Origin: a virus
DNA length: 63,443 bases
IMG/VR virus record: IMGVR_UViG_3300005253_000516
Location: 1 to 63,443 of that record
Direction: 5' to 3' (one strand)
Numbering within the stretch: the stretch's first letter is position 1; each line of letters begins with the position of its first letter. The notes beneath the pieces were generated by a model. It was not told the DNA's origin, did no database searches, and worked only from the letters and a program-made list of their open reading frames with translations. This document shows, in pieces, positions 1-63,443 of this stretch. The position numbers and the translations under genes are program-made.

Positions 1-94
1 GTTGTCGTTCGGACTCGCGTTGTGGCTACGCCCGCTTGCAGTCAGCGTCGCGGCTGGGCTCAAGTGGCGGTAGAGATCGGATAGTAGACAAGCC
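1..94. repeat. Terminal direct repeat, left copy
   Basis: These 94 bases recur at 63350-63443 with a single difference (C at 29, G at 63378). Such an overlap is expected from a circular assembly or a terminally redundant, circularly permuted phage genome. The repeat carries the 3' part of a 29-codon gene that starts at 63333, so the genes at the two ends are contiguous in the real molecule. The mismatch changes Gly to Arg in that peptide. Confidence 0.9.
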
Positions 95-124
95 TCTGGT
101 GTGGCACCCAGGGGTAGACAACAA

Positions 125-235
125 GGCTAGAACGGCCCAAGCTCCTGATCTTTGATCGGGGCGGTGCGGTCATTATGCGCTAGCCAGGCGCAGCCGTTCT
201 AGCCGCCGGACTGCCTCGATCAAAGGATAGGAGCT
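125..235 (+). promoter_or_regulatory. Structured leader A (stem plus pseudoknot) before HNH-AP2 gene
   Basis: A perfect 12-bp stem pairs 125-136 with 193-204. Its loop holds 140-157, which is complementary to 218-235, outside the stem, in two 7-bp blocks (AGCTCCT with AGGAGCT and TTTGATC with GATCAAA). Both helices together make an H-type pseudoknot; alternatively they are exclusive states of a switch. The second strand ends in a T run and contains the AGGAG ribosome-binding site of the gene at 242. No sigma-70 site is visible directly upstream, so it may be read from the promoter at 63244. The same architecture recurs at four other places. Confidence 0.7.
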
Positions 236-241
236 TTTTCT

Positions 242-718
242 ATGTCCAAAACGATCCCGCTCACCCAGGGCTATGTCGTTATCGTAGACGATGAGGACTT
301 TGAGAGGCTGGCGCAGCATAAGTGGTACGCACATCGTGGTCACGGAGGCGACTTCTACGCCGTGCGTAAGACGAGAGACACGAATGGCGAGCAGCGCATG
401 GTACGCATGCACCGCATTATTGTAGGTGCTAGCCCGGGTGAGGATGTGGATCATGAGAATCATGATACCCTGGACAATCGTCGGCGCAACATTCGTAGGT
501 GCACACGAGCTCAGAACCAGGCGAATTCGCGCAAGATGCGTGGAACATCGAGCCGATTCAAGGGGGTAAGCTGGCACAAGGGCATGCGCAAGTGGCAAGC
601 GGGAATTGCTCGCAATGGCAAGTCGCGCCACTTGGGCTACTTCGATGATGAGCATGACGCCGGCCGCGCCTATAATGCTGCGGCCATCGGGGAGTTCGCA
701 CTGCTCAACGAGGTATAG
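242..718 (+). CDS. HNH homing endonuclease with AP2 DNA-binding domain
   Basis: 158 residues. The N-terminal part (PLTQGYVVIVDDEDFERL) is typical of phage HNH-AP2 proteins. The HNH core lies around residues 57-93 (MHRIIVG, DVDHENHDTLDNRRRNIR) and the AP2 domain around 103-152 (SSRFKGVSWHKG, WQAGI, HLGYFDDEHDAGRAYN). The family comprises free-standing homing endonucleases that nick or cut DNA and spread themselves. The start is set by AGGAG at 229-233. The gene is preceded by structured leader A. A paralogue lies at 51123-51605 behind leader B, so the gene and its leader may have been duplicated as a cassette. Confidence 0.9.
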   Translation: MSKTIPLTQGYVVIVDDEDFERLAQHKWYAHRGHGGDFYAVRKTRDTNGEQRMVRMHRIIVGASPGEDVDHENHDTLDNRRRNIRRCTRAQNQANSRKMRGTSSRFKGVSWHKGMRKWQAGIARNGKSRHLGYFDDEHDAGRAYNAAAIGEFALLNEV

Positions 719-780
719 CCAGCACTACATCATTCCCCTTACGCCGTTCGCTCTTGGTCAGAGAATGAGAGGCTTTTTGT

Positions 781-1287
781 ATGGAGATCACGCATCCTGC
801 TGACTACTACGCTTACATGATCGACGAGCTGTCCAAGCGCCATCCCCGAGAGGATTGGGTGTTTGCCTTTGAGGTGCCGGAAGTATGCTCCTATGACATG
901 CGTTTCATCGATGCGTTCGCATGTGCTGTCCATCCGTCAAAGATGTTTCGACGCATCGCCTACGAGCTCAAGACTGCACGCGGCGACTGGCTCAAGGAGC
1001 TACGCAATCCTGAAAAGCGCGCCCCGTTTGTGGCCCTGTCGAATCAGTTCTGGTTCGTCATCGCCGAAGGCATCGGGTCCAAAGACGACATGCCGCCAGA
1101 TACCGCGGACTGCGGGTTGCTAGAGATCATGGCAACGGGCCGGACGCGAATCAGGACACGTAAAAAGGCGCCTCTCCGTGACGTGGGCGACATCCCGACA
1201 TCGTTCGCAATGGCGATGATGCGGACGGTGAGAGAGCGGCCAATACCGCAGCGCAGCAGGATCTATGTGTCACGACCGGCATGGTGA
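781..1287 (+). CDS. Putative PD-(D/E)XK nuclease-like phage protein (MmcB-like)
   Basis: 168 residues. An Asp in FIDAFACAV (near residue 44) followed by the E-x-K motif in YELKTARGDW, then QFWFVIAEGI and ADCGLLEI, resembles the compact restriction-endonuclease fold of MmcB-type and related phage nucleases. In such folds the Asp and E-x-K residues bind metal. The ribosome-binding site is GAGAGG upstream of ATG. The assignment rests on motif pattern only. A nuclease role in phage DNA processing is an inference. Confidence 0.55.
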   Translation: MEITHPADYYAYMIDELSKRHPREDWVFAFEVPEVCSYDMRFIDAFACAVHPSKMFRRIAYELKTARGDWLKELRNPEKRAPFVALSNQFWFVIAEGIGSKDDMPPDTADCGLLEIMATGRTRIRTRKKAPLRDVGDIPTSFAMAMMRTVRERPIPQRSRIYVSRPAW

Positions 1288-1291
1288 CATC

Positions 1292-1314
1292 GCCCGATAG
1301 CGGCGCGGGCTTTT
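1292..1314 (+). terminator. Weak intrinsic terminator
   Basis: A GCCCG/CGGGC hairpin (1292-1296 with 1306-1310) is followed by TTTT, just downstream of the nuclease-like gene and before the AGGAGG of the gene at 1334. The stem is short, so termination is uncertain. Confidence 0.35.
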
Positions 1315-1333
1315 GCGTGTCTAGGAGGCAAGC

Positions 1334-1468
1334 ATGATCTCGCAAGAAACTGCGGACCATGTTAGAGAAGTCGTGGCGTTATGGGCCGAGCTGAACGCAT
1401 TGTTCGCAGAATTGCACGCGTTAGGAGAAAAGGCGAGGGACGATGAAAGCTTCAACACCCCGACCTAG
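1334..1468 (+). CDS. Small hypothetical protein (44 aa)
   Basis: The ATG follows a strong AGGAGG at 1323-1328. The protein is largely amphipathic helix (VREVVALWAELNALFAEL), suggesting a small coiled-coil or leucine-rich peptide. It overlaps the next gene by 26 bases. I do not recognise a family. Confidence 0.6.
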   Translation: MISQETADHVREVVALWAELNALFAELHALGEKARDDESFNTPT

Positions 1469-1691
1469 CCCGCCAAAGCCAGGACTGACAATCCTAATCG
1501 AGTTCACTGGCCCCATCGCGCGGTTGCCCTATGTCTTCATCAGCCGCACCGGCGTCTTTGCTTTCGGATGGCTCTTTGTGCATGTGGGTTTTATGACGAA
1601 AGACTATCGCGTCGGATTCGACACTATCGCGAGAGAGTTGGCAAAGAAGCATGGCAAGGATCAAGCTAGAGGGCCATCTAGTTTGCGTTGA
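1443..1691 (+). CDS. Hypothetical protein (82 aa)
   Basis: Begins Pro-rich, then has a hydrophobic segment (VFAFGWLFVHVGF, about residues 37-50) and a basic C-terminus. It overlaps both neighbours in a compact small-gene string. No family is recognised; weak membrane association is possible. Confidence 0.55.
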   Translation: MKASTPRPSPPKPGLTILIEFTGPIARLPYVFISRTGVFAFGWLFVHVGFMTKDYRVGFDTIARELAKKHGKDQARGPSSLR

Positions 1692-1860
1692 GAGTGACCT
1701 CACGTATAAGCATCTAATGCTCGACGGTGAAACTTTGTCGTGGCTGATTGATAGCCTGGAGACCGTGAAAGCGAAAACGTATAGTCCCGACACGGATTAT
1801 GGCCACGTTCGCATCGTGATTGAGCAGGTGGAGGCCAATGAAGCGCAACTGGTTTCATGA
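1651..1860 (+). CDS. Small phage protein, paralogue family with 19487 and 19884
   Basis: 69 residues: M-x-x-I-x-L-E-G-x-L at the N-terminus, a central LMLDGETL and a closing DYGHVRIVIEQ. The same skeleton appears in the proteins at 19487 (MATIELEGHL, LYLDGDAL, DYGRVRITIEQ) and 19884 (MTKIELGGRL, LYLNTQRL, NYGPVGITIDQ). The three copies thus form a family in this genome, probably a small beta-rich protein. Function unknown. Confidence 0.7.
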   Translation: MARIKLEGHLVCVESDLTYKHLMLDGETLSWLIDSLETVKAKTYSPDTDYGHVRIVIEQVEANEAQLVS

Positions 1861-1951
1861 ACTATGCGACTCCCTGCGCGCTTTCCGTGACGAGCTGGCG
1901 CAGGTCGGGCTGTTCATCTGGTATTGGCCAAAGCGGCCGCCAGCAAAGTGA
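1838..1951 (+). CDS. Small hypothetical protein (37 aa)
   Basis: An ATG follows GTGGAGGCCA. The product is Trp-rich with a basic tail (GLFIWYWPKRPPAK). It overlaps the end of the preceding gene by 23 bases. No family recognised; it is real only if the ribosome-binding site is used. Confidence 0.45.
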   Translation: MKRNWFHELCDSLRAFRDELAQVGLFIWYWPKRPPAK

Positions 1952-1959
1952 GAACCCAG

Positions 1960-2919
1960 ATGAGATCCACAAGACAGCCAGTGCTAAGGCCCTTGGTCGT
2001 TGTTCTGCTTTCTATTGCGCTCTTGCTCTCGGTGCCTGGCATCGCTAGTCTTGCGCAGTCACCAGAAGCCGCGATAGCTAATGTTGCGCCATATGCACTT
2101 GGCTTGATCCCCTCCCCTCCTGGAGACTACCCTCGACTTGAGCTCAAGAGTCAACTAACCTCACTTCCCAGCGCGGTCGATCTGAGCGCAGGTCTGCCTC
2201 CCGTAGGGAGACAGGGAGGCCAGTCCAGTTGCGTGGGCTTTGCTCTCTCATACTATCGTTCGTATCAAGAGGGAGTCGAGAACGGACGCGTGCCACGGGA
2301 GCCTGACGAGATCTTTAGCCCGGCGTTCATCTACAACCAGCGCCTGACATCTGACTGCAGTCGTGACGTAGGCATGAGCTTTGTGGATGGCTTGCGCATC
2401 GCGGTCGAGAATGGCATGGCTACCCTGGCCACGATGCCCTACGATCCGTCCGACTCGTGCGCGCAGCCTTCCGAGGAGGCAATTGCTGAGGCAGCGAGAT
2501 ACCGTTCGGTTGCGTATCTCAACCTATTCGCTGGACAGGGCACCGCCAATCTAGATCTCCTGAAACAGCACCTCGCGTCGGGCGATCCTTTTCTTCTCTC
2601 GGTGCCAATCTATTCCGAGTTCTACCATGTGACCGCATCCAACGCGGTGATCGGCGTCCCTGAAGACGGGTCCCGGTACGACGGTAGGCATGCAATCCTG
2701 ATCGTGGGATACGACGACGCGACCGAGACGTTCGGCTTCGTCAATTCCTGGGGACCGGAGTGGGGCGAAAGCGGATCCGCGTACCTGACCTACGACTTTG
2801 TGTCCGAGCAGGCGAGGGAGGGGTGGATTCTGGAGGGCTCGGACACCACTCCAACCTTGTTTGTCAGCTTACCCCTGGTCCTTCGCAATACGACCTTGCA
2901 CCCGGTGGCAAGTCCATGA
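1960..2919 (+). CDS. Secreted papain-like (C1 family) cysteine protease
   Basis: 319 residues from the ATG at 1960, chosen because it gives a clean signal peptide (basic start, LVVVLLSIALLLSVPGIASLAQS). An earlier GTG at 1948 is possible. The papain triad is visible: Cys91 in GGQSSCVGFA, His244 in GRHAILIVGYDD and Asn262 in FGFVNSWGPEWGESG. The C-terminus FVSLPLVLRN resembles the PLVLR-type tail of many exported Chloroflexota proteins, which argues for acquisition from such a host. It could remodel the host envelope, help lysis or act outside the cell. It sits outside the structural module, just before the replication promoter. Confidence 0.85.
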   Translation: MRSTRQPVLRPLVVVLLSIALLLSVPGIASLAQSPEAAIANVAPYALGLIPSPPGDYPRLELKSQLTSLPSAVDLSAGLPPVGRQGGQSSCVGFALSYYRSYQEGVENGRVPREPDEIFSPAFIYNQRLTSDCSRDVGMSFVDGLRIAVENGMATLATMPYDPSDSCAQPSEEAIAEAARYRSVAYLNLFAGQGTANLDLLKQHLASGDPFLLSVPIYSEFYHVTASNAVIGVPEDGSRYDGRHAILIVGYDDATETFGFVNSWGPEWGESGSAYLTYDFVSEQAREGWILEGSDTTPTLFVSLPLVLRNTTLHPVASP

Positions 2920-2940
2920 GCTTGGGCAGGGCTACGAGGT

Positions 2941-2969
2941 TTGACATGGCGCCGAGAATCGCGTATGAT
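2941..2969 (+). promoter_or_regulatory. Sigma-70-like promoter for the replication operon
   Basis: TTGACA at 2941-2946, a 17-bp spacer and TATGAT at 2964-2969. It lies 21 bases after the protease stop and drives a long structured leader and then the replication genes. Confidence 0.85.
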
Positions 2970-2974
2970 GGTGG

Positions 2975-3199
2975 TGTAGGCGTGTGCGGGTAGCCCTCCG
3001 CCACTTTCACGAGTGGCAACCTGTGAGTATCAGGCGGGAACGTAGGGTCCGACGCCTACATGATGAAACTGGGATGACAACCCAGGGAACGCACAACTAG
3101 GTGGGACCACACATGCCTCTTGAATCGATGGTAGAGGCGATGCGGAGGGCGTCTTGTCAACGCCTATGGAGTCCCATCGCCGAATCGCCTTTACCATCG
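2975..3199 (+). promoter_or_regulatory. Long structured leader D of the replication operon
   Basis: The 248 bases between promoter and first start codon carry no gene but strong structure. A 9-bp stem (TGTAGGCGT 2975-2983 with 3052-3060) begins at the predicted transcription start. It encloses the hairpins GCCACT/AGTGGC and CCTG/CAGG, and is followed by CTGGG/CCCAG. A second stem of 15 bp with one G-U pairs 3127-3141 with 3184-3198, ending just before the AGGAGG of the gene at 3218. TGTGCG (2982-2987) could pair with CGCACA (3090-3095), and AGCCCTCC (2992-2999) with the ribosome-binding site. Translational or transcriptional control is an inference. Confidence 0.55.
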
Positions 3200-3217
3200 G
3201 CACAGGAGGCTTCTGTT

Positions 3218-3730
3218 ATGGGTTGGATAAAGCTAGACGACCAGTTCCGTAATCATTCCAAGGTGCTGGCCGCCGGTCCTGATGGCGCGTGGCTCTACGT
3301 GTGTGGGCTATGCTACATCTCACAGCATGGCACCGGGGACTTTATTCCGGCGCGGGCTCTCGTAGAGCTGATGGAAAACCCAGACAATGACGTCGTTTGG
3401 CTCCGTCTAATACGCGCCAACTTGTGGCGCAAGGTACAAGATGGGTTCCGAATAGCTGACTGGCTCAACTGCGCGATTATGCCCAACCGCACCACGCAAG
3501 AAGCGCGCAAGTGCCGCGAGTACATCGCCTGGCGCAACGCTGTCAAACTCCGCGACCTGGACGTTTGCCAGGCTTGCGGCGAGTGGCAGGGCGAGTCACA
3601 CGCTCACCACATTTTGCCGTGGGCCTCGTTCCCAAGAGACCGCTTCGACGTTGACAACGGCCTGACGCTATGCGCCGAGTGTCACAAGGCGCTACACCGC
3701 GAAATGAGGGAGCATGCCGAAATGGCGTAA
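3218..3730 (+). CDS. Replication-initiator N-domain fused to HNH endonuclease
   Basis: 170 residues. The start at 3218 is fixed by AGGAGG and by the typical initiator opening MGWIKLDDQFRNHSKVL. Residues 1-100 resemble the winged-helix N-domain of phage replication proteins. Residues about 113-163 are an HNH nuclease with two CxxC zinc pairs (CQAC, CAEC) and the HAHHILPW core. It is the first gene after the replication promoter and overlaps the next gene by 17 bases. The fusion suggests either an initiator nuclease or an HNH element captured on an initiator fragment. Confidence 0.75.
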   Translation: MGWIKLDDQFRNHSKVLAAGPDGAWLYVCGLCYISQHGTGDFIPARALVELMENPDNDVVWLRLIRANLWRKVQDGFRIADWLNCAIMPNRTTQEARKCREYIAWRNAVKLRDLDVCQACGEWQGESHAHHILPWASFPRDRFDVDNGLTLCAECHKALHREMREHAEMA

Positions 3731-4631
3731 GCTACACGTCAAGGCGCTAGAGTCTGAGGACATCCATGACATGCCCGACGATTTTACTCGGCTACTGTGG
3801 GTGCTGCTGCCCCTCGTGTTGGATCGGGAAGGACGCGGTCGGTACAATGACACATGGGTGCGCAGCAAAATCTTCCCTCTCAGAAATGACGTCACCGATG
3901 AGCAAGTCTGTCTGGCTATGGGCTGGCTCTACACTCGCCGCATGATCATCCCATATCAATCTAATGGCCGCTCATACTTCCATGTGCCATCATTCCCCCG
4001 CTACCAGGGAGACACGTCGAAGGAAGCCGAGAGCTACTATCCCCCTCCGCCAGACCTTGACGATGACGACTCGCGCCCTACTCCAGAGTTAGTCGAGAGT
4101 AACTCGGGAGTAGGTCAAGACCTAGTCGCGACTAGGTCCGGATCAGATGCAGATGCAGATGCAGATGCAGATGCAGATGCAGATGCAGATGCAGATGCAG
4201 ATGCAGATGCAGATGCAGATGCAGATGCACCCCCGGCAGCAGCAGCTCCGCTGCCCCCCGAATCGCGTCCTGAGCCAAACGCCGATCCCGTCGTGGCGCA
4301 TCTATTCGGCCTACTCGACAAGGCGGCGGTTATCGTCAACGGGGCTATGCAAGCCGAGGTGTGGACGGACCTATTGGACATCACGAGAGACAAGACACTA
4401 CTCAGCGAGACGTTCGTGGAAGCCGCAAGAACTGGCAAGCATCCCTCGCCTAACTGGTGCCGCAGCGTTTTGGAGCGGTGCATACGGGACAACACGCGGC
4501 CCGGGAAATGGAATGGCGACGGCAGAGCGCGTGACGAGCCCGCTGGCAAACCCTATGCCCGCGACGGGCCTCTACGCACAGTCAAATACGTCGCGTCGGA
4601 TGGCAGCCTCAAAAAGGGGACCGTAGGATGA
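3714..4631 (+). CDS. Phage replication initiator / DnaD-like helicase loader
   Basis: 305 residues. The N-terminal winged-helix-like domain (about 1-110; MPKWRKLHVKALESEDIHDMPDD, LLWVLLPLVLDREGRGRYND) is typical of phage replication proteins. A linker at 145-172 consists of 14 Asp-Ala repeats, followed by a Pro-Ala stretch. The C-terminal helical domain (AVIVNGAMQAEVW, LSETFVEAARTG, PSPNWCRSVLERC) resembles DnaD-type helicase-loader domains. It overlaps the DnaB-type gene by 4 bases, consistent with loading that helicase at the origin. The repeat region should vary in length by slippage in units of two residues. Confidence 0.7.
   Translation: MPKWRKLHVKALESEDIHDMPDDFTRLLWVLLPLVLDREGRGRYNDTWVRSKIFPLRNDVTDEQVCLAMGWLYTRRMIIPYQSNGRSYFHVPSFPRYQGDTSKEAESYYPPPPDLDDDDSRPTPELVESNSGVGQDLVATRSGSDADADADADADADADADADADADADADAPPAAAAPLPPESRPEPNADPVVAHLFGLLDKAAVIVNGAMQAEVWTDLLDITRDKTLLSETFVEAARTGKHPSPNWCRSVLERCIRDNTRPGKWNGDGRARDEPAGKPYARDGPLRTVKYVASDGSLKKGTVG
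4146..4229 (+). repeat. Hexanucleotide tandem repeat GATGCA x 14
   Basis: Fourteen perfect GATGCA units in frame within the replication initiator encode (Asp-Ala)14, an acidic flexible linker. Because the unit is a multiple of three, copy-number change keeps the frame. Confidence 0.97.
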
Positions 4632-6022
4632 GCCGCATAGCCGCCGAGCAAGCACAGCTACGCCCGCATAGCATCGAAGCTGAGGAGGCGGTTCTAGGCT
4701 CCATCCTCATCGACCCCGACGCTATCCTTCGGGCTCAGGAGGTGGGCCTCGTGGCCGCTGACTTTTTCCGCGTGGCCAACGGCGCCATCTATGCGGCGGC
4801 CATCACCCTTGCTGAGGCGTACAGCGTCGCAGACTATGTGACCATAGGCGACGTACTTGAGAACCGCACGAACGGTGACGGCTCCCAGCTCCACATGATC
4901 GGTGGTGAGTCGGAGCTAACGCGGCTCATAACTCACACGCCTACATCGATACATGCTGGCCACTACGCCGAGATCGTCCACCGCCTCGCGCAACAGCGCC
5001 AGCTTATTGGCGTTGCGGGCGACATCGCAGCAGCAGCTCATGCGCACGATGGACCTATCGAAACGCTTTACGATGATGTGAGCCGCCAGTTTTTCGATGC
5101 CGTGGACGTGTCCGCGCCAGCGTCACATCTGCGAGGCGATGATAACACACTGTCTGACTACCTGGTCAATCAGCAGGCTATCAAGGAGCGGCTGGACGCC
5201 AACCCCGACGCGCTCATCACCACGGGCTGGGCGGACATCGATCGCTACTTGGGTGACATAGAGGCTGGCATGTTGCACGTTGTGGTGGCGCGGCCATCAG
5301 TGGGCAAGACGATCTATCTCGAGGGCATAGCGGAGCACAACGCGCAAAGGGGGCATCATGTCGCGTTTTACCATTTGGAGCTGTCTCATTCACTCATGCT
5401 TAACCGGCGTATGGCGCGTTACAGTGGGATTCCCATCCAGCAGCTCAGGCGCGGCTACACCGGCCCTAAGCTTGCGAGGGCGCTTGACGATATCCGATCC
5501 TGGCACCAACGCATCACATATATTCATTGTGCGGGGTGGTCTGCTGAGCGCATAGCGGCTGACATGGTACGCCTCTGCGCCAGGGGTGAGTGTGACCTGG
5601 CCATCATCGACTATTTCCAGAAGATGCGCTGGCCAGAGCGCAAGGGCGCGAACGTCTCTGCCCTTATGGGTCTCATGGCGGAGACCTTAAAAAACGCCGC
5701 TGAGAGTTTGTCAATCCCCGTGATCACGGCGGCACAGGTGAACCGCTCGTGGAAGGCAAACGCCAAGGGGCGGCCCCATATTGAGGATCTGCGCAACTCG
5801 GGTGAGATCCATGAGAAATGCAATCAAGCCGTGGTGCTACATAGGCCAAACGACCGCGAGGATAGACGCGGGGGCGGCACTTTGGAGGCCATAGAGGCGG
5901 CGGTGGAAAAGAACACGACGGGCGACGTGGGGAGAGTAGACATGTTCCACGAGGTAGGCCGCTTTCGCCTCGTGGGCGTCACGCGCCAGACGAGGCCCGA
6001 GACAGAGGAACTGCCGTTTTGA
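4628..6022 (+). CDS. dnaB: Replicative DnaB-type DNA helicase
   Basis: 464 residues, the usual family length. The N-terminal DnaB domain (about 10-160: LRPHSIEAEEAVLGSILIDP) is followed by the RecA-like motor. Walker A is ARPSVGKT at 221-228, Walker B is LAIIDYF at 324-330, and AAQVNRSW with LRNSGEIHE represent the later helicase motifs. It unwinds DNA 5'-3' at the fork as a hexamer. Part of an operon with the two initiator-like proteins (4-base overlap upstream). The C-terminus ends EELPF, like the acidic tip of single-strand binding proteins and like the protein at 54246. Confidence 0.93.
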   Translation: MSRIAAEQAQLRPHSIEAEEAVLGSILIDPDAILRAQEVGLVAADFFRVANGAIYAAAITLAEAYSVADYVTIGDVLENRTNGDGSQLHMIGGESELTRLITHTPTSIHAGHYAEIVHRLAQQRQLIGVAGDIAAAAHAHDGPIETLYDDVSRQFFDAVDVSAPASHLRGDDNTLSDYLVNQQAIKERLDANPDALITTGWADIDRYLGDIEAGMLHVVVARPSVGKTIYLEGIAEHNAQRGHHVAFYHLELSHSLMLNRRMARYSGIPIQQLRRGYTGPKLARALDDIRSWHQRITYIHCAGWSAERIAADMVRLCARGECDLAIIDYFQKMRWPERKGANVSALMGLMAETLKNAAESLSIPVITAAQVNRSWKANAKGRPHIEDLRNSGEIHEKCNQAVVLHRPNDREDRRGGGTLEAIEAAVEKNTTGDVGRVDMFHEVGRFRLVGVTRQTRPETEELPF

Positions 6023-6100
6023 CCGCACAACTCGCAGCGCAGCGGGAGCGAGTCGCGGCGAAACGGCTCTGTAGCCGACAGATCGAAGGAGGGTGAGGGG

Positions 6101-6691
6101 ATGAACGACAAGGGCAAGAGGAGCTACACGAAACCGTTGACGCCAGAGGAGCGCGAGCAAAGCGTCTTTTGGGCCACTTGCGCAGCGGAGCAGGGCACAA
6201 TACCCGATGGGGTGCGGCAGGCAAAGGTCTATCTGCGCTGGGACGCCACCTTGCGCCTTCTCGAGGAGGGCCTCGCAGCGGTGACGGCAGAGCGGGACGT
6301 AGAGTGGAACGCGAGGGGTGAAGCAGAGCGGGAAAGAGACGCCTACCGTTGGGTCGTGCTGGAACTGCTAGACGACAAGACGCTGGCAGAGTTCATCGCA
6401 ACCGTGGAGCGATGCGGATGGGGCGAGTTGCGAGAGGGGCGCATACTAGATGCCGTGAGAGGGCTTGGGAGCCTAGTGATTCGCCCACCATCCGGCTCCC
6501 CCGGAGGCTTCGAGGCCGCCGCTGGCATCCTCGCCGACACGTGGGACGGTGAGAAGAGCGAGGTTACGATACGGCGGCTTCGCGAGTACGGCATCGCGCG
6601 GGATGGGACACCGCCGCCAGAGACCACCAAGCCGATCGCCGAGACGCGCATGGGAGAGCCGAACGCTATCGATGCAGAGGAGGAGACGTGA
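6101..6691 (+). CDS. Hypothetical protein (196 aa)
   Basis: ATG after GGAGGGTGAGGGG. A helical middle part (VTAERDVEWNARGEAERERDAYRW) has coiled-coil character and the C-terminus is acidic. It is the first of four genes linked by 4-base stop-start overlaps (6101-7408). No family recognised. Confidence 0.7.
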   Translation: MNDKGKRSYTKPLTPEEREQSVFWATCAAEQGTIPDGVRQAKVYLRWDATLRLLEEGLAAVTAERDVEWNARGEAERERDAYRWVVLELLDDKTLAEFIATVERCGWGELREGRILDAVRGLGSLVIRPPSGSPGGFEAAAGILADTWDGEKSEVTIRRLREYGIARDGTPPPETTKPIAETRMGEPNAIDAEEET

Positions 6692-6993
6692 GCAAGAAAT
6701 ACCTGCCATACACCGATAAGGAACGAATGGCTTTGCTCGAGACGTGGGAGATCAACGATGGCGAAACCGGCCAGCAGTTCATCCATATGGGGACTAAAGT
6801 TGGTCGCTACGAGGCCACCGTCGGCGCGCTCGAAGCGGAGCGGGACTCACTACGGCGAGGCGCTGACGGCTTGATAGACGCGGGGATGGAGTTCATGAAA
6901 GAGCGGGACGCGGCATTGGCCGAACGCGACGAACTGCGGCGCCATCTCAAAGCCCTGGGCAACGCGGCTGACGCTGTGGCGGCGATGCCATGA
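6688..6993 (+). CDS. Hypothetical coiled-coil protein (101 aa)
   Basis: GTG start overlapping the previous stop (GTGA), with AGGAGGAG upstream. Residues 45-95 (ALEAERDSLRRG, ERDAALAERDELRRHLKAL) form a predicted coiled coil. No family recognised. Confidence 0.7.
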   Translation: MSKKYLPYTDKERMALLETWEINDGETGQQFIHMGTKVGRYEATVGALEAERDSLRRGADGLIDAGMEFMKERDAALAERDELRRHLKALGNAADAVAAMP

Positions 6994-7193
6994 CCATTGA
7001 GGACAGAGCCGTTTCGATTCTGGGCTACGCGCGGAAATCTCTTGTAGAGGGCGCAGGTGGCGACCTGGTGGCGAGCGTTGCGCATGACATAGTCTATCTG
7101 TGTGAGAGGATGCGCAAGGCTGAGGAAAAGCGCGACGAATTGCAGGACGATGTGTGGGACCTGACTTGCCAACTTGAAAACGAGGAACCATGA
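6990..7193 (+). CDS. Hypothetical helical protein (67 aa)
   Basis: ATGA overlap with the previous gene. Helical, charged C-terminal half (MRKAEEKRDELQDDVWDL). Translationally coupled small early protein of unknown role. Confidence 0.65.
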   Translation: MTIEDRAVSILGYARKSLVEGAGGDLVASVAHDIVYLCERMRKAEEKRDELQDDVWDLTCQLENEEP

Positions 7194-7408
7194 CCCCCCT
7201 ATTCGACGGCCTCGACCTCGCCCCCGACGCCGCGTTCCTGCTGTGGTTCGCCGTGGGCATGGTGGCCATCGGCCTCGCTATCGGCGCGTACATGGTGGGG
7301 AGGCGAGCGTGGCGGTGGGTGGGGAGGGCGAGGCGGAGGCGCCGTATCGGCCGGCGAGTGGATCGATTGGTGGAGTTCCTCAAGGATGCTGATATGGGGA
7401 GGGGATGA
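7190..7408 (+). CDS. Small membrane protein (72 aa)
   Basis: ATGA overlap. One hydrophobic segment (AAFLLWFAVGMVAIGLAIGAYMV, about 14-36) is followed by a strongly basic stretch (RRARRRRRIGRR type). The positive-inside rule puts the C-terminus in the cytoplasm. Function unknown. Confidence 0.7.
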   Translation: MTPLFDGLDLAPDAAFLLWFAVGMVAIGLAIGAYMVGRRAWRWVGRARRRRRIGRRVDRLVEFLKDADMGRG

Positions 7409-7800
7409 TGCTAGCGTTCCGCCTCGTGGGCCTCGAAGGACCGATCGTCCCATACGTGCGCATGACCCAGCGTAGCAAGCACGCGGACCCGAGGGCGCGG
7501 CGGTATCTCGCATCACAGCAGGCGCTCAAGATCCAACTGCGACAGCAGATGACCGAAAAGGACGAGTACGAGCCGTTGACGCGTGAGCCGCTAGAGGCGT
7601 TTCTGACGTTTTGGTGGGTGAACCACCGGCAGGATCTCGACAACCTCGTCAAAGCGATCCTAGACGCGGCCTCTGGTATCGTGTGGGCTGATGATAGATG
7701 GGTGGACCGATTCACCGCGTCGCGAGTGCCAAGGCGCGAGCAGACGTGTTTTTTGCAGGTGCGCAGCGTCGACGACGTGGAACGTTTGTTGAGGAGGTGA
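7405..7800 (+). CDS. rusA: RusA-type Holliday junction resolvase
   Basis: 131 residues, normal for the family. The catalytic pattern is visible: DLDNLVKAILDA followed by GIVWADDRWVDRF, giving the conserved acidic residues and Lys of RusA. These enzymes resolve branched DNA during phage recombination or before packaging. ATG at 7405 with GGGGATG upstream; 4-base overlap with the membrane protein gene. Confidence 0.88.
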   Translation: MMLAFRLVGLEGPIVPYVRMTQRSKHADPRARRYLASQQALKIQLRQQMTEKDEYEPLTREPLEAFLTFWWVNHRQDLDNLVKAILDAASGIVWADDRWVDRFTASRVPRREQTCFLQVRSVDDVERLLRR

Positions 7801-7803
7801 GAG

Positions 7804-8022
7804 ATGGCTGCGTTTCCGAAAGGCGCATTGATAGTTGGGCAACCAAGGATGCGTGACGGACAATGCGTCATGTCACTCGAGATAGACAAGCGCAGCAAAG
7901 AATGGCGCAAGTGGGCATGGGGAGTTGTCCGTCGCGAAGTAGCCAAGAACCGCATACCGTTCTGGCGCTGGCCGCAAGTGGCCTGCCTCGTGGGACGGTT
8001 CATGTGGCGAGTCTCGCGGTAA
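7804..8022 (+). CDS. Small phage protein, paralogue of 20128
   Basis: 72 residues, very similar to the protein at 20128 along its whole length (FPKGALIV, QPRMR, GVVRREVAKNRIPFWRWPQV, FMW). GAGGAGGTGAGAG precedes ATG. The conserved core is Trp-rich and basic. Function unknown. The pair indicates duplication of an early small gene. Confidence 0.75.
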   Translation: MAAFPKGALIVGQPRMRDGQCVMSLEIDKRSKEWRKWAWGVVRREVAKNRIPFWRWPQVACLVGRFMWRVSR

Positions 8023-8031
8023 AGGAGCAAG

Positions 8032-8316
8032 ATGGCAACAGGACCGGACGATCTGACTAGCTGGCGGCCGGACGATGGGAGCGAAGAGGAGGCGGAACGG
8101 GTGGCCGCCGATGGAAAGCGGTTTGTCGAGTCTATCGAGGCGGTATTCAGTCTTGGTGAGACATGCGCCAGGTTCATGGAGGCGTGGGATGCGGCGGCAG
8201 CCAACGGCCTAACAATGGAACAGTGGCGTGAGCTGCCGGGACCGCGGCGGGCTATGTTGGTGCAGCGAAGACGGGCCGGGCGTCGGGCTAGACAAACGCG
8301 ACGAAATGCGCGATAA
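8032..8316 (+). CDS. Hypothetical protein (94 aa)
   Basis: AAGGAGCAAG precedes ATG. Acidic N-terminal half and strongly basic C-terminal tail (QRRRAGRRARQTRRNAR). The tail could bind nucleic acid. No family recognised. Confidence 0.65.
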   Translation: MATGPDDLTSWRPDDGSEEEAERVAADGKRFVESIEAVFSLGETCARFMEAWDAAAANGLTMEQWRELPGPRRAMLVQRRRAGRRARQTRRNAR

Positions 8317-8334
8317 TGAGTAAGGAGGAACGAA

Positions 8335-8568
8335 ATGACAGCTAGAGGGATCCCGTTGTTCGTGGATAGTCTCATAACGGTGCTTGCCGCCATCGGAGAA
8401 TGGCTGGGATTTGGACAGCCACAGACGCCGCCCCTGCATCCTTGGTATGCTGGCGGAGTATTGTTGCCAGCACACTGGATAGAGAAAGGCGTCAGGGCTT
8501 GTGATTGGTGCGGATCGCCACAAGCAAAAGACCGTCTATCATGTATCAAATGCGGAGGCGCGCCATGA
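8335..8568 (+). CDS. Small protein with C-terminal zinc ribbon (77 aa)
   Basis: AAGGAGGAACGAA precedes ATG. A hydrophobic N-terminal part (FVDSLITVLAAIGEWLGF) is followed by CDWCGSPQAKDRLSCIKCG, two CxxC pairs suited to one zinc ion. Overlaps the next gene by 4 bases. Confidence 0.7.
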   Translation: MTARGIPLFVDSLITVLAAIGEWLGFGQPQTPPLHPWYAGGVLLPAHWIEKGVRACDWCGSPQAKDRLSCIKCGGAP

Positions 8569-8783
8569 CCCTACAAATCATCGCAGGCATCCTCGGCGGG
8601 GCTATCTTTGGGCTGTTCATCGGCGTGTGGTTGGGATGGGGGGCGCGGACGCTGAATATCACCAAGGCGGGGTATACGATGTTCACGGTAAAGGATCAGC
8701 TCTACATCGTGAGAGCGGCGGACATGGCGGAAGTCCTTGGGCGTGTGAATGCCAAGATGGATCAGCACGAGTTGAGGGAGTGA
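8565..8783 (+). CDS. Small membrane protein (72 aa)
   Basis: The start at 8565 is chosen because of the ATGA overlap and GGAGG upstream. The N-terminal membrane segment is LQIIAGILGGAIFGLFIGVWLGW, followed by a short soluble part. Function unknown. Confidence 0.7.
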   Translation: MTLQIIAGILGGAIFGLFIGVWLGWGARTLNITKAGYTMFTVKDQLYIVRAADMAEVLGRVNAKMDQHELRE

Positions 8784-8790
8784 GGATGCT

Positions 8791-9168
8791 ATGAGCCGTT
8801 GGGAAAACGAAACGTGCATACAATTGTATGACACCCTTGGGTCCTTTCAGTTTTTCGACAGGGCGGTGGCCTGTGTCGTCTCTTCTGACCTTGCGGTCTG
8901 TGCAGGCGATGAGTATTGCGAAGCTCTTGTGCGCACGTGGAAAGATGGGCTTTATAGCCTGTTTGGCAGAGAGTTTAGTCACGTGGATTTGGCTGACGAG
9001 CTATGGGTTTCGGTAGCAGACAAGGAACTAAGCTTGATTCTGTTCTGGGGAGAAGACCGCGAGGCATGTATCCAGGTTGCGCATAAAGATGACTACGTGA
9101 TCGCGCTATATGCGTCCAAGGGGCGGCTGCGCGGACTGGTAGAGCGTGCGAAAGAGGAAAGCGTTTGA
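8791..9168 (+). CDS. Hypothetical protein (125 aa)
   Basis: GAGTGAGGATGCT precedes ATG. A mixed alpha/beta soluble protein (LWVSVADKELSLILFWG, YVIALYASKGRLRGLVE). Last gene of the early rightward string; it meets the leftward operon 24 bases later. No family recognised. Confidence 0.65.
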   Translation: MSRWENETCIQLYDTLGSFQFFDRAVACVVSSDLAVCAGDEYCEALVRTWKDGLYSLFGREFSHVDLADELWVSVADKELSLILFWGEDREACIQVAHKDDYVIALYASKGRLRGLVERAKEESV

Positions 9169-9192
9169 TGCCCTTGGTGCCAACTTGGATGT

Positions 9193-9459
9193 TCATTGGG
9201 GCTTGCTCCACTGGTAGCGAATGGCGTCGTAGGCGGCCTTGCGAGCGGCGGGGAGCCGAAACTGGCAGGTGCCCATGATCTGTTTGAATTCGGAAAACGG
9301 AGAGCCGTCGCCGTACCATTGCGTAGTTGATTTGACGTACTGCCAGAGACCGTCGCCGACTGGATTTGTGCGGTAGCGAGAGGGTCCAGAGTCGCCTGTG
9401 AGGGCGAACTCCCAGCCGGCGTCACCGTAACGCGTGAGGCGAATCTTGAGCTTTACCAT
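9193..9459 (-). CDS. Hypothetical protein, leftward operon gene 3 (88 aa)
   Basis: GGAGGATGC precedes ATG on the - strand and the gene overlaps its upstream neighbour by 7 bases. Aromatic and basic (WEFALTGDSGPSRYRTNP, TTQWYGDGSPFSEFKQIM). No family recognised. Last gene of a three-gene operon read opposite to the rest of the genome. Confidence 0.7.
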   Translation of the reverse strand: MVKLKIRLTRYGDAGWEFALTGDSGPSRYRTNPVGDGLWQYVKSTTQWYGDGSPFSEFKQIMGTCQFRLPAARKAAYDAIRYQWSKPQ

Positions 9460-9671
9460 GCATCCTCCATACGATCATAGCAATCCGGGCACGAGCTGCC
9501 TGAGCTGGTGGACATCACCAGTTTTCGCAGGTACCAGTGGCCGCAGTCACATTTCATGCGCTCGCCACGTGGCTGCGGCTGCAAATGCTCTGCCTCTAGT
9601 TTGTCGAGGGGCGAGCTCTCCGGCGCTTGCCCCAGTTCGCCGATACCGAACCCGCTCGTTTTGTTCGTCAC
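9453..9671 (-). CDS. Small zinc-binding protein, leftward operon gene 2 (72 aa)
   Basis: GTG start with GAGGAG upstream. C-terminal CDCGHWYLRK and CPDCYDRM supply four Cys for a zinc ribbon. One-base overlap with the upstream stop. A possible DNA- or protein-binding regulator; function unknown. Confidence 0.68.
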   Translation of the reverse strand: MTNKTSGFGIGELGQAPESSPLDKLEAEHLQPQPRGERMKCDCGHWYLRKLVMSTSSGSSCPDCYDRMEDAW

Positions 9672-10021
9672 TAGCTCATCTCCTCATACTGCTCGATGTG
9701 CATCACCAGGCCGCCTCTGGTGTCGCGGTAGTAGTTCGTGTAGCCTCTGTAGTATCCCAGGTTGTAGGCCGACTCGCTGCGCTCTTCCGAGTAGTCCAGC
9801 TCGCAGGCTGCGTCGAGTCTGCCCTGGCCCATGCCTCGCGCATACTCGGGATCACTCTTCATCGCCGCCAGTGTCGCGTCTCGCATTTTCATGCCCAGGC
9901 GGCGGCCGCTCAGCCCTTTGCTCTTGAGATGCGTGCGGGTGGAGGCAAGGCTGGCCTCGCGCTCTTCGGCTGTTTTCGCCCAGTTCTGATCTTTTTGGCT
10001 GAGTGTGTATCTGAGCCTCAT
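9671..10021 (-). CDS. Hypothetical protein, leftward operon gene 1 (116 aa)
   Basis: The ATG at 10021 is chosen because AGAGGAGAGAACG precedes it and the promoter at 10070-10098 places the RNA start about 40 bases upstream. The N-terminal half is basic and helical; the C-terminal half is tyrosine-rich (YNLGYYRGYTNYYRD). No family recognised. Divergent from the terminase genes. Confidence 0.7.
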   Translation of the reverse strand: MRLRYTLSQKDQNWAKTAEEREASLASTRTHLKSKGLSGRRLGMKMRDATLAAMKSDPEYARGMGQGRLDAACELDYSEERSESAYNLGYYRGYTNYYRDTRGGLVMHIEQYEEMS

Positions 10022-10069
10022 CGTTCTCTCCTCTGCGCGTTCCCGTTTCTCACGTTTTCCACTAACCCC

Positions 10070-10098
10070 AGTGTACACGAGATAGCAGGCAATGTCAA
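10070..10098 (-). promoter_or_regulatory. Leftward sigma-70-like promoter
   Basis: On the - strand TTGACA (10098-10093), a 17-bp spacer and TACACT (10075-10070). It reads into the three-gene leftward operon. Confidence 0.8.
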
Positions 10099-10110
10099 GC
10101 GTTTTGGAGA

Positions 10111-10137
10111 CGAGTTTCGGGGTTTTGGGGAAACTCG
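10111..10137 (+). promoter_or_regulatory. Perfect 8-bp inverted repeat before the terminase genes
   Basis: CGAGTTTC (10111-10118) and GAAACTCG (10130-10137) flank an 11-base G/T loop in the divergent gap between the leftward operon and the terminase small subunit. It could be an operator, a leader hairpin or part of the packaging start site. No clear rightward promoter is seen in this gap. Confidence 0.5.
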
Positions 10138-10149
10138 TATGGTGATGAT

Positions 10150-10749
10150 GTGAGCGATCCCTGGGACCGCCAACGCGACGAGAATGGCGAACTCGAGCCG
10201 TCACTCTGGTGGATCCGTTTCGATGCGTATAGAGCGCAAAGCTCTGGTCGGTCAGTGGCCCAAGGCTATCGGGACTGGCGCGACGCAAAAGGTTATGCAA
10301 AGCTGCGGCATTCGGGCTATCCGAGCTCTTGGGTGCGCGCTTCTAATCGTTGGAACTGGAAAGAGCGCGCCGAAGCCTGGGACGAACACCGGCGCCAGCT
10401 AGATTACATCGCAGAGCAGGCCCAGCATGACGAGATGCGCAAGCGGCATGCCGACATCGGCAAGGCTCTACAGGGCGTTGGGGCGAAGGCGCTGATGCGG
10501 TTTCAGAGAAACGAAAGCGCAGAGCTAGAACCTGCCGACGCCCGCCTCTACCTCAAAGACGGCATCGGCATAGAGCGCACCGCGCGCGGCCTGCCGGTCG
10601 AATTGGTAGCTCTCTACAACATGAGCGACGAGGAACTACAAAAGGAACATGAGTGTATCAATAAGACCCTCACCGGCGTTGCTCCGTCGCAAGATGGCGA
10701 TAGAAGCGATAATGCTGGAGAGGGGCCTGACGCCGACGCCGCCGACTGA
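10150..10749 (+). CDS. Terminase small subunit (putative)
   Basis: 199 residues from a GTG with only a weak ribosome-binding site. The N-terminal pattern PSLWWIRFDAYRAQ, WVRASNRWNWKERAEAWDEHRRQ is typical of phage small-terminase-like proteins that recognise DNA and recruit the large subunit. Position directly before the large subunit supports this. The 3' end overlaps the large-subunit frame by about 100 bases. The Asp-Ala-rich tail is probably disordered. Confidence 0.65.
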   Translation: MSDPWDRQRDENGELEPSLWWIRFDAYRAQSSGRSVAQGYRDWRDAKGYAKLRHSGYPSSWVRASNRWNWKERAEAWDEHRRQLDYIAEQAQHDEMRKRHADIGKALQGVGAKALMRFQRNESAELEPADARLYLKDGIGIERTARGLPVELVALYNMSDEELQKEHECINKTLTGVAPSQDGDRSDNAGEGPDADAAD

Positions 10750-12250
10750 CCGCTACAGGGAGTGGGCGCTGAGGTACAAAGACGACTTTGCTGGATTCGC
10801 CCGCGACTGTATTCGCTTCCCTCGGGGGCAGTGGTTGGGGGACTATCAGGCCGAGATCTTGGGCGCCTTTACAGATCATGATAAAATCTCGGCACGCGGG
10901 ACACGTGGTCTCGGGAAAACCGCCATTGCGGCGATAGCCGCGCATGCGTTTGCATTGACTCGGGATGGCCTTGGCATACCCTGGAAGATTCCCACAAGCG
11001 CATCAAACGCCCGGCAGCTAATCCGTTATCTTTGGCCAGAGATTCGGTTGTGGGCGCCACGCATTCGCTGGGGCATGGTAGGGCGCAAGTCCTATAATCC
11101 CAGAACCGAGTTGCTGAAAACGAGCTTGAACTTGGAACATGGCCAGGCCTATACGGTCGTTGCGCCTACAAATCGAGAGGAGGGCACTGAGGGCGCGCAC
11201 GCTGAGGAGGTACTGCTAATCTATGACGAAGCGAAAGAAATCTCAGACGCGATGTTTGACGCTTCGGAAGGCATCTTCTCAACTGGCAATGGTAAGTGGT
11301 TCGTCATATCGACACCTGGCGCGCCAGTGGGCCGATTCTACGCTATTCACAGCAAAAAGCCCGGCTACGAGAAATGGTGGACGCGACATGTGAGCTGGCA
11401 AGAAGCTGTCGCCGCTGGTAGAATCAAGCAATCCTGGGTTGACGATATGCGCCTGGCCTGGGGTGAGGATTCTGTGCTATTCAAGCGCCAGGTACTAGGC
11501 GAGTTCGCCGCGCAGTCAGAGGACAGCATCATCCCGCTAGCCTGGGTCGAGGCGGCAATGGACCGATGGGAAGAGGACGACGGGCCTATCACAGCGATCG
11601 GCGTCGACGTGGGCAACGGTGGCGACCTATCGGTGATCGCGTGCGTGCGTGGCAAATGCGTTGCCGAGCTGCAAAAGATCGCCGTCGCGGCGGATCCGGC
11701 AACGTCAACGATGGGGCTCGCTGGCATCGTCGGGGGCCTGATTAACAAGCACAACCGCTTCGACTATAATGATCCGCGCAACCTGGCGAAACGGACGTTC
11801 ATCGATTCGATAGGCATAGGCGCGGGCGTTGTCCACCGGCTGCGTGAGATGGGCTACCCCGTCTCGGCGTTCAACGCTGCGCTGGGCACGACGCTGAAAG
11901 ACGAGGCGGGTCTGCTAGGATTTGCCAACTGGCGGGCGGCCGGATGGTGGACGATGCGTGAGTTGTTGGATCCGGCGCACAAAGTCAACTTAGCGCTGCC
12001 CGACGATGACGACTTGAAAGCGGAGCTCACGGCACCACGGGTGAAACGCATCACGAGTGAGGAGAAACGCCTAGTCGAGAGCAAAGCCGAGCTGCTCAAA
12101 GCCAACAGGTTGGGCCGCTCGACGGACTGCGCCGACGCGGTGATTCACGCGCTAGTGGGGCCGGTGTTGCTGGCTGAGTGGGAGCGCGCCGAGGGGCCGC
12201 CAGAGGAGAGGGTGGTGTACGAACCGTATGAGATGCCGAAGAGGTGGTAG
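10649..12250 (+). CDS. terL: Terminase large subunit
   Basis: 533 residues. ATPase: Walker A ARGTRGLGKT at 82-91, Walker B LLIYDE at 189-194, and a coupling-type FVISTPG. Nuclease: Asp320 in IGVDVGNGGD, Asp386 in FIDSIGIG and Asp493/Asp496 in STDCADAVIHAL form the RNase-H-like metal site. It pumps DNA into the prohead and cuts it. The start at 10649 overlaps the small subunit by 101 bases; a start at 10694 or 10712 is also possible. Confidence 0.92.
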   Translation: MSVSIRPSPALLRRKMAIEAIMLERGLTPTPPTDRYREWALRYKDDFAGFARDCIRFPRGQWLGDYQAEILGAFTDHDKISARGTRGLGKTAIAAIAAHAFALTRDGLGIPWKIPTSASNARQLIRYLWPEIRLWAPRIRWGMVGRKSYNPRTELLKTSLNLEHGQAYTVVAPTNREEGTEGAHAEEVLLIYDEAKEISDAMFDASEGIFSTGNGKWFVISTPGAPVGRFYAIHSKKPGYEKWWTRHVSWQEAVAAGRIKQSWVDDMRLAWGEDSVLFKRQVLGEFAAQSEDSIIPLAWVEAAMDRWEEDDGPITAIGVDVGNGGDLSVIACVRGKCVAELQKIAVAADPATSTMGLAGIVGGLINKHNRFDYNDPRNLAKRTFIDSIGIGAGVVHRLREMGYPVSAFNAALGTTLKDEAGLLGFANWRAAGWWTMRELLDPAHKVNLALPDDDDLKAELTAPRVKRITSEEKRLVESKAELLKANRLGRSTDCADAVIHALVGPVLLAEWERAEGPPEERVVYEPYEMPKRW

Positions 12251-12252
12251 AG

Positions 12253-12456
12253 ATGGGGAAAGTTTGGGAGACGAAATTCACCCCAGAGGGGGAGCGCCGC
12301 ATGGTGTACCTAGAGGAAAAACTAGGCCTCTCCCGGGGCGACGTGGTAGAGCGAGCGCTAACCTACTATCGCGCCTTGTGGGATGAAAAAGACAAAGGCG
12401 CAACGGTGGTGTTCCATTATGAGGGGAGCGAACTGAGAGAGTTGGTGATTCGCTAG
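12253..12456 (+). CDS. Ribbon-helix-helix-like small protein (67 aa)
   Basis: The ATG at 12253 is preferred to the GTG at 12244 because of GAGGTGG upstream. A short beta strand (WETKFTPEGERRM) followed by two helices (VYLEEKLGLSRGDVVERALTYYRALWD) fits the RHH DNA-binding fold. Possibly a repressor; its target is unknown. Confidence 0.65.
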   Translation: MGKVWETKFTPEGERRMVYLEEKLGLSRGDVVERALTYYRALWDEKDKGATVVFHYEGSELRELVIR

Positions 12457-12477
12457 GCGATGCCGAGGAGGTGGTAA

Positions 12478-12624
12478 GTGGGGATTTTGTGTTTCTTTGG
12501 ATTCCATTGGTGGCGACGTTCGTCGGGCGCATTCCGAGAATATCGCGTTTGCCGGGGCTGTAAGAGAATAGAATGGCGGGAACGACCAAGCAAAATATGG
12601 AAGCCATTGACCCTGTTATGGTGA
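12478..12624 (+). CDS. Small zinc-knuckle-like protein (48 aa)
   Basis: GTG start after GAGGAGGTGGTAA. The sequence begins MGILCFFGFHWWRR and carries CRGCKRIEW, with a basic-aromatic composition like other tiny phage proteins, including the one at 15292. Function unknown. Confidence 0.6.
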   Translation: MGILCFFGFHWWRRSSGAFREYRVCRGCKRIEWRERPSKIWKPLTLLW

Positions 12625-12671
12625 GGCTAGCATTGGCCGGGGTGGTCTATGCAATACCAAGGAGGTGATAG

Positions 12672-13082
12672 GTGAGTGACCGACACATTGAGGCGATTCC
12701 GGAGCGATGGATAACGTATACGTACAGGACGAGTGACGAGAATGAGTTGCAAGTTTGTATGGCAAGGAACCCCAAGTATCTATCGGGTGAGGAGAGAGTG
12801 TTTTGGGAGGCAACACACGACGATGACGATCCCCCGCGCACCCATCCTATTGCGGTATCGCTGATTCATCCTAGATGCCCGGCGCAGGGGCCTATAGCGC
12901 CCGAGGGCCACGTACAGATTGAGTTTCTACTGACCGAGGCCGCCGCCGATGACTTGGTGATTCGGTTAGCCAGAGGACTCCAGATGTGGCGAGGCGAGCT
13001 AACCGTTGAGCAGTCGATAGCTGCTATCCCAGAAGACAGCGCCAAGGCAAAGGCCGCGAGGGAATTGAGAGAGGAGGGGTGA
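12672..13082 (+). CDS. Hypothetical protein (136 aa)
   Basis: GTG start after a near-ideal GGAGGTGAT. Acidic, mixed structure, with a helical C-terminus (AADDLVIRLARGLQMW, KAKAARELREEG). No family recognised. Confidence 0.7.
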   Translation: MSDRHIEAIPERWITYTYRTSDENELQVCMARNPKYLSGEERVFWEATHDDDDPPRTHPIAVSLIHPRCPAQGPIAPEGHVQIEFLLTEAAADDLVIRLARGLQMWRGELTVEQSIAAIPEDSAKAKAARELREEG

Positions 13083-13273
13083 TGACTGAGACAGAGGTAA
13101 CTATAAACGCCTCCGACGTGGCGGTATCCGTGACAACGCACGCGCGGCTTGGGGCGAGCGAATGGCAAGTGCGTCTCTGGCTAGGTTGGCAGTTTGTGAT
13201 GCTAGCGGCGCGTATTCTGGCGCATGGTGTTACCCTCGGCTTTGGCGAGGATGAAGGGAGGACCGATGTCTGA
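13082..13273 (+). CDS. Hypothetical protein with hydrophobic segment (63 aa)
   Basis: ATG overlaps the previous stop (TGATG) behind GAGGAGGGG. A hydrophobic stretch (VRLWLGWQFVMLAARILAHGV) suggests a membrane-associated peptide. Confidence 0.62.
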   Translation: MTETEVTINASDVAVSVTTHARLGASEWQVRLWLGWQFVMLAARILAHGVTLGFGEDEGRTDV

Positions 13274-13616
13274 GACAGAGGCCACGTACAAGACAGAGGA
13301 GTGCCTGCCCGAGTGCGAGACGGGCAGCGTTGAGAGGATGCTAGAGGCGGCGATGGCGTGGAATCGGGGCATTGCCAGCGACATGGTATTCGATATGGCG
13401 CCGCATGATGTACGGCTGCTGAGAGACAGGCAGGATAGCCAGACGAAGCTCTTGCGCAACATCCTGGCGAAGATACGCGGTAGCGTTAAGGCATCCGTTG
13501 TTGCTCGCGGAGAACATGAGCAGAGATGTCCGCAATGCAATGCTGATATTGGCGTATTGACGCAACTCTATAATCTGGAGCTGAAATACATACCGGAGCA
13601 CACAACACACGGGTAG
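13266..13616 (+). CDS. Hypothetical protein with C-terminal CxxC (116 aa)
   Basis: The ATG at 13266, after GGGAGGACCG and overlapping the previous stop, is preferred to a longer upstream start. A helical centre (VRLLRDRQDSQTKLLRNILAKI) is followed by RCPQCNADIG. Function unknown. Confidence 0.65.
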   Translation: MSETEATYKTEECLPECETGSVERMLEAAMAWNRGIASDMVFDMAPHDVRLLRDRQDSQTKLLRNILAKIRGSVKASVVARGEHEQRCPQCNADIGVLTQLYNLELKYIPEHTTHG

Positions 13617-13630
13617 CAGAAAGAGGCTAA

Positions 13631-15283
13631 ATGCCGAGCTTAAAAGAGAACGTCCGAAACCTATTCCCTGGCCCGAGGATGCGCAGCGCGTTTGAGCAAG
13701 CGCGTCAACGCGCTGAGGACATCGCTGGCGTGCTAGATGACGTGTTCACGCACCGCGCCTACTATCTCACCGGCGAGCAGGACATGAAAGCCGAGGAGCT
13801 GGACTCACGGGCCCTTGCCAACCTGCGACGGCGTAGCCAATGGATCCCCATCACGGGGGGCCAGGCCGACGATCAAGACGAGGCCTTGCGCCGCGATGAA
13901 ATCGTGCCCATCTCTCGCAGAATGCAGCGTTGGGACCCCCTCACCAAGCGCATCGTCGCTACCTGGACCGACTTCGGCTTTGGCCAGGACGTTCTCATAA
14001 TGCCGGAGGCCGACGACGTAAAAAAGTGGTGGTCCGAGTACTGGACGGCCCTGCGCAATAGGCCGATTCTTGGCGCGCGCGAGCTGCACAAGCTGTCGGA
14101 CAAAACGTTAGTCGACGGTGAGTTCTTTTTCGTCTATTTCACTGATCGGAACACCGGTCAGGTGACGACGCGCACTATCGATACGCTAGAGATCACTGAG
14201 TTCATCACTCTGCCAAGCGATAATCAGACCGTGCTATACTACAAGCGCCAGTGGCAAGAGGGCGACCTTGCGAAACAGAAGACGGTCTACTACCCCCACT
14301 GGCTAGCGACAGACGAGCAGCTAGCCAAGGCGGACTTGCCCAAAGATGCCGCGCTTGCCCAAGAGCAAGATAACGGCATTGACAAAGAAGATGACACCAT
14401 CGACGTAGACATGATGCAGGTCGCGCTCACCTCGCAGACAAAGCGTGGCTGGCCTTTAATGGCCGCGAGTCAGGACTGGAACCGGGCATACATCGACTTT
14501 TTGCAGAACCGCGCTGCCGTCGCGCGCTCCGTGGCTACCTACGTGGACCGCGTGAGCGTGGACGGCGGGTCTCGGGCAGTAACTTCATTCACGAATCTCT
14601 TGCAGTCAAGCCTAGTGACCGATCCCGACTCAGGGGAAACGAACCCTGTGCCAGCGGCGGCCTCTATGGCTATCACGAATAAGGCGGTCAAGTGGGACCG
14701 TTTCAATATGAGCAGCGGGGCGCAGGACGCCAAGGCGGATGGGGCAATGCTGTTCAACATGGTGGGCATCGGGGCCGGGCTGTTCCCGCACTGGCTTGGG
14801 ATGGGGGAAAGCTTCCGGTTGGCTACCGCTAGCGCTATGGAAACCCCGACTCTCCGCAACTTTGAGCGGTATCAGCGCTTCTGGCAATCCGTCTGGCAAG
14901 ACATGTACGACCACGTGCTAGCCATGGCGGAGAAGCACGGCGGTCAGAACTTCCAGGAAAAGGGCGTCGAGATCGCGCTGGATCCGCTACTGCAGACGAA
15001 CCTTTCTGAGTTGGCAACGGCCATCGAACAAGTGAAGGACGTCCCCGAGATTGCGTTGCCCCCGAAAGAGCTCACCAGGCTATTCCTGCAGGCGCTCAAG
15101 ATCGAGGACGTGGAAGATTTCATCGCCAAAGAGTTCCCCGAGGATGACGCCGGCCAGGAACGCGCCGCGGTGAAAGTGGCAGATCTGGCGGCGATGCGAG
15201 AGCTAATAGCAGAGGCGGCGAATGGGGGCGGCCCCGAAGCGTTGCGGATGGTAGGCGAGGCGTTCTTGGATTCGCTGGGGTAG
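13631..15283 (+). CDS. Phage portal protein
   Basis: 550 residues, a normal portal size. It follows the terminase and has characteristic portal features: an N-terminal region ending in WDPLTKRIVATWTDFGFG, then DGEFFFVYFTDRNTGQVTTRTID and a helical C-terminal crown. The portal dodecamer forms the DNA gate at the capsid vertex and docks terminase. No HNH or protease fusion is seen. Confidence 0.8.
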   Translation: MPSLKENVRNLFPGPRMRSAFEQARQRAEDIAGVLDDVFTHRAYYLTGEQDMKAEELDSRALANLRRRSQWIPITGGQADDQDEALRRDEIVPISRRMQRWDPLTKRIVATWTDFGFGQDVLIMPEADDVKKWWSEYWTALRNRPILGARELHKLSDKTLVDGEFFFVYFTDRNTGQVTTRTIDTLEITEFITLPSDNQTVLYYKRQWQEGDLAKQKTVYYPHWLATDEQLAKADLPKDAALAQEQDNGIDKEDDTIDVDMMQVALTSQTKRGWPLMAASQDWNRAYIDFLQNRAAVARSVATYVDRVSVDGGSRAVTSFTNLLQSSLVTDPDSGETNPVPAAASMAITNKAVKWDRFNMSSGAQDAKADGAMLFNMVGIGAGLFPHWLGMGESFRLATASAMETPTLRNFERYQRFWQSVWQDMYDHVLAMAEKHGGQNFQEKGVEIALDPLLQTNLSELATAIEQVKDVPEIALPPKELTRLFLQALKIEDVEDFIAKEFPEDDAGQERAAVKVADLAAMRELIAEAANGGGPEALRMVGEAFLDSLG

Positions 15284-15291
15284 GAGGGGAG

Positions 15292-15486
15292 ATGGTTCGT
15301 CGATTCTTTCGCTGGCTTTGGTGCCAGATAGCAGGGCATCATCTGTTTGGCTCCTCAGAGTGGCGTACTGATGGCATACACTGCCGCTATTGTGATTGGA
15401 CCAGGAGCGCTGCCAAGTGCGACGCGATACTGCATCGCCCTCCTGGGACTTGGGCGTGGTTCATTGAACGGCGGAATAATGCCTAG
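15292..15486 (+). CDS. Small zinc-binding-like protein (64 aa)
   Basis: GGAGGGGAG precedes ATG. Aromatic, basic N-terminus (RRFFRWLWCQIAGHH) and HCRYCDWTRSAAKC. Resembles the tiny protein at 12478 in style. Function unknown. Confidence 0.6.
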   Translation: MVRRFFRWLWCQIAGHHLFGSSEWRTDGIHCRYCDWTRSAAKCDAILHRPPGTWAWFIERRNNA

Positions 15487-15754
15487 CATCTCTCCCGTAG
15501 ACACGGCTGTATTCGCCCGCGTCGCGCCTGAGTTCGCCGAGGCCGTCGCGCGGTGCCAGAAGGATCGGTTGTTGAGCGGCATCAAAGTTCGCCGCATGGC
15601 CACGCAGATTCAAACGTATTTCGACATGGCGGGGATCAAAGACGGCGACATTTACTCCTTGCACTGGGACGGGATCGTGTTGGTCATGGGTGCGATGTAC
15701 ACGCTGGGAATCGAGAAGGGGCGGAGGAGCAAGGGGAGGAGAAAGCGTGGCTAA
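15479..15754 (+). CDS. Hypothetical protein (91 aa)
   Basis: The ATG at 15479 overlaps the previous stop region; an upstream start in the same frame would overlap heavily. A soluble alpha/beta sequence (FARVAPEFAEAVARCQKDRLL) with a basic tail (KGRRSKGRRKRG). No family recognised. Confidence 0.6.
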   Translation: MPSISPVDTAVFARVAPEFAEAVARCQKDRLLSGIKVRRMATQIQTYFDMAGIKDGDIYSLHWDGIVLVMGAMYTLGIEKGRRSKGRRKRG

Positions 15755-16292
15755 AACGATAGCCTACTCATGCGATAGCCGACGATGCGGCAACCGTTGC
15801 GAGAACGGCGACGATGGGTGGCACGAGTGGACATGGCGCGTGTTGCTGGAAGGGCAGGAAGTAGAAGCGACCGTCCACTTTTGCTCTCTTGGCTGTTTCA
15901 AGGCTTACATGGACAACTCGGGCTTTGTGGCTTGCAATGACGGAGAGAAACACTGGCAAACTTGGGTGTGGGATGCGCTGGACACCAATTGCAGAATGCG
16001 CGAGAGGGATCGTTGGTACACAGAGAACGAGTACGACGTGGTGTTGCTAGAGGTCGGGCCGAATCGAATCCAGGTAATGAAAGCGGTGAGGGACTTAACT
16101 GGCGCAGGATTGCGAGAGACGAAAGAAATGGTGGAGAACACGCCGTCAAAGATTATCGAAGCTGCCCAGCTCGTCCAAGCAGGCATGGCAGTGCATCGCA
16201 TTGCCGCACAAGGCGGCATCGCCACCCTGCTCACGTATCCGATGCGCTGGACGGCTGTGACAAGAGATGATCTGCCGATAGCATACGCGTAG
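15747..16292 (+). CDS. Zinc-finger protein fused to ribosomal L7/L12-type C-terminal domain
   Basis: 181 residues; GTG start with GGAGGA upstream. Residues 1-90 hold a treble-clef-like zinc module (SCDSRRCGNRC, HFCSLGCFKAYM). Residues about 95-160 match the bL12 C-terminal domain: EYDVVLLEVGPNRIQVMKAVR followed by LTGAGLRETKEMVENTP, equivalent to the E. coli sequence [21 protein letters not shown] and LGLKEAKDLVE. The helix that contacts translational GTPases in bL12 keeps its Lys and Arg. A role in engaging host translation factors or RNA polymerase is inference; the domain may only be a fold reuse. It sits in a run of three FCS-type zinc proteins. Confidence 0.72.
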   Translation: MAKTIAYSCDSRRCGNRCENGDDGWHEWTWRVLLEGQEVEATVHFCSLGCFKAYMDNSGFVACNDGEKHWQTWVWDALDTNCRMRERDRWYTENEYDVVLLEVGPNRIQVMKAVRDLTGAGLRETKEMVENTPSKIIEAAQLVQAGMAVHRIAAQGGIATLLTYPMRWTAVTRDDLPIAYA

Positions 16293-16301
16293 GGGGAAGA
16301 G

Positions 16302-16529
16302 GTGACAGTCTGTGAAACATTCACTTGCGACAGGGCGGGATGCGGAGCCACGAAACAGGAACCGCTACGGTCGCCCGATGTAGCCATGGGGCAATCGTTG
16401 CCAGTAGGTTGGATATGTTGGCCTCATACCGACCCGGACTTGCACTTTTGCTCAATGGCGTGTTTGGAATTGTTCCAGGACTATACCGAATATGCTGAGG
16501 AGAGTATGGCGCGGTCAAAGCAGCTATGA
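16302..16529 (+). CDS. FCS-type zinc-finger protein (75 aa)
   Basis: GTG start after GGGGGAAGAG. Two Cys sets (TFTCDRAGCG, LHFCSMACLELFQ) match the MYM/FCS-like module seen in the neighbours at 15747 and 16526. Possibly protein- or nucleic-acid-binding. Confidence 0.7.
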   Translation: MTVCETFTCDRAGCGATKQEPLRSPDVAMGQSLPVGWICWPHTDPDLHFCSMACLELFQDYTEYAEESMARSKQL

Positions 16530-16873
16530 CAATCCGGCAAGAGTTCATCTGTGATCGGAAGGGCTGCCCATCTCGAAAGGAGACAAAAAGCAGCGAGGAA
16601 ATCTGGCTTGAACTTGGGGCCTATGACGGAGCTCATCAATTCTGCTCTGTGCTGTGCCTCTCTGCATGGCTGGACGCTATGCCGCCAGCCGCAGACCCTT
16701 CGCTAGGCGTCGTGTTCACGTGTGACCAATGCGAGAAAGCGATTCTGCTAAAGCCCGGCGAGGAATGGCCAGTGTGGGTAGAGATCAAAGTTGCGGCTGC
16801 GCCATTCCGCAAAGGCTTTTGCTCGAAGGGGTGTCTAGGCAAATACCTAGACTGGCTGCGATCAGATGAATAG
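16526..16873 (+). CDS. Double FCS-type zinc-finger protein (115 aa)
   Basis: ATGA overlap with the previous gene. Two repeats of the same module: EFICDRKGCPS with QFCSVLCLSAWL, then VFTCDQCEKAI with GFCSKGCLGKYL. It looks like an internal duplication of the 16302 type. Function unknown. Confidence 0.72.
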   Translation: MTIRQEFICDRKGCPSRKETKSSEEIWLELGAYDGAHQFCSVLCLSAWLDAMPPAADPSLGVVFTCDQCEKAILLKPGEEWPVWVEIKVAAAPFRKGFCSKGCLGKYLDWLRSDE

Positions 16874-17693
16874 CCCCCTCCGCGCCGCCGTGCGCTACGC
16901 CTGGCTGGGTTGGCGCAATGACCTCGTCGACACGCTGACGGGCTATGGCGTAGACGAGCACCGGGCCGCCGCGCTGGCGAGCTGGGTGGCGCTCAACACG
17001 CAAGAGCACGGCGGGAAACTGAGCGAGTGCCTGCGGGAATGCAACGACCTGGTGGCGTTTGGCGGCGGTACGCATGTGGAGTTTGCCGAGGCGCAGCTAG
17101 AGGAGCAGTCTAGGCGGAGAGCAGATTTCCGTCTCAGTTTGCGAGCCGCAGCGCGAGGAATCTGGACCGGGCAACTTTCTGCGAATGCTGCGCGAAATAC
17201 AATGCTCCTGGCCATTCACCGTCGCTATACCAATGCCTGGCACGAAGGGATGCGACGGGTAGGATTAAAACCAGAGGACATGACTGTAGTAGAAGCGATG
17301 GCCCTGAATACCGCTATTCTGTCTGCGGGTAGGCATGTAACGCGTTTCGTGGCATGGGCGGAAATGAGAACGCGCGCGGACGGCGTGTTGCTTAGGACTC
17401 TCTGGCCGCGAGTTGAGACATGGATAAATGGCTATGATGCTGTCGTGAATCGGGCGACGGCGATGGCGGGGAAGGATGAGAAGCTAGAATGGAGGCTGGG
17501 TGTTGCTGAGCATTGTTCGAGTTGTTTGCGGTTGAATGGCAAAGTTAAGCGGGCTTCATGGTGGGCCAGTAATGGTATATTGCCGAGGCAACCCAATGCT
17601 AGTTATCTGGTGTGCCGTGGATTCAACTGCAAGTGTGTTTTATTGTCAACTGAAAAGCCGCTCAGCAGGGGGCGAATGCCTAAGCTGCCGTAG
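16866..17693 (+). CDS. Minor head / head-morphogenesis protein (SPP1 gp7-like, putative)
   Basis: 275 residues, after the portal gene as expected. The C-terminal third (EHCSSCLRLNGKVKRASWW, ASYLVCRGFNCKCVLLS) has the Cys and Gly pattern found at the end of phage Mu F / SPP1 gp7-type minor head proteins. The N-terminal part is helical. Its stop overlaps the end of the convergent HNH gene by 14 bases. Confidence 0.62.
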   Translation: MNSPLRAAVRYAWLGWRNDLVDTLTGYGVDEHRAAALASWVALNTQEHGGKLSECLRECNDLVAFGGGTHVEFAEAQLEEQSRRRADFRLSLRAAARGIWTGQLSANAARNTMLLAIHRRYTNAWHEGMRRVGLKPEDMTVVEAMALNTAILSAGRHVTRFVAWAEMRTRADGVLLRTLWPRVETWINGYDAVVNRATAMAGKDEKLEWRLGVAEHCSSCLRLNGKVKRASWWASNGILPRQPNASYLVCRGFNCKCVLLSTEKPLSRGRMPKLP

Positions 17694-18459
17694 GAGTTGG
17701 ACAAGGAACGGAGCCCTTCTCTACTAGTCTGTGACATGTTCTGCACAGCGCAATGAGGTTAGACAGTTGATTCGCAGATTCCCAATCGCCGCCAAGATCC
17801 TTTACCTTGCGGATATGATGAATGTCCAGAATCGTGTCACCGCCAGAACGGTAGCCGCAGACTTGGCAAGCATGTCCATCGCGACGAACGGCCTTGCGCC
17901 GTTGGCTATGCCAATTGGGGCCATAGTCAATCAGGGTGGCAGTGCCCCCTGTCCAGTGAGGATTGTTGGAGCCGCGGATGTCAATAGAACGCTGAGCTCC
18001 CCGGCACACATTAGAGCAAAAGCGAGTGTTGCGTTTCTCAACGAATATCTTGTGGACGGTGTAGGCTTTGCTGCAATAGTCGCATGGCTTTGTGATGTAG
18101 CTCTCCGGGCGGCGAGCGCTCGGCTTGGGCTGAATGGCCGCGAACTTGTTGGCACAATGCTGGCAGCAAAAACGACGCTTGCGATAGGTGTAATGGTCAA
18201 ACTGTGTTTCGCACCATTCACAAACGAAGATGGAATGCTTGGTGGGGTCGCGATCGATCCAGCCGTGCGCAAGCCGACAAGCCTTGGAACAGAAACGGCG
18301 CCCGGGGTAGTTCTCGATAAATGGAGCGCCGCACTCTTCACAGGGCTTGGATCGCTTCTTGGTTTTGCGAGCGCTCTCATAGCAAGCTCGGTTACAATAT
18401 TTCTGCCGCTTGTCTTCTGTCTCATATTCAACGCCACAGCGCACGCATGTCTTTTGCAC
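17680..18459 (-). CDS. Reverse-strand HNH endonuclease with multiple zinc knuckles
   Basis: 259 residues from the GTG at 18459, which has GGAGGG four to five bases upstream; a GTG at 18480 is the longer alternative. Four zinc-knuckle pairs in series (CVRCGVEY/YCNRAC, CEECGAPF/FCSKAC, CEWCETQF/FCCQHC, CDYCSKAY/FCSNVC) precede a C-terminal HNH domain: CQVCGYRSG, LDIHHIRKVKDLGG, NLIALCRTCH. Probably a mobile homing endonuclease placed among head genes, read from its own leftward promoter through structured leader E. Confidence 0.88.
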   Translation of the reverse strand: MQKTCVRCGVEYETEDKRQKYCNRACYESARKTKKRSKPCEECGAPFIENYPGRRFCSKACRLAHGWIDRDPTKHSIFVCEWCETQFDHYTYRKRRFCCQHCANKFAAIQPKPSARRPESYITKPCDYCSKAYTVHKIFVEKRNTRFCSNVCRGAQRSIDIRGSNNPHWTGGTATLIDYGPNWHSQRRKAVRRDGHACQVCGYRSGGDTILDIHHIRKVKDLGGDWESANQLSNLIALCRTCHRLVEKGSVPCPTPTAA

Positions 18460-18480
18460 CGGTCCCTCCAAACAGAACAC

Positions 18481-18574
18481 CCCGTTGGCCGTCTCCGCTC
18501 TGTTGTCGAGGCAGCGCGGTGGCCAACGGGATGAACGTCAGATTATAAGAGCTTTGGATGCGCCGCCTCGACAA
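18481..18574 (-). promoter_or_regulatory. Structured leader E (stem plus pseudoknot) before HNH gene
   Basis: Read on the - strand, a 14-bp stem with one G-U pairs 18574-18561 with 18516-18503. Its loop contains CCCGTTGGCC (18530-18521), which is perfectly complementary to GGCCAACGGG (18490-18481) 12 bases beyond the stem. The transcript should begin at the first stem base. The geometry (30-base, 4-base and 12-base connectors) is almost the same as in leader B (27, 3 and 12). Confidence 0.72.
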
Positions 18575-18578
18575 TGGT

Positions 18579-18607
18579 AGTATAGCATAGTGACGATTGG
18601 TTCGCAA
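18579..18607 (-). promoter_or_regulatory. Leftward promoter for the HNH gene
   Basis: On the - strand TTGCGA (18607-18602), a 17-bp spacer and TATACT (18584-18579). RNA should start at about 18572, inside the first base pairs of leader E. Confidence 0.65.
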
Positions 18608-18628
18608 GATGCGACAGGAGGAAACATA

Positions 18629-18874
18629 ATGATGCGGTTTCGGTGTTGGCTAATCCGGTTGTTGGCGGGCAAGGACTTGATAATGCTCAACGCGTCGCGG
18701 AAAGAAGATGGCTCAATCTCGGCGGCCAATCCAGGCACAGGCGGTGACATCATAATGGGATGTGTCTTCCACGCAATGGGGTCCTGCTTTGAGGTAGTGG
18801 ATGGGGAGCTGGCATTGGTAGCGCTTCGTCCGAACGACGCCCCCAGCCCTGGCCTGACGCCTAGCTCGTCATAG
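18629..18874 (+). CDS. Small conserved-looking phage protein (81 aa)
   Basis: The ATG at 18629 after ACAGGAGGAAACATA is preferred to an upstream GTG. The opening MMRFRCWLIRLLAGKDLIML resembles a common tiny phage peptide with a hydrophobic-basic helix. The rest is Gly- and Ser-rich. Function unknown. Confidence 0.62.
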   Translation: MMRFRCWLIRLLAGKDLIMLNASRKEDGSISAANPGTGGDIIMGCVFHAMGSCFEVVDGELALVALRPNDAPSPGLTPSSS

Positions 18875-18884
18875 AGAGGAGACA

Positions 18885-19265
18885 ATGAATCAGCGATCAC
18901 GAATCAACGCGTTTTCGGGCGCCGACGATGGGTTCTTGGATTTGAGCAACCCGCCAATGGCATTCACCGCCGTTACCAAGTCCGGAGAGGAGCCTCCAAT
19001 GCCCAACGCTCCCGACTACACCGACTTCGGCGGCGCCCAGGCCCGCGTCACCAACGGCGTGCTCTACATCACGTGGACGGCACCCAACACCGGGGTCGCG
19101 AACCTCACCATCACGCCGCTATCACAGATCATGCAGGTGGACTGGACCGAAACCGAAGCCGGTGTGGTGCTTTACCTGCGGGGCTACAATCCCTATGTCT
19201 ACTGCAAGAAAAGCCGCGAACTCGCTGAGTTCATCGGGCGACATCTCGAGGATGCGAATGGCTGA
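18885..19265 (+). CDS. Hypothetical protein (126 aa)
   Basis: GAGAGGAGACA precedes ATG. A beta-rich sequence (NGVLYITWTAPN, GVANLTITPL, VVLYLRGYNPYVYC) ends in a helix. No family recognised. Confidence 0.65.
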   Translation: MNQRSRINAFSGADDGFLDLSNPPMAFTAVTKSGEEPPMPNAPDYTDFGGAQARVTNGVLYITWTAPNTGVANLTITPLSQIMQVDWTETEAGVVLYLRGYNPYVYCKKSRELAEFIGRHLEDANG

Positions 19266-19500
19266 GCCGAACAAAGACCGCGCCAACTGGGACAACCTGT
19301 TCCTGCGCCTACGCTCAGTAGCCTACAAAGAAGGCAGGGGCCGCGCCGTCACGATCATGAAATGCGTCTGTTGGCTCGAGAACGGCGAGCTTGTATACTG
19401 GTCTGAGCCGACGTGTACGCACCTGGAGCCGTCGGCCAACAAGGACGGGTTGGGCAGGCTGGCGGCAGCGCTAGAGGAGAAGACGAATGGCGACGATTGA
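19258..19500 (+). CDS. Hypothetical protein (80 aa)
   Basis: The ATG at 19258 with CGAGGATGCGA upstream is preferred to a longer out-of-context start. Contains MKCVCWLENGELVYWSEPTCTHLEP, possibly a small beta domain with Cys. Overlaps both neighbours. Confidence 0.62.
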   Translation: MAEPNKDRANWDNLFLRLRSVAYKEGRGRAVTIMKCVCWLENGELVYWSEPTCTHLEPSANKDGLGRLAAALEEKTNGDD

Positions 19501-19897
19501 GCTTGAGGGGCATTTGCGCAAAGCGGGTGACGGTTACGAATGTTCGAATCTGTACCTTGACGGGGACGCTTTGATGGAGGCCATAGACTTGCCTCTCGTT
19601 GGTGTTGTGTTGGCCAAAGGCCATAACTGGATCGGCGATTTCGTCTTTCCACCAGAAGATCCCGATACCCCTGTGGGGGGTGGTAATCGCATAGACTTGC
19701 AGGCTGACTATGGCCGCGTGCGCATCACGATTGAACAGCTAGCCCCGCCAGAAGAAGAGGCGAAACAGCAAGAGATAAGCCGCTTGCGTGCCGCACTTGC
19801 AAGCGCAGGAGATCGAAGAGACTGGGACGGGGCAAACGAGGCAGAGCGGCAGTTGAATGAGCTGCTAGGGAGAGGGGAGACTGATGACGAAGATTGA
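19487..19897 (+). CDS. Paralogue of the 1651 family, longer form (136 aa)
   Basis: Begins MATIELEGHLRK and contains LYLDGDAL and DYGRVRITIEQ, the skeleton shared with 1651 and 19884. It is extended by a C-terminal coiled coil (EEEAKQQEISRLRAALASAG). AGAGGAGAAGACGA precedes ATG. Function unknown. Confidence 0.7.
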   Translation: MATIELEGHLRKAGDGYECSNLYLDGDALMEAIDLPLVGVVLAKGHNWIGDFVFPPEDPDTPVGGGNRIDLQADYGRVRITIEQLAPPEEEAKQQEISRLRAALASAGDRRDWDGANEAERQLNELLGRGETDDED

Positions 19898-20135
19898 ACT
19901 AGGGGGGCGCTTGTGGGTTTGCGAGGATCACTGGGGCAACGAACACCTATATCTGAATACGCAGAGATTGGTTGACGTTCTCCCTCATTGCAACTTGTCG
20001 ATTGATGGACCCGCGAGGCATGTGCCTGAGCATCTGCATCTGTTGGTAAACTATGGCCCTGTCGGAATAACGATAGATCAGCCGGACACGCCAGAGGAGG
20101 AAGCATTGACTATGCTGGAGGAGCACGATGGCTAG
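19884..20135 (+). CDS. Paralogue of the 1651 family (83 aa)
   Basis: Begins MTKIELGGRLWVCED with LYLNTQRL and NYGPVGITIDQ. Tandem to 19487 with a 14-base overlap, so this pair probably arose by local duplication. Function unknown. Confidence 0.7.
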   Translation: MTKIELGGRLWVCEDHWGNEHLYLNTQRLVDVLPHCNLSIDGPARHVPEHLHLLVNYGPVGITIDQPDTPEEEALTMLEEHDG

Positions 20136-20346
20136 ATTTCCCAAAGGCGCGCTCATAGTTGAGCAGCCTAGAATGCGGGGCGGAGAGTGCGTTGTTTCTT
20201 TCAGAATCGATAAGCGGCACAAGGAGTGGCGGGCGTGGACGTGGGGAATCGTCCGAGCGGAAATAGCAAAGTACCGCGTTCCGTTCTGGCGCTGGCCACA
20301 AGTGGGATGGCTCGTCGCGCGGTTCATGTGGTCGATCACGCACTAG
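20128..20346 (+). CDS. Small phage protein, paralogue of 7804 (72 aa)
   Basis: Matches the protein at 7804 end to end (FPKGALIVEQPRMRGGEC, FRIDKRHKEWRAW, AKYRVPFWRWPQVGWLVARF). TGGAGGAGCACG precedes ATG. As at 1651-7804, it lies near a member of the LEG-family proteins, so the two gene types may travel together. Confidence 0.75.
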   Translation: MARFPKGALIVEQPRMRGGECVVSFRIDKRHKEWRAWTWGIVRAEIAKYRVPFWRWPQVGWLVARFMWSITH

Positions 20347-20364
20347 AGGGAAAGAGGAGGAGAC

Positions 20365-20592
20365 ATGAGTCAACACACGCATACGATTTGCGATGGCTGC
20401 GGCGAACAAATGGACCTTCGGCATGTTGGAGTGCCCATACATGGGCATCTAGGTGTTTGGGGCGGTGCGCCAGAGGATGTGCATTTCCACAATGTGGGAT
20501 GTATGGCCGCATACATGGAAGCGTGGCACAACAAGCGTTCTGACAAAGTGCGCATCGTAGTTGAGGACCTGGAGGAGAGCGATGAATCGTAG
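20365..20592 (+). CDS. Zinc-finger small protein (75 aa)
   Basis: AAGAGGAGGAGAC precedes ATG. CDGCGEQM and VHFHNVGCMAAYMEAW resemble a variant of the FCS-type module seen at 15747-16873, here with His. Overlaps the next gene by 11 bases. Confidence 0.68.
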   Translation: MSQHTHTICDGCGEQMDLRHVGVPIHGHLGVWGGAPEDVHFHNVGCMAAYMEAWHNKRSDKVRIVVEDLEESDES

Positions 20593-21073
20593 AGGGTTTC
20601 TGCGCGCAGCATTGGCTACGGGGATAACGGCGGTAGCGGCAAATGCCGGGCTGTCCAAAGCAGCCGACGGCGGCATAGAGTTCTTGCTCGGCGAGATGAC
20701 AAAGGGCGCGCGGCGGGAAGCGCCCGTACTGATGAAAAACATTGGCATCAGTTGGAACAGTGCGGCGATGGATAGCGTTAGCCTCAGTTGGACTGAGACG
20801 GAAGTGGGGCGGGCTGAGCGGTTCGCGCAACAGGCACGAAACATCTGCGACGCAATCAAGCCCGCTATAGATGCTTTGGCAGAGCTGGAAGAATTCGAGG
20901 CCTCCAAGATTGGGCGCGTGTGGTATGTAGGCCCTGGCGGAGACGATGCGAACGACGGGCTGACGCCAGAGTCGTGCCTGTTGTCATTCGAGGAGGGAAT
21001 GAAGCGGGCGGGGCGAGAAGACGAATTGCCAATGTCGGTATGGGACATGACTATAGAGGGATGGAACGTATGA
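20582..21073 (+). CDS. Exported protein with twin-arginine-like signal (163 aa)
   Basis: The start at 20582 (after GGAGGAGAGCG) gives MNRRGFLRAALATGITAVAANAG, a twin-arginine type signal (RRGFLRAA). The C-terminal part has VWYVGPGGDDANDGLTPESC, the same opening motif as the beta-helix proteins at 23225, 28919, 29923 and 30839. Export by the host Tat system is inferred; in a phage such a signal is unusual. Function unknown. Confidence 0.68.
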   Translation: MNRRGFLRAALATGITAVAANAGLSKAADGGIEFLLGEMTKGARREAPVLMKNIGISWNSAAMDSVSLSWTETEVGRAERFAQQARNICDAIKPAIDALAELEEFEASKIGRVWYVGPGGDDANDGLTPESCLLSFEEGMKRAGREDELPMSVWDMTIEGWNV

Positions 21074-21384
21074 CCAAGAAAGCACGCATCGCTGAGTTGG
21101 AACGCAAAGTTGCAGAGCTGGAGCGCAAGGCACGAGAGCCTATCATCATCAAAGTGGCGCCCGTCATTGTGCCGGTCGCGGTGCCCGAGCCTGCCCCGCT
21201 ATGGCCGTGGCCGCCGTATCCGTATGAGCCGTGCCGACGGTGGCGTCCGTATGATTACATAACAACTGGCGACCCGGTGCCACAATACCACTACACTACA
21301 GCAGGCGACACCGCCGGCCCGCTAAATCTCGGCTTCCCCAGCGTGGCAGGGCCGGAAGGAACGATCATATCGCTGATCGGGTGA
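21070..21384 (+). CDS. Coiled-coil and Pro/Tyr-rich protein (104 aa)
   Basis: ATGA overlap with the preceding gene. N-terminal coiled coil (ARIAELERKVAELERKA), then a Pro-Trp-Tyr-rich region (LWPWPPYPYEPCRRWRPYDY) and a Gly-rich end. Possibly a small virion or surface-associated protein. Confidence 0.62.
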   Translation: MTKKARIAELERKVAELERKAREPIIIKVAPVIVPVAVPEPAPLWPWPPYPYEPCRRWRPYDYITTGDPVPQYHYTTAGDTAGPLNLGFPSVAGPEGTIISLIG

Positions 21385-21386
21385 AT

Positions 21387-21458
21387 GGGCCGATAGCTCA
21401 AGGTAGAGCACGACTCTTAATAAGGTCGTGGTTGGCGGTTCAAGTCCGCCTCGGCCTA
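21387..21458 (+). tRNA. tRNA with 8-nt anticodon loop (TAA most likely, Leu-type codon)
   Basis: A 72-base cloverleaf folds: acceptor 21387-21393 with 21451-21457 (one G-U), D stem GCTC/GAGC, anticodon stem CGACT/GGTCG, T arm GGCGG-TTCAAGT-CCGCC and discriminator A. The anticodon loop is CTTAATAA, eight bases rather than seven. With U33 in the usual place the anticodon is TAA (21418-21420); AAT is the other reading. There is no long variable arm, unlike ordinary Leu tRNAs. It may be a frameshift-suppressor type or a decaying tRNA. Confidence 0.7.
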
Positions 21459-21471
21459 TTGGTCGCAACGC

Positions 21472-21500
21472 TTGACATCACGCCACCAGTAGTGTATTAT
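21472..21500 (+). promoter_or_regulatory. Sigma-70-like promoter after the tRNA
   Basis: TTGACA (21472-21477), 17-bp spacer, TATTAT (21495-21500). Drives the small RNA locus and, on read-through, the structural operon. No comparable promoter was noticed from here to 50975. Confidence 0.85.
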
Positions 21501-21506
21501 GTAAGC

Positions 21507-21615
21507 GGGAGACCCCAGCGGCGCTGAGCTCGGCGCTGCTGGCTATCCAGAATCGAATACGACCGTAGTGCCAGACTAAGGCGCAGCCTTCGTAATTGAA
21601 GGTCTGCGCCTTTTT
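21507..21615 (+). ncRNA. Putative small RNA / attenuator ending in intrinsic terminator
   Basis: From the predicted start the RNA folds into a 10-bp hairpin (21515-21524 with 21533-21542, one G-U). It ends in a strong terminator: AGGCGCAG plus CCTT pair with AAGG and CTGCGCCT around a one-base bulge (21579-21612), followed by TTTTT. No open reading frame fits. It is either a free RNA of about 109 nt or a transcription attenuator controlling the structural genes that begin at 21634. Confidence 0.6.
21579..21615 (+). terminator. Intrinsic terminator upstream of structural operon
   Basis: A 12-bp GC-rich stem with a one-base bulge, an 8-base loop and five T residues: the strongest terminator-like structure in the window. 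Genes continue on the same strand only 19 bases later, so read-through or antitermination is implied. Confidence 0.75.
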
Positions 21616-21633
21616 GCGTTCACCGGAGGCTGA

Positions 21634-22110
21634 ATGGCCGATAGGCGAATCTATAACCCCAACTTCATCCCCCTGCTAGTCAACGCCCGAGCCAACGCGG
21701 CCTTGGGCGCTGCAGGCGCTTGGGATGCGGCCCCGATAGAGTTCCCGGTAGCGGGCATGGCCGAGATGACAGCGCATGTTACCTATGACGAGGCCCCCGC
21801 GGGGCCGGGCGGCTCCGTGGACTTTCAGATCCAGGTGAGCCCCTATGCTGTCGTGGCCCAAGTCCCCGCTGGCGGCATTGAGTGGGAAAGCATGTCCCTC
21901 TACCAGACAGGCGCAGTAGTAGGCGGGGCAGATAGCGCGAGCCTCCTACAGCATGAAATCATCACGTTTGACCCGACCGTTGCAACGGCTCAGACCATAG
22001 CGTTTGGGCCGCTGGCCTTGAATGGCGCAGAGCGCGTGAGGATTCGCGCTCGTGAAAGCGGCGCAGTAGCGAACCCTGGCAACTGTCAGATCGAGGTGAC
22101 GCTGCGATGA
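21634..22110 (+). CDS. Structural protein (158 aa, putative)
   Basis: CCGGAGGCTGA precedes ATG. A beta-rich, Ala/Gly-rich sequence (VDFQIQVSPYAVVAQ, GNCQIEVTLR) of the kind found in head or tail decoration proteins. First gene of the long late operon. No named family recognised. Confidence 0.6.
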   Translation: MADRRIYNPNFIPLLVNARANAALGAAGAWDAAPIEFPVAGMAEMTAHVTYDEAPAGPGGSVDFQIQVSPYAVVAQVPAGGIEWESMSLYQTGAVVGGADSASLLQHEIITFDPTVATAQTIAFGPLALNGAERVRIRARESGAVANPGNCQIEVTLR

Positions 22111-22544
22111 TGGGAATCACGACGCGACAAGCACTCCTCGGCGGCGAGGCCGGGCTGGACATAGACGCGCTCGTCGAGCTTGCCGCCGCAGAGCTCACGC
22201 TACAAGAGACGGGCGGACTGCTCACGGCAACGGGCGCTGAGGACACCGTCTACATCAATGGCGACCCGCTGGGGACGTTTAACCCCCGCGTGCTGATCGT
22301 TGACCTCGACAACATGCAGGGCGGCGACACCACGGTTTTACGCGTTTACTATCGCATCACGGCGGGCGGAGGCTTGCAACTAGAGGACTACCAGGCATAC
22401 GTCGGAGCCGACGGTGGTTTGGCGAATAGCATCAAGCTCGTGACGATTGCGCTGAATCCCAATCGATTTGGGATACAACTCACGCTCGAACAGACAGCCG
22501 GCGTCAACCGCACGTATCGCTGGGAATACTTCGAGGAGGCATAG
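22107..22544 (+). CDS. Structural protein (145 aa, putative)
   Basis: Overlaps the previous stop (ATGATGG). Contains VYINGDPLGTFNPRVLIVDLDNMQGGDT and other beta strands. Probably a small virion protein; function unknown. Confidence 0.6.
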   Translation: MMGITTRQALLGGEAGLDIDALVELAAAELTLQETGGLLTATGAEDTVYINGDPLGTFNPRVLIVDLDNMQGGDTTVLRVYYRITAGGGLQLEDYQAYVGADGGLANSIKLVTIALNPNRFGIQLTLEQTAGVNRTYRWEYFEEA

Positions 22545-23228
22545 GTGAGAGGTTACGACCAGCTACAGGCTAACCAACAACTGCTCCTCGACCTGCAATT
22601 GAAAGAAGCGACGGGCACGAACACTCAGGACTTTGCCAAGCTCCATCACGTTTGCACCCTCATCGGCACACCGACCTGGCAGGATCTCGACAACGGGCTT
22701 AGCTACCTCGACTTTGTGCCGGGCAACCCCGACTACATTCGCGCCCTCCAGGCCGCGACAACGGATCTCGACTTTACGTCGGGCGACTATTCCGCAGCGG
22801 TGTGGATCCGCCCCGACGCCCTCGGCAATCGCAACTTTATGACACGCGGCGTGGCCGCGACGGACGGTTGGGACTGGTGGATGGACGTCAACGGCGCCCA
22901 GAACGTGTCCACATTTCAGGCAGCCGCTTCGCAATTTACCCTCAGCGCCGCCGCCGACATAGTGGTCGGTACGTGGGGAATGATAGGTTTCTCACGCACG
23001 GGCGCGGCGATACGGACCTACAAAAACGGGCGGGACACCACGGCTACTGCGGCTACGCACATCGACCCGTTGACCGCGAACCGAAACCTTTACATCGGCG
23101 TGAACAACTTAGCCGCTGCTGGCTGGTACGACGGCGATATGTTTCGCCCGCGCATCTGGGGCAAACTCATGACGCCGCCAGAGTTCCGGTTGCTGTTTGA
23201 GATGGAGCGGGGGTTGTTCGGCCTATGA
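22545..23228 (+). CDS. LamG / concanavalin A-like domain protein (227 aa)
   Basis: GTG start after GAGGAGGCATAG. The pattern LDFTSGDYSAAVWIRPDA, WGMIGFSRTGAAIRTYKNG and NRNLYIGVNN, YDGDMFRPRIWGKLMTPPE is typical of LamG-like jelly-roll domains, which bind glycans. Probably a virion surface or fibre-associated protein. A second LamG-like protein lies at 32882. Confidence 0.75.
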   Translation: MRGYDQLQANQQLLLDLQLKEATGTNTQDFAKLHHVCTLIGTPTWQDLDNGLSYLDFVPGNPDYIRALQAATTDLDFTSGDYSAAVWIRPDALGNRNFMTRGVAATDGWDWWMDVNGAQNVSTFQAAASQFTLSAAADIVVGTWGMIGFSRTGAAIRTYKNGRDTTATAATHIDPLTANRNLYIGVNNLAAAGWYDGDMFRPRIWGKLMTPPEFRLLFEMERGLFGL

Positions 23229-24697
23229 CGATTGATCTCGCCGGGCGACTGGCACGATTACGGGCCGCAATGCTAGCGATACCCGCATTCACGGGTGATA
23301 TTTGGTATATCGACGGGACTGATGGCGATGATGCCAACAGCGGACGGACACCCAGCCAGGCATATGTCACGATTGGCCAGGGTCTCATCTCCGCTGTAGC
23401 GGGGGATGCTATAGCCGTCAAAGCCGGAAACTATGACGAGATAGGACTTGATCTTGCATTAGATGGGCTAGAGCTCTGGTGCGAAATCGGTGTGCATATT
23501 GAGGATAGCACGCCAGGGACAGCTCTAGTTGTTTCCGGCGATCATTGCCGAGTCCAGGGAGCGCATTTCGAAGGGCCTGGGGCGATTGCTATTCAGGTAA
23601 CGGGCGATCACTGTTCCCTAGCAACATTGTTCGCAGAGAACGTCACCGTTGGATACGATATCGATGGCACCGATACCCTTATAGATCATACGATCAGCGC
23701 GGCACATACGGTCACAGGATATGATATTAGTGGACCCCAGACTATCATTCAGCATGCAGTTGCAAATGGGGTTGGTGGAGCGACGCGAGGATTCTATCTA
23801 TCAAATGCGGCAGCGGATTATTGCCTTTTAGAGGATTGCTCTTCGCTTGAGAATGCAACAGCGGGATATGAATGTGTAGTGGGAACCGCTGGCAATATGC
23901 TCCGTGAGTGTGTGAGCGGAGTTGGTGACGGAGATCGAATCGACCTCGATCCTAACAATTTCTGGGCGAACTATGTGCAGGAGATGGAGACAGAGCATAA
24001 CGAGCATGTATATCCGGTCCCAGATGGCGAAGGCACGGCAGGTGCAGCCGTCGAAGTCAATGCCGACGCTGAAGACGAAACACATGGCGCCGCAACGACG
24101 CAAAACTATTGGGGCGAGCCAACAGTGGTGCTACAGCCAGCAATACTCACATTGGCGTGGACATGGATTGGCATGAATATCTTTGCGACAACGACAGGCA
24201 AGGAGTTTCGGAGTCTCGCTTACAAGATTGATTATTCGCGGCGCTCTGCTCGCAATGCCGGCAACGCGTGGGACGAAGGCGAAACCGATTTGACGGTAGC
24301 CGATGGGTCAATATTCCAAACGGACGATCTGGTCTGGGTTTACTCGACCTACAAAACCGACGGTGAGATCGTCAAAGTGTCAAGTGTAGCAGGCCCAATC
24401 GTGACGGTTGTTCGCGAGACATCGCAATTCGGCGCGCCGAACACTGGATTACGCTGGAATCATACAATCAATGCCGCGGGCACCGAGATAATGTACCTGG
24501 TGCGGCGCGCCGGCGAGCAGATGTCAGAAGGCTACTTTTTCGATTTTGGTGCAGCCGGCGCACGCGACATGATCATAATGCGCTGGCATGAAGCCAAGCG
24601 GATGGACGGTAGTGATGGCGTACTTGTGCGAACGATCAATGGGTCGGATAGCGTGAACAATGGCCGTTTTGATTGTGCGCTAATCTACGGGGAATAG
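23225..24697 (+). CDS. Right-handed beta-helix surface protein (490 aa)
   Basis: Opens with WYIDGTDGDDANSGRTPSQAY, the DUF1565-type cap motif, then repeated beta-helix rungs (VVSGDHCRVQGAHFEG, QVTGDHCSLATLFAEN) to about residue 260. A separate C-terminal domain (from about 290) follows. Such proteins are often phage adhesins or depolymerases. It directly precedes the capsid protease; ATGA overlap with 22545. Confidence 0.78.
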   Translation: MTIDLAGRLARLRAAMLAIPAFTGDIWYIDGTDGDDANSGRTPSQAYVTIGQGLISAVAGDAIAVKAGNYDEIGLDLALDGLELWCEIGVHIEDSTPGTALVVSGDHCRVQGAHFEGPGAIAIQVTGDHCSLATLFAENVTVGYDIDGTDTLIDHTISAAHTVTGYDISGPQTIIQHAVANGVGGATRGFYLSNAAADYCLLEDCSSLENATAGYECVVGTAGNMLRECVSGVGDGDRIDLDPNNFWANYVQEMETEHNEHVYPVPDGEGTAGAAVEVNADAEDETHGAATTQNYWGEPTVVLQPAILTLAWTWIGMNIFATTTGKEFRSLAYKIDYSRRSARNAGNAWDEGETDLTVADGSIFQTDDLVWVYSTYKTDGEIVKVSSVAGPIVTVVRETSQFGAPNTGLRWNHTINAAGTEIMYLVRRAGEQMSEGYFFDFGAAGARDMIIMRWHEAKRMDGSDGVLVRTINGSDSVNNGRFDCALIYGE

Positions 24698-24699
24698 CG

Positions 24700-26220
24700 A
24701 TGCCCTGGAAGGCATTCAAGCGCGGCGACGAATGGTGCGTGTTCAAGATTGACGCAGACGATGCAGCGACAGGTGATAGTCTGGGGTGCCATGACACAAG
24801 AGCAAAGGCAAATAGCCAGGTGGCAGCGTTGAACGCAAATGTAAAAGAGGGCGCTGTGCCTGTACTCATAGAGCAAAACGAACTAGGCGGCCTTGAATGG
24901 ATAAAGCAGCAAGGTGAAAAGCAGATGAACGATACCATGCTGGAAAGCACGACGCTCGAGATCGACGGGCACCAGGTGACAATGGCGGATCTGGTGAGCG
25001 AGTATCAAGAGGCGCACCACCACGAGTGGAATGGCGGGGAAGACATTGCGTCGATGCCGGTGGGGTCGTGGTCTGCTATGAGCTTTGCCGACATCAAAGC
25101 GGCGCGCGAGGCGGAAGAGCTCGCGGCCACCGTCGAGCAGCGCACCGACGAGTTCCAGCGCATCTTTCGGAACATCATGTTCGACAGTGAGACCACCGAC
25201 AAGCGCGCGGCGCTTCTGGCCCTGGTGGATGAGTTCGTCACCGAGATCGAGGCGATTGAGGTAGAAGAGGCCGCCGAGGGGCTTACCGAACTAGCGGAGA
25301 ACGACGGGCTGAGCATCCTTGAAATACTGGAAGTTCAGGAACAGGAAGAGGACGCAGAGCCACGGCATACCATCATCCGCGTGGCGCTGATTGAACCGGG
25401 CCTCGGGAACATGCGCGACAAGCACTATTACCCGCGCGAGATGCTAGAAAGGGACGCCCACATATTCCAGGGCGTCAAGATGTACGCGACGGAGCACAAC
25501 GACAAAGAACGATCGGTGCGCACAGAGGTCTCGCAGATTCTCCGCTGCCCGGTGGGGTTCTCGGAGACGGGCGCGCCGCTGGCAGACGTGGCGATATACG
25601 ACAGAGAGTTTGATCACAACGTGAGAGAACGCGACCATCACGGTACGCTTTCGGACCTCCACTGCTCCATTCTAGCAAGCGGCCGGGTCAAAAAGGGCGT
25701 CGAGATGGATGGCGAGAAGGTGAATGTGGTAGAGGCTATCACAGAAGCCAGGGCAGTAGACTGGGTGACGAGAGCTGGTGCGGGCGGGCGCGCGCTCAGC
25801 CTTGTCGAGAATGATGCAATGCCGGAGGGCAACATGACAGAAAAGATCGTCCTCGACGAGGGACAGAGCGGCGAGGAAGACACTGAGAATCACGAGACTG
25901 TCGAAGAGCAGTTGCACGAGCAGGACGAACAGCAGGAACAGGAGCAGCTAGAGCCGCTTACGGTGGTCGAGGCATTAGCCCTCCTGCTAGAGTCTGGCCT
26001 TTCCGCTAAGCAGCAGAAGCGGCTCGCAGCCAAGGGCTTCGAGACCGCGGGCGAACTGGAAGGCGCAATCGCTGAGGTGAAAGACATCCTGAGCGAATCA
26101 AGAACGAGCACAGTACTGGACATGGGCAAGAGCAAGCCCAAGCAAGCGAAACCAGAAACCACCAAGTCGCTGGTAGAGCGCGAGAGCGCTGTGCTTAAGC
26201 GGCATGGGATCGGGAGGTAA
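24700..26220 (+). CDS. Capsid maturation protease with scaffold domain
   Basis: 506 residues. The ATG at 24700 gives MPWKAFKRGDEWCVFKIDAD, a common N-terminal element of phage head proteins. The protease region (about 225-360: HTIIRVALIEPGLGNMRDKHYYP, GVKMYATEHNDKERS, SDLHCSILASG) supplies His and Ser candidates of an XkdF/prohead-protease type. The Glu/Gln-rich coiled C-terminal part (EEQLHEQDEQQEQEQLE onward) is a scaffold. It is followed by a decoration-like protein and the major capsid protein, as in HK97-like heads. Confidence 0.75.
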   Translation: MPWKAFKRGDEWCVFKIDADDAATGDSLGCHDTRAKANSQVAALNANVKEGAVPVLIEQNELGGLEWIKQQGEKQMNDTMLESTTLEIDGHQVTMADLVSEYQEAHHHEWNGGEDIASMPVGSWSAMSFADIKAAREAEELAATVEQRTDEFQRIFRNIMFDSETTDKRAALLALVDEFVTEIEAIEVEEAAEGLTELAENDGLSILEILEVQEQEEDAEPRHTIIRVALIEPGLGNMRDKHYYPREMLERDAHIFQGVKMYATEHNDKERSVRTEVSQILRCPVGFSETGAPLADVAIYDREFDHNVRERDHHGTLSDLHCSILASGRVKKGVEMDGEKVNVVEAITEARAVDWVTRAGAGGRALSLVENDAMPEGNMTEKIVLDEGQSGEEDTENHETVEEQLHEQDEQQEQEQLEPLTVVEALALLLESGLSAKQQKRLAAKGFETAGELEGAIAEVKDILSESRTSTVLDMGKSKPKQAKPETTKSLVERESAVLKRHGIGR

Positions 26221-26223
26221 CAG

Positions 26224-26736
26224 ATGGTTACGAGAGATACGACTGCAGGATACGAACAGTCCAGTGAGTCTGGGCGCGAGCGGATGCTAAAGATCCCGTG
26301 GTCGCGGCAGACGGATGTAACGCCAACGCTCCACGACCCCGTGCAACAGACGGGGCTTCTGCCTGGGGCGCAAATGACGGGCACGTCGATCACGCAGAAT
26401 GCCGTCTACGAGACGTCCATAGTCAACGTCGCGGCAGGCGCAGTGTACCGCCACAATGTACGCACGGTGCTGACCTACAACGGCGGGAACGCAGAGGCCA
26501 CATGGGGCGCCATCAACATCGGCGACCCGGTGTACTATGACCTAACGGCTGATGCCAACCATGGCGTGAAGCTCAGCACGAGTCCGCTGCAGGGCGATGC
26601 AGCAACCGCCAATGCGCGGTTCGGCACGATCGAGACGATGCAGAGCGAAGACGAGGATGATTTCCCAAAGGCCGCCGGTGCGTCTGGCAACACGCACTTG
26701 TGTGCTGTGGCGCAAGCCGGAATCGTGGAGAGTTAA
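26224..26736 (+). CDS. Capsid decoration/cement protein, DUF2190-like (170 aa)
   Basis: GGGAGGTAACAG precedes ATG. TWGAINIGDPVYYDLTAD and the N-terminal SITQNAVYETSIVNVAAGA fit small head-decoration proteins placed between protease and capsid genes. It would stabilise the expanded capsid. Confidence 0.65.
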   Translation: MVTRDTTAGYEQSSESGRERMLKIPWSRQTDVTPTLHDPVQQTGLLPGAQMTGTSITQNAVYETSIVNVAAGAVYRHNVRTVLTYNGGNAEATWGAINIGDPVYYDLTADANHGVKLSTSPLQGDAATANARFGTIETMQSEDEDDFPKAAGASGNTHLCAVAQAGIVES

Positions 26737-26738
26737 AT

Positions 26739-27851
26739 ATGAGACGCCTAATTGAGACCATCCGAGACATGGCCCTCGAGCACAACGCTCAGGATAACGC
26801 GCGGTGTGAGCTGATCCAAGAAGCCTATCCGTATCTGGATGCCTTTATCGACAATCGCCACCAGGACATCCATAGCTCGACGCTGCGGGAGGCCCTGGTA
26901 GTCGGCGACTTTCCGCTCTACTTCAACCGCGTGCTGAGCCGGGCGGTGTATAACCGCTACGAGTTCCAGCGCGGGACATGGCGCGACTACACGCTGCGCG
27001 AGGATCTGCCGGACTATACCACGGCAGAGCGCTTTCGCTTTGACGAGCCCGAGCGATTGGAGCGGCGAGACGAGAAAGAGGAAGCCTACGCGACCTATTT
27101 CACCGAGACCCGCGTGCAGATCGCACTGGATGACTACGCCAAGCAGATGGACTTCTCGCGGCGTATCTTCATTAACGATGACTTGGGCGCCTTCAACAAC
27201 ATCGCTATGAAGCTGGGCGATAGCGCAGCGATGTTCGAGGACTTTTTCGTGTCAGCGCTGTACGACAACGCGCTTTCACAGGCGGCCATGATAGCCCTGG
27301 GCGCGAACTATGCAGGCACCGGGCGGCTGACTACGGCCAACCTGGCTATCGCGTGGAATGCGTTCACGCAGCGCCAGGACGGACGCGGCAATCCGCTGGC
27401 GATTCGGCCTGTCTTTCTAGTGATCCCGCCGATCCTTGAGCTGACGGCAGAGGCGATTCTGGAAAGCACACACATCGCGGAGTTGGCGACGAACAGCAAG
27501 AACGTGTTGCAGGGACGAGTCCAGATCAAGATCGATCCCTACATCGCCTTCACCGTTCCGAACGTGCCATGGTATCTGTTCGCGGAACCCTTCTCGGTTC
27601 CAGGTGTGTCGGTGACGCGGTGGACTGGTCGCCCGAACGGGCCAGAGCTCTCCGCGCTGGCACCGGATAAGGTCCCGATGACGCGGACGATGGGTCTTGG
27701 TACGCCGAGTCTGTTGAACGGTTCGTTCCTCACGGGCGATATCGAGATCCAGGTAGAGACGACCATCGGCGGCCGGACGGATGACCTGGGGACCTTGGTG
27801 GGTATTACGGATCCCAATGGGCTATACTTTAGCTCGGGTACCACGCCATAA
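26739..27851 (+). CDS. Major capsid protein (HK97 fold)
   Basis: 370 residues from the ATG at 26739 (an in-frame TTG or GTG further up lacks context). Position after protease and decoration genes, the RVQIALDDYAKQMDFSRRIFINDDL segment, the FFVSALYDNAL helix and the C-terminal beta domain fit an HK97-fold major capsid protein of the Mu-like subgroup. It should assemble the icosahedral shell. Confidence 0.82.
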   Translation: MRRLIETIRDMALEHNAQDNARCELIQEAYPYLDAFIDNRHQDIHSSTLREALVVGDFPLYFNRVLSRAVYNRYEFQRGTWRDYTLREDLPDYTTAERFRFDEPERLERRDEKEEAYATYFTETRVQIALDDYAKQMDFSRRIFINDDLGAFNNIAMKLGDSAAMFEDFFVSALYDNALSQAAMIALGANYAGTGRLTTANLAIAWNAFTQRQDGRGNPLAIRPVFLVIPPILELTAEAILESTHIAELATNSKNVLQGRVQIKIDPYIAFTVPNVPWYLFAEPFSVPGVSVTRWTGRPNGPELSALAPDKVPMTRTMGLGTPSLLNGSFLTGDIEIQVETTIGGRTDDLGTLVGITDPNGLYFSSGTTP

Positions 27852-27867
27852 CCATAGGGAACAGTAA

Positions 27868-28626
27868 ATGGCTCTCATTGGCCAGGATGGGCATAAGCGC
27901 TGCTCGAAATGCAAGACGGTAAAAGACCGCGCTGCATTTGGAGTCTCGCGTGCATGTACGGATGGCCTGACGTGTTGGTGCAAGTCGTGCAAGAATGCCA
28001 AAGGCAAAGAGCGATACCATTCGGGCGATGGGAGCCGTGAGCACAAATTGAAACAGGCGAGCGAACGCAGGGCCAATGATCCAGGGGTTCGGGAAGAAAG
28101 GGCCGTTAAGAATGCTGCATGGTATGCAGAGCGAAAAGCAACAGACCCGGCATTCATGCAGACACGGCAGAAAAGAGATCAGGTTTGGCGTAAAAGGCAT
28201 CCTGAATCAGTAAAAGCCAAAGCCCAGAAGCAATGGGAGCATATCAGCTCTAGCCCGGAGCGTTTGGCCAAAAACAATAAGCGCCAACGTGAATATGGCC
28301 GCAACCGTTATGCGAATGATCCCGAATATCGTCAATGGCATCGCGACTACTATGCCCGCCGTCGCGCAACCAAACGTTCCAACGGCGGCACTTACGAACT
28401 AGAAGACTGGCAGACGATGTGTATGCTGGCCGACAATCGATGCGTAGCCTGTGGCAAAAAGCGCAAACTCACAGTGGATCACGTCTTGCCCATCATCATG
28501 GGCGGAGATAGCTATCTGACGAACTTGCAGCCACTATGTGATTCATGCAACAAGAGCAAGGGCCCTAAACACATCGACTATCGACCGGCCCGCATTCACC
28601 AATGGTTAGATGTCCTTACGGATTAG
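27868..28626 (+). CDS. HNH endonuclease inserted in the head operon (252 aa)
   Basis: An N-terminal zinc knuckle (KRCSKCKTVKDRAAFG, CWCKSCKNAKGKERYH), a long basic helical middle (about 40-190) and a C-terminal HNH domain: RCVACGKKRKLTVDHVLPI, NLQPLCDSCNKSKG. Free-standing homing endonuclease type. It sits directly after the capsid gene without its own promoter or structured leader, unlike the other HNH genes here. Confidence 0.88.
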   Translation: MALIGQDGHKRCSKCKTVKDRAAFGVSRACTDGLTCWCKSCKNAKGKERYHSGDGSREHKLKQASERRANDPGVREERAVKNAAWYAERKATDPAFMQTRQKRDQVWRKRHPESVKAKAQKQWEHISSSPERLAKNNKRQREYGRNRYANDPEYRQWHRDYYARRRATKRSNGGTYELEDWQTMCMLADNRCVACGKKRKLTVDHVLPIIMGGDSYLTNLQPLCDSCNKSKGPKHIDYRPARIHQWLDVLTD

Positions 28627-28640
28627 AAAGGTAAAAAACA

Positions 28641-28916
28641 ATGGCACCACGAAAGAAACGCCACTATACATTCGAAGAGTGCGCCAAGGACCGGCCAGAC
28701 TATGTCGAGCACGGCAGCGAACAGCATGCCAACAGCATCGGTTTGGTGGAGGGCGTTGACTTTGAGCCCAAAGAGGAAGCGAAGCTGCGCGCGCAGCTCG
28801 TCGAGCCGCCTGTCGCCGCGACGCGCATGCCAATCCCCCGCCGTAGCCATCGGGCGCGGACGCGTAGGAATCCGGGCACGCCGATCATCGACGGCTGGGT
28901 GCGGCAAGGGAGATAG
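28641..28916 (+). CDS. Hypothetical basic protein (91 aa)
   Basis: ATG after GAAAGGTAAAAAACA. Basic ends (MAPRKKRHYTFEECAKDRPD; PRRSHRARTRRNPG). Located between capsid and surface-protein genes; might be a small head protein. No family recognised. Confidence 0.6.
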   Translation: MAPRKKRHYTFEECAKDRPDYVEHGSEQHANSIGLVEGVDFEPKEEAKLRAQLVEPPVAATRMPIPRRSHRARTRRNPGTPIIDGWVRQGR

Positions 28917-28918
28917 AG

Positions 28919-29914
28919 ATGAACCCATACCAAGTCACGCGGCTCAAGCCGTTTTTCCCTCCGCAGTTGGGCATCGCGGGCAGCGATAACTCTTTGGGGC
29001 TGCGGACCACACCCGTCGGCATCGTCCTCTACGTGGATGATAGCCACGCTGATGCGAAAGACGCTCACGACGGAACAGATCCCGAGCACCCAAAGGCTAC
29101 GGTGCAGAGCGCTATCGGCAGTGCCTTTCTCGTCGAGAACAGTCTGATCATCATCGGCGGCGCTACGACGCTCACAGAGAGTGTGATCATCCCCAACAGT
29201 GCCCCCGAGCAGTGTACGATCATGGGCTTTGGCAATGAGCAATGGGGACCGACGTGGGCTAGTGGGGCCGCGGACGAAGACGCTTTGACGATTCGACAGT
29301 CCGGCTGGACAATCGCCAACATTCGCTTCCTTCCGAACACCGCAGCATCGGGCATTCTGCTAGAGCATGACGGCGGCGCGACAACGAATAGCGACAGGAC
29401 GCGGATCATAAACTGCGACTTTGACGCTATGTGGTCAGGGCTCTATGGCATCCATGGCACGGGCTCGCCCGACCAGGTGTTTATCGAGGGGTGCCGGTTC
29501 CACGAGTTCGACAGTGGCGGAGCGGCCAACAACGCGGCGGCAATCCTGCTGGGTCTGACAGCGTTCGCATCGCCCTATCTGTGGGTGATTCGCAACAACA
29601 TCTTCCAGGACAACGATCGGCACATTGCGCAGCCCGACGCGCTGCGCGGCGGGAATGGCTGCTTGATCGAGGGCAACCGCTTTATGGGCCCGGTCAACCA
29701 GGCCAACGGCACGGCAGTCTACATCGACATGCGCGGTGGCACGTTGGGCTTGAACACAGTAACGGGCAACTACTTTGCAGGCGACTATTCCAACGCAGGT
29801 GGCTACTGGGCCAATGCCGCGGCGCCTGGCAGTTGGGTGGGCAACGTGGCAGATGATATCCTGGAGCCAGAAGTTAGCGCCAGCGGCTTCACCGTAGCGG
29901 TTCCGGCAGCTTAG
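28919..29914 (+). CDS. Beta-helix virion surface protein, copy 1 of 3 (331 aa)
   Basis: AAGGGAGATAGAG precedes ATG. Contains LYVDDSHADAKDAHDGTDPE and right-handed beta-helix rungs (RTRIINCDFDAMWSGLYGIH, VFIEGCRFHEFDSGG, WVIRNNIFQDNDRHI, NTVTGNYFAGD). Paralogous to the next two genes. Likely trimeric surface or fibre proteins that bind or digest host glycans. Confidence 0.78.
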   Translation: MNPYQVTRLKPFFPPQLGIAGSDNSLGLRTTPVGIVLYVDDSHADAKDAHDGTDPEHPKATVQSAIGSAFLVENSLIIIGGATTLTESVIIPNSAPEQCTIMGFGNEQWGPTWASGAADEDALTIRQSGWTIANIRFLPNTAASGILLEHDGGATTNSDRTRIINCDFDAMWSGLYGIHGTGSPDQVFIEGCRFHEFDSGGAANNAAAILLGLTAFASPYLWVIRNNIFQDNDRHIAQPDALRGGNGCLIEGNRFMGPVNQANGTAVYIDMRGGTLGLNTVTGNYFAGDYSNAGGYWANAAAPGSWVGNVADDILEPEVSASGFTVAVPAA

Positions 29915-29922
29915 GAGGAACT

Positions 29923-30825
29923 ATGGCAGGGACGAATGTTCAAAGCAAGGCACCTCCGTACTATACGGGAGGGCTTTCACAAGTACTGCGGCCTGGGGCG
30001 AACCAGGGCGACGTGTTCTATGTAGATGGCACGGGTGGAGCCGGGAATGATGGCCGAACGCCACTCCGGCCCTTGGCCACCATCACGTCGGCTATCGCTC
30101 TTTGCACGAATCAGCGGAATGACACCATAGTCATTCTCGACTATTTCGCGGCTGGCGGCGAGGCCTGGCCTATCGTTTGCGACAAGGAAATGGTATCCAT
30201 CATCGGCGTGCCGGGCGCTGGGGCCATGTGGCCACAGGTCAATCCGGTAGGTGACAACCCGTCCTTTTCGGTCACCGCGCTGGGAGTTGAGATCTGCAAC
30301 CTGGCATGCCACGGTGGCGCGACGGCTGGGGCTATCCAGGTTGACGCTACGGTGTGGGGAACCGAGATTCACCACTGCTGGTTCGGAGAGACTGGGACTG
30401 CGCAGGATGGTATCCGTGTTCCCGCAGGCGGTGACGCAGTGTACCTGAAGATCTGGGGTTGCCGGTTCGGCATTGGCTTGACACGCGATGGCGTGCGGAT
30501 CGATCACAATGCTACTCGCGGCATGATTGGATGCCCTGGTTTGGAGCCCAATTGGTTCCGCGGTGTAGGTGGGATTGCCATCAACTGCAACAACCAGTTC
30601 GCTCAAGGCGGCATCTTTGACAATCGAATCTCTATGCTCGCAGACACGGCAGGTGGTGCAATCACTATCGCTGGGACCAACTCGGGAATCCATATCGACG
30701 GGAACAGCGCCACATTCGGGGAGACTGCCGCAGCGCACAATAACCCATATCTCGATAATGCCGGGGCGGACGCGAACGAGTGGGGCTACAACCGTTGGAG
30801 TGAGACGATCACCGTACCCGGATAA
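29923..30825 (+). CDS. Beta-helix virion surface protein, copy 2 of 3 (300 aa)
   Basis: TAGGAGGAACT precedes ATG. FYVDGTGGAGNDGRTPLRPLA is the cap motif; rungs include VEICNLACHGGATAGAIQV and AVYLKIWGCRFGIGLTRDG. Same architecture and ending (WSETITVPG) as a compact beta-helix. Tandem paralogue of 28919 and 30839. Confidence 0.78.
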   Translation: MAGTNVQSKAPPYYTGGLSQVLRPGANQGDVFYVDGTGGAGNDGRTPLRPLATITSAIALCTNQRNDTIVILDYFAAGGEAWPIVCDKEMVSIIGVPGAGAMWPQVNPVGDNPSFSVTALGVEICNLACHGGATAGAIQVDATVWGTEIHHCWFGETGTAQDGIRVPAGGDAVYLKIWGCRFGIGLTRDGVRIDHNATRGMIGCPGLEPNWFRGVGGIAINCNNQFAQGGIFDNRISMLADTAGGAITIAGTNSGIHIDGNSATFGETAAAHNNPYLDNAGADANEWGYNRWSETITVPG

Positions 30826-30838
30826 GAGAGGGTCTATA

Positions 30839-31834
30839 ATGCCAGCAACTAGGGGCCGATCTATCTGGCCCGTCACGCGCACGCCTACGATCACGCCGCC
30901 GCAGTTTGGTGTCTCGGGGACCGGGCGGGCAACGGGCCTCAGGAACTCCGCTGAGGCCCAGGTATTTTATGTAAATCCGAACTTCCCCGGTGCCGTAGAC
31001 AACAGGGACGGCACTGAGCCGACGGCGCCCTTTGCGACTGTAGCCGCTGCCCTTGCAGCCTGCCAGGACTTTCGCGGCGACATCATCGTCGTGGCGCCTA
31101 ACGATGCGTGGCAGTACGGGCCGCTGACCACAACGCAGAACACGGCGATCCTGGAAAGCGTGACCGTCACGGTTCACGGCGTCTCCATTATCGGCACGGC
31201 GTCGTCGAGCTCGATCGGTGTGAGCTGGGGGCCTGCCGCGGACGATGGGACGTGCATCACGGTGCACGCCTCGGACGTGTTGATCGAGGGCTTTGTGTTT
31301 TCTGGTCAGATCGGCGCACTAACGGGAGCTGATGGCATCTTTGTCGAATGGGACGGCGTGACGCTCTGGGGCGACACCTGTACCATTCAGCACTGCACGT
31401 TTGATGATGCCATAGATACAGCGATTCAGTTCGAGTTCTCGTGGCACAGCAACGTCATTGACTGCTACTTCGACCAGTGCGACGACTATGGCGTCTTTGT
31501 CGATACCGCTGGCTCGGGTGCGGCGAACCTACAGATTCTCGACTGCACGTTCCTGAATGTCGGCACTGGCGCCATGACGTTGGAAGACACCGACTTGTCA
31601 GTGGTGCAGGGATGCAAGGTCTACAACGGCGCTGCGCAGGGCGGAGGCGCGGCTACAGACGAAGGGATCATAACCACAGGGGGTTCCGAGAACCAGATCC
31701 TCGACAACTATTTCAGTTGCTTGCTGCCAGGGCCAGGGGCGGGAGACCTAGACGATCTCTGCACTGGTGCAGCGAGCGACGCCTGGATTTCCAACCACTG
31801 TCTCGATGGTTTAGTTGTAGCAACGCCTGCTTAG
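30839..31834 (+). CDS. Beta-helix virion surface protein, copy 3 of 3 (331 aa)
   Basis: The ATG at 30839 (AGAGAGGGTCTATA upstream) is preferred to a far upstream start that would overlap copy 2. FYVNPNFPGAVDNRDGTEPT is the cap motif, followed by rungs (CTIQHCTFDDAIDTAIQFEF, NVIDCYFDQCDDYGVFVDT). The three tandem copies suggest diversification of host-surface recognition. Confidence 0.78.
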   Translation: MPATRGRSIWPVTRTPTITPPQFGVSGTGRATGLRNSAEAQVFYVNPNFPGAVDNRDGTEPTAPFATVAAALAACQDFRGDIIVVAPNDAWQYGPLTTTQNTAILESVTVTVHGVSIIGTASSSSIGVSWGPAADDGTCITVHASDVLIEGFVFSGQIGALTGADGIFVEWDGVTLWGDTCTIQHCTFDDAIDTAIQFEFSWHSNVIDCYFDQCDDYGVFVDTAGSGAANLQILDCTFLNVGTGAMTLEDTDLSVVQGCKVYNGAAQGGGAATDEGIITTGGSENQILDNYFSCLLPGPGAGDLDDLCTGAASDAWISNHCLDGLVVATPA

Positions 31835-31844
31835 AGGAGGGCTC

Positions 31845-32054
31845 ATGCCACGTCCCGTATCGATTAGAGACCGAAAGGGCAACGTGATAGCGAGGCGCGG
31901 CGGAATCCCCCGTCCTGTAGCCGACAGGCTCATGGACGCCGGGTTCGGCATTGCGCGCGAGATTCGGGCAGCCAGCGATGAAGAGCTGCTGGCGGTGCAA
32001 GGCATCGGGCCAGGGATGCTGGACAAGCTGCGCGCGTGGGTGAGCAATGGCTGA
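31845..32054 (+). CDS. Small helix-hairpin-helix protein (69 aa)
   Basis: AGAGGAGGGCTC precedes ATG. The C-terminal half (DEELLAVQGIGPGMLDKLRAW) is a textbook HhH DNA-binding hairpin (GIGPGML); the N-terminal half is basic. It is odd among late structural genes. It could bind DNA at the head-tail interface or be a structural remnant. Confidence 0.7.
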   Translation: MPRPVSIRDRKGNVIARRGGIPRPVADRLMDAGFGIAREIRAASDEELLAVQGIGPGMLDKLRAWVSNG

Positions 32055-32400
32055 CTATCACATTCTCGGCGTCAACAGGTACGGCACGGCTGCCCAAGTC
32101 GTGATGCACTTTGCCGTGCCTGACGCAAACAACGACGCCGGCGTGAACTATCGCGTTGCATTGGTAGAGATGCTGGGCGGCACAGCTAGCGCGGTGCCGG
32201 GGCTAGACGCTGGCGAGCAGACACAACTGGACACCGGCGAGTTCTGTGAGCATTCGCTGACGTTCCACACGCACAGCGGCGAATCGTTGGTACAGAAACG
32301 CGCGCGCCTCGATGCCAGATGGACGGTACTGGGCGCAAGCGTGATTGCGGAGCTTGCGATTCGCCTCAGTGTGTGGGGCTATGAGAGGATCGTACCATAA
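32047..32400 (+). CDS. Structural protein (117 aa, putative)
   Basis: ATG overlaps the previous stop by 8 bases. Beta-rich (ADYHILGVNRYGTAAQVVMHF) with a helical C-terminus. Context suggests a small virion protein. No family recognised. Confidence 0.6.
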   Translation: MADYHILGVNRYGTAAQVVMHFAVPDANNDAGVNYRVALVEMLGGTASAVPGLDAGEQTQLDTGEFCEHSLTFHTHSGESLVQKRARLDARWTVLGASVIAELAIRLSVWGYERIVP

Positions 32401-32882
32401 TGGCAAATGAGATCCTGCAGAAACCGTCAACGCAAATTAACTGGGGTCCAGGTGGCGCGACCTACGCCATGACGCTGCTCAACATGCTTAACAACGTTGG
32501 GCGTATGGGCGTCAAGCATGACAATGGAGCCGTCCACGCGACGCGGTGGCGATGGTATTACACGGTGCGTTTCCAAATTGCGCCCACATTCGGGAATGTG
32601 GTCGAGATTCACATAGCCTATTCACACGACAATACGCTCTTCGATGGTGAGCATACTGGCACAGATGCGGCCATGGCTAGCGCGGAACAGCTTCCGAATA
32701 TGCAATGGATCGGCAATCATATATGTCGCAATAACGCAGTTGCCCAGTGGTCTGGTGGAATCTTCCACATGCAAACACGGTATTGCGCGCCACTGGTTTA
32801 CAACATCAGCGGCCAGCAATTCACGAATGCCGCAGCGGAGCATGAACTTATTCTTGAGCCGATTATCGATGAGATACAGTAA
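32400..32882 (+). CDS. Structural protein (160 aa, putative)
   Basis: TAATG overlap. Contains TRWRWYYTVRFQIAPTFGN and VVEIHIAYSHDNTLFDG, suggesting a jelly-roll-like beta domain. Shares the coupled string with 32047 and 32882. Possibly a fibre-associated protein. Confidence 0.6.
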   Translation: MANEILQKPSTQINWGPGGATYAMTLLNMLNNVGRMGVKHDNGAVHATRWRWYYTVRFQIAPTFGNVVEIHIAYSHDNTLFDGEHTGTDAAMASAEQLPNMQWIGNHICRNNAVAQWSGGIFHMQTRYCAPLVYNISGQQFTNAAAEHELILEPIIDEIQ

Positions 32883-33724
32883 TGCCGAGACCGATCCCGC
32901 ACTTTGGGCCACCAACAGTTCACTTTGATCTAAATACTGAATCGTCACAAGCGACGGACCTGATCGGATGGTGGCCGCCTTTAGCAAGTCGCGGAATGAA
33001 CACGCTTCGAGACCGCAGTTCCATGAGCATACATGGAGCTTTTGTCGGCAATCCGACGTGGCAAGCGATCCAACAGCAGGGATGGTGTCTGGATTTCAAC
33101 GGGGCAGCGGATTATATCAACTGTAGCGATTCGCCACAATGGGATGCATCAGATGACCTTACCGTGGCACTCTGGGTGCATCCCGATGCTAGGGTGGGAT
33201 TTGAAACAGTGGCGGGGCGTTGGGATGAGCCCCCAAATCCGAACAATCGGGTATGGGCTATCACTTTCACTAACCTTGATGCTATCCGCTTTGATACAAG
33301 TGACACCGGGCTTTTTATAGGCGGTAATGCTGCCGTCACCGGAAACAATGTTCTCACAAACGGCGTATGGAATCACATCGTTTGTGTGCATGATTCTGGG
33401 GCTACAACGAACACAGTGTATGTGAATGGCATTAGCCAGGCTATAGCCGCTGGGGCTACAGCAGGGTTATTAGATACTGATATTCCGTTACATCTGGCAC
33501 ATTCTATTCTATTTGGAGGATTCGCCACATTCTACGACGGCCGCCTTGGAGATGTGCGAATTTCAAATAGGCCCTTCGCATTTCCAGAGGTATTAGATCT
33601 ATTGAAACAACCTTGGGATCTCTACAAGACGCCGATGGTCCCGCGAGCACGGTCTCCGCTAGCCTTTCTCGCCGAGCGTGGCGTGCTCCGTGGCGCTTGG
33701 CGCGGGATTATGAGAGGGATGTAG
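32882..33724 (+). CDS. LamG / concanavalin A-like virion protein (280 aa)
   Basis: TAATG overlap. GWCLDFNGAADYINCSDSPQW, LTVALWVHPDARVGFETVAG, NHIVCVHDSGATTNTVYVNG and GRLGDVRISNRPFAFPE are strong LamG-like signatures. Probably a glycan-binding tail or capsid appendage. Ends with a basic motif and runs directly into the fibre gene. Confidence 0.8.
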   Translation: MPRPIPHFGPPTVHFDLNTESSQATDLIGWWPPLASRGMNTLRDRSSMSIHGAFVGNPTWQAIQQQGWCLDFNGAADYINCSDSPQWDASDDLTVALWVHPDARVGFETVAGRWDEPPNPNNRVWAITFTNLDAIRFDTSDTGLFIGGNAAVTGNNVLTNGVWNHIVCVHDSGATTNTVYVNGISQAIAAGATAGLLDTDIPLHLAHSILFGGFATFYDGRLGDVRISNRPFAFPEVLDLLKQPWDLYKTPMVPRARSPLAFLAERGVLRGAWRGIMRGM

Positions 33725-35479
33725 ATGGAAGTCCTGCGCAAGTACAACGTACAGAAAACGATCTATTTCCCGCTGATTGAGACGGGTGGTGAGGATTATA
33801 CGGGCGCCGCGGTGCATGTCGCTGGCGACTCGCAGCGATCCTTTGACGGGGCGGCTCCCAACAACTCGACCAACGCCTTCGCCCATGTTGCCAACGGCAT
33901 CTATAGCCTCGCGCTGACGGCCGCGGAGCATCAGGCCGAGATCATCGTCATCACGATCATCGATCAGACAGGGCCGAAAGTTTGGCAGGATCAGACGATC
34001 ATTGTCCAGACCTATGGCAATCCGGCGGCGAGCTTTGCATTTGATCTTGATACTGCAACGGTGGTGGCAAGCTCAGTGGCGGCTGGCGGAATAACCGCCG
34101 CGAGCTTCGCCGCAGGCGCCATCGACGCGGCGGCGATTGCCACAGATGCTATTGATGCGGATGCCATCGCTGCAAACGCCATTGGTGCCGCCGAAATCGC
34201 GACAGACGCAATAGATGCGGACGCGATAGCGGCCAATGCCATCGGGACGAGCGAGATAGCTGACAATGCCATCACCGCCGCAAAGATCGCCGCCAATGCG
34301 ATAGGCGCAAGCGAGCTGGCCACAGACGCGATAGGGGCGGACCAGATTGCAGCCAACGCCATAGGGGCCTCAGAGCTTGCAACTGACGCGATCGGCGCAG
34401 CTCAAATCGCGGCGAATGCTATCGGGGCTGCTGAAATCGCCAACGGCGCAATTGATGCGGCTACATTCGCAGCCGGCGCCATTGATGCAGCAGCGATTGC
34501 CAACGCCGCCATCGATGCCGCCACCTTCGCGGCTGGAGCTATAGACGCTGCTGCGATAGCTGCGAATGCGATTGGCGCGAGTGAACTAGCAACGGATGCC
34601 ATAGGGGCAGCGCAAATAGCGGCCAACGCAATTGGGGCTGCGGAAATTGCAGACGGGGCCATCGATGCCGCGACTTTTGCCGCAGGGGCCATCGACGCAA
34701 CGGCTATCGCAGCAAACGCCATAGGGGCCAGTGAGATAGCCGACAACGCTATTACAGCGGCAAAGATTGCTGCCGACGCAATAGGCGCCAGCGAGATAGC
34801 TACAGACGCTATTGATGCGGATGCGATTGCAGCGAACGCTATAGGCGCATCGGAGATTGCCAATGATGCAATCACGGCTGCTAAAATCGCGACCGGGGCT
34901 ATTGATGCTGACGCAATAGCTGCAGACGCAATCACGGCGGCGAAGGTTGCGAATGGCACCATTGATGCTGCCACGTTTGCGGCTGGGGCCATCGACGCGA
35001 CAGCGATAGCCGCCAATGCTATCGGAGCATCTGAACTCGCTGACAACGCCATCACTGCTGCAAAGATAGCAGCGAACGCCATCGGAGCATCAGAACTCGC
35101 GACTGATGCCATTGGGGCTGATCAGATCGCAGCGAATGCGATTGGGGCAGCAGAGATTGCAACGGGAGCCATCGACGCGGATGCGATAGCCGCAGATGCT
35201 ATAACAGCAGCCAAGATAGCCACGGACGCGATTGGCGCGGACGAACTAGCGGCGAGCGCCGTCACAGAAATTGCAGACGGGGTGCTTGACGAAGTCTATG
35301 AAGGCACAGAGACATTCCGGCAATATCTCAGACTGACGCGCTCGGCGTTGGTAGGTCTGCTCTCGCGTCTTGGCAACATCTTGCGTTTCCGAGATCTCGC
35401 CGACAGCAAAGACCGCATCGTCGAAACGACAAACGTTGACGAGGAGCGCGTGATCGTTGTGACGGACGTGACACCGTGA
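33725..35479 (+). CDS. Repetitive tail fibre protein (584 aa, 39 decapeptide repeats)
   Basis: Residues 1-120 form an N-terminal attachment domain. Residues 122-511 (34088-35257) are exactly 39 repeats of ten residues with Ile or Leu/Phe at positions 2 and 7, for example AIGASELATD or AIDADAIAAN, i.e. an underlying period of five. Residues 512-584 form a C-terminal domain. Such Ala/Ile repeats occur in phage tail fibres and should form a long regular shaft. Codons are varied, so the DNA repeat is diverged while the protein repeat is kept. Confidence 0.8.
   Translation: MEVLRKYNVQKTIYFPLIETGGEDYTGAAVHVAGDSQRSFDGAAPNNSTNAFAHVANGIYSLALTAAEHQAEIIVITIIDQTGPKVWQDQTIIVQTYGNPAASFAFDLDTATVVASSVAAGGITAASFAAGAIDAAAIATDAIDADAIAANAIGAAEIATDAIDADAIAANAIGTSEIADNAITAAKIAANAIGASELATDAIGADQIAANAIGASELATDAIGAAQIAANAIGAAEIANGAIDAATFAAGAIDAAAIANAAIDAATFAAGAIDAAAIAANAIGASELATDAIGAAQIAANAIGAAEIADGAIDAATFAAGAIDATAIAANAIGASEIADNAITAAKIAADAIGASEIATDAIDADAIAANAIGASEIANDAITAAKIATGAIDADAIAADAITAAKVANGTIDAATFAAGAIDATAIAANAIGASELADNAITAAKIAANAIGASELATDAIGADQIAANAIGAAEIATGAIDADAIAADAITAAKIATDAIGADELAASAVTEIADGVLDEVYEGTETFRQYLRLTRSALVGLLSRLGNILRFRDLADSKDRIVETTNVDEERVIVVTDVTP
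34088..35257 (+). repeat. 39 x 30-bp coding repeat of the fibre shaft
   Basis: 1170 bases, 39 in-frame units of ten codons, diverged at third positions but constant at the protein level. Recombination between units could change shaft length. Confidence 0.9.
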
Positions 35480-35667
35480 ACCATTGGGCCGGCGCGCATT
35501 GGGCAAGGGCGCACTGGGCGGCCGCCCACTGGACGGTTCCTGGACCGGCGGCGCTTATTTGCCTCACCGCGATAGTCATGGATGCGTTTGGCGGATATGG
35601 CATGGCCTTAGCGGATGCGTTTGGCGGCTACGCAATCACGGTGAGTGATGCGAGCTTCTGCCCGTGA
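35476..35667 (+). CDS. Small repetitive His-Trp protein (63 aa)
   Basis: GTGA overlap with the fibre gene. N-terminal HWAGAHWARAHWAAAHW, four HWA-type repeats, then Gly-rich hydrophobic repeats (DAFGGYGMALADAFGGYA). Probably a structural accessory of the fibre; no family recognised. Confidence 0.6.
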   Translation: MNHWAGAHWARAHWAAAHWTVPGPAALICLTAIVMDAFGGYGMALADAFGGYAITVSDASFCP

Positions 35668-35978
35668 CAGCCGGGCATGTCAACACCTACGTACTTGGCG
35701 ACATAGTGGTGCTCAGCGTAGCGTTCCGGGACCCAACGACGGGGGCGCTAACCGACCCGCCGGGGGTGAACGTGCTAATTCTATTGCCAGGCGTGCGGCC
35801 GGCTCTCGAGTTTGTGTTCGGCGTTGACGTGGAAGTGGTGAATGACGCGGTCGGATTGTATCACATGAACTATACGACAGAGCGCGAGCGCAATCATCGC
35901 TATCGTTGGGAAGGCACGGGGGCCATAGGCGCGGCAATGGAAGGTTCGTTCATCGTTTGCGACTCGGACTTTTTCTAG
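35664..35978 (+). CDS. Hypothetical structural protein (104 aa)
   Basis: GTGA overlap. A beta-sandwich-like sequence (GDIVVLSVAFRDPTTGALTD, HRYRWEGTGAIGAAMEGSF), resembling small Ig-like phage proteins. Possibly a virion accessory protein. Confidence 0.6.
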   Translation: MTAGHVNTYVLGDIVVLSVAFRDPTTGALTDPPGVNVLILLPGVRPALEFVFGVDVEVVNDAVGLYHMNYTTERERNHRYRWEGTGAIGAAMEGSFIVCDSDFF

Positions 35979-35985
35979 GAGTGAA

Positions 35986-36438
35986 ATGACCTGTAGCGGA
36001 GCATACGCAATGGCAGAGGAATACGCCCTGTTTTGGTGCCTGGACTGGCCCCCAGACGATTGCGCCGTTCAAGAGCGCATCGAACTGGCCTTGCGCGTCA
36101 CGGCTGGCCGCATCCATGTAGCCAGGTCCTCGGTAGGCGCTTGCGATTGCAGCCTCTCGACGGAGAGCCTGCAGATGCTCAAAGAAATGAACATGCAGCT
36201 TGCGGCCATCCTCTACAACTGTCCGTGCGGGGCGGCCAGAGGGCGGCTATCGGATGACATGAAGCAATCCCTGCTGCTCAACATCACCGAAATGCTCAAC
36301 ATGATTTCAGACGGTAGCTGGGAAGTCTGCGACGGTGAGACGGGCGCGAACTTTCCAGTGATGGCTACCGCCGAACGCGGCCTGACGGAGTGGAACGAAG
36401 CGCAGATCATCATCAATCGAGAATTGAGGGACGGGTAA
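35986..36438 (+). CDS. Head-tail connector-like protein (150 aa, putative)
   Basis: AGGAGTGAA precedes ATG. Helical with a Cys-rich middle (CDCSLSTESLQMLKEMNMQLAAILYNCPCG). Its place between fibre and tail-completion genes suggests an adaptor/connector. No family is certain. Confidence 0.5.
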   Translation: MTCSGAYAMAEEYALFWCLDWPPDDCAVQERIELALRVTAGRIHVARSSVGACDCSLSTESLQMLKEMNMQLAAILYNCPCGAARGRLSDDMKQSLLLNITEMLNMISDGSWEVCDGETGANFPVMATAERGLTEWNEAQIIINRELRDG

Positions 36439-36632
36439 TGCCAGAATGGACCAGCGCCGAGGAGACCACCCCACAGGATGGCCAGCTTGTCTACGTGTTC
36501 AACGAGGGCATAGGCGTCCAAAAAGGACGCTACGAAGAGAATGACCGGGGGAACATTTGGTCCCCCGACGGAAGCCTCGTTACACATTGGATGCCACGCA
36601 AACCAGATCCAGACGAAGGGGAAGCGGACTAG
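36438..36632 (+). CDS. DUF551-like protein (64 aa)
   Basis: TAATG overlap. PEWTSAEETTPQDGQLVYVF, GRYEENDRGNIW and VTHWMPRKPDPDE match the small DUF551 type found in many phages. Function unknown. Confidence 0.68.
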   Translation: MPEWTSAEETTPQDGQLVYVFNEGIGVQKGRYEENDRGNIWSPDGSLVTHWMPRKPDPDEGEAD

Positions 36633-36677
36633 ATGGGTTGAGGCGGGGGAGGCGGCAGTCGCCGCAGGCGGGCCGGT

Positions 36678-36938
36678 GTGGCTCGCGCAGTGGAATCAGG
36701 CCCGATCTTTGGCATGTACGGGCTGTCGAAGATCGAATATCTGGGAAGCCTAAAGGGTACGTGGAAGGGCTCCGAGACGTGCCATCCCTACCCGTTCGGG
36801 CCTGAGAAGCGTGTGAGTTGGGTCGATCCGCGCGACCAGGATGTGCTGCTAGAGCAGAAAGACGAGGCCGGGGACCCGTGGTTCAGATTGTTGAGCGAGC
36901 CGGAGGATTGGCGTGGTCGTACTCGTAAAGGCTATTAA
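36678..36938 (+). CDS. Hypothetical protein (86 aa)
   Basis: GTG start with a weak ribosome-binding site; the start could be the internal ATG at 36714. Soluble, with YLGSLKGTWKGSETCHPYPF. Overlaps the next gene by 26 bases. Likely a head-tail joining component by position only. Confidence 0.5.
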   Translation: MARAVESGPIFGMYGLSKIEYLGSLKGTWKGSETCHPYPFGPEKRVSWVDPRDQDVLLEQKDEAGDPWFRLLSEPEDWRGRTRKGY

Positions 36939-37440
36939 AGCGCCGCGCTTGCGCGACGATGCTATGCGCCTCGTGCTACTCAACGCCATGCGCAAGGCCG
37001 GGCGATTTCTGGTCAAGACCGATTTCAAGAAGACGACCAAGACGTGGAAACATCAGCCAAAGTTCGAAACGCTCATCAGCCTAAAGCCGCCAGGCCCGAC
37101 GATCCTGATTGGGACGGATGACCAGGTGTGGAACTGGCTCAACGAGGGCACGCGGCCACACGCGATATTCGCCGGGATCTTTACGGGCAAGAGCAACAAA
37201 AAGGCGCTAGCTTTTCCGAGTCGATTCAAACCAAAGACGAGAGTAAAGAGTCTCAAATCACAAGCAGGCTCAAGCGGCGGCCCGACAGTCGTTGTGCCGT
37301 TCGTACAACATCCTGGCACGGAGGCTAGAGAATGGGGTCAACTGATCGCGACGAAACGGCAACGGTGGTTTCAAAAGCAGATGGAGCGAGCGATGGCGGA
37401 CGCAGCCCACGCAAGCGGGCACGGCCAAAGGTCGCCGTAA
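36913..37440 (+). CDS. HK97 gp10-like tail completion protein (175 aa, putative)
   Basis: GTG start after GGAGGATTGGC. A basic helical N-terminus (APRLRDDAMRLVLLNAMRKAGRFLVK), then VWNWLNEGTRPHAIF and KALAFPSRFKPKT, and a basic C-terminus fit the HK97-gp10-type neck/tail completion family, which caps the tail at the head junction. Confidence 0.68.
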   Translation: MVVLVKAIKAPRLRDDAMRLVLLNAMRKAGRFLVKTDFKKTTKTWKHQPKFETLISLKPPGPTILIGTDDQVWNWLNEGTRPHAIFAGIFTGKSNKKALAFPSRFKPKTRVKSLKSQAGSSGGPTVVVPFVQHPGTEAREWGQLIATKRQRWFQKQMERAMADAAHASGHGQRSP

Positions 37441-37754
37441 AAGTCATATCGAAACGGACGGGCGGGGCGGCGTTGGTCGAATGGGACCACAAACGCGCCT
37501 ATGTCCCGACTGAGGAGGTGTCAAACGGCAAAGTGAGCGCGGACGCGTTAGAAGCGGCTGTGCCTGATAGTCTAGCCTGGGAAGAGCTGATCGAGATAAC
37601 CGTCACGCCCGCGATGGTTGCCGAGGGACTCTACCGGCGCAACATCTACAGGTACAGCGAACTATCACATCAAGCGGTAAGGGCGGCGTTCCTGGAGGCG
37701 CTTTCAGCAGATGCCACTGCCTTATTCGCGAAAGCTAAAGAGGTATCGAGATGA
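37332..37754 (+). CDS. Tail terminator-region protein (140 aa, putative)
   Basis: Overlaps the previous gene by 109 bases from the ATG at 37332; a later in-frame start is possible. Basic N-terminus (RSPRKRARPKVAVKVISKR) and a folded C-terminal part (ALVEWDHKRAYVPTEEV, LWYRRNIYRY-like). Position before the tube gene suggests a tail terminator or joining role. Confidence 0.5.
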   Translation: MGSTDRDETATVVSKADGASDGGRSPRKRARPKVAVKVISKRTGGAALVEWDHKRAYVPTEEVSNGKVSADALEAAVPDSLAWEELIEITVTPAMVAEGLYRRNIYRYSELSHQAVRAAFLEALSADATALFAKAKEVSR

Positions 37755-39304
37755 GTAGAGGTGTTACGGGAATTTTTGACGCATCTGGCGGCGCGCTGTT
37801 CACGCAGGTGGACGGTCCGCCAAGCGATTTGCAGTATCTTGGGTGCCACGATCTGGGTGATACCACCCAGCCGAAGGGCGACATCACGAGGCGGTTTTGC
37901 CCAGACCCTAACCGTCGCGGCCACTACCTGGTGTCTAGCCGCACGCAGGGTGCGGCGGGAGAGATCACCGGCGATATCAGCACGCCGCTGGGCAAGACGG
38001 CTGACTGGCTAGAAACACTAAACCGAACGAAATGCCGTTTTCCGCTGTATGTGCCGATGGCAGAATGCACGAGGCCGAACCAGTTCGTCCCGAACGAACG
38101 CGGCTACATCTATACGGATGTGGCCATCACAAACGTTACGCGCTCCAACAACGTCACGCGGAACGTCGATGGCGGCGCAGTTGAGGAGGCGGGCAAGACG
38201 TTTGCATGGTCCGCGGCGGACATCCTCGAGTGGCATGACACGGTGCTGACGCGGCGCACGACGGCCGAGGTAGAAGAGGCGCGCGACATCGTGTTTTGCA
38301 ACGAACAAGCGTGCCAGGGTATTTGTGGGCCAGCGGAAGCCGTATGCACGGACGGCGTAGTCGTTTATGACGCGATAAACCTTGGCATCGCGGAGGTACA
38401 GTATACAGCCGATGGCGGCATCACCTGGACGAATACCGCGGCGCAGCCGGCTATAGCCGATGAGGACTTGAGCTCTGTGGTCTGTATCCCGAGCGGTGTC
38501 GAGGGCATCACGCGGTGGCTGGTTTCTGTCGGGACCACGAACGCTGGTACTCCAGCGCAGATCTTCTACACAGACGATCTGGGCGCTAACTGGACGCTAG
38601 GAACCGCTGGCGCAGGTAACGCTGGGTTTATCCCCTGGAACGGCGGCCTCTTTGCCTGGGACCGGATGAATCTGTGGTGCTGCACTGACACCGGCGCTGG
38701 CGCGGCTGGCGATATCTTCAAGAGCACCGACGGCGGTGTGACGTGGGTATTGCAGCTCTCCACCGCGAGCGATGCCCTCAACTGCATCCGCTTTGCAAGC
38801 GCAGATGTAGGTCTTTGCGTTGGCGATACCAACGAGATCCAGTTCACCGACGATTCTGGCGCTCACTGGACCACGATCGTCGGCCCGGCGGCTCAGGCCG
38901 CTGTCGATGCGCTGACATGCGCGATCATCAACGAGAATAGTTGGTACGTCGGGTATGCTGACGGCGAGCTTTGGTACACCGCAGATGGTGGCGCCAACTG
39001 GAGCCAGCTCGCGCTGGGCATCCCTGCGGCAGGGCATACGATCACCGCTATCAACGACATGGGGCACGTCGGCGAGCACGTGATTTGGTTGGCCATCCAT
39101 GGCAATGACGGCGCGAATGAGGTCGGCTTTGTGGCCCGCTCAGTAACGGGCGGCGCAACCGGGCATTGGGAATACTCGCAGGCGCCGACTGACTTCGGGT
39201 CTGGCAACGGCTTCTCGGCCATCCATGTATGCGGCATCAATCAGGCGTTTGTGGCTGGTGGCGTCGAGACCACATCGTACATCGTGGAAGTCGCCGAGAC
39301 CTAA
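37751..39304 (+). CDS. Tail tube protein fused to Asp-box (BNR) repeats (517 aa)
   Basis: ATGA overlap. Residues 1-190 look like a tail tube or tail-sheet protein preceding chaperone and tape measure genes. Residues about 200-510 carry five Asp-box motifs (TADGGITW, TDDLGANW, STDGGVTW, TDDSGAHW, TADGGANW), the signature of BNR/sialidase-type beta-propellers. Such a domain would decorate the tail surface and might bind glycans. The fusion of tube and propeller is unusual. Confidence 0.72.
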   Translation: MSRGVTGIFDASGGALFTQVDGPPSDLQYLGCHDLGDTTQPKGDITRRFCPDPNRRGHYLVSSRTQGAAGEITGDISTPLGKTADWLETLNRTKCRFPLYVPMAECTRPNQFVPNERGYIYTDVAITNVTRSNNVTRNVDGGAVEEAGKTFAWSAADILEWHDTVLTRRTTAEVEEARDIVFCNEQACQGICGPAEAVCTDGVVVYDAINLGIAEVQYTADGGITWTNTAAQPAIADEDLSSVVCIPSGVEGITRWLVSVGTTNAGTPAQIFYTDDLGANWTLGTAGAGNAGFIPWNGGLFAWDRMNLWCCTDTGAGAAGDIFKSTDGGVTWVLQLSTASDALNCIRFASADVGLCVGDTNEIQFTDDSGAHWTTIVGPAAQAAVDALTCAIINENSWYVGYADGELWYTADGGANWSQLALGIPAAGHTITAINDMGHVGEHVIWLAIHGNDGANEVGFVARSVTGGATGHWEYSQAPTDFGSGNGFSAIHVCGINQAFVAGGVETTSYIVEVAET

Positions 39305-39323
39305 ACCGCATGAGAATCGCAAA

Positions 39324-39394
39324 ACGGGTTGCACTGTTTTGGCTAACGCGCGCTCGCCTTGGGGTATGCAACCCGTCCCCGTGGCGGGCGCGTT
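39324..39394 (+). promoter_or_regulatory. Structured leader F (stem plus pseudoknot) in the tail operon
   Basis: A perfect 10-bp stem pairs ACGGGTTGCA (39324-39333) with TGCAACCCGT (39367-39376). In its loop AACGCGC (39345-39351) and CGCC (39355-39358) are complementary to GCGCGTT (39388-39394) and GGCG (39383-39386) downstream. The element fills the 116-base gap between tube and chaperone genes, the largest gap in the tail module. It has no promoter, so it acts on the operon RNA, perhaps setting the ratio of tube to downstream proteins. Confidence 0.65.
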
Positions 39395-39420
39395 GTAGCG
39401 TAACACAGTAAGGGAGAGTC

Positions 39421-40119
39421 ATGATCGAAACATATACGACTGAAGACGGCTTGGTGCTCAAGCTCAAGCGGGTTACTCAAGTTCTGCTGAATGCCGTATC
39501 AGAACGCGTGAAGCAGGAATGGGCTAAGAATAATGAGCCAGTAGAAATTCCAACTTTCACAGTCGATGAAGGGAAGGCGGATGCGCAGAGATTCCAGCAT
39601 CGCGTCACGGAAAAGGGCAACACCCTTGATATCAAGGATGATCCCAAGCAGACGCGAATCAATCGTATCATGTGGGATGCACACAAAGACGCCTTGGAAC
39701 GGCTTGCTTCCGCGCAGCAAGAGGCGCAGGCACAAGCTATGTTTATGTTTGGGATCGTCTGCGACTTCCCGGAAGAGGGGGAATGGACTGCCCAACTGAA
39801 ATTCGCGGGGCTCGAAGTTCCTGAAGATCCTATAGAGAAACGGTTTGCGTACTTGTGGTACTACGCCCTCTCTGTCTACGACAAAAAGATGCTCATATCA
39901 ATCCTAGAGGTACTCAGCCTCGGCAAGATGGTCAAGCCGGAACAGATGTCACTCTTTCGTCGCCGGGCTGCAAGTGCAATGGACGGAATCGCGGAAGGGA
40001 TCTTCGACGAGGCTTTTGACGCCCTTGACGAAGCTGCCGATTCCCGCAGGGAGCTGGACGGTGAGCCTGAGCTTTCTGGAGGGGAGGACGGCGAAGGCGT
40101 GGAAGATACCGTGGGGTGA
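39421..40119 (+). CDS. Tail assembly chaperone, gpG-like (232 aa)
   Basis: AAGGGAGAGTC precedes ATG. An acidic helical protein between tube and tape measure genes, the usual site of the chaperone pair. It has DFPEEGEWTAQLKFAGLEVPEDP and a disordered acidic tail (ELDGEPELSGGEDGEGVEDT). It should chaperone the tape measure. The second chaperone frame overlaps its last 59 bases. Confidence 0.68.
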   Translation: MIETYTTEDGLVLKLKRVTQVLLNAVSERVKQEWAKNNEPVEIPTFTVDEGKADAQRFQHRVTEKGNTLDIKDDPKQTRINRIMWDAHKDALERLASAQQEAQAQAMFMFGIVCDFPEEGEWTAQLKFAGLEVPEDPIEKRFAYLWYYALSVYDKKMLISILEVLSLGKMVKPEQMSLFRRRAASAMDGIAEGIFDEAFDALDEAADSRRELDGEPELSGGEDGEGVEDTVG

Positions 40120-40228
40120 ATGGGAAGAAATGGACCCAAACGACAAAACTATGATGATGGCCGTTGACATAGCCGAGTCGAAGATGGAATCCTGGGAGAC
40201 GATAGTAGCCGAGAGGAACCGTAAGTAG
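40061..40228 (+). CDS. Second tail chaperone frame, gpT-like (55 aa)
   Basis: The GTG at 40061 has AGGGAG seven bases upstream, so independent initiation is possible. The product AWKIPWGEWEEMDPNDKTMM continues with AVDIAESKMESW, typical of the T part of chaperones. It lies in the +1 (or -2) frame relative to 39421, so a gpG-gpT fusion would need a +1 or -2 shift, not the usual -1. Its stop overlaps the tape measure start. Confidence 0.6.
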   Translation: MSLSFLEGRTAKAWKIPWGEWEEMDPNDKTMMMAVDIAESKMESWETIVAERNRK

Positions 40229-43200
40229 TGGCATTCCCGAGCATCGGTCTCGCCGCCATAATGGACGTGAAGGATTTTACCAAGGGCGAGCAGCTCTACA
40301 CGTCTGGCCTGGCCAATATGAACACGAAAACAGAGTCAACCGCCAAGCGCATCGCCCGCGCCCTGGGCAGCATCACAAAAGTCGCCCTCGGCGTTGGTGT
40401 TTCTGCGGGGGCGGCCCTAGTCGGATTAGGCGCTGTGTTCCTAAAGCTAGCGGCTGATGCGGCGCCTGTGCCTGCCATCGCTCAGTCGTTCGTTGCTCTC
40501 GGCGGATCCATCGAGGCCATGCGCAAGGGGAGCTTGGGCCTCATCACCGACGTCGAGCTGATGAAATCGTTCAACGTAGCTGCATCGCTCGTCTCGCGCG
40601 ACTTTGCCCAAAAGTTACCTGACGCAATGTTGGCTCTTGGCAAAGTCGCCGCGTCCACCGGGCAGGACATGGGGTTCCTGCTCAACTCCCTGACGACTGG
40701 CGTTGGGCGCCTCTCTCCGATGATCCTCGACAACCTGGCTATCCAGGTGAGCCTGACAGACGCCTACGAGGACTTTGCTTCCGCCAATGGCCTGGTCGCA
40801 ACAGAGCTCTCAAAGACAGAGCAGCAAGCCGCCTTGATGGCTCAGGTGATGGCAAAGCTAAACGCAAACACCGCCGATCTGCCAGACATCGCAGGAAACG
40901 CCTCGACGCAGCTCGGTTCTATGTCCGTTATGTTCAAGAATCTGAAAACGGATATGGGCGTGGCGTTTCTGCCCGTCCTGCAGGCGGTGCTAGAGCCATT
41001 GATTGCGTTGTCAAGATGGATATTGCCCTCAATTGTCTTTGAGGTTAAGCGCCTAGCTGCTTTCCTGCTGCGGACAGTCGTTCCCTCTTTCACTGCGGTG
41101 ATCAAAACGGCCATTCGTTTTTTATCAGTTTGGTTAGAAGGCCGCGGCTTCCTCGCCGCAACCACGGAGCTTTTGCGCCGCCTTATACCGGAAGAGACGA
41201 TAGCGAATGCTATGAGGCTGGCCAGCGCCATTGAAACGACCTTTGCGCGCATTCGGGTCGCCATCACATCCGCCATGGCGGTTATTCGGGCCGTGGTAAG
41301 CAATGTCGGCGGCCGTGTTAGCGCGGGCAGATCGTGGCTTGTTGACGCGCTGGGCCTGGCGCCAGACATGTTGCAGCAAATCAGAACGGCCTTCTCTTCC
41401 CTAGTAGCTAGGCTTCGGGCGGGCTTCGCCGAGGTAAAGCGCGTCGTGTTGGGCGTCTTCCAAGAGTTCAGCACGGGGGGGCTCCGCGGCGGATTCAAGA
41501 CAGCGCTAGCCAAGGTGCTGGAAGTTGCCCCGACGATTCTAGCGTTCCGTCAAAAGCTCATCACCAAACTGTTCGAGGTTGGGCGAACACTCCTCACGGC
41601 CCTGGGTGATATGTTTCCCTCTATCAAGCCGCTCATCGACGAGTTCCTGATTCCCATTCTCAACATCGGTGAACGCGTTGTGAGCACGTTTACACAGATG
41701 AAAACGGACGTCCGCCGCGTGCTGCTCTCTATGCTCGGGCTCGTCAAAGAGCCGCTGGAAGAGATCGGTCGCACGTTCATGTCGGTCATGGGCAATATCC
41801 TGCGCATCGTCGAAAGGGTCTGGCCCAGCGTATTGGCAACCATTCAGCGCGTCGTGCCTGCCGCGCTCACGATCATCTCGGGCATCATGCCTATCGTGCG
41901 CGCCGTGGGCAATGTGCTAGAGACCGTGCTGGGTGATGCGATACCGTTCGTGCTTGATCTGTTCGCAGAGATGGCAGAGTTCATCGCTGACAAGATGCCG
42001 CAGATTCAGCGCGTCATCACCAAGGCGCTGGATGTGATCAAGATAGTTTGGAGCGCGGTGTGGCCCATTCTGCAAAAAGTCGTTGGCGTGGCCTGGGGCG
42101 CGATTCAGAAGATGATCACGACAGTCATCAATGTCGTCGAGGGTGTCATCGACGTGTTCCTCTCGGCGCTGGAAGGCGACTGGGAAGCAACGTGGGACGG
42201 CGTCAAAGAGATCCTGGCCACGTGGGTAACGGACATCCTCGACCTGGTGGAAGGCGTTGTCAACGACATTGCCAAGGCATTGGGCGTCAAGAACTTTGAC
42301 ATCGGCAAGATAGTCAAAGAATGGATCGGGATTGGGAAAGACATGATCGACGGTTTGCTAAAGGGCGTGAATGATACGCTGGGCGGCATCAAGGGAATCT
42401 TTGACAAAGCGATTGGCCAGTTGCCCAAGTGGGCGCGGAATATCCTGGGTGCAACATCGCCCTCGCGCGTCTTTGCCGAGCTCGGCATCGATATGATGAT
42501 CGGCCTCGGCAAAGGCATCGACGAGGGCCAGGCCCAAGTGATCAAAAAACTCACCAAGGCCATCGGCAGGATCGTCAACGCATTCTCGCAGCTCCTAGAG
42601 ATACAGCGAGAGTTCGGCCTGGAGGGCGGCGGACTCCCGGACATAGGGAACTTCCTAGACCAATTCGAGGCGGCCATCGTCGCGGTGCTAGAGCGGCTGG
42701 ATTCGATCATCGAGCGCATTGGCGAGAAACGCATTAAAAAGATTCGCAAATCGGCGAAGCGGCTCCGCGAGATCCTAGACGCAGTGATGATCGACCTGTC
42801 GAAGATAGCCACGGCCACGTTGCCCGACCTAGGCCGGTGGCGCGACCAGGTCATCGACGTGACGCGTGCAGTGCTGGAGGTGCTTGGGCATCTGGCATTC
42901 GAGTTCGGCACGCAGGCCATAGAGGATGCGGCGGAGTGGGCCGGGGCGGTATCTGATCTGGTAAGCATCGTGGGCTCTGCTGTCGATGCACTGGCGGCCC
43001 TAACGGAGTTCAAGGCGGTAGCCAATCTGCCGAAACTCGCGGAAACATTCGCGAACCAACTCCTGACGATAGTAAGCAAGTTCACGCTTGTGCGCCAGCA
43101 ATACGGCATCACGTTCACGGATGACGTCAACGCGTGGTGGGCGAGCGCCAAGACAATCATCGACGTAGTTACGGGCGGCGTTCAGGCACTCGCTGCGATG

Positions 43201-45054
43201 ACTGAGCTCAAGATCGTCACGAACATGGGCCTGGTCGCCGGGATATTTGCGGACCAACTGCTGATGCTAGTACGGGAGTTCAAGCGCGCGAAGGACCGCT
43301 ACGGGCTCGAGTTCGCAGAGGACGCCTCCGATTGGTGGGCAAACGTCCAGTCGATCATCGGGATCATCTCGGGCGGAGTCGAGGCGCTGGCAGCCATGCT
43401 AGAACTCAAAATCGTCACCAATATGCAACTCGTAGCGGGGATATTCGCAGACCAACTCATCACCCTCGTGGATGAGTTCAAGAAGGTCAAGGATCGATTC
43501 AAGATCGACTTTGCGGAAGATGCCAGCGCATGGTGGTCCACGGCGCAGTCAGTTATCGGCATCGTCAAGCCGGGTATCGAGGCGCTGGCGAGCATGCTGG
43601 ACTTTGCACGCGTAGAAAACATAGCAGGCAAGGCCCGCGATTTCGCCGACGACTTGGCCTCTGTGGTTTCCGAGCTGGCGCGAGTCGCCATGGGGTTTGT
43701 CTCCGTTGGCGAAGATGGGGCGGTTAGCGGGCTAGAGGCCGCCGAGAGATTCGGAGCCGCCGCCGCGACCATCGTTGGCGCGGTAGGGCCTGGAATCTCT
43801 GCCTTGGCTGGGCTTATGGATTTCACGCAAGTTGAGGACATCGCAGCCAGGGCGCGCGACTTTGCAGACGACCTTGCCATAGTGGTTACGGAACTGGCCC
43901 GCGTGGCGACAACTTTCATAACTGTCGGAGAGGACGGTGCGCTCAGTGGCCTAGAAGCTGGCGAGCGGTTCGCAACTGCGGCAACAGCCATCGTAGGCAT
44001 GGTCGAGCCAGGCATCAAGGCCCTCGCGGCCCTCATGGGATTCACGAGGGTCCAGGGCATCGCTCAGAAAGCTGCCGACTTTGGGGCCGACCTGGCCATC
44101 GTCGTGCGAGAGCTCGCAGACGTCGCCAGCGAGTTCGTGGTCATCGGCGAGGATGGCTCGGCCAGTGGCCTAGAAGCAGCAGAGCGATTCGCATCGGCGG
44201 CGGGCAAGATCGTCGGGTTCATCGAGCCCGCAATCAAAGCCCTGGCAGCTCTGGGGACGCTCACCGCAACGGAGAATCTGACTGGTAAAATCGCCCTATT
44301 CCGGCGGCAGATCGGCGAGGTTTTGACCGCTATCCAGGCCATAGGGGAATCATTCGCGCGAGGTGGCGGCAGAGCGCAGTTCCCGGGCGCTGGACGTGGG
44401 GGCGACGCCCCAGGCACTAGCGGACTAGAAGCGGCAGAGCTGTTCGCAAGCGCAGTGGCTACTATCTCGACGGGAATCAAGGGCGCGATCGATCTGATTG
44501 ACGGATTCATGACGTACAAGGGCCGCGTGATAGCTGGCGGCCTCGCGACGTTCGCGCAGAACATGCTGCAGTTGCGGATACTCCTAATCGAGCAGGCCGA
44601 CGCAATGGAGACGGCAGTGCCAGCCGCACAACGATTCGGCGCTGCGCTAGCGATAATCAGCGCAGCTATCAAGGCGGGCTTGGATCTCTTGGTAGGACTC
44701 CCGACCGTCGGGACCGGATTGCTGGCAGGGCTGGGGGCGAGAATCCGTGACGCCCTTGCCGAGGTCACGGCGGCCTTTACGTCAGAGACCAGCTCGGCGG
44801 CGGCAGCGGCCTACGCCTATGGGTTCACGGTTGGCAGAGGCGCGAGCTTTGGATTCCGCGACGGCTTTGCTAGTATCCCCACACCGACGTTCACGGTTGG
44901 CGCTCCCGCTGGCGGAACCGGCGGTTCGGACACGCCCCCGCGGGGGGCGACAACCGTGAACATCACTATCTCAGGCACGACGATCAATAGCGGCATAGAC
45001 GCGGCTACATTCAACGCCAGTGTAACACAAGCAGTGAAGGAAGCCATACGGTGA
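40228..45054 (+). CDS. Tail tape measure protein (1608 aa)
   Basis: The largest gene; GTG start overlapping the previous stop. The N-terminal helical region with IMDVKDFTKGEQLYTSGLAN and several hydrophobic segments is typical. Residues about 950-1400 contain tandem units of roughly 75-80 residues (AGIFADQLLMLVREFKRAKD, ARDFADDLAIVVTELARVA, SVGEDGAVSGLEAAERF). Length scales with tail length, so a long flexible tail is expected. No lytic transglycosylase or peptidase domain is recognised. Confidence 0.9.
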   Translation: MAFPSIGLAAIMDVKDFTKGEQLYTSGLANMNTKTESTAKRIARALGSITKVALGVGVSAGAALVGLGAVFLKLAADAAPVPAIAQSFVALGGSIEAMRKGSLGLITDVELMKSFNVAASLVSRDFAQKLPDAMLALGKVAASTGQDMGFLLNSLTTGVGRLSPMILDNLAIQVSLTDAYEDFASANGLVATELSKTEQQAALMAQVMAKLNANTADLPDIAGNASTQLGSMSVMFKNLKTDMGVAFLPVLQAVLEPLIALSRWILPSIVFEVKRLAAFLLRTVVPSFTAVIKTAIRFLSVWLEGRGFLAATTELLRRLIPEETIANAMRLASAIETTFARIRVAITSAMAVIRAVVSNVGGRVSAGRSWLVDALGLAPDMLQQIRTAFSSLVARLRAGFAEVKRVVLGVFQEFSTGGLRGGFKTALAKVLEVAPTILAFRQKLITKLFEVGRTLLTALGDMFPSIKPLIDEFLIPILNIGERVVSTFTQMKTDVRRVLLSMLGLVKEPLEEIGRTFMSVMGNILRIVERVWPSVLATIQRVVPAALTIISGIMPIVRAVGNVLETVLGDAIPFVLDLFAEMAEFIADKMPQIQRVITKALDVIKIVWSAVWPILQKVVGVAWGAIQKMITTVINVVEGVIDVFLSALEGDWEATWDGVKEILATWVTDILDLVEGVVNDIAKALGVKNFDIGKIVKEWIGIGKDMIDGLLKGVNDTLGGIKGIFDKAIGQLPKWARNILGATSPSRVFAELGIDMMIGLGKGIDEGQAQVIKKLTKAIGRIVNAFSQLLEIQREFGLEGGGLPDIGNFLDQFEAAIVAVLERLDSIIERIGEKRIKKIRKSAKRLREILDAVMIDLSKIATATLPDLGRWRDQVIDVTRAVLEVLGHLAFEFGTQAIEDAAEWAGAVSDLVSIVGSAVDALAALTEFKAVANLPKLAETFANQLLTIVSKFTLVRQQYGITFTDDVNAWWASAKTIIDVVTGGVQALAAMTELKIVTNMGLVAGIFADQLLMLVREFKRAKDRYGLEFAEDASDWWANVQSIIGIISGGVEALAAMLELKIVTNMQLVAGIFADQLITLVDEFKKVKDRFKIDFAEDASAWWSTAQSVIGIVKPGIEALASMLDFARVENIAGKARDFADDLASVVSELARVAMGFVSVGEDGAVSGLEAAERFGAAAATIVGAVGPGISALAGLMDFTQVEDIAARARDFADDLAIVVTELARVATTFITVGEDGALSGLEAGERFATAATAIVGMVEPGIKALAALMGFTRVQGIAQKAADFGADLAIVVRELADVASEFVVIGEDGSASGLEAAERFASAAGKIVGFIEPAIKALAALGTLTATENLTGKIALFRRQIGEVLTAIQAIGESFARGGGRAQFPGAGRGGDAPGTSGLEAAELFASAVATISTGIKGAIDLIDGFMTYKGRVIAGGLATFAQNMLQLRILLIEQADAMETAVPAAQRFGAALAIISAAIKAGLDLLVGLPTVGTGLLAGLGARIRDALAEVTAAFTSETSSAAAAAYAYGFTVGRGASFGFRDGFASIPTPTFTVGAPAGGTGGSDTPPRGATTVNITISGTTINSGIDAATFNASVTQAVKEAIR

Positions 45055-47105
45055 GTAACGCGATTCTGGCGATAACAGACGGTACGCTGCGCTATTCGCT
45101 CATCACGCGGCCCTGGCAGCTCGAGGACTGGATACCACAGGATCCACTTCTCAAAGGCGGCGGGATCCGCCGTGGGTCGCCGCTAAGTGACGGCACTCGC
45201 CTCATAGACTTTAGCTACGCCAACACGATCGACACGTTCATGCTCAAAGTTATGCACGGCGAGCAGGACGGCGCGATTCGGAATCTTCAGGATATGAAGC
45301 GGCTACTCGAAAAAGGACGCCGCTACTGGACGGACGATTGGGCGACTGAGCCCGTCTGGATCGAAGCGCGGGGCTCTGACGAAACCAATATCCGATATGC
45401 GATTATCAAAAACTGGTCGTTGCCGCAAGGGTCAAACCCATACGCGCAGCCGTTCTTCCCGCAACAGCAGGAAGCCGTGATGGAGGGCCTCGTTCTGACG
45501 CTGGAGCATGACTTCTGGCAGGCGGACGAGCCAGGGACGGGGACAGCCACGGAGATCTCGGCGCAGCAGGAATACGCCGCGGTCACTTATGGGCGCGGCC
45601 AAACGACCGCCGAAGAGGTCTATGTTGCCAACCGCCACAACGAGGCAAACATCACGCACATCTTCACCTGGACATCACCTGCCGGGCCGTTTGGTGGCAA
45701 CCTGATTGGCGCCGGCCTGCCATTCGACATCTTTGCAGGAGGTGCCGCCGGGCCAGCAAATGGCGACATCACGTACTTCGGGATCAATACGGCGCTTGCT
45801 GATTCGGGACCGTTCGCCAGTCTAGTATTCGACATTGGCTCAGCAGCAGCTTATGGGGCTGGGGATTCTGTTACATGGGAATACTGGAATGGGGCGTGGG
45901 TTGGGCTGACCATTGTTGACAATTCGACGGGACTGCCTTGCGCTGAAGACGCATCCTTCACAAGACCCTTCGTCAATTCCATCCATTGGGAGCAGCCTAG
46001 CGATTGGGCAACTGTAGCAGTGAATGCCATTACGGGCTATTGGGTGCGTTTGGTAATCACAGAAGCGACAGGCATCCTGAGAGCTCAACAGAGGAATCGA
46101 GATATATACTCCATCGTGTGGCCATTTGTAGAACTCGACGAAGCGGACGTTCTCGGAGATCTTCCAGCCCTGGTACGCATACGAGCGCAGGCCGTGAGTG
46201 AGTGTCGATATGATGCCACTAACATAGACGGCTATGTCAATCGCATCATGATCGGATTGCGTTCGCTAGCACGCGATGTTTCTGCGCCAGCATTCCGGTC
46301 CTTCGTCAATCTATCAGATGAGCAAAACCCGGCGACTGTGAGCATCAGCGTTCATGGGACCGCCGTTTTCGCTACGGATACTGAGACGCCAAGCGGCCGG
46401 AGAATCACATGGTCCCCAGCGGGAATAGAGGTCATGGCTGATAGAGCCCAGTGCAACTGGACGTCGCCGCGGTCCTGGTATGGGGAGTATCATCTGTTTG
46501 TGCGCTATCAGGTGACAAGTGGCAGCGACGGCGATTTGCGAATGAGAGCGATTACCAGCTTTTTCATCGGTGATCCGCAGTTTACCACCGATACGGTGGA
46601 TCTGACGGCCGGCACCGAATGGCACGTCGCAGATCTGGGCCGTATCACATTGCCGCCTGGAGGGCCTAGCAACATCTCGGAAGTAGCCAATATGACGCTG
46701 CATATCGAGGCGCAGAACACTGTTGCTGCGGCGCGTGTTTTGCATCTATACGATTTCATCCTCATGCCGGTTGACGAGTGGTTTGCTGACGTCCAGGAAA
46801 ACGTAACGCCGAGCACGCCCTTCGGGTTTCCCATTGATAATCTTCATCATCTGGACCTGGATCCATTATCAGAGCCGAAGAGACTAACCGCTCATGTTCA
46901 GGCAGGCATACTGCAGCGCGCCATATACATTCCGTACACAGCCGGGCTTCCGATTCTGCAAGCAAACGCTGATCAAAAGCTACACTTCTTTATGATGCGC
47001 AATCCCAGCAGAACCACGATCCCGCGCGTATCAGAACCCTACCTCGCGCTACGTGTTTGGCTGGAGAGGGTTGACCGCTATCAGTCTATGAGAGGCGCCA
47101 GGTGA
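45051..47105 (+). CDS. Distal tail-like protein (684 aa)
   Basis: GTGA overlap with the tape measure, the usual place of the distal tail protein. Residues 1-160 resemble a Dit-like N-domain (AILAITDGTLRYSLITRPW, EDWIPQDPLLKGGG). Several beta-rich domains follow (about 200-330 and 400-620) that may be carbohydrate-binding. It should form the tail-tip hub scaffold. Confidence 0.68.
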   Translation: MSNAILAITDGTLRYSLITRPWQLEDWIPQDPLLKGGGIRRGSPLSDGTRLIDFSYANTIDTFMLKVMHGEQDGAIRNLQDMKRLLEKGRRYWTDDWATEPVWIEARGSDETNIRYAIIKNWSLPQGSNPYAQPFFPQQQEAVMEGLVLTLEHDFWQADEPGTGTATEISAQQEYAAVTYGRGQTTAEEVYVANRHNEANITHIFTWTSPAGPFGGNLIGAGLPFDIFAGGAAGPANGDITYFGINTALADSGPFASLVFDIGSAAAYGAGDSVTWEYWNGAWVGLTIVDNSTGLPCAEDASFTRPFVNSIHWEQPSDWATVAVNAITGYWVRLVITEATGILRAQQRNRDIYSIVWPFVELDEADVLGDLPALVRIRAQAVSECRYDATNIDGYVNRIMIGLRSLARDVSAPAFRSFVNLSDEQNPATVSISVHGTAVFATDTETPSGRRITWSPAGIEVMADRAQCNWTSPRSWYGEYHLFVRYQVTSGSDGDLRMRAITSFFIGDPQFTTDTVDLTAGTEWHVADLGRITLPPGGPSNISEVANMTLHIEAQNTVAAARVLHLYDFILMPVDEWFADVQENVTPSTPFGFPIDNLHHLDLDPLSEPKRLTAHVQAGILQRAIYIPYTAGLPILQANADQKLHFFMMRNPSRTTIPRVSEPYLALRVWLERVDRYQSMRGAR

Positions 47106-48304
47106 CGACGCCGACCTTTCATCAAACGACTGGACTCTCTATCAATGTGTTCCAGCCTACTATTGCACTCACAGAAGCAACGGAGAACAGCGCTGTTTAT
47201 GTTCCCGAAGGAACGCTCTTTGAAACGCTGACAAATGTAATTTCCGCCTACGGCCACATCCTCACAGCAGTCGGCGGCTTTTGGGAAGCCAAGATCACGA
47301 TGCTGGGATCACAGCTCACCCTAGAGCGCTGGCTGCAACAGGGCCTCGGCAAGCACATCGTCGTCAAAGACGAGGGCGCGAATACAGTATGGGAGGGTTA
47401 TGTCGACAAAGTGACGATCAATGCAGCGGGGCTCTCTACCGTCGTGGGCGGCCTCCGTGACATGGCGAACCGGGCTAGCGTGATCTACTCTACAACAGAC
47501 ACAAGCGTCGATCCCCCGCAGGTAGGTATCCGGGATGAGACGCCAATCTCTGAGGATGCCGACAGCCAGCGACGCTATGGTATCCTAATGCAGGTGCTCA
47601 GCACTGGCGGCGTCACAGCAACAGCGGCGCTACAGATTCGGGACATGTACGTTGCGGAGAGATCCAAGCCGGCGATGACAAAGCAGCTCGATCTCTCGGG
47701 AACGTCTGGCCAGCAGAGCATCACGCTGGATTGCCTTGGGTATCATGCGTGGCTCAGCTACATCTTTCGGAGCACGACGACGGGCTTGCAGAATGCCTCT
47801 GCGAAGCTAGCGGCGGTGCTGGATGCTGATGTCAACTCGTTATTCTCCTCGGCGAATGCGAGCATCGCCACGAATACTGAGCAGGTCAAGGCATTCGAGA
47901 CGCGCAACGAAACGGCCTGGGCGCATGTGAAGGACATCGTGGGGCGCGGCGACGCGAGCGACGATAGGCAACTATTCGGCATCGGGCCGGGGCGCTTCGT
48001 GACATACGGGCCAGCGCCGACAGAGGTCGAGTACCATCAATACATCACGGGCGAGAGCCAACAGGTTACTACGGTCTATGGTGCGCCTGTAAAGCCCTGG
48101 CAGGTGAGGCCCGGCAAATGGCTACGCTTCCCCGATCTGTTGGCGGGGCATACGTTCCCGACGGACTTGAGGGATAGCCCGCGCAGCATGTTTATCGAGC
48201 GGGTGATTTACACGGCGCCCTACGGATTGCAACTAGAGGGAGGGCCGACCGATCGGATTCCACAGCTCATCGCAGGGATGGGGCTGTCAGGCATAGGAGG
48301 CTAA
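47102..48304 (+). CDS. Tail tip / baseplate hub protein (400 aa, putative)
   Basis: GTGA overlap. Contains FWEAKITMLGSQLTLERWLQ and GANTVWEGYVDKVTINAAG, a hub-like beta domain seen in phage tail-associated proteins, in third place after the tape measure. No peptidase motif is recognised. Confidence 0.6.
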   Translation: MTTPTFHQTTGLSINVFQPTIALTEATENSAVYVPEGTLFETLTNVISAYGHILTAVGGFWEAKITMLGSQLTLERWLQQGLGKHIVVKDEGANTVWEGYVDKVTINAAGLSTVVGGLRDMANRASVIYSTTDTSVDPPQVGIRDETPISEDADSQRRYGILMQVLSTGGVTATAALQIRDMYVAERSKPAMTKQLDLSGTSGQQSITLDCLGYHAWLSYIFRSTTTGLQNASAKLAAVLDADVNSLFSSANASIATNTEQVKAFETRNETAWAHVKDIVGRGDASDDRQLFGIGPGRFVTYGPAPTEVEYHQYITGESQQVTTVYGAPVKPWQVRPGKWLRFPDLLAGHTFPTDLRDSPRSMFIERVIYTAPYGLQLEGGPTDRIPQLIAGMGLSGIGG

Positions 48305-49311
48305 TGGGTTCAGTCCAGATCCACAACGCGGAACGCGACGCACTGCAGATACCAGACCGCCAAGCCTACGAGCACTACCACGAGCCGCTCGGCGACTTTG
48401 GGATATTCAACGGCCAGTTAGAGCAGGGGCTTGCTGGGCGATACGCCAACGATCTGGCGCAGGGCATAGAGGGATGGACGCTAGAGCCATTTGCTGGCGG
48501 CACGATAGATAGAGTTACGGGAGGACTCGCCGGCAACTGGCGCTTGCGTGGCGGCCAGGCAGGAATGGGCCAGGGCGGTCTTGCCATATCGTGGAAGTAC
48601 ATCCCGGTCGATGAGGACCGAGACTATTATGCCAGCGCCGCTTTCATTGCCAACGACGCAGCGGCGACGGTATTCCTGCAGGCGTTTTGTTATACCGCCG
48701 CGAAGGTCTTCATCGCGGCAGCAAACATAGTTAATAACGCCACCCCCGGTACGTCGTGGGTGAGATACCAGCGAAACATCGGCCCGAATGGCGACGTGGC
48801 TTGGCCTGCGAATACACGCTATGTGCGAATCCGCGTTGTCCTACAATTCAACGGTGCGCTGACGGGAGCGTTCGCCTATGTCGATGACGTGCAGTTCCAG
48901 CAACTCAAAAAGACATACTCGCCGCTGATCCGGCTCGTAAGCGACCGCATTTCAAGTGATGCTACGCGGACGTTCAACGCGGGCGCAGCCCTGCTCTGGG
49001 CGGGAAGCCCAATCACGTTGACGCTCGAGGAGCTGGGCTATATCTGGTATGAGTACAACGGCGTCGTGTGGGGGGACACTATAAACGTGATGGCATGGGA
49101 TATAGAAGTGTTCATAGACGGCGTGTCCGATAATCTCATTGTCGGCGGAGTTCCGGTAGTGAGTAACAGAACGCCGTTTTCGATGAACCAACGCAGCACA
49201 CTGAGCTATGCAGCGGGACCGCACACGCTAGATGTGCGCGTTACCGATAACGTCGGGATAGTGCAGGGAGCCCTCATTCGTGGCAGCGCATTCTATGTGA
49301 GGGTTAATTGA
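48304..49311 (+). CDS. Tail tip protein with carbohydrate-binding-like domain (335 aa)
   Basis: TAATG overlap. Residues about 50-185 (GWTLEPFAGGTIDRVTGGLAGNWRLRGGQ, RYVRIRVVLQFNGALTGAFAYVDDVQF) look like a galactose-binding jelly roll. The C-terminal half is another beta domain (SPITLTLEELGYIWYEYNG). Candidate receptor-binding protein at the end of the tail module. Confidence 0.62.
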   Translation: MGSVQIHNAERDALQIPDRQAYEHYHEPLGDFGIFNGQLEQGLAGRYANDLAQGIEGWTLEPFAGGTIDRVTGGLAGNWRLRGGQAGMGQGGLAISWKYIPVDEDRDYYASAAFIANDAAATVFLQAFCYTAAKVFIAAANIVNNATPGTSWVRYQRNIGPNGDVAWPANTRYVRIRVVLQFNGALTGAFAYVDDVQFQQLKKTYSPLIRLVSDRISSDATRTFNAGAALLWAGSPITLTLEELGYIWYEYNGVVWGDTINVMAWDIEVFIDGVSDNLIVGGVPVVSNRTPFSMNQRSTLSYAAGPHTLDVRVTDNVGIVQGALIRGSAFYVRVN

Positions 49312-50144
49312 TGCGCGACTGGAAATGGGCGCTGCTGGCGCTGCTGGTTTTGGGAATGGCTTTGGTGCTATTTGCCAACGGCATGGATGTTTCTGCACAG
49401 GGTGCATGGGTCCACGGGCTAATCGACGCCGACAATCGCGCAGGCTACAAAGTCCGCCTGGAACGCTGGGCTGGTGGTTGGGAACGACGCGGCTGGAGTA
49501 GGACGAATATCAGCGGCGCCTGGGGAATCGGCGCACCAATGGCGGGGTGGTATCGGGTGAGACTGGAAGAGATGCCCGCTGGCGCGAAGATGATCGGGGC
49601 GCGCTATCCAGGTGGAATCAATGGCCGAATGGACGCGGCAAATCGGGCGGTAGAGTTTAACGTCCCGGCTACCGGGTTGGTTGGTGACATCGTGTTCATC
49701 ATCGCATCGGCGCCCACGGCGACAGCAACCGCTACGCTTTCTCCGCCAACCGCTACGCTTTATGTGCCCACAGAAACACTTTATGTACCCACGACGCTCT
49801 ACCCGCCGACGGTGGATCCAACCGCGACGGCGACGCGAACACCGCGCCCGACAGCGACAGCGAACCCAGCGGTCAGCTATATCGAAATCTCGCCACATAT
49901 CCAGGGCACGCTTATGGCCTATACGGATTTGATGCTGCAAGAGTTCACACCGGCGTCATGTTTCGAGATTGCCGCTGCTGAGAAGGGCTGCCCATTGGCG
50001 GTGACACAATCGTGGGTTGCGCAGGTTGACGGGGAGTGCTGGAAGTTCCGACCATTCTCATGCCCTGGCAGCGACGGAATCGAGCTCGCGGCGCGCTGCG
50101 CGGCACCCTGCGAGGTGGCGGTTATAGAGGACGGCTATTGGTAG
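49311..50144 (+). CDS. Exported protein with Pro-Thr linker and Cys-rich end (277 aa)
   Basis: TGATG overlap; the ATG at 49311 gives a signal sequence (WKWALLALLVLGMALVLFANGMDVSAQ). A beta domain follows (residues 30-125), then a linker rich in PTATAT and PTATLYVPTE repeats (about 128-190), then a C-terminal domain with six or more Cys. Such Thr-Pro-Ala linkers are common in Chloroflexota exported proteins. It may be a host-derived surface protein or a tail-tip lipoprotein-like factor. Confidence 0.65.
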   Translation: MRDWKWALLALLVLGMALVLFANGMDVSAQGAWVHGLIDADNRAGYKVRLERWAGGWERRGWSRTNISGAWGIGAPMAGWYRVRLEEMPAGAKMIGARYPGGINGRMDAANRAVEFNVPATGLVGDIVFIIASAPTATATATLSPPTATLYVPTETLYVPTTLYPPTVDPTATATRTPRPTATANPAVSYIEISPHIQGTLMAYTDLMLQEFTPASCFEIAAAEKGCPLAVTQSWVAQVDGECWKFRPFSCPGSDGIELAARCAAPCEVAVIEDGYW

Positions 50145-50188
50145 TTCGTCGCGATGCTAGAAAGGCACACACAAGACAGGACGGATCA

Positions 50189-50506
50189 ATGAGCGAGAAA
50201 AGCGAAGCGGCTACCCCGAACAAGGGCAACGCAGCGCTGACAGATACGTTGGTGCGCTGGCTCAAGCTCATAGCCATACTGCTGACGCTGATAGGTTTCA
50301 TCGTGGCCACGTCGGCGGCGTGGACGACGATGGAAGCGCGGGCCACGGCGCTTGAACGCTCAGACGAGGTGTTTATGGAGCGTGTCCTACGCATAGAGTC
50401 AGAACAGGCCCAGATGCGGGACGTGTTGGTGGTGCTACAACAGGGCCAGGCGGGCATGGATGCGAAGCTCGACATCCTGGTTGGGGACAGGCGCAAAGCG
50501 CCGTAG
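50189..50506 (+). CDS. Membrane protein of the lysis module, XhlA-like (105 aa)
   Basis: The ATG at 50189 is preferred to a long upstream read-through. A single membrane helix (LKLIAILLTLIGFIVATSAAW) is followed by a helical tail (RVLRIESEQAQMRDVLVVLQ) as in haemolysin XhlA-like phage proteins that accompany holins. Its location right before a holin-like gene supports this. Confidence 0.6.
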   Translation: MSEKSEAATPNKGNAALTDTLVRWLKLIAILLTLIGFIVATSAAWTTMEARATALERSDEVFMERVLRIESEQAQMRDVLVVLQQGQAGMDAKLDILVGDRRKAP

Positions 50507-50514
50507 GAGGAACC

Positions 50515-50880
50515 ATGACACTCGAGCAAGCATTGATCTGGGTTGCATCTGGGGGCGGGGCAGGCATAATCGCCTTCCTCATCATAGAGCGCTGGGCATG
50601 GGGCCTGTCTCTCGATCCTAAGCCTCGCCAGCTTTTGGCGTGGGTTATCTCTGGGCTGTGCGGGCTTGTGGCCCTTGGCGGAGGCCTTGCACTTGGCTAT
50701 CAGGCGATGCCGGCGACTGGCGAAGCCTGGGCCTCGATTATTTGGTTGGCCATCTCAACAGCGATCGGTGGTGCGAAACTTGCGCACACGTTCGCAGTGC
50801 TAGGCAAGTTCACCCGTGACCCCTATGGTAGCCGCATCGAAAAGCCGCCGCCATATCGACCACCATATCATCCACACTGA
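50515..50880 (+). CDS. Putative holin (121 aa, three membrane segments)
   Basis: TAGGAGGAACC precedes ATG. Hydrophobic segments at about 5-24, 40-63 and 68-90 (LLAWVISGLCGLVALGGGLALGY and neighbours) with a Pro-rich cytoplasmic-type tail. Last gene of the late operon. No endolysin with a known fold is recognisable next to it; the exported cysteine protease at 1960 is one candidate partner. Confidence 0.6.
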   Translation: MTLEQALIWVASGGGAGIIAFLIIERWAWGLSLDPKPRQLLAWVISGLCGLVALGGGLALGYQAMPATGEAWASIIWLAISTAIGGAKLAHTFAVLGKFTRDPYGSRIEKPPPYRPPYHPH

Positions 50881-50974
50881 CATGCCCGCCCGCCGCCCGG
50901 TTCCCCTTGCCGGGTCGCGGCCTCCTTTCCTCCTTGGGTACCTGACGCCTAACGGCTGAGGGTGCCCAGGTTGC

Positions 50975-51003
50975 TTGACATACGGCCCAGCATCGTGTAC
51001 GAT
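50975..51003 (+). promoter_or_regulatory. Sigma-70-like promoter for leader B and HNH-AP2
   Basis: TTGACA (50975-50980), a 17-bp spacer and TACGAT (50998-51003). RNA should start near 51010, at the first stem bases of leader B. Confidence 0.8.
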
Positions 51004-51007
51004 ATGG

Positions 51008-51099
51008 GTGCTGGCGTGTGTCCTCTGCAATAATCCCATAGTGAGAACGGCCCGAGCGGGGCGACACATGCCAGCACGTGTGATCAAAGCCGCTCGGGC
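51008..51099 (+). promoter_or_regulatory. Structured leader B (stem plus pseudoknot)
   Basis: A 15-bp stem with one G-U pairs 51008-51022 with 51063-51077. GCCCGAGCGG (51050-51059) in the loop is perfectly complementary to CCGCTCGGGC (51090-51099), 12 bases past the stem. The second strand ends 23 bases before the HNH-AP2 start codon and is followed by a pyrimidine-rich stretch and GGAGG. Same architecture as leader E on the other strand. Confidence 0.75.
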
Positions 51100-51122
51100 T
51101 TCTCTGCGTCTTGGAGGCAATC

Positions 51123-51605
51123 ATGAAAGAGATACCGCTGTCGAAGGGATACGTTGCCCTTGTTGACGATGAAGACTATGAGGAGTTGATGCGATACAAG
51201 TGGCATGTGGGTAGCTATGGACCACGCCCACATGCCATGAGGAAGGTGCGGCCGGCGGAGGGGGAAACCGTCACGCGCATAGCTATGCACCGTCAAATCA
51301 CGGGCGCGCCAAAAGGCATGGACGTGGATCATATCAATCATCAGACGCTAGACAACCAACGCGCCAATCTGAGAGTCTGCACGCGCAGCCAGAACATGAT
51401 GAACATGCGCAAGCGCCCCGGATGCTCTAGTCGGTTCAAAGGGGTTTGCTGGAACAAGGCCAATGACAACTGGATAGCTTACATCATGGTGAACTATTGC
51501 CAAAAGACGATAGGCTACTTTGATGACGAAGTAGACGCTGCCTGCGCATACAACGCAGAGGCTCGCGTCAAGTTCCGCGAGTTCGCGTTGCTGAATGATG
51601 TGTAG
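51123..51605 (+). CDS. HNH homing endonuclease with AP2 DNA-binding domain, second copy
   Basis: 160 residues, a clear paralogue of the protein at 242: KEIPLSKGYVALVDDEDYEEL, MDVDHINHQTLDNQRANLR (HNH) and SSRFKGVCWNKANDNWIAYI, TIGYFDDEVDAACAYN (AP2). TTGGAGGCAATC precedes ATG. Own promoter and structured leader B. Probably a mobile free-standing homing endonuclease. Confidence 0.9.
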   Translation: MKEIPLSKGYVALVDDEDYEELMRYKWHVGSYGPRPHAMRKVRPAEGETVTRIAMHRQITGAPKGMDVDHINHQTLDNQRANLRVCTRSQNMMNMRKRPGCSSRFKGVCWNKANDNWIAYIMVNYCQKTIGYFDDEVDAACAYNAEARVKFREFALLNDV

Positions 51606-51644
51606 CGAGTTTTGCCACAATCCGATTATGTACTGTCAAACCCC

Positions 51645-51673
51645 TTGACATCTCGTGTCATCTCGTGTATAAT
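51645..51673 (+). promoter_or_regulatory. Consensus sigma-70 promoter
   Basis: A perfect TTGACA (51645-51650), 17-bp spacer and TATAAT (51668-51673): the strongest promoter in the window. It drives the operon of small genes beginning at 51719. The spacer contains a direct repeat of TCTCGTGT. Confidence 0.93.
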
Positions 51674-51718
51674 CATGGTAGAGTTGAGTGGGACAGGGGA
51701 CACACGAGGAGCAGAGAG

Positions 51719-51925
51719 ATGGCAGAGCAAGTAACGATCAAGGGTCAGAAATACACAATCATACAGCATCACACCTGGGGAATCCTCCCGGCCCTTGACA
51801 AAGATATGACCGCCCGCAATCTCAGCGACAGCCTCGGAATGGTCAAGGCCGGTGGCGGCAAGGTTCTCTTCCATGTCCATGTTGGCAACAGCGGCAACTA
51901 TAGCAAAGTCACCCGACTCGGCTAA
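51719..51925 (+). CDS. Small early protein (68 aa)
   Basis: ACGAGGAGCAGAGAG precedes ATG. A beta-rich sequence (QVTIKGQKYTIIQHHTWGIL, GKVLFHVHVGNSG). First gene behind the perfect consensus promoter, so likely abundant; possibly a host-takeover protein. No family recognised. Confidence 0.65.
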   Translation: MAEQVTIKGQKYTIIQHHTWGILPALDKDMTARNLSDSLGMVKAGGGKVLFHVHVGNSGNYSKVTRLG

Positions 51926-51945
51926 CCCTTCACCCCGAGACGCCC

Positions 51946-51966
51946 GCCCGGAGCACGACTCCGGGC
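51946..51966 (+). terminator. GC hairpin between small genes
   Basis: A perfect 8-bp GCCCGGAG/CTCCGGGC hairpin with a 5-base loop, ending directly at the AAGGAG of the next gene. There is no U run, so it may cap or stabilise the upstream mRNA or limit translation rather than terminate. Confidence 0.5.
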
Positions 51967-51980
51967 AAGGAGAGCAACCG

Positions 51981-52229
51981 ATGGAAACAACGAGATACAC
52001 GATCAGCGCAGACCCGGTAGACTATGGTGAGGATTGCAAGGACGGCCAGGCATGCGCCGAGGCAATGCGAACACACCTGCGACAGAACGCAGAAACCTTC
52101 GGGATGAATGTAGACTTTGCCATCGTGCCAGAAACCAGCAGCCGCGACAACCGATCGACAGGCGACGCCGCCATCATCTCAGAACTAGACCATATGCTGT
52201 ATAGGCACTGGATCGCCTGGCTTCCCTAG
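51981..52229 (+). CDS. Small hypothetical protein (82 aa)
   Basis: The ATG at 51981 after AAGGAGAGCAACCG gives METTRYTISADPVDYGEDC. Acidic, mixed fold; a longer upstream frame lacks a ribosome-binding site. Function unknown. Confidence 0.65.
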   Translation: METTRYTISADPVDYGEDCKDGQACAEAMRTHLRQNAETFGMNVDFAIVPETSSRDNRSTGDAAIISELDHMLYRHWIAWLP

Positions 52230-52234
52230 ACGAA

Positions 52235-52265
52235 ACGCCCCGGCGGCTCCGGAGCCGAGGGGCGT
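52235..52265 (+). terminator. GC hairpin between small genes
   Basis: ACGCCCC (52235-52241) pairs with GGGGCGT (52259-52265), enclosing CGGCT/AGCCG. A very stable hairpin six bases after the stop of the 51981 gene. No U run. Confidence 0.5.
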
Positions 52266-52311
52266 CTGTGGCAAGAGCCGCACTGATGAGTCAAACACAG
52301 AGGAGGGTAAC

Positions 52312-52548
52312 GTGGACAAACAAATCACGATCATCGCCGCGCAACCGATCCAGTACATGGCCCCGCTTTGGCAGGTTGACCTGCTCGGCCCAAAACTGAA
52401 TGTCGAGTCTCTCGAATGGCTCAACGAACAGCCAATCTCTATTGTCGCCAGCAACGTTCAAGGCTGGCCCCCCTTCAGCCATCTTGTCGAGGTTGAGGTC
52501 GAGATAGAGGGCACATGGCAATACCTGGCACTGGCTCAGGGAGCCTAG
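52312..52548 (+). CDS. Small hypothetical protein (78 aa)
   Basis: GTG start after GAGGAGGGTAAC. Beta-rich, hydrophobic (QITIIAAQPIQYMAPLWQVD, LVEVEVEIEGTWQYLALAQ). Third small gene behind the strong promoter. No family recognised. Confidence 0.65.
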   Translation: MDKQITIIAAQPIQYMAPLWQVDLLGPKLNVESLEWLNEQPISIVASNVQGWPPFSHLVEVEVEIEGTWQYLALAQGA

Positions 52549-52576
52549 TACACCGCCCCGCTGGCGGGCATAGCTG

Positions 52577-52592
52577 CCTGAGTATACTCAGG
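52577..52592 (+). promoter_or_regulatory. 16-bp perfect palindrome, putative RHH operator
   Basis: CCTGAGTATACTCAGG is a perfect 16-base palindrome lying 16 bases upstream of the start codon of an RHH-type gene. Dimeric RHH repressors bind such sites, so autoregulation is likely. Confidence 0.6.
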
Positions 52593-52608
52593 ACAGAAAG
52601 AGGAGACC

Positions 52609-52845
52609 ATGGGACCAAAACGGCGACGACGAGGGGTCGGCGGTGCGCCACTGACGCCGATCCGCTACATCAATGTGAACTTTCCGCCGAGTGACCGCGA
52701 GCTGCACGAGTGGGTCAAGGCGAAAGCAAAGGAACGCCGACAGGGAGCGTCGCAATTTCTGCGGTGCCTGGCGGATGACGCGAAGGCGGCGGAAGAGGCG
52801 GAGCTGGCGCTAGAGGCGGAGGCGAGCGATGGATCCGCAGACTGA
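52609..52845 (+). CDS. Ribbon-helix-helix-like DNA-binding protein (78 aa)
   Basis: AAGAGGAGACC precedes ATG. A basic N-terminus (PKRRRRGVGGAP), a strand (IRYINVNFPPSD) and helices (RELHEWVKAKAKERRQGASQ) fit an RHH transcription factor. Adjacent palindrome at 52577. Overlaps the next gene by 17 bases. Confidence 0.65.
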   Translation: MGPKRRRRGVGGAPLTPIRYINVNFPPSDRELHEWVKAKAKERRQGASQFLRCLADDAKAAEEAELALEAEASDGSAD

Positions 52846-53053
52846 CCAAATCGCCGCGATTGAAACGAATCAGAGGGAGTTGTTTAGAGCCGGACGCGCA
52901 GCCGCAGAGGCTGGGGTGATGGCCGCTGAGCTAGGCGCAGCGCTAGAACGAAGGGTTGCCCTCAACACCGCCAGCATCGAGAGCTTTGAGCGCACCATCA
53001 CCGACATGCAAGCGCAGATCGACAAGCTGACGCGGGAGGCGAGCGATGGATAA
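52829..53053 (+). CDS. Coiled-coil protein (74 aa)
   Basis: ATG within the end of the previous gene. Long helix (NQRELFRAGRAAAEAG, ESFERTITDMQAQIDKLTRE). Probably oligomeric; function unknown. Linked by overlaps to 53046. Confidence 0.62.
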   Translation: MDPQTDQIAAIETNQRELFRAGRAAAEAGVMAAELGAALERRVALNTASIESFERTITDMQAQIDKLTREASDG

Positions 53054-53792
53054 CGCCAGGAACACGGACGGGACGCCGTATCTAGGTCACGGCGGCGGCG
53101 GCGCAGCAATGGGCGACCGGGGGACGGATGGCAAGACGCCCTGGTATGACGAACGCATCACGCCCGAGATCCCGCTAGAGCAGATCGACCGTGAGGCCAT
53201 ACCCGACTATGCGCTCGTCGACAGTCGCATGCGCGAGCAGCGAGCCGCTGACGGACAGGGCCGCACGCCAGAGCAGCGGGCAGCGGGCGAGTACGTCGCG
53301 ATCGACACCATGGACCCAGAGGTCCGCGGCGCCATCGACGCGCAGGACAACGCCATCGAGGAGCAGGATGCCACAATCGACAAGCCGCGCAAAGACGTTG
53401 ATCGATGGATGGATGATCTCGAAAAGCGGGGCGATGAGACATCAGACAACGAGGCGGCTATCAAAGCCCTCCAGGCAACCCTCGCCGAGCAGTCCGCCCT
53501 CATCACCGGCCAGCGCGCCGCTATCGAGGCGTTGCGCGTGGTGTTTGAGGAGGTGGCGCAGGGCGCGAGGCATCTGGCGGGGAGGATTGACAAGCTCGAA
53601 TGGTGGCGCGATCGACAGCACACCATCAACCAGGACATCTATCGGCAGATGCAGAGCGGGTGCGATAAGCTAACCCTGGACCGCATGAACGGTGATGACG
53701 CGCTGGACCAGAGGATACGGGCACGCGCGATTGAGTTGGAACACAGGATCGACGCACTAGAAAAGCAGGCAAAGGAGGGCAACCGTGAGTGA
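53046..53792 (+). CDS. Large coiled-coil protein (248 aa)
   Basis: An N-terminal Gly-rich part, then from about residue 85 an almost continuous coiled coil (AIDAQDNAIEEQDATIDK, QATLAEQSALITGQRAAIEA, RIRARAIELEHRIDALEKQA). ATG overlaps the previous stop. Possibly structural or an anti-host factor; no family recognised. Confidence 0.62.
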   Translation: MDNARNTDGTPYLGHGGGGAAMGDRGTDGKTPWYDERITPEIPLEQIDREAIPDYALVDSRMREQRAADGQGRTPEQRAAGEYVAIDTMDPEVRGAIDAQDNAIEEQDATIDKPRKDVDRWMDDLEKRGDETSDNEAAIKALQATLAEQSALITGQRAAIEALRVVFEEVAQGARHLAGRIDKLEWWRDRQHTINQDIYRQMQSGCDKLTLDRMNGDDALDQRIRARAIELEHRIDALEKQAKEGNRE

Positions 53793-54249
53793 CTCTATTG
53801 CCGTCGACCAGGTGCTTGCCGACCTGGAGCACATTCGTGACGAGATCGAGCAGGCGGCGTGCGAGTTGGCCAAAGTCGAAAAGAAACAGGCCCATATGGG
53901 CCATGTCTTGCAACAGTCAAAAGATGAGCACGAGCTAATGATCGTCACGGCCACGATGGAGGCATACGCTGAGGATGTGGTCAACGGAAAGAATCAAAAG
54001 ATGCGGGATGCCCAACTCAGCGCCTACATTGGCACGCACAAAGGCATAGAGCTTACTATGCGTCAATACCGACGCGCGGAAACGGAGGTCGCTATTCTCG
54101 AGACAGAAGCAACGCTACACCGCCGCAACTACACCGTCGCAACCAACCGCCTTTGGGCTCTGCGCGCTATGGCAGAGCTGCATTCAGCGCGACTCAATTC
54201 CATGGCAGGTGTCGAGTACCACACAGAGAGAGGAGAGCGAGTAGGATGA
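53785..54249 (+). CDS. Helical protein (154 aa)
   Basis: GTG start overlapping the previous gene. Mostly helical (VLADLEHIRDEIEQAACELA, RAETEVAILETEATLHRRN). It precedes the SSB-like gene with a 4-base overlap, suggesting a shared role in DNA metabolism. Confidence 0.62.
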   Translation: MSDSIAVDQVLADLEHIRDEIEQAACELAKVEKKQAHMGHVLQQSKDEHELMIVTATMEAYAEDVVNGKNQKMRDAQLSAYIGTHKGIELTMRQYRRAETEVAILETEATLHRRNYTVATNRLWALRAMAELHSARLNSMAGVEYHTERGERVG

Positions 54250-55043
54250 CGACCACAATGGACCTGATGGACAGGGCGCAGATGGAGGCCGTGCAAGCCG
54301 ATGAACTGAAGGTTGGCAAGGACGCCCTTGCCACCACCTCGCAGAACGTCCCGGCGACAATCCCCGAGATCCCCGCCGAACTCAGCATGGAAGGCATGGA
54401 AGGCATCGAGCAGTCCGACCTGATGGTCCCACGGATGCGGGTTTTGCAGCCCACATCGAAGCTCGATGGGACCACGGGCGAGTTCCATTTCAACCTGACC
54501 GGCGAGACAAAAAAGACGGTCGTCGCTGTGTTGCTACGCGTCCAGAAAGGCCGCGTGATGTGGAACCCTGATGACCTGGGGGCTGCCCCGGTGTGCGCCA
54601 GCGACGATGATAAGATGCCAAGGTCGGGCGGGACCTACGCAAACCCCTGCGCTGATTGCCCAATGAGCAAATGGGGCGCAGAAAACACCCCGCCCGCCTG
54701 CTCGGCGACCTACAACTTTTTGGCCGCCGACACAGAGGACGATAACGCGCCGTTTATGCTGAGTCTGAGCAAAACCAGCCTCAAGCACGCCAAGCGCATC
54801 ATCAGCGTTTTTGTCCTCAAGCACAAGCCACTCTGGTCAGGCCCGGTGCGCATCATGTCGATACTCGTCACAGGCGACAAGGGGAAGTGGTACGAAGTGA
54901 CCTTCACCCCCGCGCCCCCCAAGGGCTTCGACTGGCGCCCCTATCGCGAGATGTATCTGGGCATGAAAGCTATGGAACTGCGCACCGATACAGAGCCTAC
55001 GCCGCCAGAGGGCGGGCTTGATGAGGAAGAATTGCCGTTCTAA
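54246..55043 (+). CDS. Putative single-stranded DNA-binding protein (265 aa)
   Basis: The ATG at 54246 overlaps the previous stop. A central beta-rich domain (LMVPRMRVLQPTSK, FHFNLTGETKKTVVAVLLRV, GPVRIMSILVTGDKGKWYEV) has a Cys cluster (CADCPMSKWG, PPACSATYN). The C-terminus GLDEEELPF is an acidic tip like that of SSB proteins and matches the helicase C-terminus (TEELPF). A role at the replication fork is inferred. Last gene before the 523-base gap. Confidence 0.55.
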   Translation: MTTTMDLMDRAQMEAVQADELKVGKDALATTSQNVPATIPEIPAELSMEGMEGIEQSDLMVPRMRVLQPTSKLDGTTGEFHFNLTGETKKTVVAVLLRVQKGRVMWNPDDLGAAPVCASDDDKMPRSGGTYANPCADCPMSKWGAENTPPACSATYNFLAADTEDDNAPFMLSLSKTSLKHAKRIISVFVLKHKPLWSGPVRIMSILVTGDKGKWYEVTFTPAPPKGFDWRPYREMYLGMKAMELRTDTEPTPPEGGLDEEELPF

Positions 55044-55566
55044 ACGATGTCCCAATAGACGGGGCAGAGGCGCAACGACAACGTGACGAAGCGCCGCCAG
55101 CACACAACCCGCGTAGGAGCAGAGCGAGGTTGTTCGGATAGCAACGCGGCGCGGGGTAGTCGGTGCCCATCGGGAGTCGAGTCCCGACCGCGCCATGGGC
55201 AACCGGGGCAACTTGCCCCTCCCTTAACTGGACGCGCCGTTGTTCCGGTTGCCTTCATCCGCAGACAGAGAGGAGGCCGCCGATGCGCTAGTGGGAGCCC
55301 AGGTAGAGGGCGCTTGCAGCAATAGATGACCGCAAAAGGGTGGAAGGCCGCAGCCCGGCAAACGAGCGGCCACTCTCGGCAGGGGCAACAAGTGAGCGAA
55401 GCCCCCGCCACGTATCCGCCACGACGTAGCTAGCAAAGGAGGCCACCGATGCGGGCAACTGAATCACGCGAGCGCTGCCCCCCAAGACACGAGAATTAAC
55501 ACTGCCGTTTGGGGGCCGCGACGGATTAGAGCGGCCCGCCGCTGGAAGCATAGAGAGGAGAGAGAC
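55044..55566. other. Gene-free structured stretch of 523 bases
   Basis: No convincing gene. Several stable inverted repeats occur on the + strand: GGCGCGG/CCGCGCC (55148-55154 with 55188-55194) enclosing a T-arm-like CGGGAGTCGAGTCCCG; GGCAACCGG with CCGGTTGCC around a GGGGC/GCCCC hairpin; GGCCG/CGGCC; GGCAGGGGC with GCCCCCGCC; CCCCCAA/TTGGGGG; and GGGCCGC/GCGGCCC. Two ribosome-binding-site-plus-ATG relics (AGGAGGCCGCCGATGCGC, AGGAGGCCACCGATGCGG) lead into tiny frames. It may be a large structured RNA, the replication origin, or decayed genes. Confidence 0.5.
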
Positions 55567-55773
55567 GTGTCTTATCAATGTGGTCGCTGCGGGACCGAGA
55601 TCAAGTCGGGCCTTGACGGCGTGTTGCAACAAAAGGACTATGATGCACTCTGCTGGGCATGCTACGATGTCACCATCACAGAGGAGCGCGAGGCCGCCCA
55701 GATCGAGGAGGCGAACCGCGAGGCAGCCAAGCAAGAGGGGATGCGGGAAGAGGACGCGGAAGCCGAAGCATAG
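55567..55773 (+). CDS. Zinc-ribbon small protein (68 aa)
   Basis: GTG start after GAGAGGAGAGAGAC. N-terminal CGRCGTEI and CWACYDVT give a zinc ribbon; the C-terminal half is a charged helix (EREAAQIEEANREAAKQEG). Possibly a transcription-associated factor; unknown. Confidence 0.65.
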   Translation: MSYQCGRCGTEIKSGLDGVLQQKDYDALCWACYDVTITEEREAAQIEEANREAAKQEGMREEDAEAEA

Positions 55774-55786
55774 AGAGGAGAGCGTC

Positions 55787-56071
55787 ATGCCACAGGGCCT
55801 AAAGCACTACAACGTCTTTTTCCGTGAGACGCGGCGACATAGGTGGTACTGGCTGCCTAAAGAGTCGCGGTGGGCAACTGCGAATGGCCTGCGGGACCTG
55901 CGCGAGAATCTACGGGCGCGGTTGGACAAGCTCCCCCGAGAGCAGGGCAAAACGCCGGGATACGCTATTGTGCGGGATGACTCCGGCATCGTGCTGATGT
56001 CAATGTCGAAAGCTACGTGGCGGCGGATACCGAAAAGCGAAAAGGCATTGGTAGAGAGGAGGGAGACGTGA
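55787..56071 (+). CDS. Hypothetical protein (94 aa)
   Basis: The ATG at 55787 after AGAGAGGAGAGCGTC is preferred to a longer frame. Basic, aromatic (RETRRHRWYWLPKESRW, KATWRRIPKSEK). GTGA overlap with the next gene. No family recognised. Confidence 0.65.
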   Translation: MPQGLKHYNVFFRETRRHRWYWLPKESRWATANGLRDLRENLRARLDKLPREQGKTPGYAIVRDDSGIVLMSMSKATWRRIPKSEKALVERRET

Positions 56072-56325
56072 GCGGCTACATGACCGCCACCGCTGCCCGC
56101 GCCCTCTACGACCGCGCACAGCGGCCTCGCCCGTCGCGCGTGACGCCCGAGCGCAACGCTGCCTTGGCCGCGATGCTTGCTGACGAGATCCGCGTAGCAC
56201 GCGCGTCCGGGGCGGTCATGGCAGCGCAGGGGCATAACGGGCCGGCGGCGTATGTGTTCTCTGAGGTGCGACGGATGACGGAGTTGCGGGGGTTTTACGC
56301 AGGGGAGAGAAGCGAAGCATGGTAA
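56068..56325 (+). CDS. Hypothetical protein (85 aa)
   Basis: GTGA overlap. Helical, Ala/Arg-rich (ARALYDRAQRPRPSRVTPER, LAAMLADEIRVARASG). Translationally coupled small protein of unknown role. Confidence 0.62.
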   Translation: MSGYMTATAARALYDRAQRPRPSRVTPERNAALAAMLADEIRVARASGAVMAAQGHNGPAAYVFSEVRRMTELRGFYAGERSEAW

Positions 56326-56471
56326 CGATCTGCGTGGTATGTTTGTGCGTGATCTCAGGCAATCCAGATGACGCACTTGATGGTGAGATTGAGCAGGGAC
56401 TATGTAGTCCGGAATGCAGAGACGCATGGGATAAAGAACAGTTTGGCAAGGAGGCCGACGATGGCGAGTGA
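56319..56471 (+). CDS. Small zinc-binding protein (50 aa)
   Basis: ATG inside the end of the previous gene, behind GGGGAGAG. ICVVCLCVISG and GLCSPECRDAWDKEQF form a CxxC...CxxxC pair like the FCS zinc modules at 15747-16873. Ends 8 bases into the next gene. Confidence 0.6.
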   Translation: MVTICVVCLCVISGNPDDALDGEIEQGLCSPECRDAWDKEQFGKEADDGE

Positions 56472-56679
56472 CTTTATTCAGATCGGCGACGTGGCTATTG
56501 GCGTAAAAGCCATAGCGTGGATCGACTTCGCAGACGCAGACGTTGTGACGCTGGCAACGGTAGACATGCGGGAGGGCGAGCATTGGACATTCAAGGGTCC
56601 CCAGTCCGCCGCCTTTCGCACCTGGTGGGAGACCAAGGCGTCGGTCAACGTGCTGTATACGGAGCCCGACGATGTGTAA
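56461..56679 (+). CDS. Hypothetical protein (72 aa)
   Basis: AAGGAGGCCGACG precedes the ATG at 56461. A small beta-rich domain (FIQIGDVAIGVKAIAWIDFA, HWTFKGPQSAAFRTWWE). Plausibly a nucleic-acid-related beta barrel, but no family recognised. Confidence 0.62.
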   Translation: MASDFIQIGDVAIGVKAIAWIDFADADVVTLATVDMREGEHWTFKGPQSAAFRTWWETKASVNVLYTEPDDV

Positions 56680-56917
56680 ATGTCTAACGAGCTTAACAGA
56701 CCAGGGCTGGCCCTTCCCATTCGAGCAGCGGCTATCCTTTAACATCGAGACCATGGGAAACCTGTCCGCGCCTTGGGGCGTCGCCTTGCAACACGCGACG
56801 AAAACGGGGAAACGCAGCAGCAGAGGCAGCAAGTTCCTGCTGCTCAACTATTGCCCCATCTGTGGCAAGGATCTGAGGGAAAAGAGCGAGGAGGCCGACG
56901 ATGAATCGCCAACGTGA
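56672..56917 (+). CDS. Small zinc-knuckle protein (81 aa)
   Basis: ATG overlaps the previous stop. CKC near the start and YCPICGKDLREK near the end provide four Cys. Middle section WPFPFEQRLSFNIETMGNLS. Function unknown. Confidence 0.62.
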   Translation: MCKCLTSLTDQGWPFPFEQRLSFNIETMGNLSAPWGVALQHATKTGKRSSRGSKFLLLNYCPICGKDLREKSEEADDESPT

Positions 56918-57062
56918 CGCCGACCGCCGCGAGGATGAGGGCCGCATGTCGGTGTTTGTGACGGCCCTCGCGTTGGTGGCAATGGTCGCAGTAGCGGCTG
57001 CCCTGGCCTACTACCTCAACACCGCGCCGTGGGCGCAAGGGTTTTGGGAGGCGGTGCGGTAA
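56901..57062 (+). CDS. Small membrane protein (53 aa)
   Basis: GAGGAGGCCGACG precedes ATG. A charged N-terminus (NRQRDADRREDEGRM), then one membrane helix (VFVTALALVAMVAVAAALAYY). Function unknown. Confidence 0.62.
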   Translation: MNRQRDADRREDEGRMSVFVTALALVAMVAVAAALAYYLNTAPWAQGFWEAVR

Positions 57063-57063
57063 G

Positions 57064-57135
57064 ATGATAGACGCGCTAGCCGGCCGCAAGTGGGCGGTGC
57101 TGCAGGGCGATTGCCGCGAGCTGAGAGGAGACTAG
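57064..57135 (+). pseudogene. Remnant of a DNA methyltransferase N-terminus (23 aa)
   Basis: The tiny frame reads AGRKWAVLQGDCRELRGD and closely matches the start of the next gene (GERKWTVAQGDCRELLRAM). It ends in TAG just where the similarity stops. It looks like the leftover 5' end of a second, deleted methyltransferase gene, or a partial duplication. Confidence 0.55.
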
Positions 57136-57136
57136 A

Positions 57137-57283
57137 ATGAAGGAGGGCCAATCGGTAGGGATTGGCGCTGTACTTTCAGGTGAGCGCAAGTGGACAGTGG
57201 CGCAGGGGGATTGCCGAGAGCTATTGCGCGCCATGCCTGCTGAGAGCTGCCACCTGGTTTGTACGTCGCCACCCTACTGGTGA
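57137..57283 (+). pseudogene. DNA methyltransferase, N-terminal fragment ending in TSPPYW
   Basis: GAGAGGAGACTAGA precedes ATG. 48 codons encode VAQGDCRELLRAMPAESCH and LVCTSPPYW, the catalytic SPPY motif of beta-class N4/N6 methyltransferases, followed at once by TGA (57281). Ten bases later (TGATCACTGA) the expected continuation GLRDYSLPPLVWGGSD resumes in another frame. The open continuation is annotated at 57321. Confidence 0.75.
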
Positions 57284-57320
57284 TCACTGAGGACTTCGTG
57301 ACTATTCCCTCCCTCCGCTC

Positions 57321-58730
57321 GTGTGGGGCGGCTCGGATTCGTGCGAGCATGAGTGGGGAGAGGAGCAGATAGCGCGCGAGGAGGCGGGCTGGCAACGATG
57401 GAAGCCGAATGATGGGCGCAAGCACAATACCGTTGCGATAAGAACGAACGCCGATAGCAAGCCGTCCCAGGGCGCCTTCTGCCGCTACTGCCACGCCTGG
57501 CGCGGCTCCCTGGGCCTTGAGCCGACGCCCGAGCTCTACATCGCACACATGGCCGAGGTGTTCCGCGAGGTCAAGCGGGTACTGAGGAGCGACGGCACGT
57601 GCTGGGTGAATATGGGGGATAGCTACGCGGGAAGTGGCCCTAGCGGGGCATCCTACCAAAGCAAGACGACAATCGCTCGCGCTGGCAAAAAGCAGGACGG
57701 GGCATTCAGAATCAGTAAGAGGCTTGGCGAGCGTGGCCTAACCTATGCCAACAAGAAGCCTATCGCGCCTCCCGGCCTCAAGCCCAAGGATCTCTGCGGG
57801 ATGCCCTGGCGCCTCGCGTTCGCGCTGCAGGCCGATGGGTGGTGGCTGCGCAGCGAGATCATCTGGCACAAGCCCAACCCCATGCCCGAGAGCGTCCGCG
57901 ACCGGCCGACCAAGGCACACGAGACGGTGTTCCTGCTGACGAAGGCGGCGAGATACTACTATGATGCGGACGCGGTGCGGGAGTCCTACAAACCAGAATC
58001 GGCAGAGCGCTATCGGTATGCCTTGCAAGACACATGCAATACCTATGGGCAGCATAAGCCAGGATTCAAGGCTCGCGAGAAAACGACCAAGACGCGGCCG
58101 CCCAACCCCGCCGGCCGCAACCGCCGCACCGTGTGGACGATTCCCACTGCCGCGTTCCCCGGCTCACACTTTGCGACATTTCCACCCGCCCTCATCGAGC
58201 CCATGATCCTCACGTCGCCGACCAAGTGCTGCGCGGTGTGTGGGGCGGGGTGGGAACGCGTCACAGAGAAGCGCGAAACTGACGAGAAGCATCGACTTGG
58301 GGCCGGTTGGGCCACGCATGATGGTGGTCACGGCAGCATACATCGGGAGGGACGCGAGCAAGAGGTGACATATCAGCCAGTGATTGCGACCACCACCCTC
58401 GGCTTTCGCCCCGCCTGCGACTGTCTCTTTCCCGCCTGGGTGCCGACGCCGCGTCAGGGCAAAGATGAGACCGACGCCGCCTATGCACTGAGAATCTTTC
58501 CTGTGCTAGTGGAGCAATGCCAACTCATGGCCATCTATGAGAGCGCCGAGCCAGAGGACACAGTGCCCGCGGTGGTTCTGGATCCCTTCGTCGGCTCGGG
58601 GACCACTATCATGGTTGCCCTGCGCCATGGCCGTAACGCGATCGGTTTGGAGCTGTCAGAAGAGTACGCCGAAATGGCGCGCCGGCGCATCGTGGCTGAC
58701 AGTCCGCTATTCAATCACACTGGAGGATGA
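57321..58730 (+). CDS. DNA methyltransferase (N4/N6 class), C-terminal part of an interrupted gene
   Basis: 469 residues from a GTG. The frame is open from 57291, directly after the 10-base interruption. It contains the target-recognition region, the family motif HKPNPMPESVRDRPTKAHE, the zinc pair CCAVCG and the AdoMet-binding motif I VVLDPFVGSGTT with IGLELSEEYAEMARRR. Order SPPY before FxGxG marks the beta class. Without the N-terminal SPPYW segment it should be inactive, unless ribosomes bypass the 10 bases or the gene varies between genomes. It would protect phage DNA from host restriction. Confidence 0.82.
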   Translation: MWGGSDSCEHEWGEEQIAREEAGWQRWKPNDGRKHNTVAIRTNADSKPSQGAFCRYCHAWRGSLGLEPTPELYIAHMAEVFREVKRVLRSDGTCWVNMGDSYAGSGPSGASYQSKTTIARAGKKQDGAFRISKRLGERGLTYANKKPIAPPGLKPKDLCGMPWRLAFALQADGWWLRSEIIWHKPNPMPESVRDRPTKAHETVFLLTKAARYYYDADAVRESYKPESAERYRYALQDTCNTYGQHKPGFKAREKTTKTRPPNPAGRNRRTVWTIPTAAFPGSHFATFPPALIEPMILTSPTKCCAVCGAGWERVTEKRETDEKHRLGAGWATHDGGHGSIHREGREQEVTYQPVIATTTLGFRPACDCLFPAWVPTPRQGKDETDAAYALRIFPVLVEQCQLMAIYESAEPEDTVPAVVLDPFVGSGTTIMVALRHGRNAIGLELSEEYAEMARRRIVADSPLFNHTGG

Positions 58731-58731
58731 C

Positions 58732-59031
58732 ATGACCGACCATGATGAGTTGTCGAGCTACCCGTGTCCGCGGTGGTCGCCCTACCAACGGCATGGGTGC
58801 GAGCCTGGCCCGGCCTGCCGTGAGTATGAGGAACACTGCGACTATGAAAAAACCTACCGCGCCCACATCAAGCTGCGCGACGACATACGCACACTGCGCG
58901 CCGCCGTGTTGGGGGATATGACGCCAGCGGAGGCGGAAGCGATGTATCGCACTGCGTCTAAACGCGAGTCCGGATATGTGAACTCACAGGGTCGCTTCAA
59001 CGCCCTGGCCGACGTGGTGGTGGAGCTGTGA
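58732..59031 (+). CDS. Cys-rich small protein (99 aa), family with 60648 and 62436
   Basis: TGGAGGATGAC precedes ATG. SYPCPRWSPYQRHGCEPGPAC and HCDYEKTY form a Cys cluster; then DDIRTLRAAVLGDMTPAEAEAMYR. The protein at 60648 has a similar Cys start and RTVVIAELAGATPQGLASRYR. The 62436 protein shares a YPCP opening. Probably metal-binding; function unknown. Confidence 0.65.
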   Translation: MTDHDELSSYPCPRWSPYQRHGCEPGPACREYEEHCDYEKTYRAHIKLRDDIRTLRAAVLGDMTPAEAEAMYRTASKRESGYVNSQGRFNALADVVVEL

Positions 59032-59498
59032 TGGTTGACAGCGAGCAAACCAAAGAATTGCGGCATATCGCGAAACGTCTAAAGTCGCATGTCGAAGAAA
59101 TTGACACTTTCATCGACCGCGTCGAGGCAGAGAGGCCAAGGGGGCTGCTACCCACGCTGAACGACCAGACGATCTACTGCCTGAAAGACATGATCAACGA
59201 ACATCCGCTTCTCTACAACATAACTGGCTATGAGTGCGTGCAGCATGACCGTGATGGTTTCGGGCATATTTGCAAGTGGGAGACGTTTATCGAGCTTTTG
59301 GCGCACAGGCTTATAGTCGGGGTCGACATAGACGGGGCCGATTTCCGCACGGTTGTCTACACTATCAGCGACGAAGGCCGCAAGGTCGTGAGGGAATGGA
59401 GCAAGCTGTATTGCGCCAGGGCAGACAAGCGCATGGCCGAGTTGACAGAGAGGCGGCGACAAGAGCTGGCCGACGTGGTGGCGAAGCTAGATGCTTGA
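59031..59498 (+). CDS. Hypothetical protein (155 aa)
   Basis: TGATG overlap. A helical N-terminus (ELRHIAKRLKSHVEEIDTFI), then a winged-helix-like middle (FIELLAHRLIVGVDIDGADF, VVYTISDEGRKVVREW). Its stop codon lies inside the -35 element of the next promoter. Might be a DNA-binding regulator. Confidence 0.62.
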   Translation: MVDSEQTKELRHIAKRLKSHVEEIDTFIDRVEAERPRGLLPTLNDQTIYCLKDMINEHPLLYNITGYECVQHDRDGFGHICKWETFIELLAHRLIVGVDIDGADFRTVVYTISDEGRKVVREWSKLYCARADKRMAELTERRRQELADVVAKLDA

Positions 59499-59523
59499 CA
59501 TGCGCCGCGAAATCGCTTATGAT
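59495..59523 (+). promoter_or_regulatory. Sigma-70-like promoter for leader C
   Basis: TTGACA (59495-59500), overlapping the preceding stop codon, a 17-bp spacer and TATGAT (59518-59523). RNA should start near 59530, at the first bases of leader C. Confidence 0.85.
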
Positions 59524-59527
59524 GTGG

Positions 59528-59625
59528 GTGCGAGCACACACGGACACAATAGCACGGCATTCAGCCCGCCAAGGGACAAAGTCCGGTGTGCTCGCACATA
59601 CCGACGGTAGGACCCAAGGCGGGCT
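59528..59625 (+). promoter_or_regulatory. Structured leader C (stem plus pseudoknot)
   Basis: GTGCGAGCACAC plus CGGAC (59528-59545, one bulged A) pair with 59581-59597, giving 17 bp. AGCCCGCC (59563-59570) in the loop is complementary to GGCGGGCT (59618-59625) downstream, which runs into TTT and then the GGAGG of the gene at 59647. Same promoter-proximal position and architecture as leaders B and E. Confidence 0.7.
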
Positions 59626-59646
59626 TTGCGTTGTGGAGGAAAGACG

Positions 59647-59904
59647 ATGACCGATGACACCAAAGAGAGTATGGCCGACATCGACCTTGCCGACTACGCG
59701 CAGGGCCTTGTTGACGGGGATACGTCAGAAGCGGGACGGCCGACGGCTGACACAAACCGCGACCCCGCGCTGGCTAGCATGCTCCTATTCGGCGACATCT
59801 TCCAGGATCTGCCCAAGCTGACAAACGAGCACTTGCGCTTGCTCGGGATACAAATCATCGTGCTGCTCAAGACGCCGCTAGAGGAGAGGACAGATGAAGC
59901 GTAG
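59647..59904 (+). CDS. Hypothetical protein behind leader C (85 aa)
   Basis: The ATG at 59647 after GTGGAGGAAAGACG. Acidic N-terminus, helical C-terminus (LTNEHLRLLGIQIIVLLKTP). Unlike the genes behind leaders A, B and E it is not an HNH protein. Overlaps the DUF5131 gene by 11 bases, so leader C may mainly serve that operon. Confidence 0.65.
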   Translation: MTDDTKESMADIDLADYAQGLVDGDTSEAGRPTADTNRDPALASMLLFGDIFQDLPKLTNEHLRLLGIQIIVLLKTPLEERTDEA

Positions 59905-60628
59905 CAAGATTCCCTACTGCGATTACAGCAGCAGTGACCTAAATGTGGTGACGGGCTGCACATCTGTCTCGTCCGGTTGCAAGAACTGCTGGGCGCGGGC
60001 AATCTATGAGCGCTTCGGACGCGACTTCTCCACTGTGAAGACGCATCCCGACAAGCTACAGCGATTGCGGCGCAAACGATTTCCGATGGATGACAACAAG
60101 CGTGGCCCGCATAGCAAGCCGATCTGTTTCGTGTGCGATACGGGCGATTTGTTTCACGAGGATGTTCCAGAGAACTTTATCGTCCAGGCCATAGATGTAA
60201 TGGCGAACCGAACCGATGTGACTTGGCTGGTACTGACGAAACGAGCGGACTGGCTCTATGGCTTCACGGAAGCGCATGCGCTTTGGCTAGATGACATAGC
60301 ACATATCTGGTTTGGGGTTACTGGCGAGACGCAGCAACTATTATCGGATCGGTGGTCCTGGCTTGACAACGCATCGGTCGAGACGCGCTGGATCTCTGTC
60401 GAGCCCATGCTCGGACCTATCGACCTTGGCGACGCCAGGCCCGACTGGGTCGTATGCGGCGCCGAGAGCGGCCCGAACCGCCGGCCGTTTGACAAGGCGT
60501 GGGCCATCGATTTGAAAAGCCAGTGCGATGAGCGGGACATCCCGTACTTTTTCAAACAGTCGAGCGGTCTCTACCCAGGCACGGACCCGACACTCGACGG
60601 GCGTGAGTGGAAATCGTGGCCGCGGTGA
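59894..60628 (+). CDS. DUF5131 / phage Gp37-Gp68 family protein (244 aa)
   Basis: The diagnostic opening YCDYSSSDLNVVTGCTSVSSGC continues as KNCWARAIYERFG. CFVCDTGDLFHEDVPENF, WLVLTKRADWLY, WFGVTGET, RWISVEPMLGPID and VVCGAESGPNRRP follow the family pattern. These proteins resemble radical-SAM-like (beta/alpha) barrels with a Cys cluster. They are widespread in phages and mycobacteria; the reaction is unknown to me. Confidence 0.88.
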   Translation: MKRSKIPYCDYSSSDLNVVTGCTSVSSGCKNCWARAIYERFGRDFSTVKTHPDKLQRLRRKRFPMDDNKRGPHSKPICFVCDTGDLFHEDVPENFIVQAIDVMANRTDVTWLVLTKRADWLYGFTEAHALWLDDIAHIWFGVTGETQQLLSDRWSWLDNASVETRWISVEPMLGPIDLGDARPDWVVCGAESGPNRRPFDKAWAIDLKSQCDERDIPYFFKQSSGLYPGTDPTLDGREWKSWPR

Positions 60629-60647
60629 CGAGAGAGAGGAGAGCGAC

Positions 60648-61001
60648 GTGAGCCTATGGCATACCATTCGCGGGCGAGAGACGATGGAACATTTCCCCTG
60701 CGTGCCAGAGGGTATTGATGTTGGCATGAATGCAATCAGCTACTTTTGCTCGTCAGAGGAAATGCCTGAGTGCAAAATCGCCGATCTCTGCCCCCTGCGC
60801 CCCATCTATGAGGAGTACGAGGCGATGCGGACAGTGGTGATAGCGGAGCTTGCCGGGGCGACGCCGCAAGGATTGGCGTCGAGGTATCGCACGTTTTCTA
60901 TGGCAACGCTCTTACCGAAATGGCAAAAGGGGCGCGCTATCAAACGCGCCGACGCCTGGGAGGGCTTGGCTGAGAAGCTGGAAGCGATCGAGGCAGAATA
61001 G
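60648..61001 (+). CDS. Cys-rich small protein (117 aa), family with 58732
   Basis: GTG start after GAGAGGAGAGCGAC. HFPCVPEGIDVG and YFCSSEEMPECKIADLCPLRP give five Cys, followed by EEYEAMRTVVIAELAGATPQ and a basic helix. Parallel to the protein at 58732. Metal-binding is likely, function unknown. Confidence 0.65.
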   Translation: MSLWHTIRGRETMEHFPCVPEGIDVGMNAISYFCSSEEMPECKIADLCPLRPIYEEYEAMRTVVIAELAGATPQGLASRYRTFSMATLLPKWQKGRAIKRADAWEGLAEKLEAIEAE

Positions 61002-61015
61002 CAGAGGAGGGAACG

Positions 61016-61519
61016 ATGCGGAAATTGACGTACACGACCGAGTTCGGCGGTGGCTATGGCGAGGTGAGTATAAACTTGCTCGAAGAGGAATCCGAGAAGA
61101 TACTCGGAATCAAAATCGGCCTGATGGGTCCTTTCCATTTGCGCAACGACGACATCGACGAGTTGCACGACAAGATCCACGAGTGCATAGAGGCCCGCGA
61201 GACGTTCGCCAAGCTGGCGGCGCAAGGAATGGGCGGCTGGAATGACCAGCCCGACCCAGAGGCCGCCGAGACGGAGAGCATCTCAGATTCCGCGCTCGGT
61301 ATGCTACGCATGATGGGCAAGGGATCCCTGGTACATGACAACGTAGAGGGTGGAAGATGCCGCTACGCAGAAGCCGTCGCCACCTTGCCGGAGGAACACC
61401 TCGAGGAGCTCCGTAGCCACCGTTTGGTGGAAATAGTAGGGCACGATGAGCTCAACTCCCGTTGCACTTGGGGCATCAGTACCGAAGGCGCTGCCTATCT
61501 CGCAGAACAGGAGGGCTAA
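61016..61519 (+). CDS. Winged-helix-like protein (167 aa)
   Basis: AGAGGAGGGAACG precedes ATG. The N-terminal domain (LRNDDIDELHDKIHECIEARE) is shared with 61522. The C-terminal region (SALGMLRMMGKGSLVHDN, LEELRSHRLVEIVG, TWGISTEGAAYLAEQ) fits a winged-helix with the usual terminal wing strand. Possibly a transcription regulator. Confidence 0.65.
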   Translation: MRKLTYTTEFGGGYGEVSINLLEEESEKILGIKIGLMGPFHLRNDDIDELHDKIHECIEARETFAKLAAQGMGGWNDQPDPEAAETESISDSALGMLRMMGKGSLVHDNVEGGRCRYAEAVATLPEEHLEELRSHRLVEIVGHDELNSRCTWGISTEGAAYLAEQEG

Positions 61520-61521
61520 CG

Positions 61522-62439
61522 ATGCGACGCGAACAAGACAGCAGGATCTATTTCGGACACGCTGAGGAGTGGAGCCTAGCGCGTGAGATGGTGCTGGCAC
61601 AGGAAACGCTAGGTGATGATGGCGTCGAGGACATCTTCAGTGAACAGTACTGCTTTGCCCTCAACGATGACCGCATGCTCATGGCGCCCGGTGAGCTTGC
61701 CGAGCTCCACGAGGCCATCCACGAGATGCTGCGCATGGCAGAGCAGCACCGGGACGCGCTGACGGATGGGGCAGAGCAACAGATACCCCAGCCAGCTCAC
61801 TGGGGTGACCCGTTTAAAGAAGGGCGTCTGTGCGGAGAGATGGCGACCAACATGGCGACGCCCTCAGCCGCCGCGTTGACGGATGGGGCGGGGGAGCCCG
61901 ACCCCGCGCCCGATGAGGCGGAGCTACGCGGGCTGGATCTTGCCATCTTGCGCGGCTTGGATGAGCAAGGCGAGGCCCTCCTGAGTATTGGCGACGATCC
62001 TGGCTTTGTGTGGGAATCCAACGACAACCGCGCGCCCTACACTCACCATACGCTGAACACCTTGGCTGAACGAGGTCTAGTGATGTTCTCCTCGACATTT
62101 CCAAGCAGCGCGCCAAATTACAAACAGCGCTACCGCATCACGTCAGCAGGCCGCGCCCGCCTCGACGCGCAAACGCCAGAGGCGGAGAGCGAGAAACCGC
62201 TTTCGGGTACTGCGCTAGACATATTGCGCGGGATGGCTGGCGGCCGCCGGCTCCTAGACGCCATCGGGAGCGCGTTTGTCACGTATGAGGCAAGCGGCAC
62301 ATCGTTCTCCCGCGAGCCATTTGTCGAATTGCGGAAGCGTGGCCTAGTCTGTGTAGCGCAGGATGCCGGAGACGGCTTCTGCTACTACGCCATCTCTGCC
62401 GAGGGCGAGGACTTTCTCGCAGATCAGGCGCCGTCGTGA
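61522..62439 (+). CDS. Tandem winged-helix-like protein (305 aa), paralogue of 61016
   Basis: AGGAGGGCTAACG precedes ATG. The N-terminal domain ends in LAELHEAIHEMLRMAEQ, as in 61016. Two winged-helix-like units follow: LDLAILRGLDEQGEALLSIG to YRITSAGRARLDAQ, and ALDILRGMAGGRRLLDAIG to YAISAEGEDFLADQ. It appears to be 61016 with a duplicated C-terminal domain. A DNA-binding role is inferred. Confidence 0.65.
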   Translation: MRREQDSRIYFGHAEEWSLAREMVLAQETLGDDGVEDIFSEQYCFALNDDRMLMAPGELAELHEAIHEMLRMAEQHRDALTDGAEQQIPQPAHWGDPFKEGRLCGEMATNMATPSAAALTDGAGEPDPAPDEAELRGLDLAILRGLDEQGEALLSIGDDPGFVWESNDNRAPYTHHTLNTLAERGLVMFSSTFPSSAPNYKQRYRITSAGRARLDAQTPEAESEKPLSGTALDILRGMAGGRRLLDAIGSAFVTYEASGTSFSREPFVELRKRGLVCVAQDAGDGFCYYAISAEGEDFLADQAPS

Positions 62440-62786
62440 GCGGCGAGGCGAAGCGCAAACCGCCCACTCTCGACGCCTATCCCTGTCCCGTCGGCATCGG
62501 GCTCATGTGCAACGCCGAATGCAGGGACGCGATAGACAGGTGCGAGGCCACCATATGTCTCTGGCTGCCCATGTACCGGCAGGCCGTCGCGGATCACAAG
62601 TGCGCGCGGCTGTTGCGCACTTTCGAGGTCAATCTAGGCACCACTTTCGAGCGTTCGCTTGCCGATGTTATTTCGCGAATCTACCGCTATGGGTGGCCAG
62701 GTCTAAAGGAATGGCGGCGAACTCTCTGGCAGTTTACAAGGTTACGCCGCTACATTCGTGACGCCCTCCGCGAGGCGGGGCTGTGA
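62436..62786 (+). CDS. Cys-rich small protein (116 aa)
   Basis: GTGA overlap. DAYPCPVGIGLMCNAECRDA and CEATICLW carry five or more Cys; the C-terminal half is helical and basic (WRRTLWQFTRLRRYIRDAL). Shares the YPCP start with 58732. Metal-binding likely. Confidence 0.65.
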   Translation: MSGEAKRKPPTLDAYPCPVGIGLMCNAECRDAIDRCEATICLWLPMYRQAVADHKCARLLRTFEVNLGTTFERSLADVISRIYRYGWPGLKEWRRTLWQFTRLRRYIRDALREAGL

Positions 62787-63232
62787 CGTCCCCCGACCCT
62801 CGCGCGCAACGGGCCTACAAGCTCTACATCGAGGAGAGCTTGTCGCTGCGGGCTGTGCGAGACATCGTGCGTGCCGATCGCAACAACGTACGCCGCTGGA
62901 TCGTCGAGCTTGGCGGTACGATTCGGTCTCACAGGTCTCGGGGCGTCAGCGCCACGCCTCGGGCAAAGACATTCCCGAATCCAGTCTGTAGCATCGGGCA
63001 CTATGAACGGCAAAACCCTGCTGCGCTGGGCGGTGGCTGGTATTGCGCCAGGCATTGCGACCCCGACCTCCCGCCATGCAAGGAAGAGGCGACAGCGGAG
63101 AACTTGGCGGCATTCGAGAGACTTGGTAAAGCGCGCGAGGCTGACCACGAGCTCATCGCAGAGCGCAAGGCGAAGAAGCTGTCGGGGCGCGCGCTGTGGC
63201 AAGGGGCGCGGGTGAGGGGTAAGTGGAGATGA
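62783..63232 (+). CDS. HTH protein with Cys-rich middle (149 aa)
   Basis: GTGA overlap. The N-terminal part (RAYKLYIEESLSLRAVRDIV, RNNVRRWIVELGGTIR) is a helix-turn-helix of the transposase/regulator type. Then VCSIGHYERQ, WYCARHCDPDLPPC provide a Cys/His cluster, and the C-terminus is basic. Likely a DNA-binding regulator at the end of this operon. Confidence 0.68.
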   Translation: MTSPDPRAQRAYKLYIEESLSLRAVRDIVRADRNNVRRWIVELGGTIRSHRSRGVSATPRAKTFPNPVCSIGHYERQNPAALGGGWYCARHCDPDLPPCKEEATAENLAAFERLGKAREADHELIAERKAKKLSGRALWQGARVRGKWR

Positions 63233-63243
63233 GGGGAAAGCCC

Positions 63244-63272
63244 TTGACATTCGCGCCGCCGTGGTGTATGAT
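63244..63272 (+). promoter_or_regulatory. Sigma-70-like promoter at the circular junction
   Basis: TTGACA (63244-63249), a 17-bp spacer and TATGAT (63267-63272), 11 bases after the previous stop. It reads the small peptide gene at 63333 and, across the junction, leader A and the HNH-AP2 gene at 242. Confidence 0.85.
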
Positions 63273-63332
63273 GGTATTGGTTATCAATCGGCTGCCGTTC
63301 GACTGATTCAAGTTTACCAGGAAGGAGGGAAG

Positions 63333-63422
63333 ATGAAGCGAATCGTTCTGTTGTCGTTCGGACTCGCGTTGTGGCTAGGCCCGCTTGCAGTCAGCGTCGC
63401 GGCTGGGCTCAAGTGGCGGTAG
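63333..63422 (+). CDS. Tiny membrane or signal-like peptide (29 aa)
   Basis: GAAGGAGGGAAG precedes ATG. MKRIVLLSFGLALWLGPLAV is followed by SVAAGLKWR: a basic start, one hydrophobic segment and a basic end, like a small single-pass membrane peptide. Its 3' part lies in the terminal repeat; the left copy would encode Arg instead of Gly in LGPL. Confidence 0.62.
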   Translation: MKRIVLLSFGLALWLGPLAVSVAAGLKWR

Positions 63423-63443
63423 AGATCGGATAGTAGACAAGCC
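63350..63443. repeat. Terminal direct repeat, right copy
   Basis: Matches 1-94 at 93 of 94 positions. Joining the ends gives a continuous transcription unit from the promoter at 63244 through leader A to the gene at 242. Confidence 0.9.

What the first reader, a model, noticed from the sequence alone, without database searches (positions are those of the whole stretch)
125..235. A repeated leader RNA architecture: long stem with loop segment complementary to a site just before the next gene
Five loci (125-235 +, 18481-18574 -, 39324-39394 +, 51008-51099 +, 59528-59625 +) share one design. A stem of 10-17 bp has a loop that contains a 7-18-base segment complementary to a second segment 6-20 bases beyond the stem, close to the next gene's start. 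Helix sequences differ between copies while pairing is kept, which is what selection on RNA structure produces. Three copies precede HNH endonuclease genes, and three start within a few bases of a predicted transcription start. They could be 5'-end protective pseudoknots, translation switches or antitermination elements. I know of no named family with this description.
Basis: partly seen in the sequence, partly recalled or inferred. Interest (0 to 1): 0.88.

Follow-up and report, generated by a model that had tools for sequence, protein, structure and literature searches.

The report
Phage leader pseudoknots before nuclease genes
Many phages, this one included, start certain single-gene messages, most often for DNA-cutting homing enzymes, with a ~95-base RNA whose 5' end pairs with the loop of a terminator-like hairpin just ahead of the gene; the sequences differ but the fold recurs, which suggests an undescribed RNA device that limits or times these genes.

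Summary
All five loci form H-type pseudoknots (two helices of about 8-24 bp). They are among the strongest in the window and all lie in front of genes. Perfect-helix pairs this long are expected 0.1 times per window and three are seen. B, D and E start at a predicted transcription start. A sixth, weaker candidate lies at 3100-3199.

The design is not confined to this phage. It recurs before HNH genes, and some other genes, in unrelated phages with different sequences, with either sigma70-type or Bacteroidota-type promoters. Such a fold stands before 14.0% of 214 HNH starts and 1.5% of 1026 other genes (p=7e-14). Helix imperfections on the sense strand are G-U far more often than A-C (67 to 24, p=7e-6), so the fold is selected as RNA. 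Relatives keep pairing while sequence changes.

Its loop pairs with the transcript's own 5' end, directly (pseudoknot) or through a 5' hairpin loop (kissing variant).

Best explanation: a promoter-proximal attenuator. Termination itself is inferred. No Rfam family or paper found describes it.

The parts
125..236 (+). Pseudoknot A: S1 125-136/193-204, S2 139-162/213-236, tail TTTTTC, SD inside S2; before HNH/AP2 gene
242..718 (+). HNH_3 + AP2-like endonuclease gene downstream of A
   Evidence: PF13392, 28.9 bits over cut-off 24.8
18579..18607 (-). promoter-like site TTGCGA-17-TATACT (extended -10) ending 5 nt before S1 of B
18478..18574 (-). Pseudoknot B: S1 15 bp (18574-18560/18517-18503), S2 13 bp (18533-18521/18490-18478), L3 12 nt
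   Evidence: identical in L010
17680..18480 (-). zinc-ribbon + HNH endonuclease gene downstream of B (likely start GTG, VQKTCVRCG..., inside this ORF)
   Evidence: PF01844
39324..39393 (+). Pseudoknot C: S1 10 bp, S2 about 17 positions, helices abut; no recognisable promoter at its 5' edge
39421..40119 (+). 232-aa gene of unknown family downstream of C, just before the tape measure gene 40228-45054
50975..51003 (+). promoter-like site TTGACA-17-TACGAT ending 5 nt before S1 of D
51008..51100 (+). Pseudoknot D: S1 15 bp 51008-51022/51063-51077, S2 11 bp 51049-51059/51090-51100, L3 12 nt, SD GGAGG beyond
51123..51605 (+). HNH_3 endonuclease gene downstream of D (paralogue of the gene after A, 55% identical)
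59495..59523 (+). promoter-like site TTGACA-17-TATGAT right before E
59524..59625 (+). Pseudoknot E: S1 59528-59539/59586-59597 (extends to 59524/59601), S2 8 bp 59563-59570/59618-59625, tail TTTGCGTTGT
59647..59904 (+). 85-aa gene of unknown family downstream of E
3100..3199 (+). Candidate sixth element F: S2 20 nt CGATGGTA..CGG/CCG..TACCATCG, weak S1 (TGGGAC/GTCCCA), before ATG 3218 of an HNH gene
   Evidence: score 63; S1 may be chance
2941..3065 (+). promoter TTGACA-17-TATGAT (2941-2969) followed by a DUF3800-VII RNA (2975-3065) upstream of F and the same HNH gene

Best explanation
Each element is the first ~95 nt of a transcript from its own promoter. It holds an intrinsic-terminator-like hairpin (S2 plus a U-rich tract) placed directly before the gene's ribosome-binding site. 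The loop of that hairpin is base-paired with the transcript's 5' end: directly (S1, giving an H-type pseudoknot) or through a 5' hairpin loop (kissing variant). I think it works as a promoter-proximal attenuator. S1 forms first and brings the S2 strands together, so that S2 snaps shut behind RNA polymerase and many transcripts stop at the U tract as a short RNA with both ends locked. A fraction of polymerases, or polymerases altered during infection, read through and make the endonuclease mRNA. This would keep a potentially harmful mobile nuclease low or delayed. Shown: the anatomy, its recurrence, RNA-level selection, promoter and gene spacing, T enrichment. Inferred: actual termination, read-through control, simultaneous pairing in the cell.
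For: Recurrence before HNH genes of unrelated phages with no shared sequence, 30/214 against 15/1026 other genes, p=7e-14; first scan 14/130 against 5/1137 windows. S1 begins a few nt after sigma70-type or Bacteroidota-type (TAnnTTTG) promoters. G-U 67 against A-C 24 in the helices, sense strand, p=7e-6. T makes up 0.60-0.74 of bases at the S2 3' edge; T in the 7 nt after S2 is 4.6/4.4/3.0 against 1.9/1.8/1.3 at matched positions of other HNH leaders in three G+C classes. In the kissing form the second hairpin is often a canonical terminator, e.g. L314 TGCCCGATAG..CTATTGGGCA+T10, and its loop matches the 5' hairpin loop (14/214 against 1/566). Pairing kept among relatives: S2 native score 12.6 against 7.2 with strands swapped; kissing 7.1 against 2.8. 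Element length 85-102 nt and distance to the start codon 15-21 nt (interquartile).
Against: No transcript data. Elements in the G+C-rich window have short or broken T-runs (C, D, E), so termination there would be weak. The strict terminator scan gave only modest enrichment of loop-5' complementarity before HNH genes (3/25 against 13/509, p=0.03; some of the 13 are the same element before other genes). In a few copies (C, L050) the loops are too short for both helices to be complete. A has no promoter at its 5' edge. The curated element set was selected partly on promoter or HNH context, so the promoter share within it is not independent.
Confidence: 0.45

Rival explanations
1. A 5'-end protective and insulating leader: the pseudoknot seals the 5' triphosphate end against RppH, RNase E or RNase J and leaves the SD free, so that mRNA of a singly promoted gene lives longer. 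No termination is meant.
For: S1 starts at the predicted transcription start; the SD lies outside the fold in most copies, S2 ends about 18 nt before the start codon. 5' structure is known to impede RppH and RNase E and to stabilise some mRNAs (PMC3997798).
Against: One 5' hairpin would do; it does not explain the terminator-like second hairpin with T-run or why the 5' strand pairs with that hairpin's loop.
Confidence: 0.22
2. A translational switch: pairing of the loop segment with the site before the gene, modulated by translation of a leader ORF running through the fold, turns ribosome entry on or off, as in the IncI-alpha repZ activator pseudoknot.
For: 13 of 34 elements hold an ATG-started ORF through the fold (shuffles 6.7 +/- 2.2), several ending in an ATGA overlap with the gene start. 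In A the SD is inside S2.
Against: The number of open frames equals chance (29 against 29.0), and ATGA overlap is expected for genes starting ATGA. Most SDs are outside S2; many copies have stops in all useful frames.
Confidence: 0.13
3. A stand-alone small RNA gene (promoter, locked fold, terminator) that acts in trans or with the nuclease, with the gene merely placed behind it.
For: Promoter, compact fold and T-run together look like a complete sRNA gene; a DUF3800-VII RNA, filed by Rfam as sRNA, sits in the same place before another HNH gene of this phage.
Against: No conserved sequence or loop that a partner could recognise; spacing to the start codon is tight (15-21 nt); only a handful of promoter-bearing copies lacked a listed ORF right behind, and at least two of those precede HNH genes.
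Confidence: 0.12
4. Chance complementarity plus ordinary hairpins in G+C-rich leaders.
For: C alone (17 perfect bp) is within the range of shuffles; some listed pseudoknot hits in coding regions are chance.
Against: Shuffle counts, gene and window controls, G-U/A-C asymmetry, covariation.
Confidence: 0.03

Closest known systems
RNA hairpins and terminators controlling T4-family homing endonuclease genes (I-TevI/II/III, segB, mobE; seg43 of Aeromonas phage 25) (PMC2988022)
   Same: Structured RNA directly before or in the 5' part of phage homing endonuclease genes; a weak terminator in mobE stops about 30% of transcripts; the seg43 hairpin lies right before a free RBS.
   Different: Those are single hairpins, mostly hiding the RBS on read-through transcripts; here the transcript starts at the fold, the RBS is mostly free, and the terminator-like hairpin's loop pairs with the 5' end.
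IncI-alpha ColIb-P9 repZ activator pseudoknot (Asano and Mizobuchi 1998, known by title via PMC10286972; details from memory)
   Same: Loop segment of a long 5' stem pairs with a site just before the gene; a leader peptide may lie inside.
   Different: Short pairing, sequence-conserved loop, antisense RNA control; no terminator-like T-run; plasmid replication genes.
HMP-PP (thiS) riboswitch with terminator-embedded aptamer (PMC6478431)
   Same: Terminator hairpin just before a gene, linked to a possible pseudoknot.
   Different: Conserved ligand-binding sequence and mutually exclusive states; here no sequence is conserved and the two helices are compatible.
Rfam DUF3800-VII RNA (RF02967)
   Same: Sits right after a promoter and before an HNH gene in this very phage; its 5' strand is locked in a stem that in the consensus is followed by U's.
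   Different: Multibranched fold with conserved sequence, no loop-to-terminator pairing.
HK022 put and EAR antitermination RNAs (from memory)
   Same: RNA at the 5' end of phage or bacterial transcripts.
   Different: Conserved sequences that act on RNA polymerase; none here.

Membership tests
Known Rfam RNA family | score above the curated gathering cut-off at the element | tested here: not met
   No Rfam match at A-E, nor at the elements of the 40 related loci scanned.
Group I intron with homing endonuclease | group I intron core around the HNH gene | tested here: not met
   No intron family matched in the window or the scanned loci.
T4-type RBS-sequestering hairpin | SD of the endonuclease gene paired in the hairpin | tested here: not met
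   S2 ends a median of 18 nt before the start codon with the SD beyond it; A is an exception.
Intrinsic terminator / attenuator | stable stem directly followed by a T-run | tested here: met
   T fraction 0.60-0.74 at the S2 edge; T excess over matched leaders in every G+C class. Weak in C, D and E of the window.
Intrinsic terminator / attenuator | transcripts actually end there | not testable with these tools
   no transcript data
Riboswitch | conserved ligand-binding sequence | tested here: not met
   Elements share no sequence; helices and loops differ between copies.
IncI-alpha-type leader-peptide pseudoknot switch | translated leader ORF through the fold | tested here: inconclusive
   ATG ORFs 13/34 against 6.7 +/- 2.2, but open frames at chance.
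RNA-level structured element | covariation and strand asymmetry | tested here: met
   G-U 67 against A-C 24; native against swapped strands.

The most novel reading that the evidence does not exclude
A widespread, sequence-free class of phage leader RNA in which the 5' end of a transcript is plugged into the loop of its own promoter-proximal terminator, through either of two interchangeable topologies (H-type pseudoknot or kissing loops). It would control homing endonucleases and other singly promoted phage genes across bacterial phyla, and be invisible to covariance-model searches because only the architecture is conserved.
Probability: 0.4. Interest if true: 0.85.

Novelty: new variant of a known kind. 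Interest (0 to 1): 0.72.

Why it matters
Homing endonuclease genes must limit harm to the phage that carries them; T4 work showed RNA hairpins and weak terminators doing this. Here a recurrent RNA fold without conserved sequence appears to do a similar job in many unrelated phages. Families built on sequence homology (Rfam) cannot see such an element, so there may be more of this kind. It also offers a simple system to ask whether a pseudoknot can act as a transcription terminator and how pairing of the 5' end with the terminator loop changes termination.

Tried and rejected
Covariance model of the five copies: not built, because the copies are not homologous.

Leader ORF as a general feature: ATG ORFs mildly over-represented, open frames at chance, ATGA overlaps expected; kept only as a rival.

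RNA-guided nuclease reading (RNA as guide): considered, not tested by comparison with target sites; judged unlikely because both RNA ends lie inside the cassette between promoter and gene.

DNA-level inverted repeats: rejected by the G-U/A-C asymmetry.

Cultured phages: the HNH relatives checked in eight named phages carry no convincing pseudoknot upstream; in Bacillus phage Stahl a terminator is annotated right before the HNH RBS.

Close relatives of this phage: none in the phage collection (44000-63443 only); only a fragment with an identical terminase, in L010.

L2/L3 length anticorrelation expected for a strict H-type fold: not found (rho 0.01), although L2+L3 is at least 7 nt in 31 of 35.

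Literature searches for pseudoknots or kissing loops before phage HNH genes found nothing that describes this; most subscription papers are not held, and the Weinberg 2017 paper that I remember as the source of the DUF3800 motifs could not be read.

Full report
Observation. The five loci were scanned with a script that looks for two crossing helices. All five score among the highest in the window and all lie in front of genes; other high scorers at 44886, 61645 and 56135 lie in coding sequence and lean on G-U pairs or long gaps. With perfect Watson-Crick helices only, A has 12+9 bp, B 10+10, E 12+8, D 8+10 and C 10+7 in the longest uninterrupted runs. In 772 dinucleotide shuffles of the window, pairs totalling 20 bp or more occur 0.10 times and 18 or more 0.95 times on average. 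So A, B and E are well beyond chance singly, D and C only through their position and design. Nested folding misses the pairing, because it cannot hold both helices at once; the summed energies of both helices are below the nested mfe in 22 of 35 elements, ignoring the pseudoknot penalty.

Surroundings. A, B and D precede HNH genes of two types; C precedes a 232-aa gene before the tape measure gene; E precedes an 85-aa gene. The phage has a terminase, portal, head protease, DnaB-like helicase and tape measure. Its ends repeat (1-94 resembles 63350-63443, one mismatch seen), so the record looks complete. Promoter-like sites end about 5 nt before S1 in B, D and E. A sixth candidate (F, 3100-3199) lies behind a DUF3800-VII RNA that itself sits right after a near-consensus promoter and ahead of an HNH gene.

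Relatives. The HNH protein after D led to L002, a different phage with a 56%-identical nuclease. There TTGACA..TATGAT is followed by an unrelated pseudoknot and then the HNH start. A wider set of 130 HNH loci gave 14 pseudoknots of score 50 or more in the 230 nt upstream, against 5 in 1137 control windows. The folds share a plan and no sequence: promoter, S1 5' strand at the transcription start, loop, S2 5' strand, loop, S1 3' strand, short loop, S2 3' strand, T-rich tract, SD, start codon. Median length is 94.5 nt (IQR 85-102), S1 12, S2 15.5, distance to start 18 (IQR 15-21). The genes behind are mostly HNH/AP2. Others resemble NUMOD4-type HNH, a GIY-YIG-like protein, replication-initiator-like proteins, a TnpB-like protein and a few unknowns; these labels rest on my reading of the sequences, not on family searches.

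In phages whose promoters are of the Bacteroidota type (TAnnTTTG) the fold likewise begins right after the promoter. Over 214 unique HNH starts and 1026 other genes of the same loci, a pseudoknot (46 or more) or kissing fold (72 or more) stands before 14.0% and 1.5%, p=7e-14; several of the 'other gene' hits are themselves good elements. Among HNH genes with a recognisable promoter 45-230 nt upstream, 20 of 64 have the pseudoknot, without one 7 of 150. In a search with NUMOD4-type HNH proteins, seeded by two genes that carry the element, four further genes out of 64 show promoter-linked folds (L417, L418, L434, L441); two weaker hits look spurious.

Selection acts on RNA. With a scoring that treats G-U and A-C alike, the sense strand shows 67 G-U and 24 A-C mispairs in the helices of the curated elements (p=7e-6); DNA-level inverted repeats would show equal numbers. 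In one homologous family (L290, L202, L215, L302, L336; alignment A4) S1 position 3 is G-C, T-A and A-T in different members, and S2 is rewritten on both strands. Native S2 strands score 12.6 against 7.2 for strands swapped between members (S1 10.0 against 8.1). Nine kissing pairs score 7.1 against 2.8.

The terminator-like part. Base composition around the end of S2 is T 0.60, 0.60, 0.74, 0.69 at positions -2 to +1 and about half T up to +6. At matched distances from the start codon other HNH leaders have less than half as much T in every G+C class. In leaders that had a promoter but no pseudoknot, another topology appeared: a 5' hairpin at the transcription start and a terminator hairpin before the gene, with complementary loops. 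Examples are L308 GTGGTAG/CTACCAC, L059 GTGCAAG/CTTGCAC, L297 GGTCAAG/CTTGACC, L105 GTACAAG/CTTGTAC, L314 GTGGAC/GTCCAC, L206 with 11 nt. Scores of 70 or more occur in 14 of 214 HNH leaders and 1 of 566 control windows. Both topologies say the same thing: the loop of a terminator-like hairpin just before the gene pairs with the 5' end of the transcript.

How it probably works. The element is transcribed from its own promoter. S1 forms as soon as its 3' strand is out, which brings the S2 5' strand next to the place where the 3' strand will emerge. S2 then closes just behind polymerase at a U tract. I infer termination or strong pausing there, a short RNA with both ends locked, and limited read-through into the gene. 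The helices are compatible rather than exclusive (L2+L3 at least 7 nt in 31 of 35), which argues against a classical antiterminator switch, though the search itself asked for non-overlapping helices. In the T4 family, homing endonucleases are held down by RBS hairpins and in mobE by a weak terminator ending about 30% of transcripts (PMC2988022), so such control has precedent.

Weak points. No transcript data exist here; window copies C, D and E have poor T-runs; A lacks a promoter at its edge and C lacks both promoter and room for both full helices; the strict terminator test was only mildly significant; the HNH loci were the bait, so how common the element is before other genes is only roughly known.

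Novelty. No Rfam family matches the elements and no paper found describes them. Structured control of phage endonuclease genes is known; this architecture, recurring without sequence conservation and in two topologies, is not in anything I could read. I rate it a new variant of a known kind, with a fair chance that it deserves to be called a class of its own.

Noticed in passing
52228-52300 +; L177 2711-2771 +: Type II hammerhead ribozyme candidate in the window (34.4 bits, gathering 37, E 0.0034, core intact) and one above the cut-off in another phage that carries the leader element (39.1 bits).
   Followed up: no
2975-3065 +: DUF3800-VII RNA (47.5 bits, gathering 36.2) directly after a near-consensus promoter and before an HNH gene whose likely start is ATG 3218, not GTG 3101.
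   Followed up: partly
21386-21459 +: tRNA with an enlarged anticodon loop (ARAGORN gives a four-base anticodon taat; Rfam aligns it with an inserted base), possibly a frameshift-type tRNA.
   Followed up: no
1-94 and 63350-63443: Window ends repeat each other with one mismatch seen, so the phage genome looks complete; the promoter at 63244-63272 and a short ORF near 63333 run across the junction towards element A.
   Followed up: partly
L029 5010-5239 +: Permuted tmRNA (RF04321, 62.8 bits) in a viral contig that also carries the leader pseudoknot.
   Followed up: no
L047 2898-6468: Three HNH/AP2 paralogues in a row, each with its own promoter, own pseudoknot and T-run; useful for tracing how the element duplicates and drifts.
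   Followed up: partly
L108 2472-2610 +: HNH leader with a 20-bp 5' stem enclosing smaller hairpins instead of a pseudoknot: another way to lock the 5' end.
   Followed up: no
L284 732-772 (Bacillus phage Stahl): Annotated terminator directly before the RBS of an HNH gene in a cultured phage, without the 5' pairing.
   Followed up: partly
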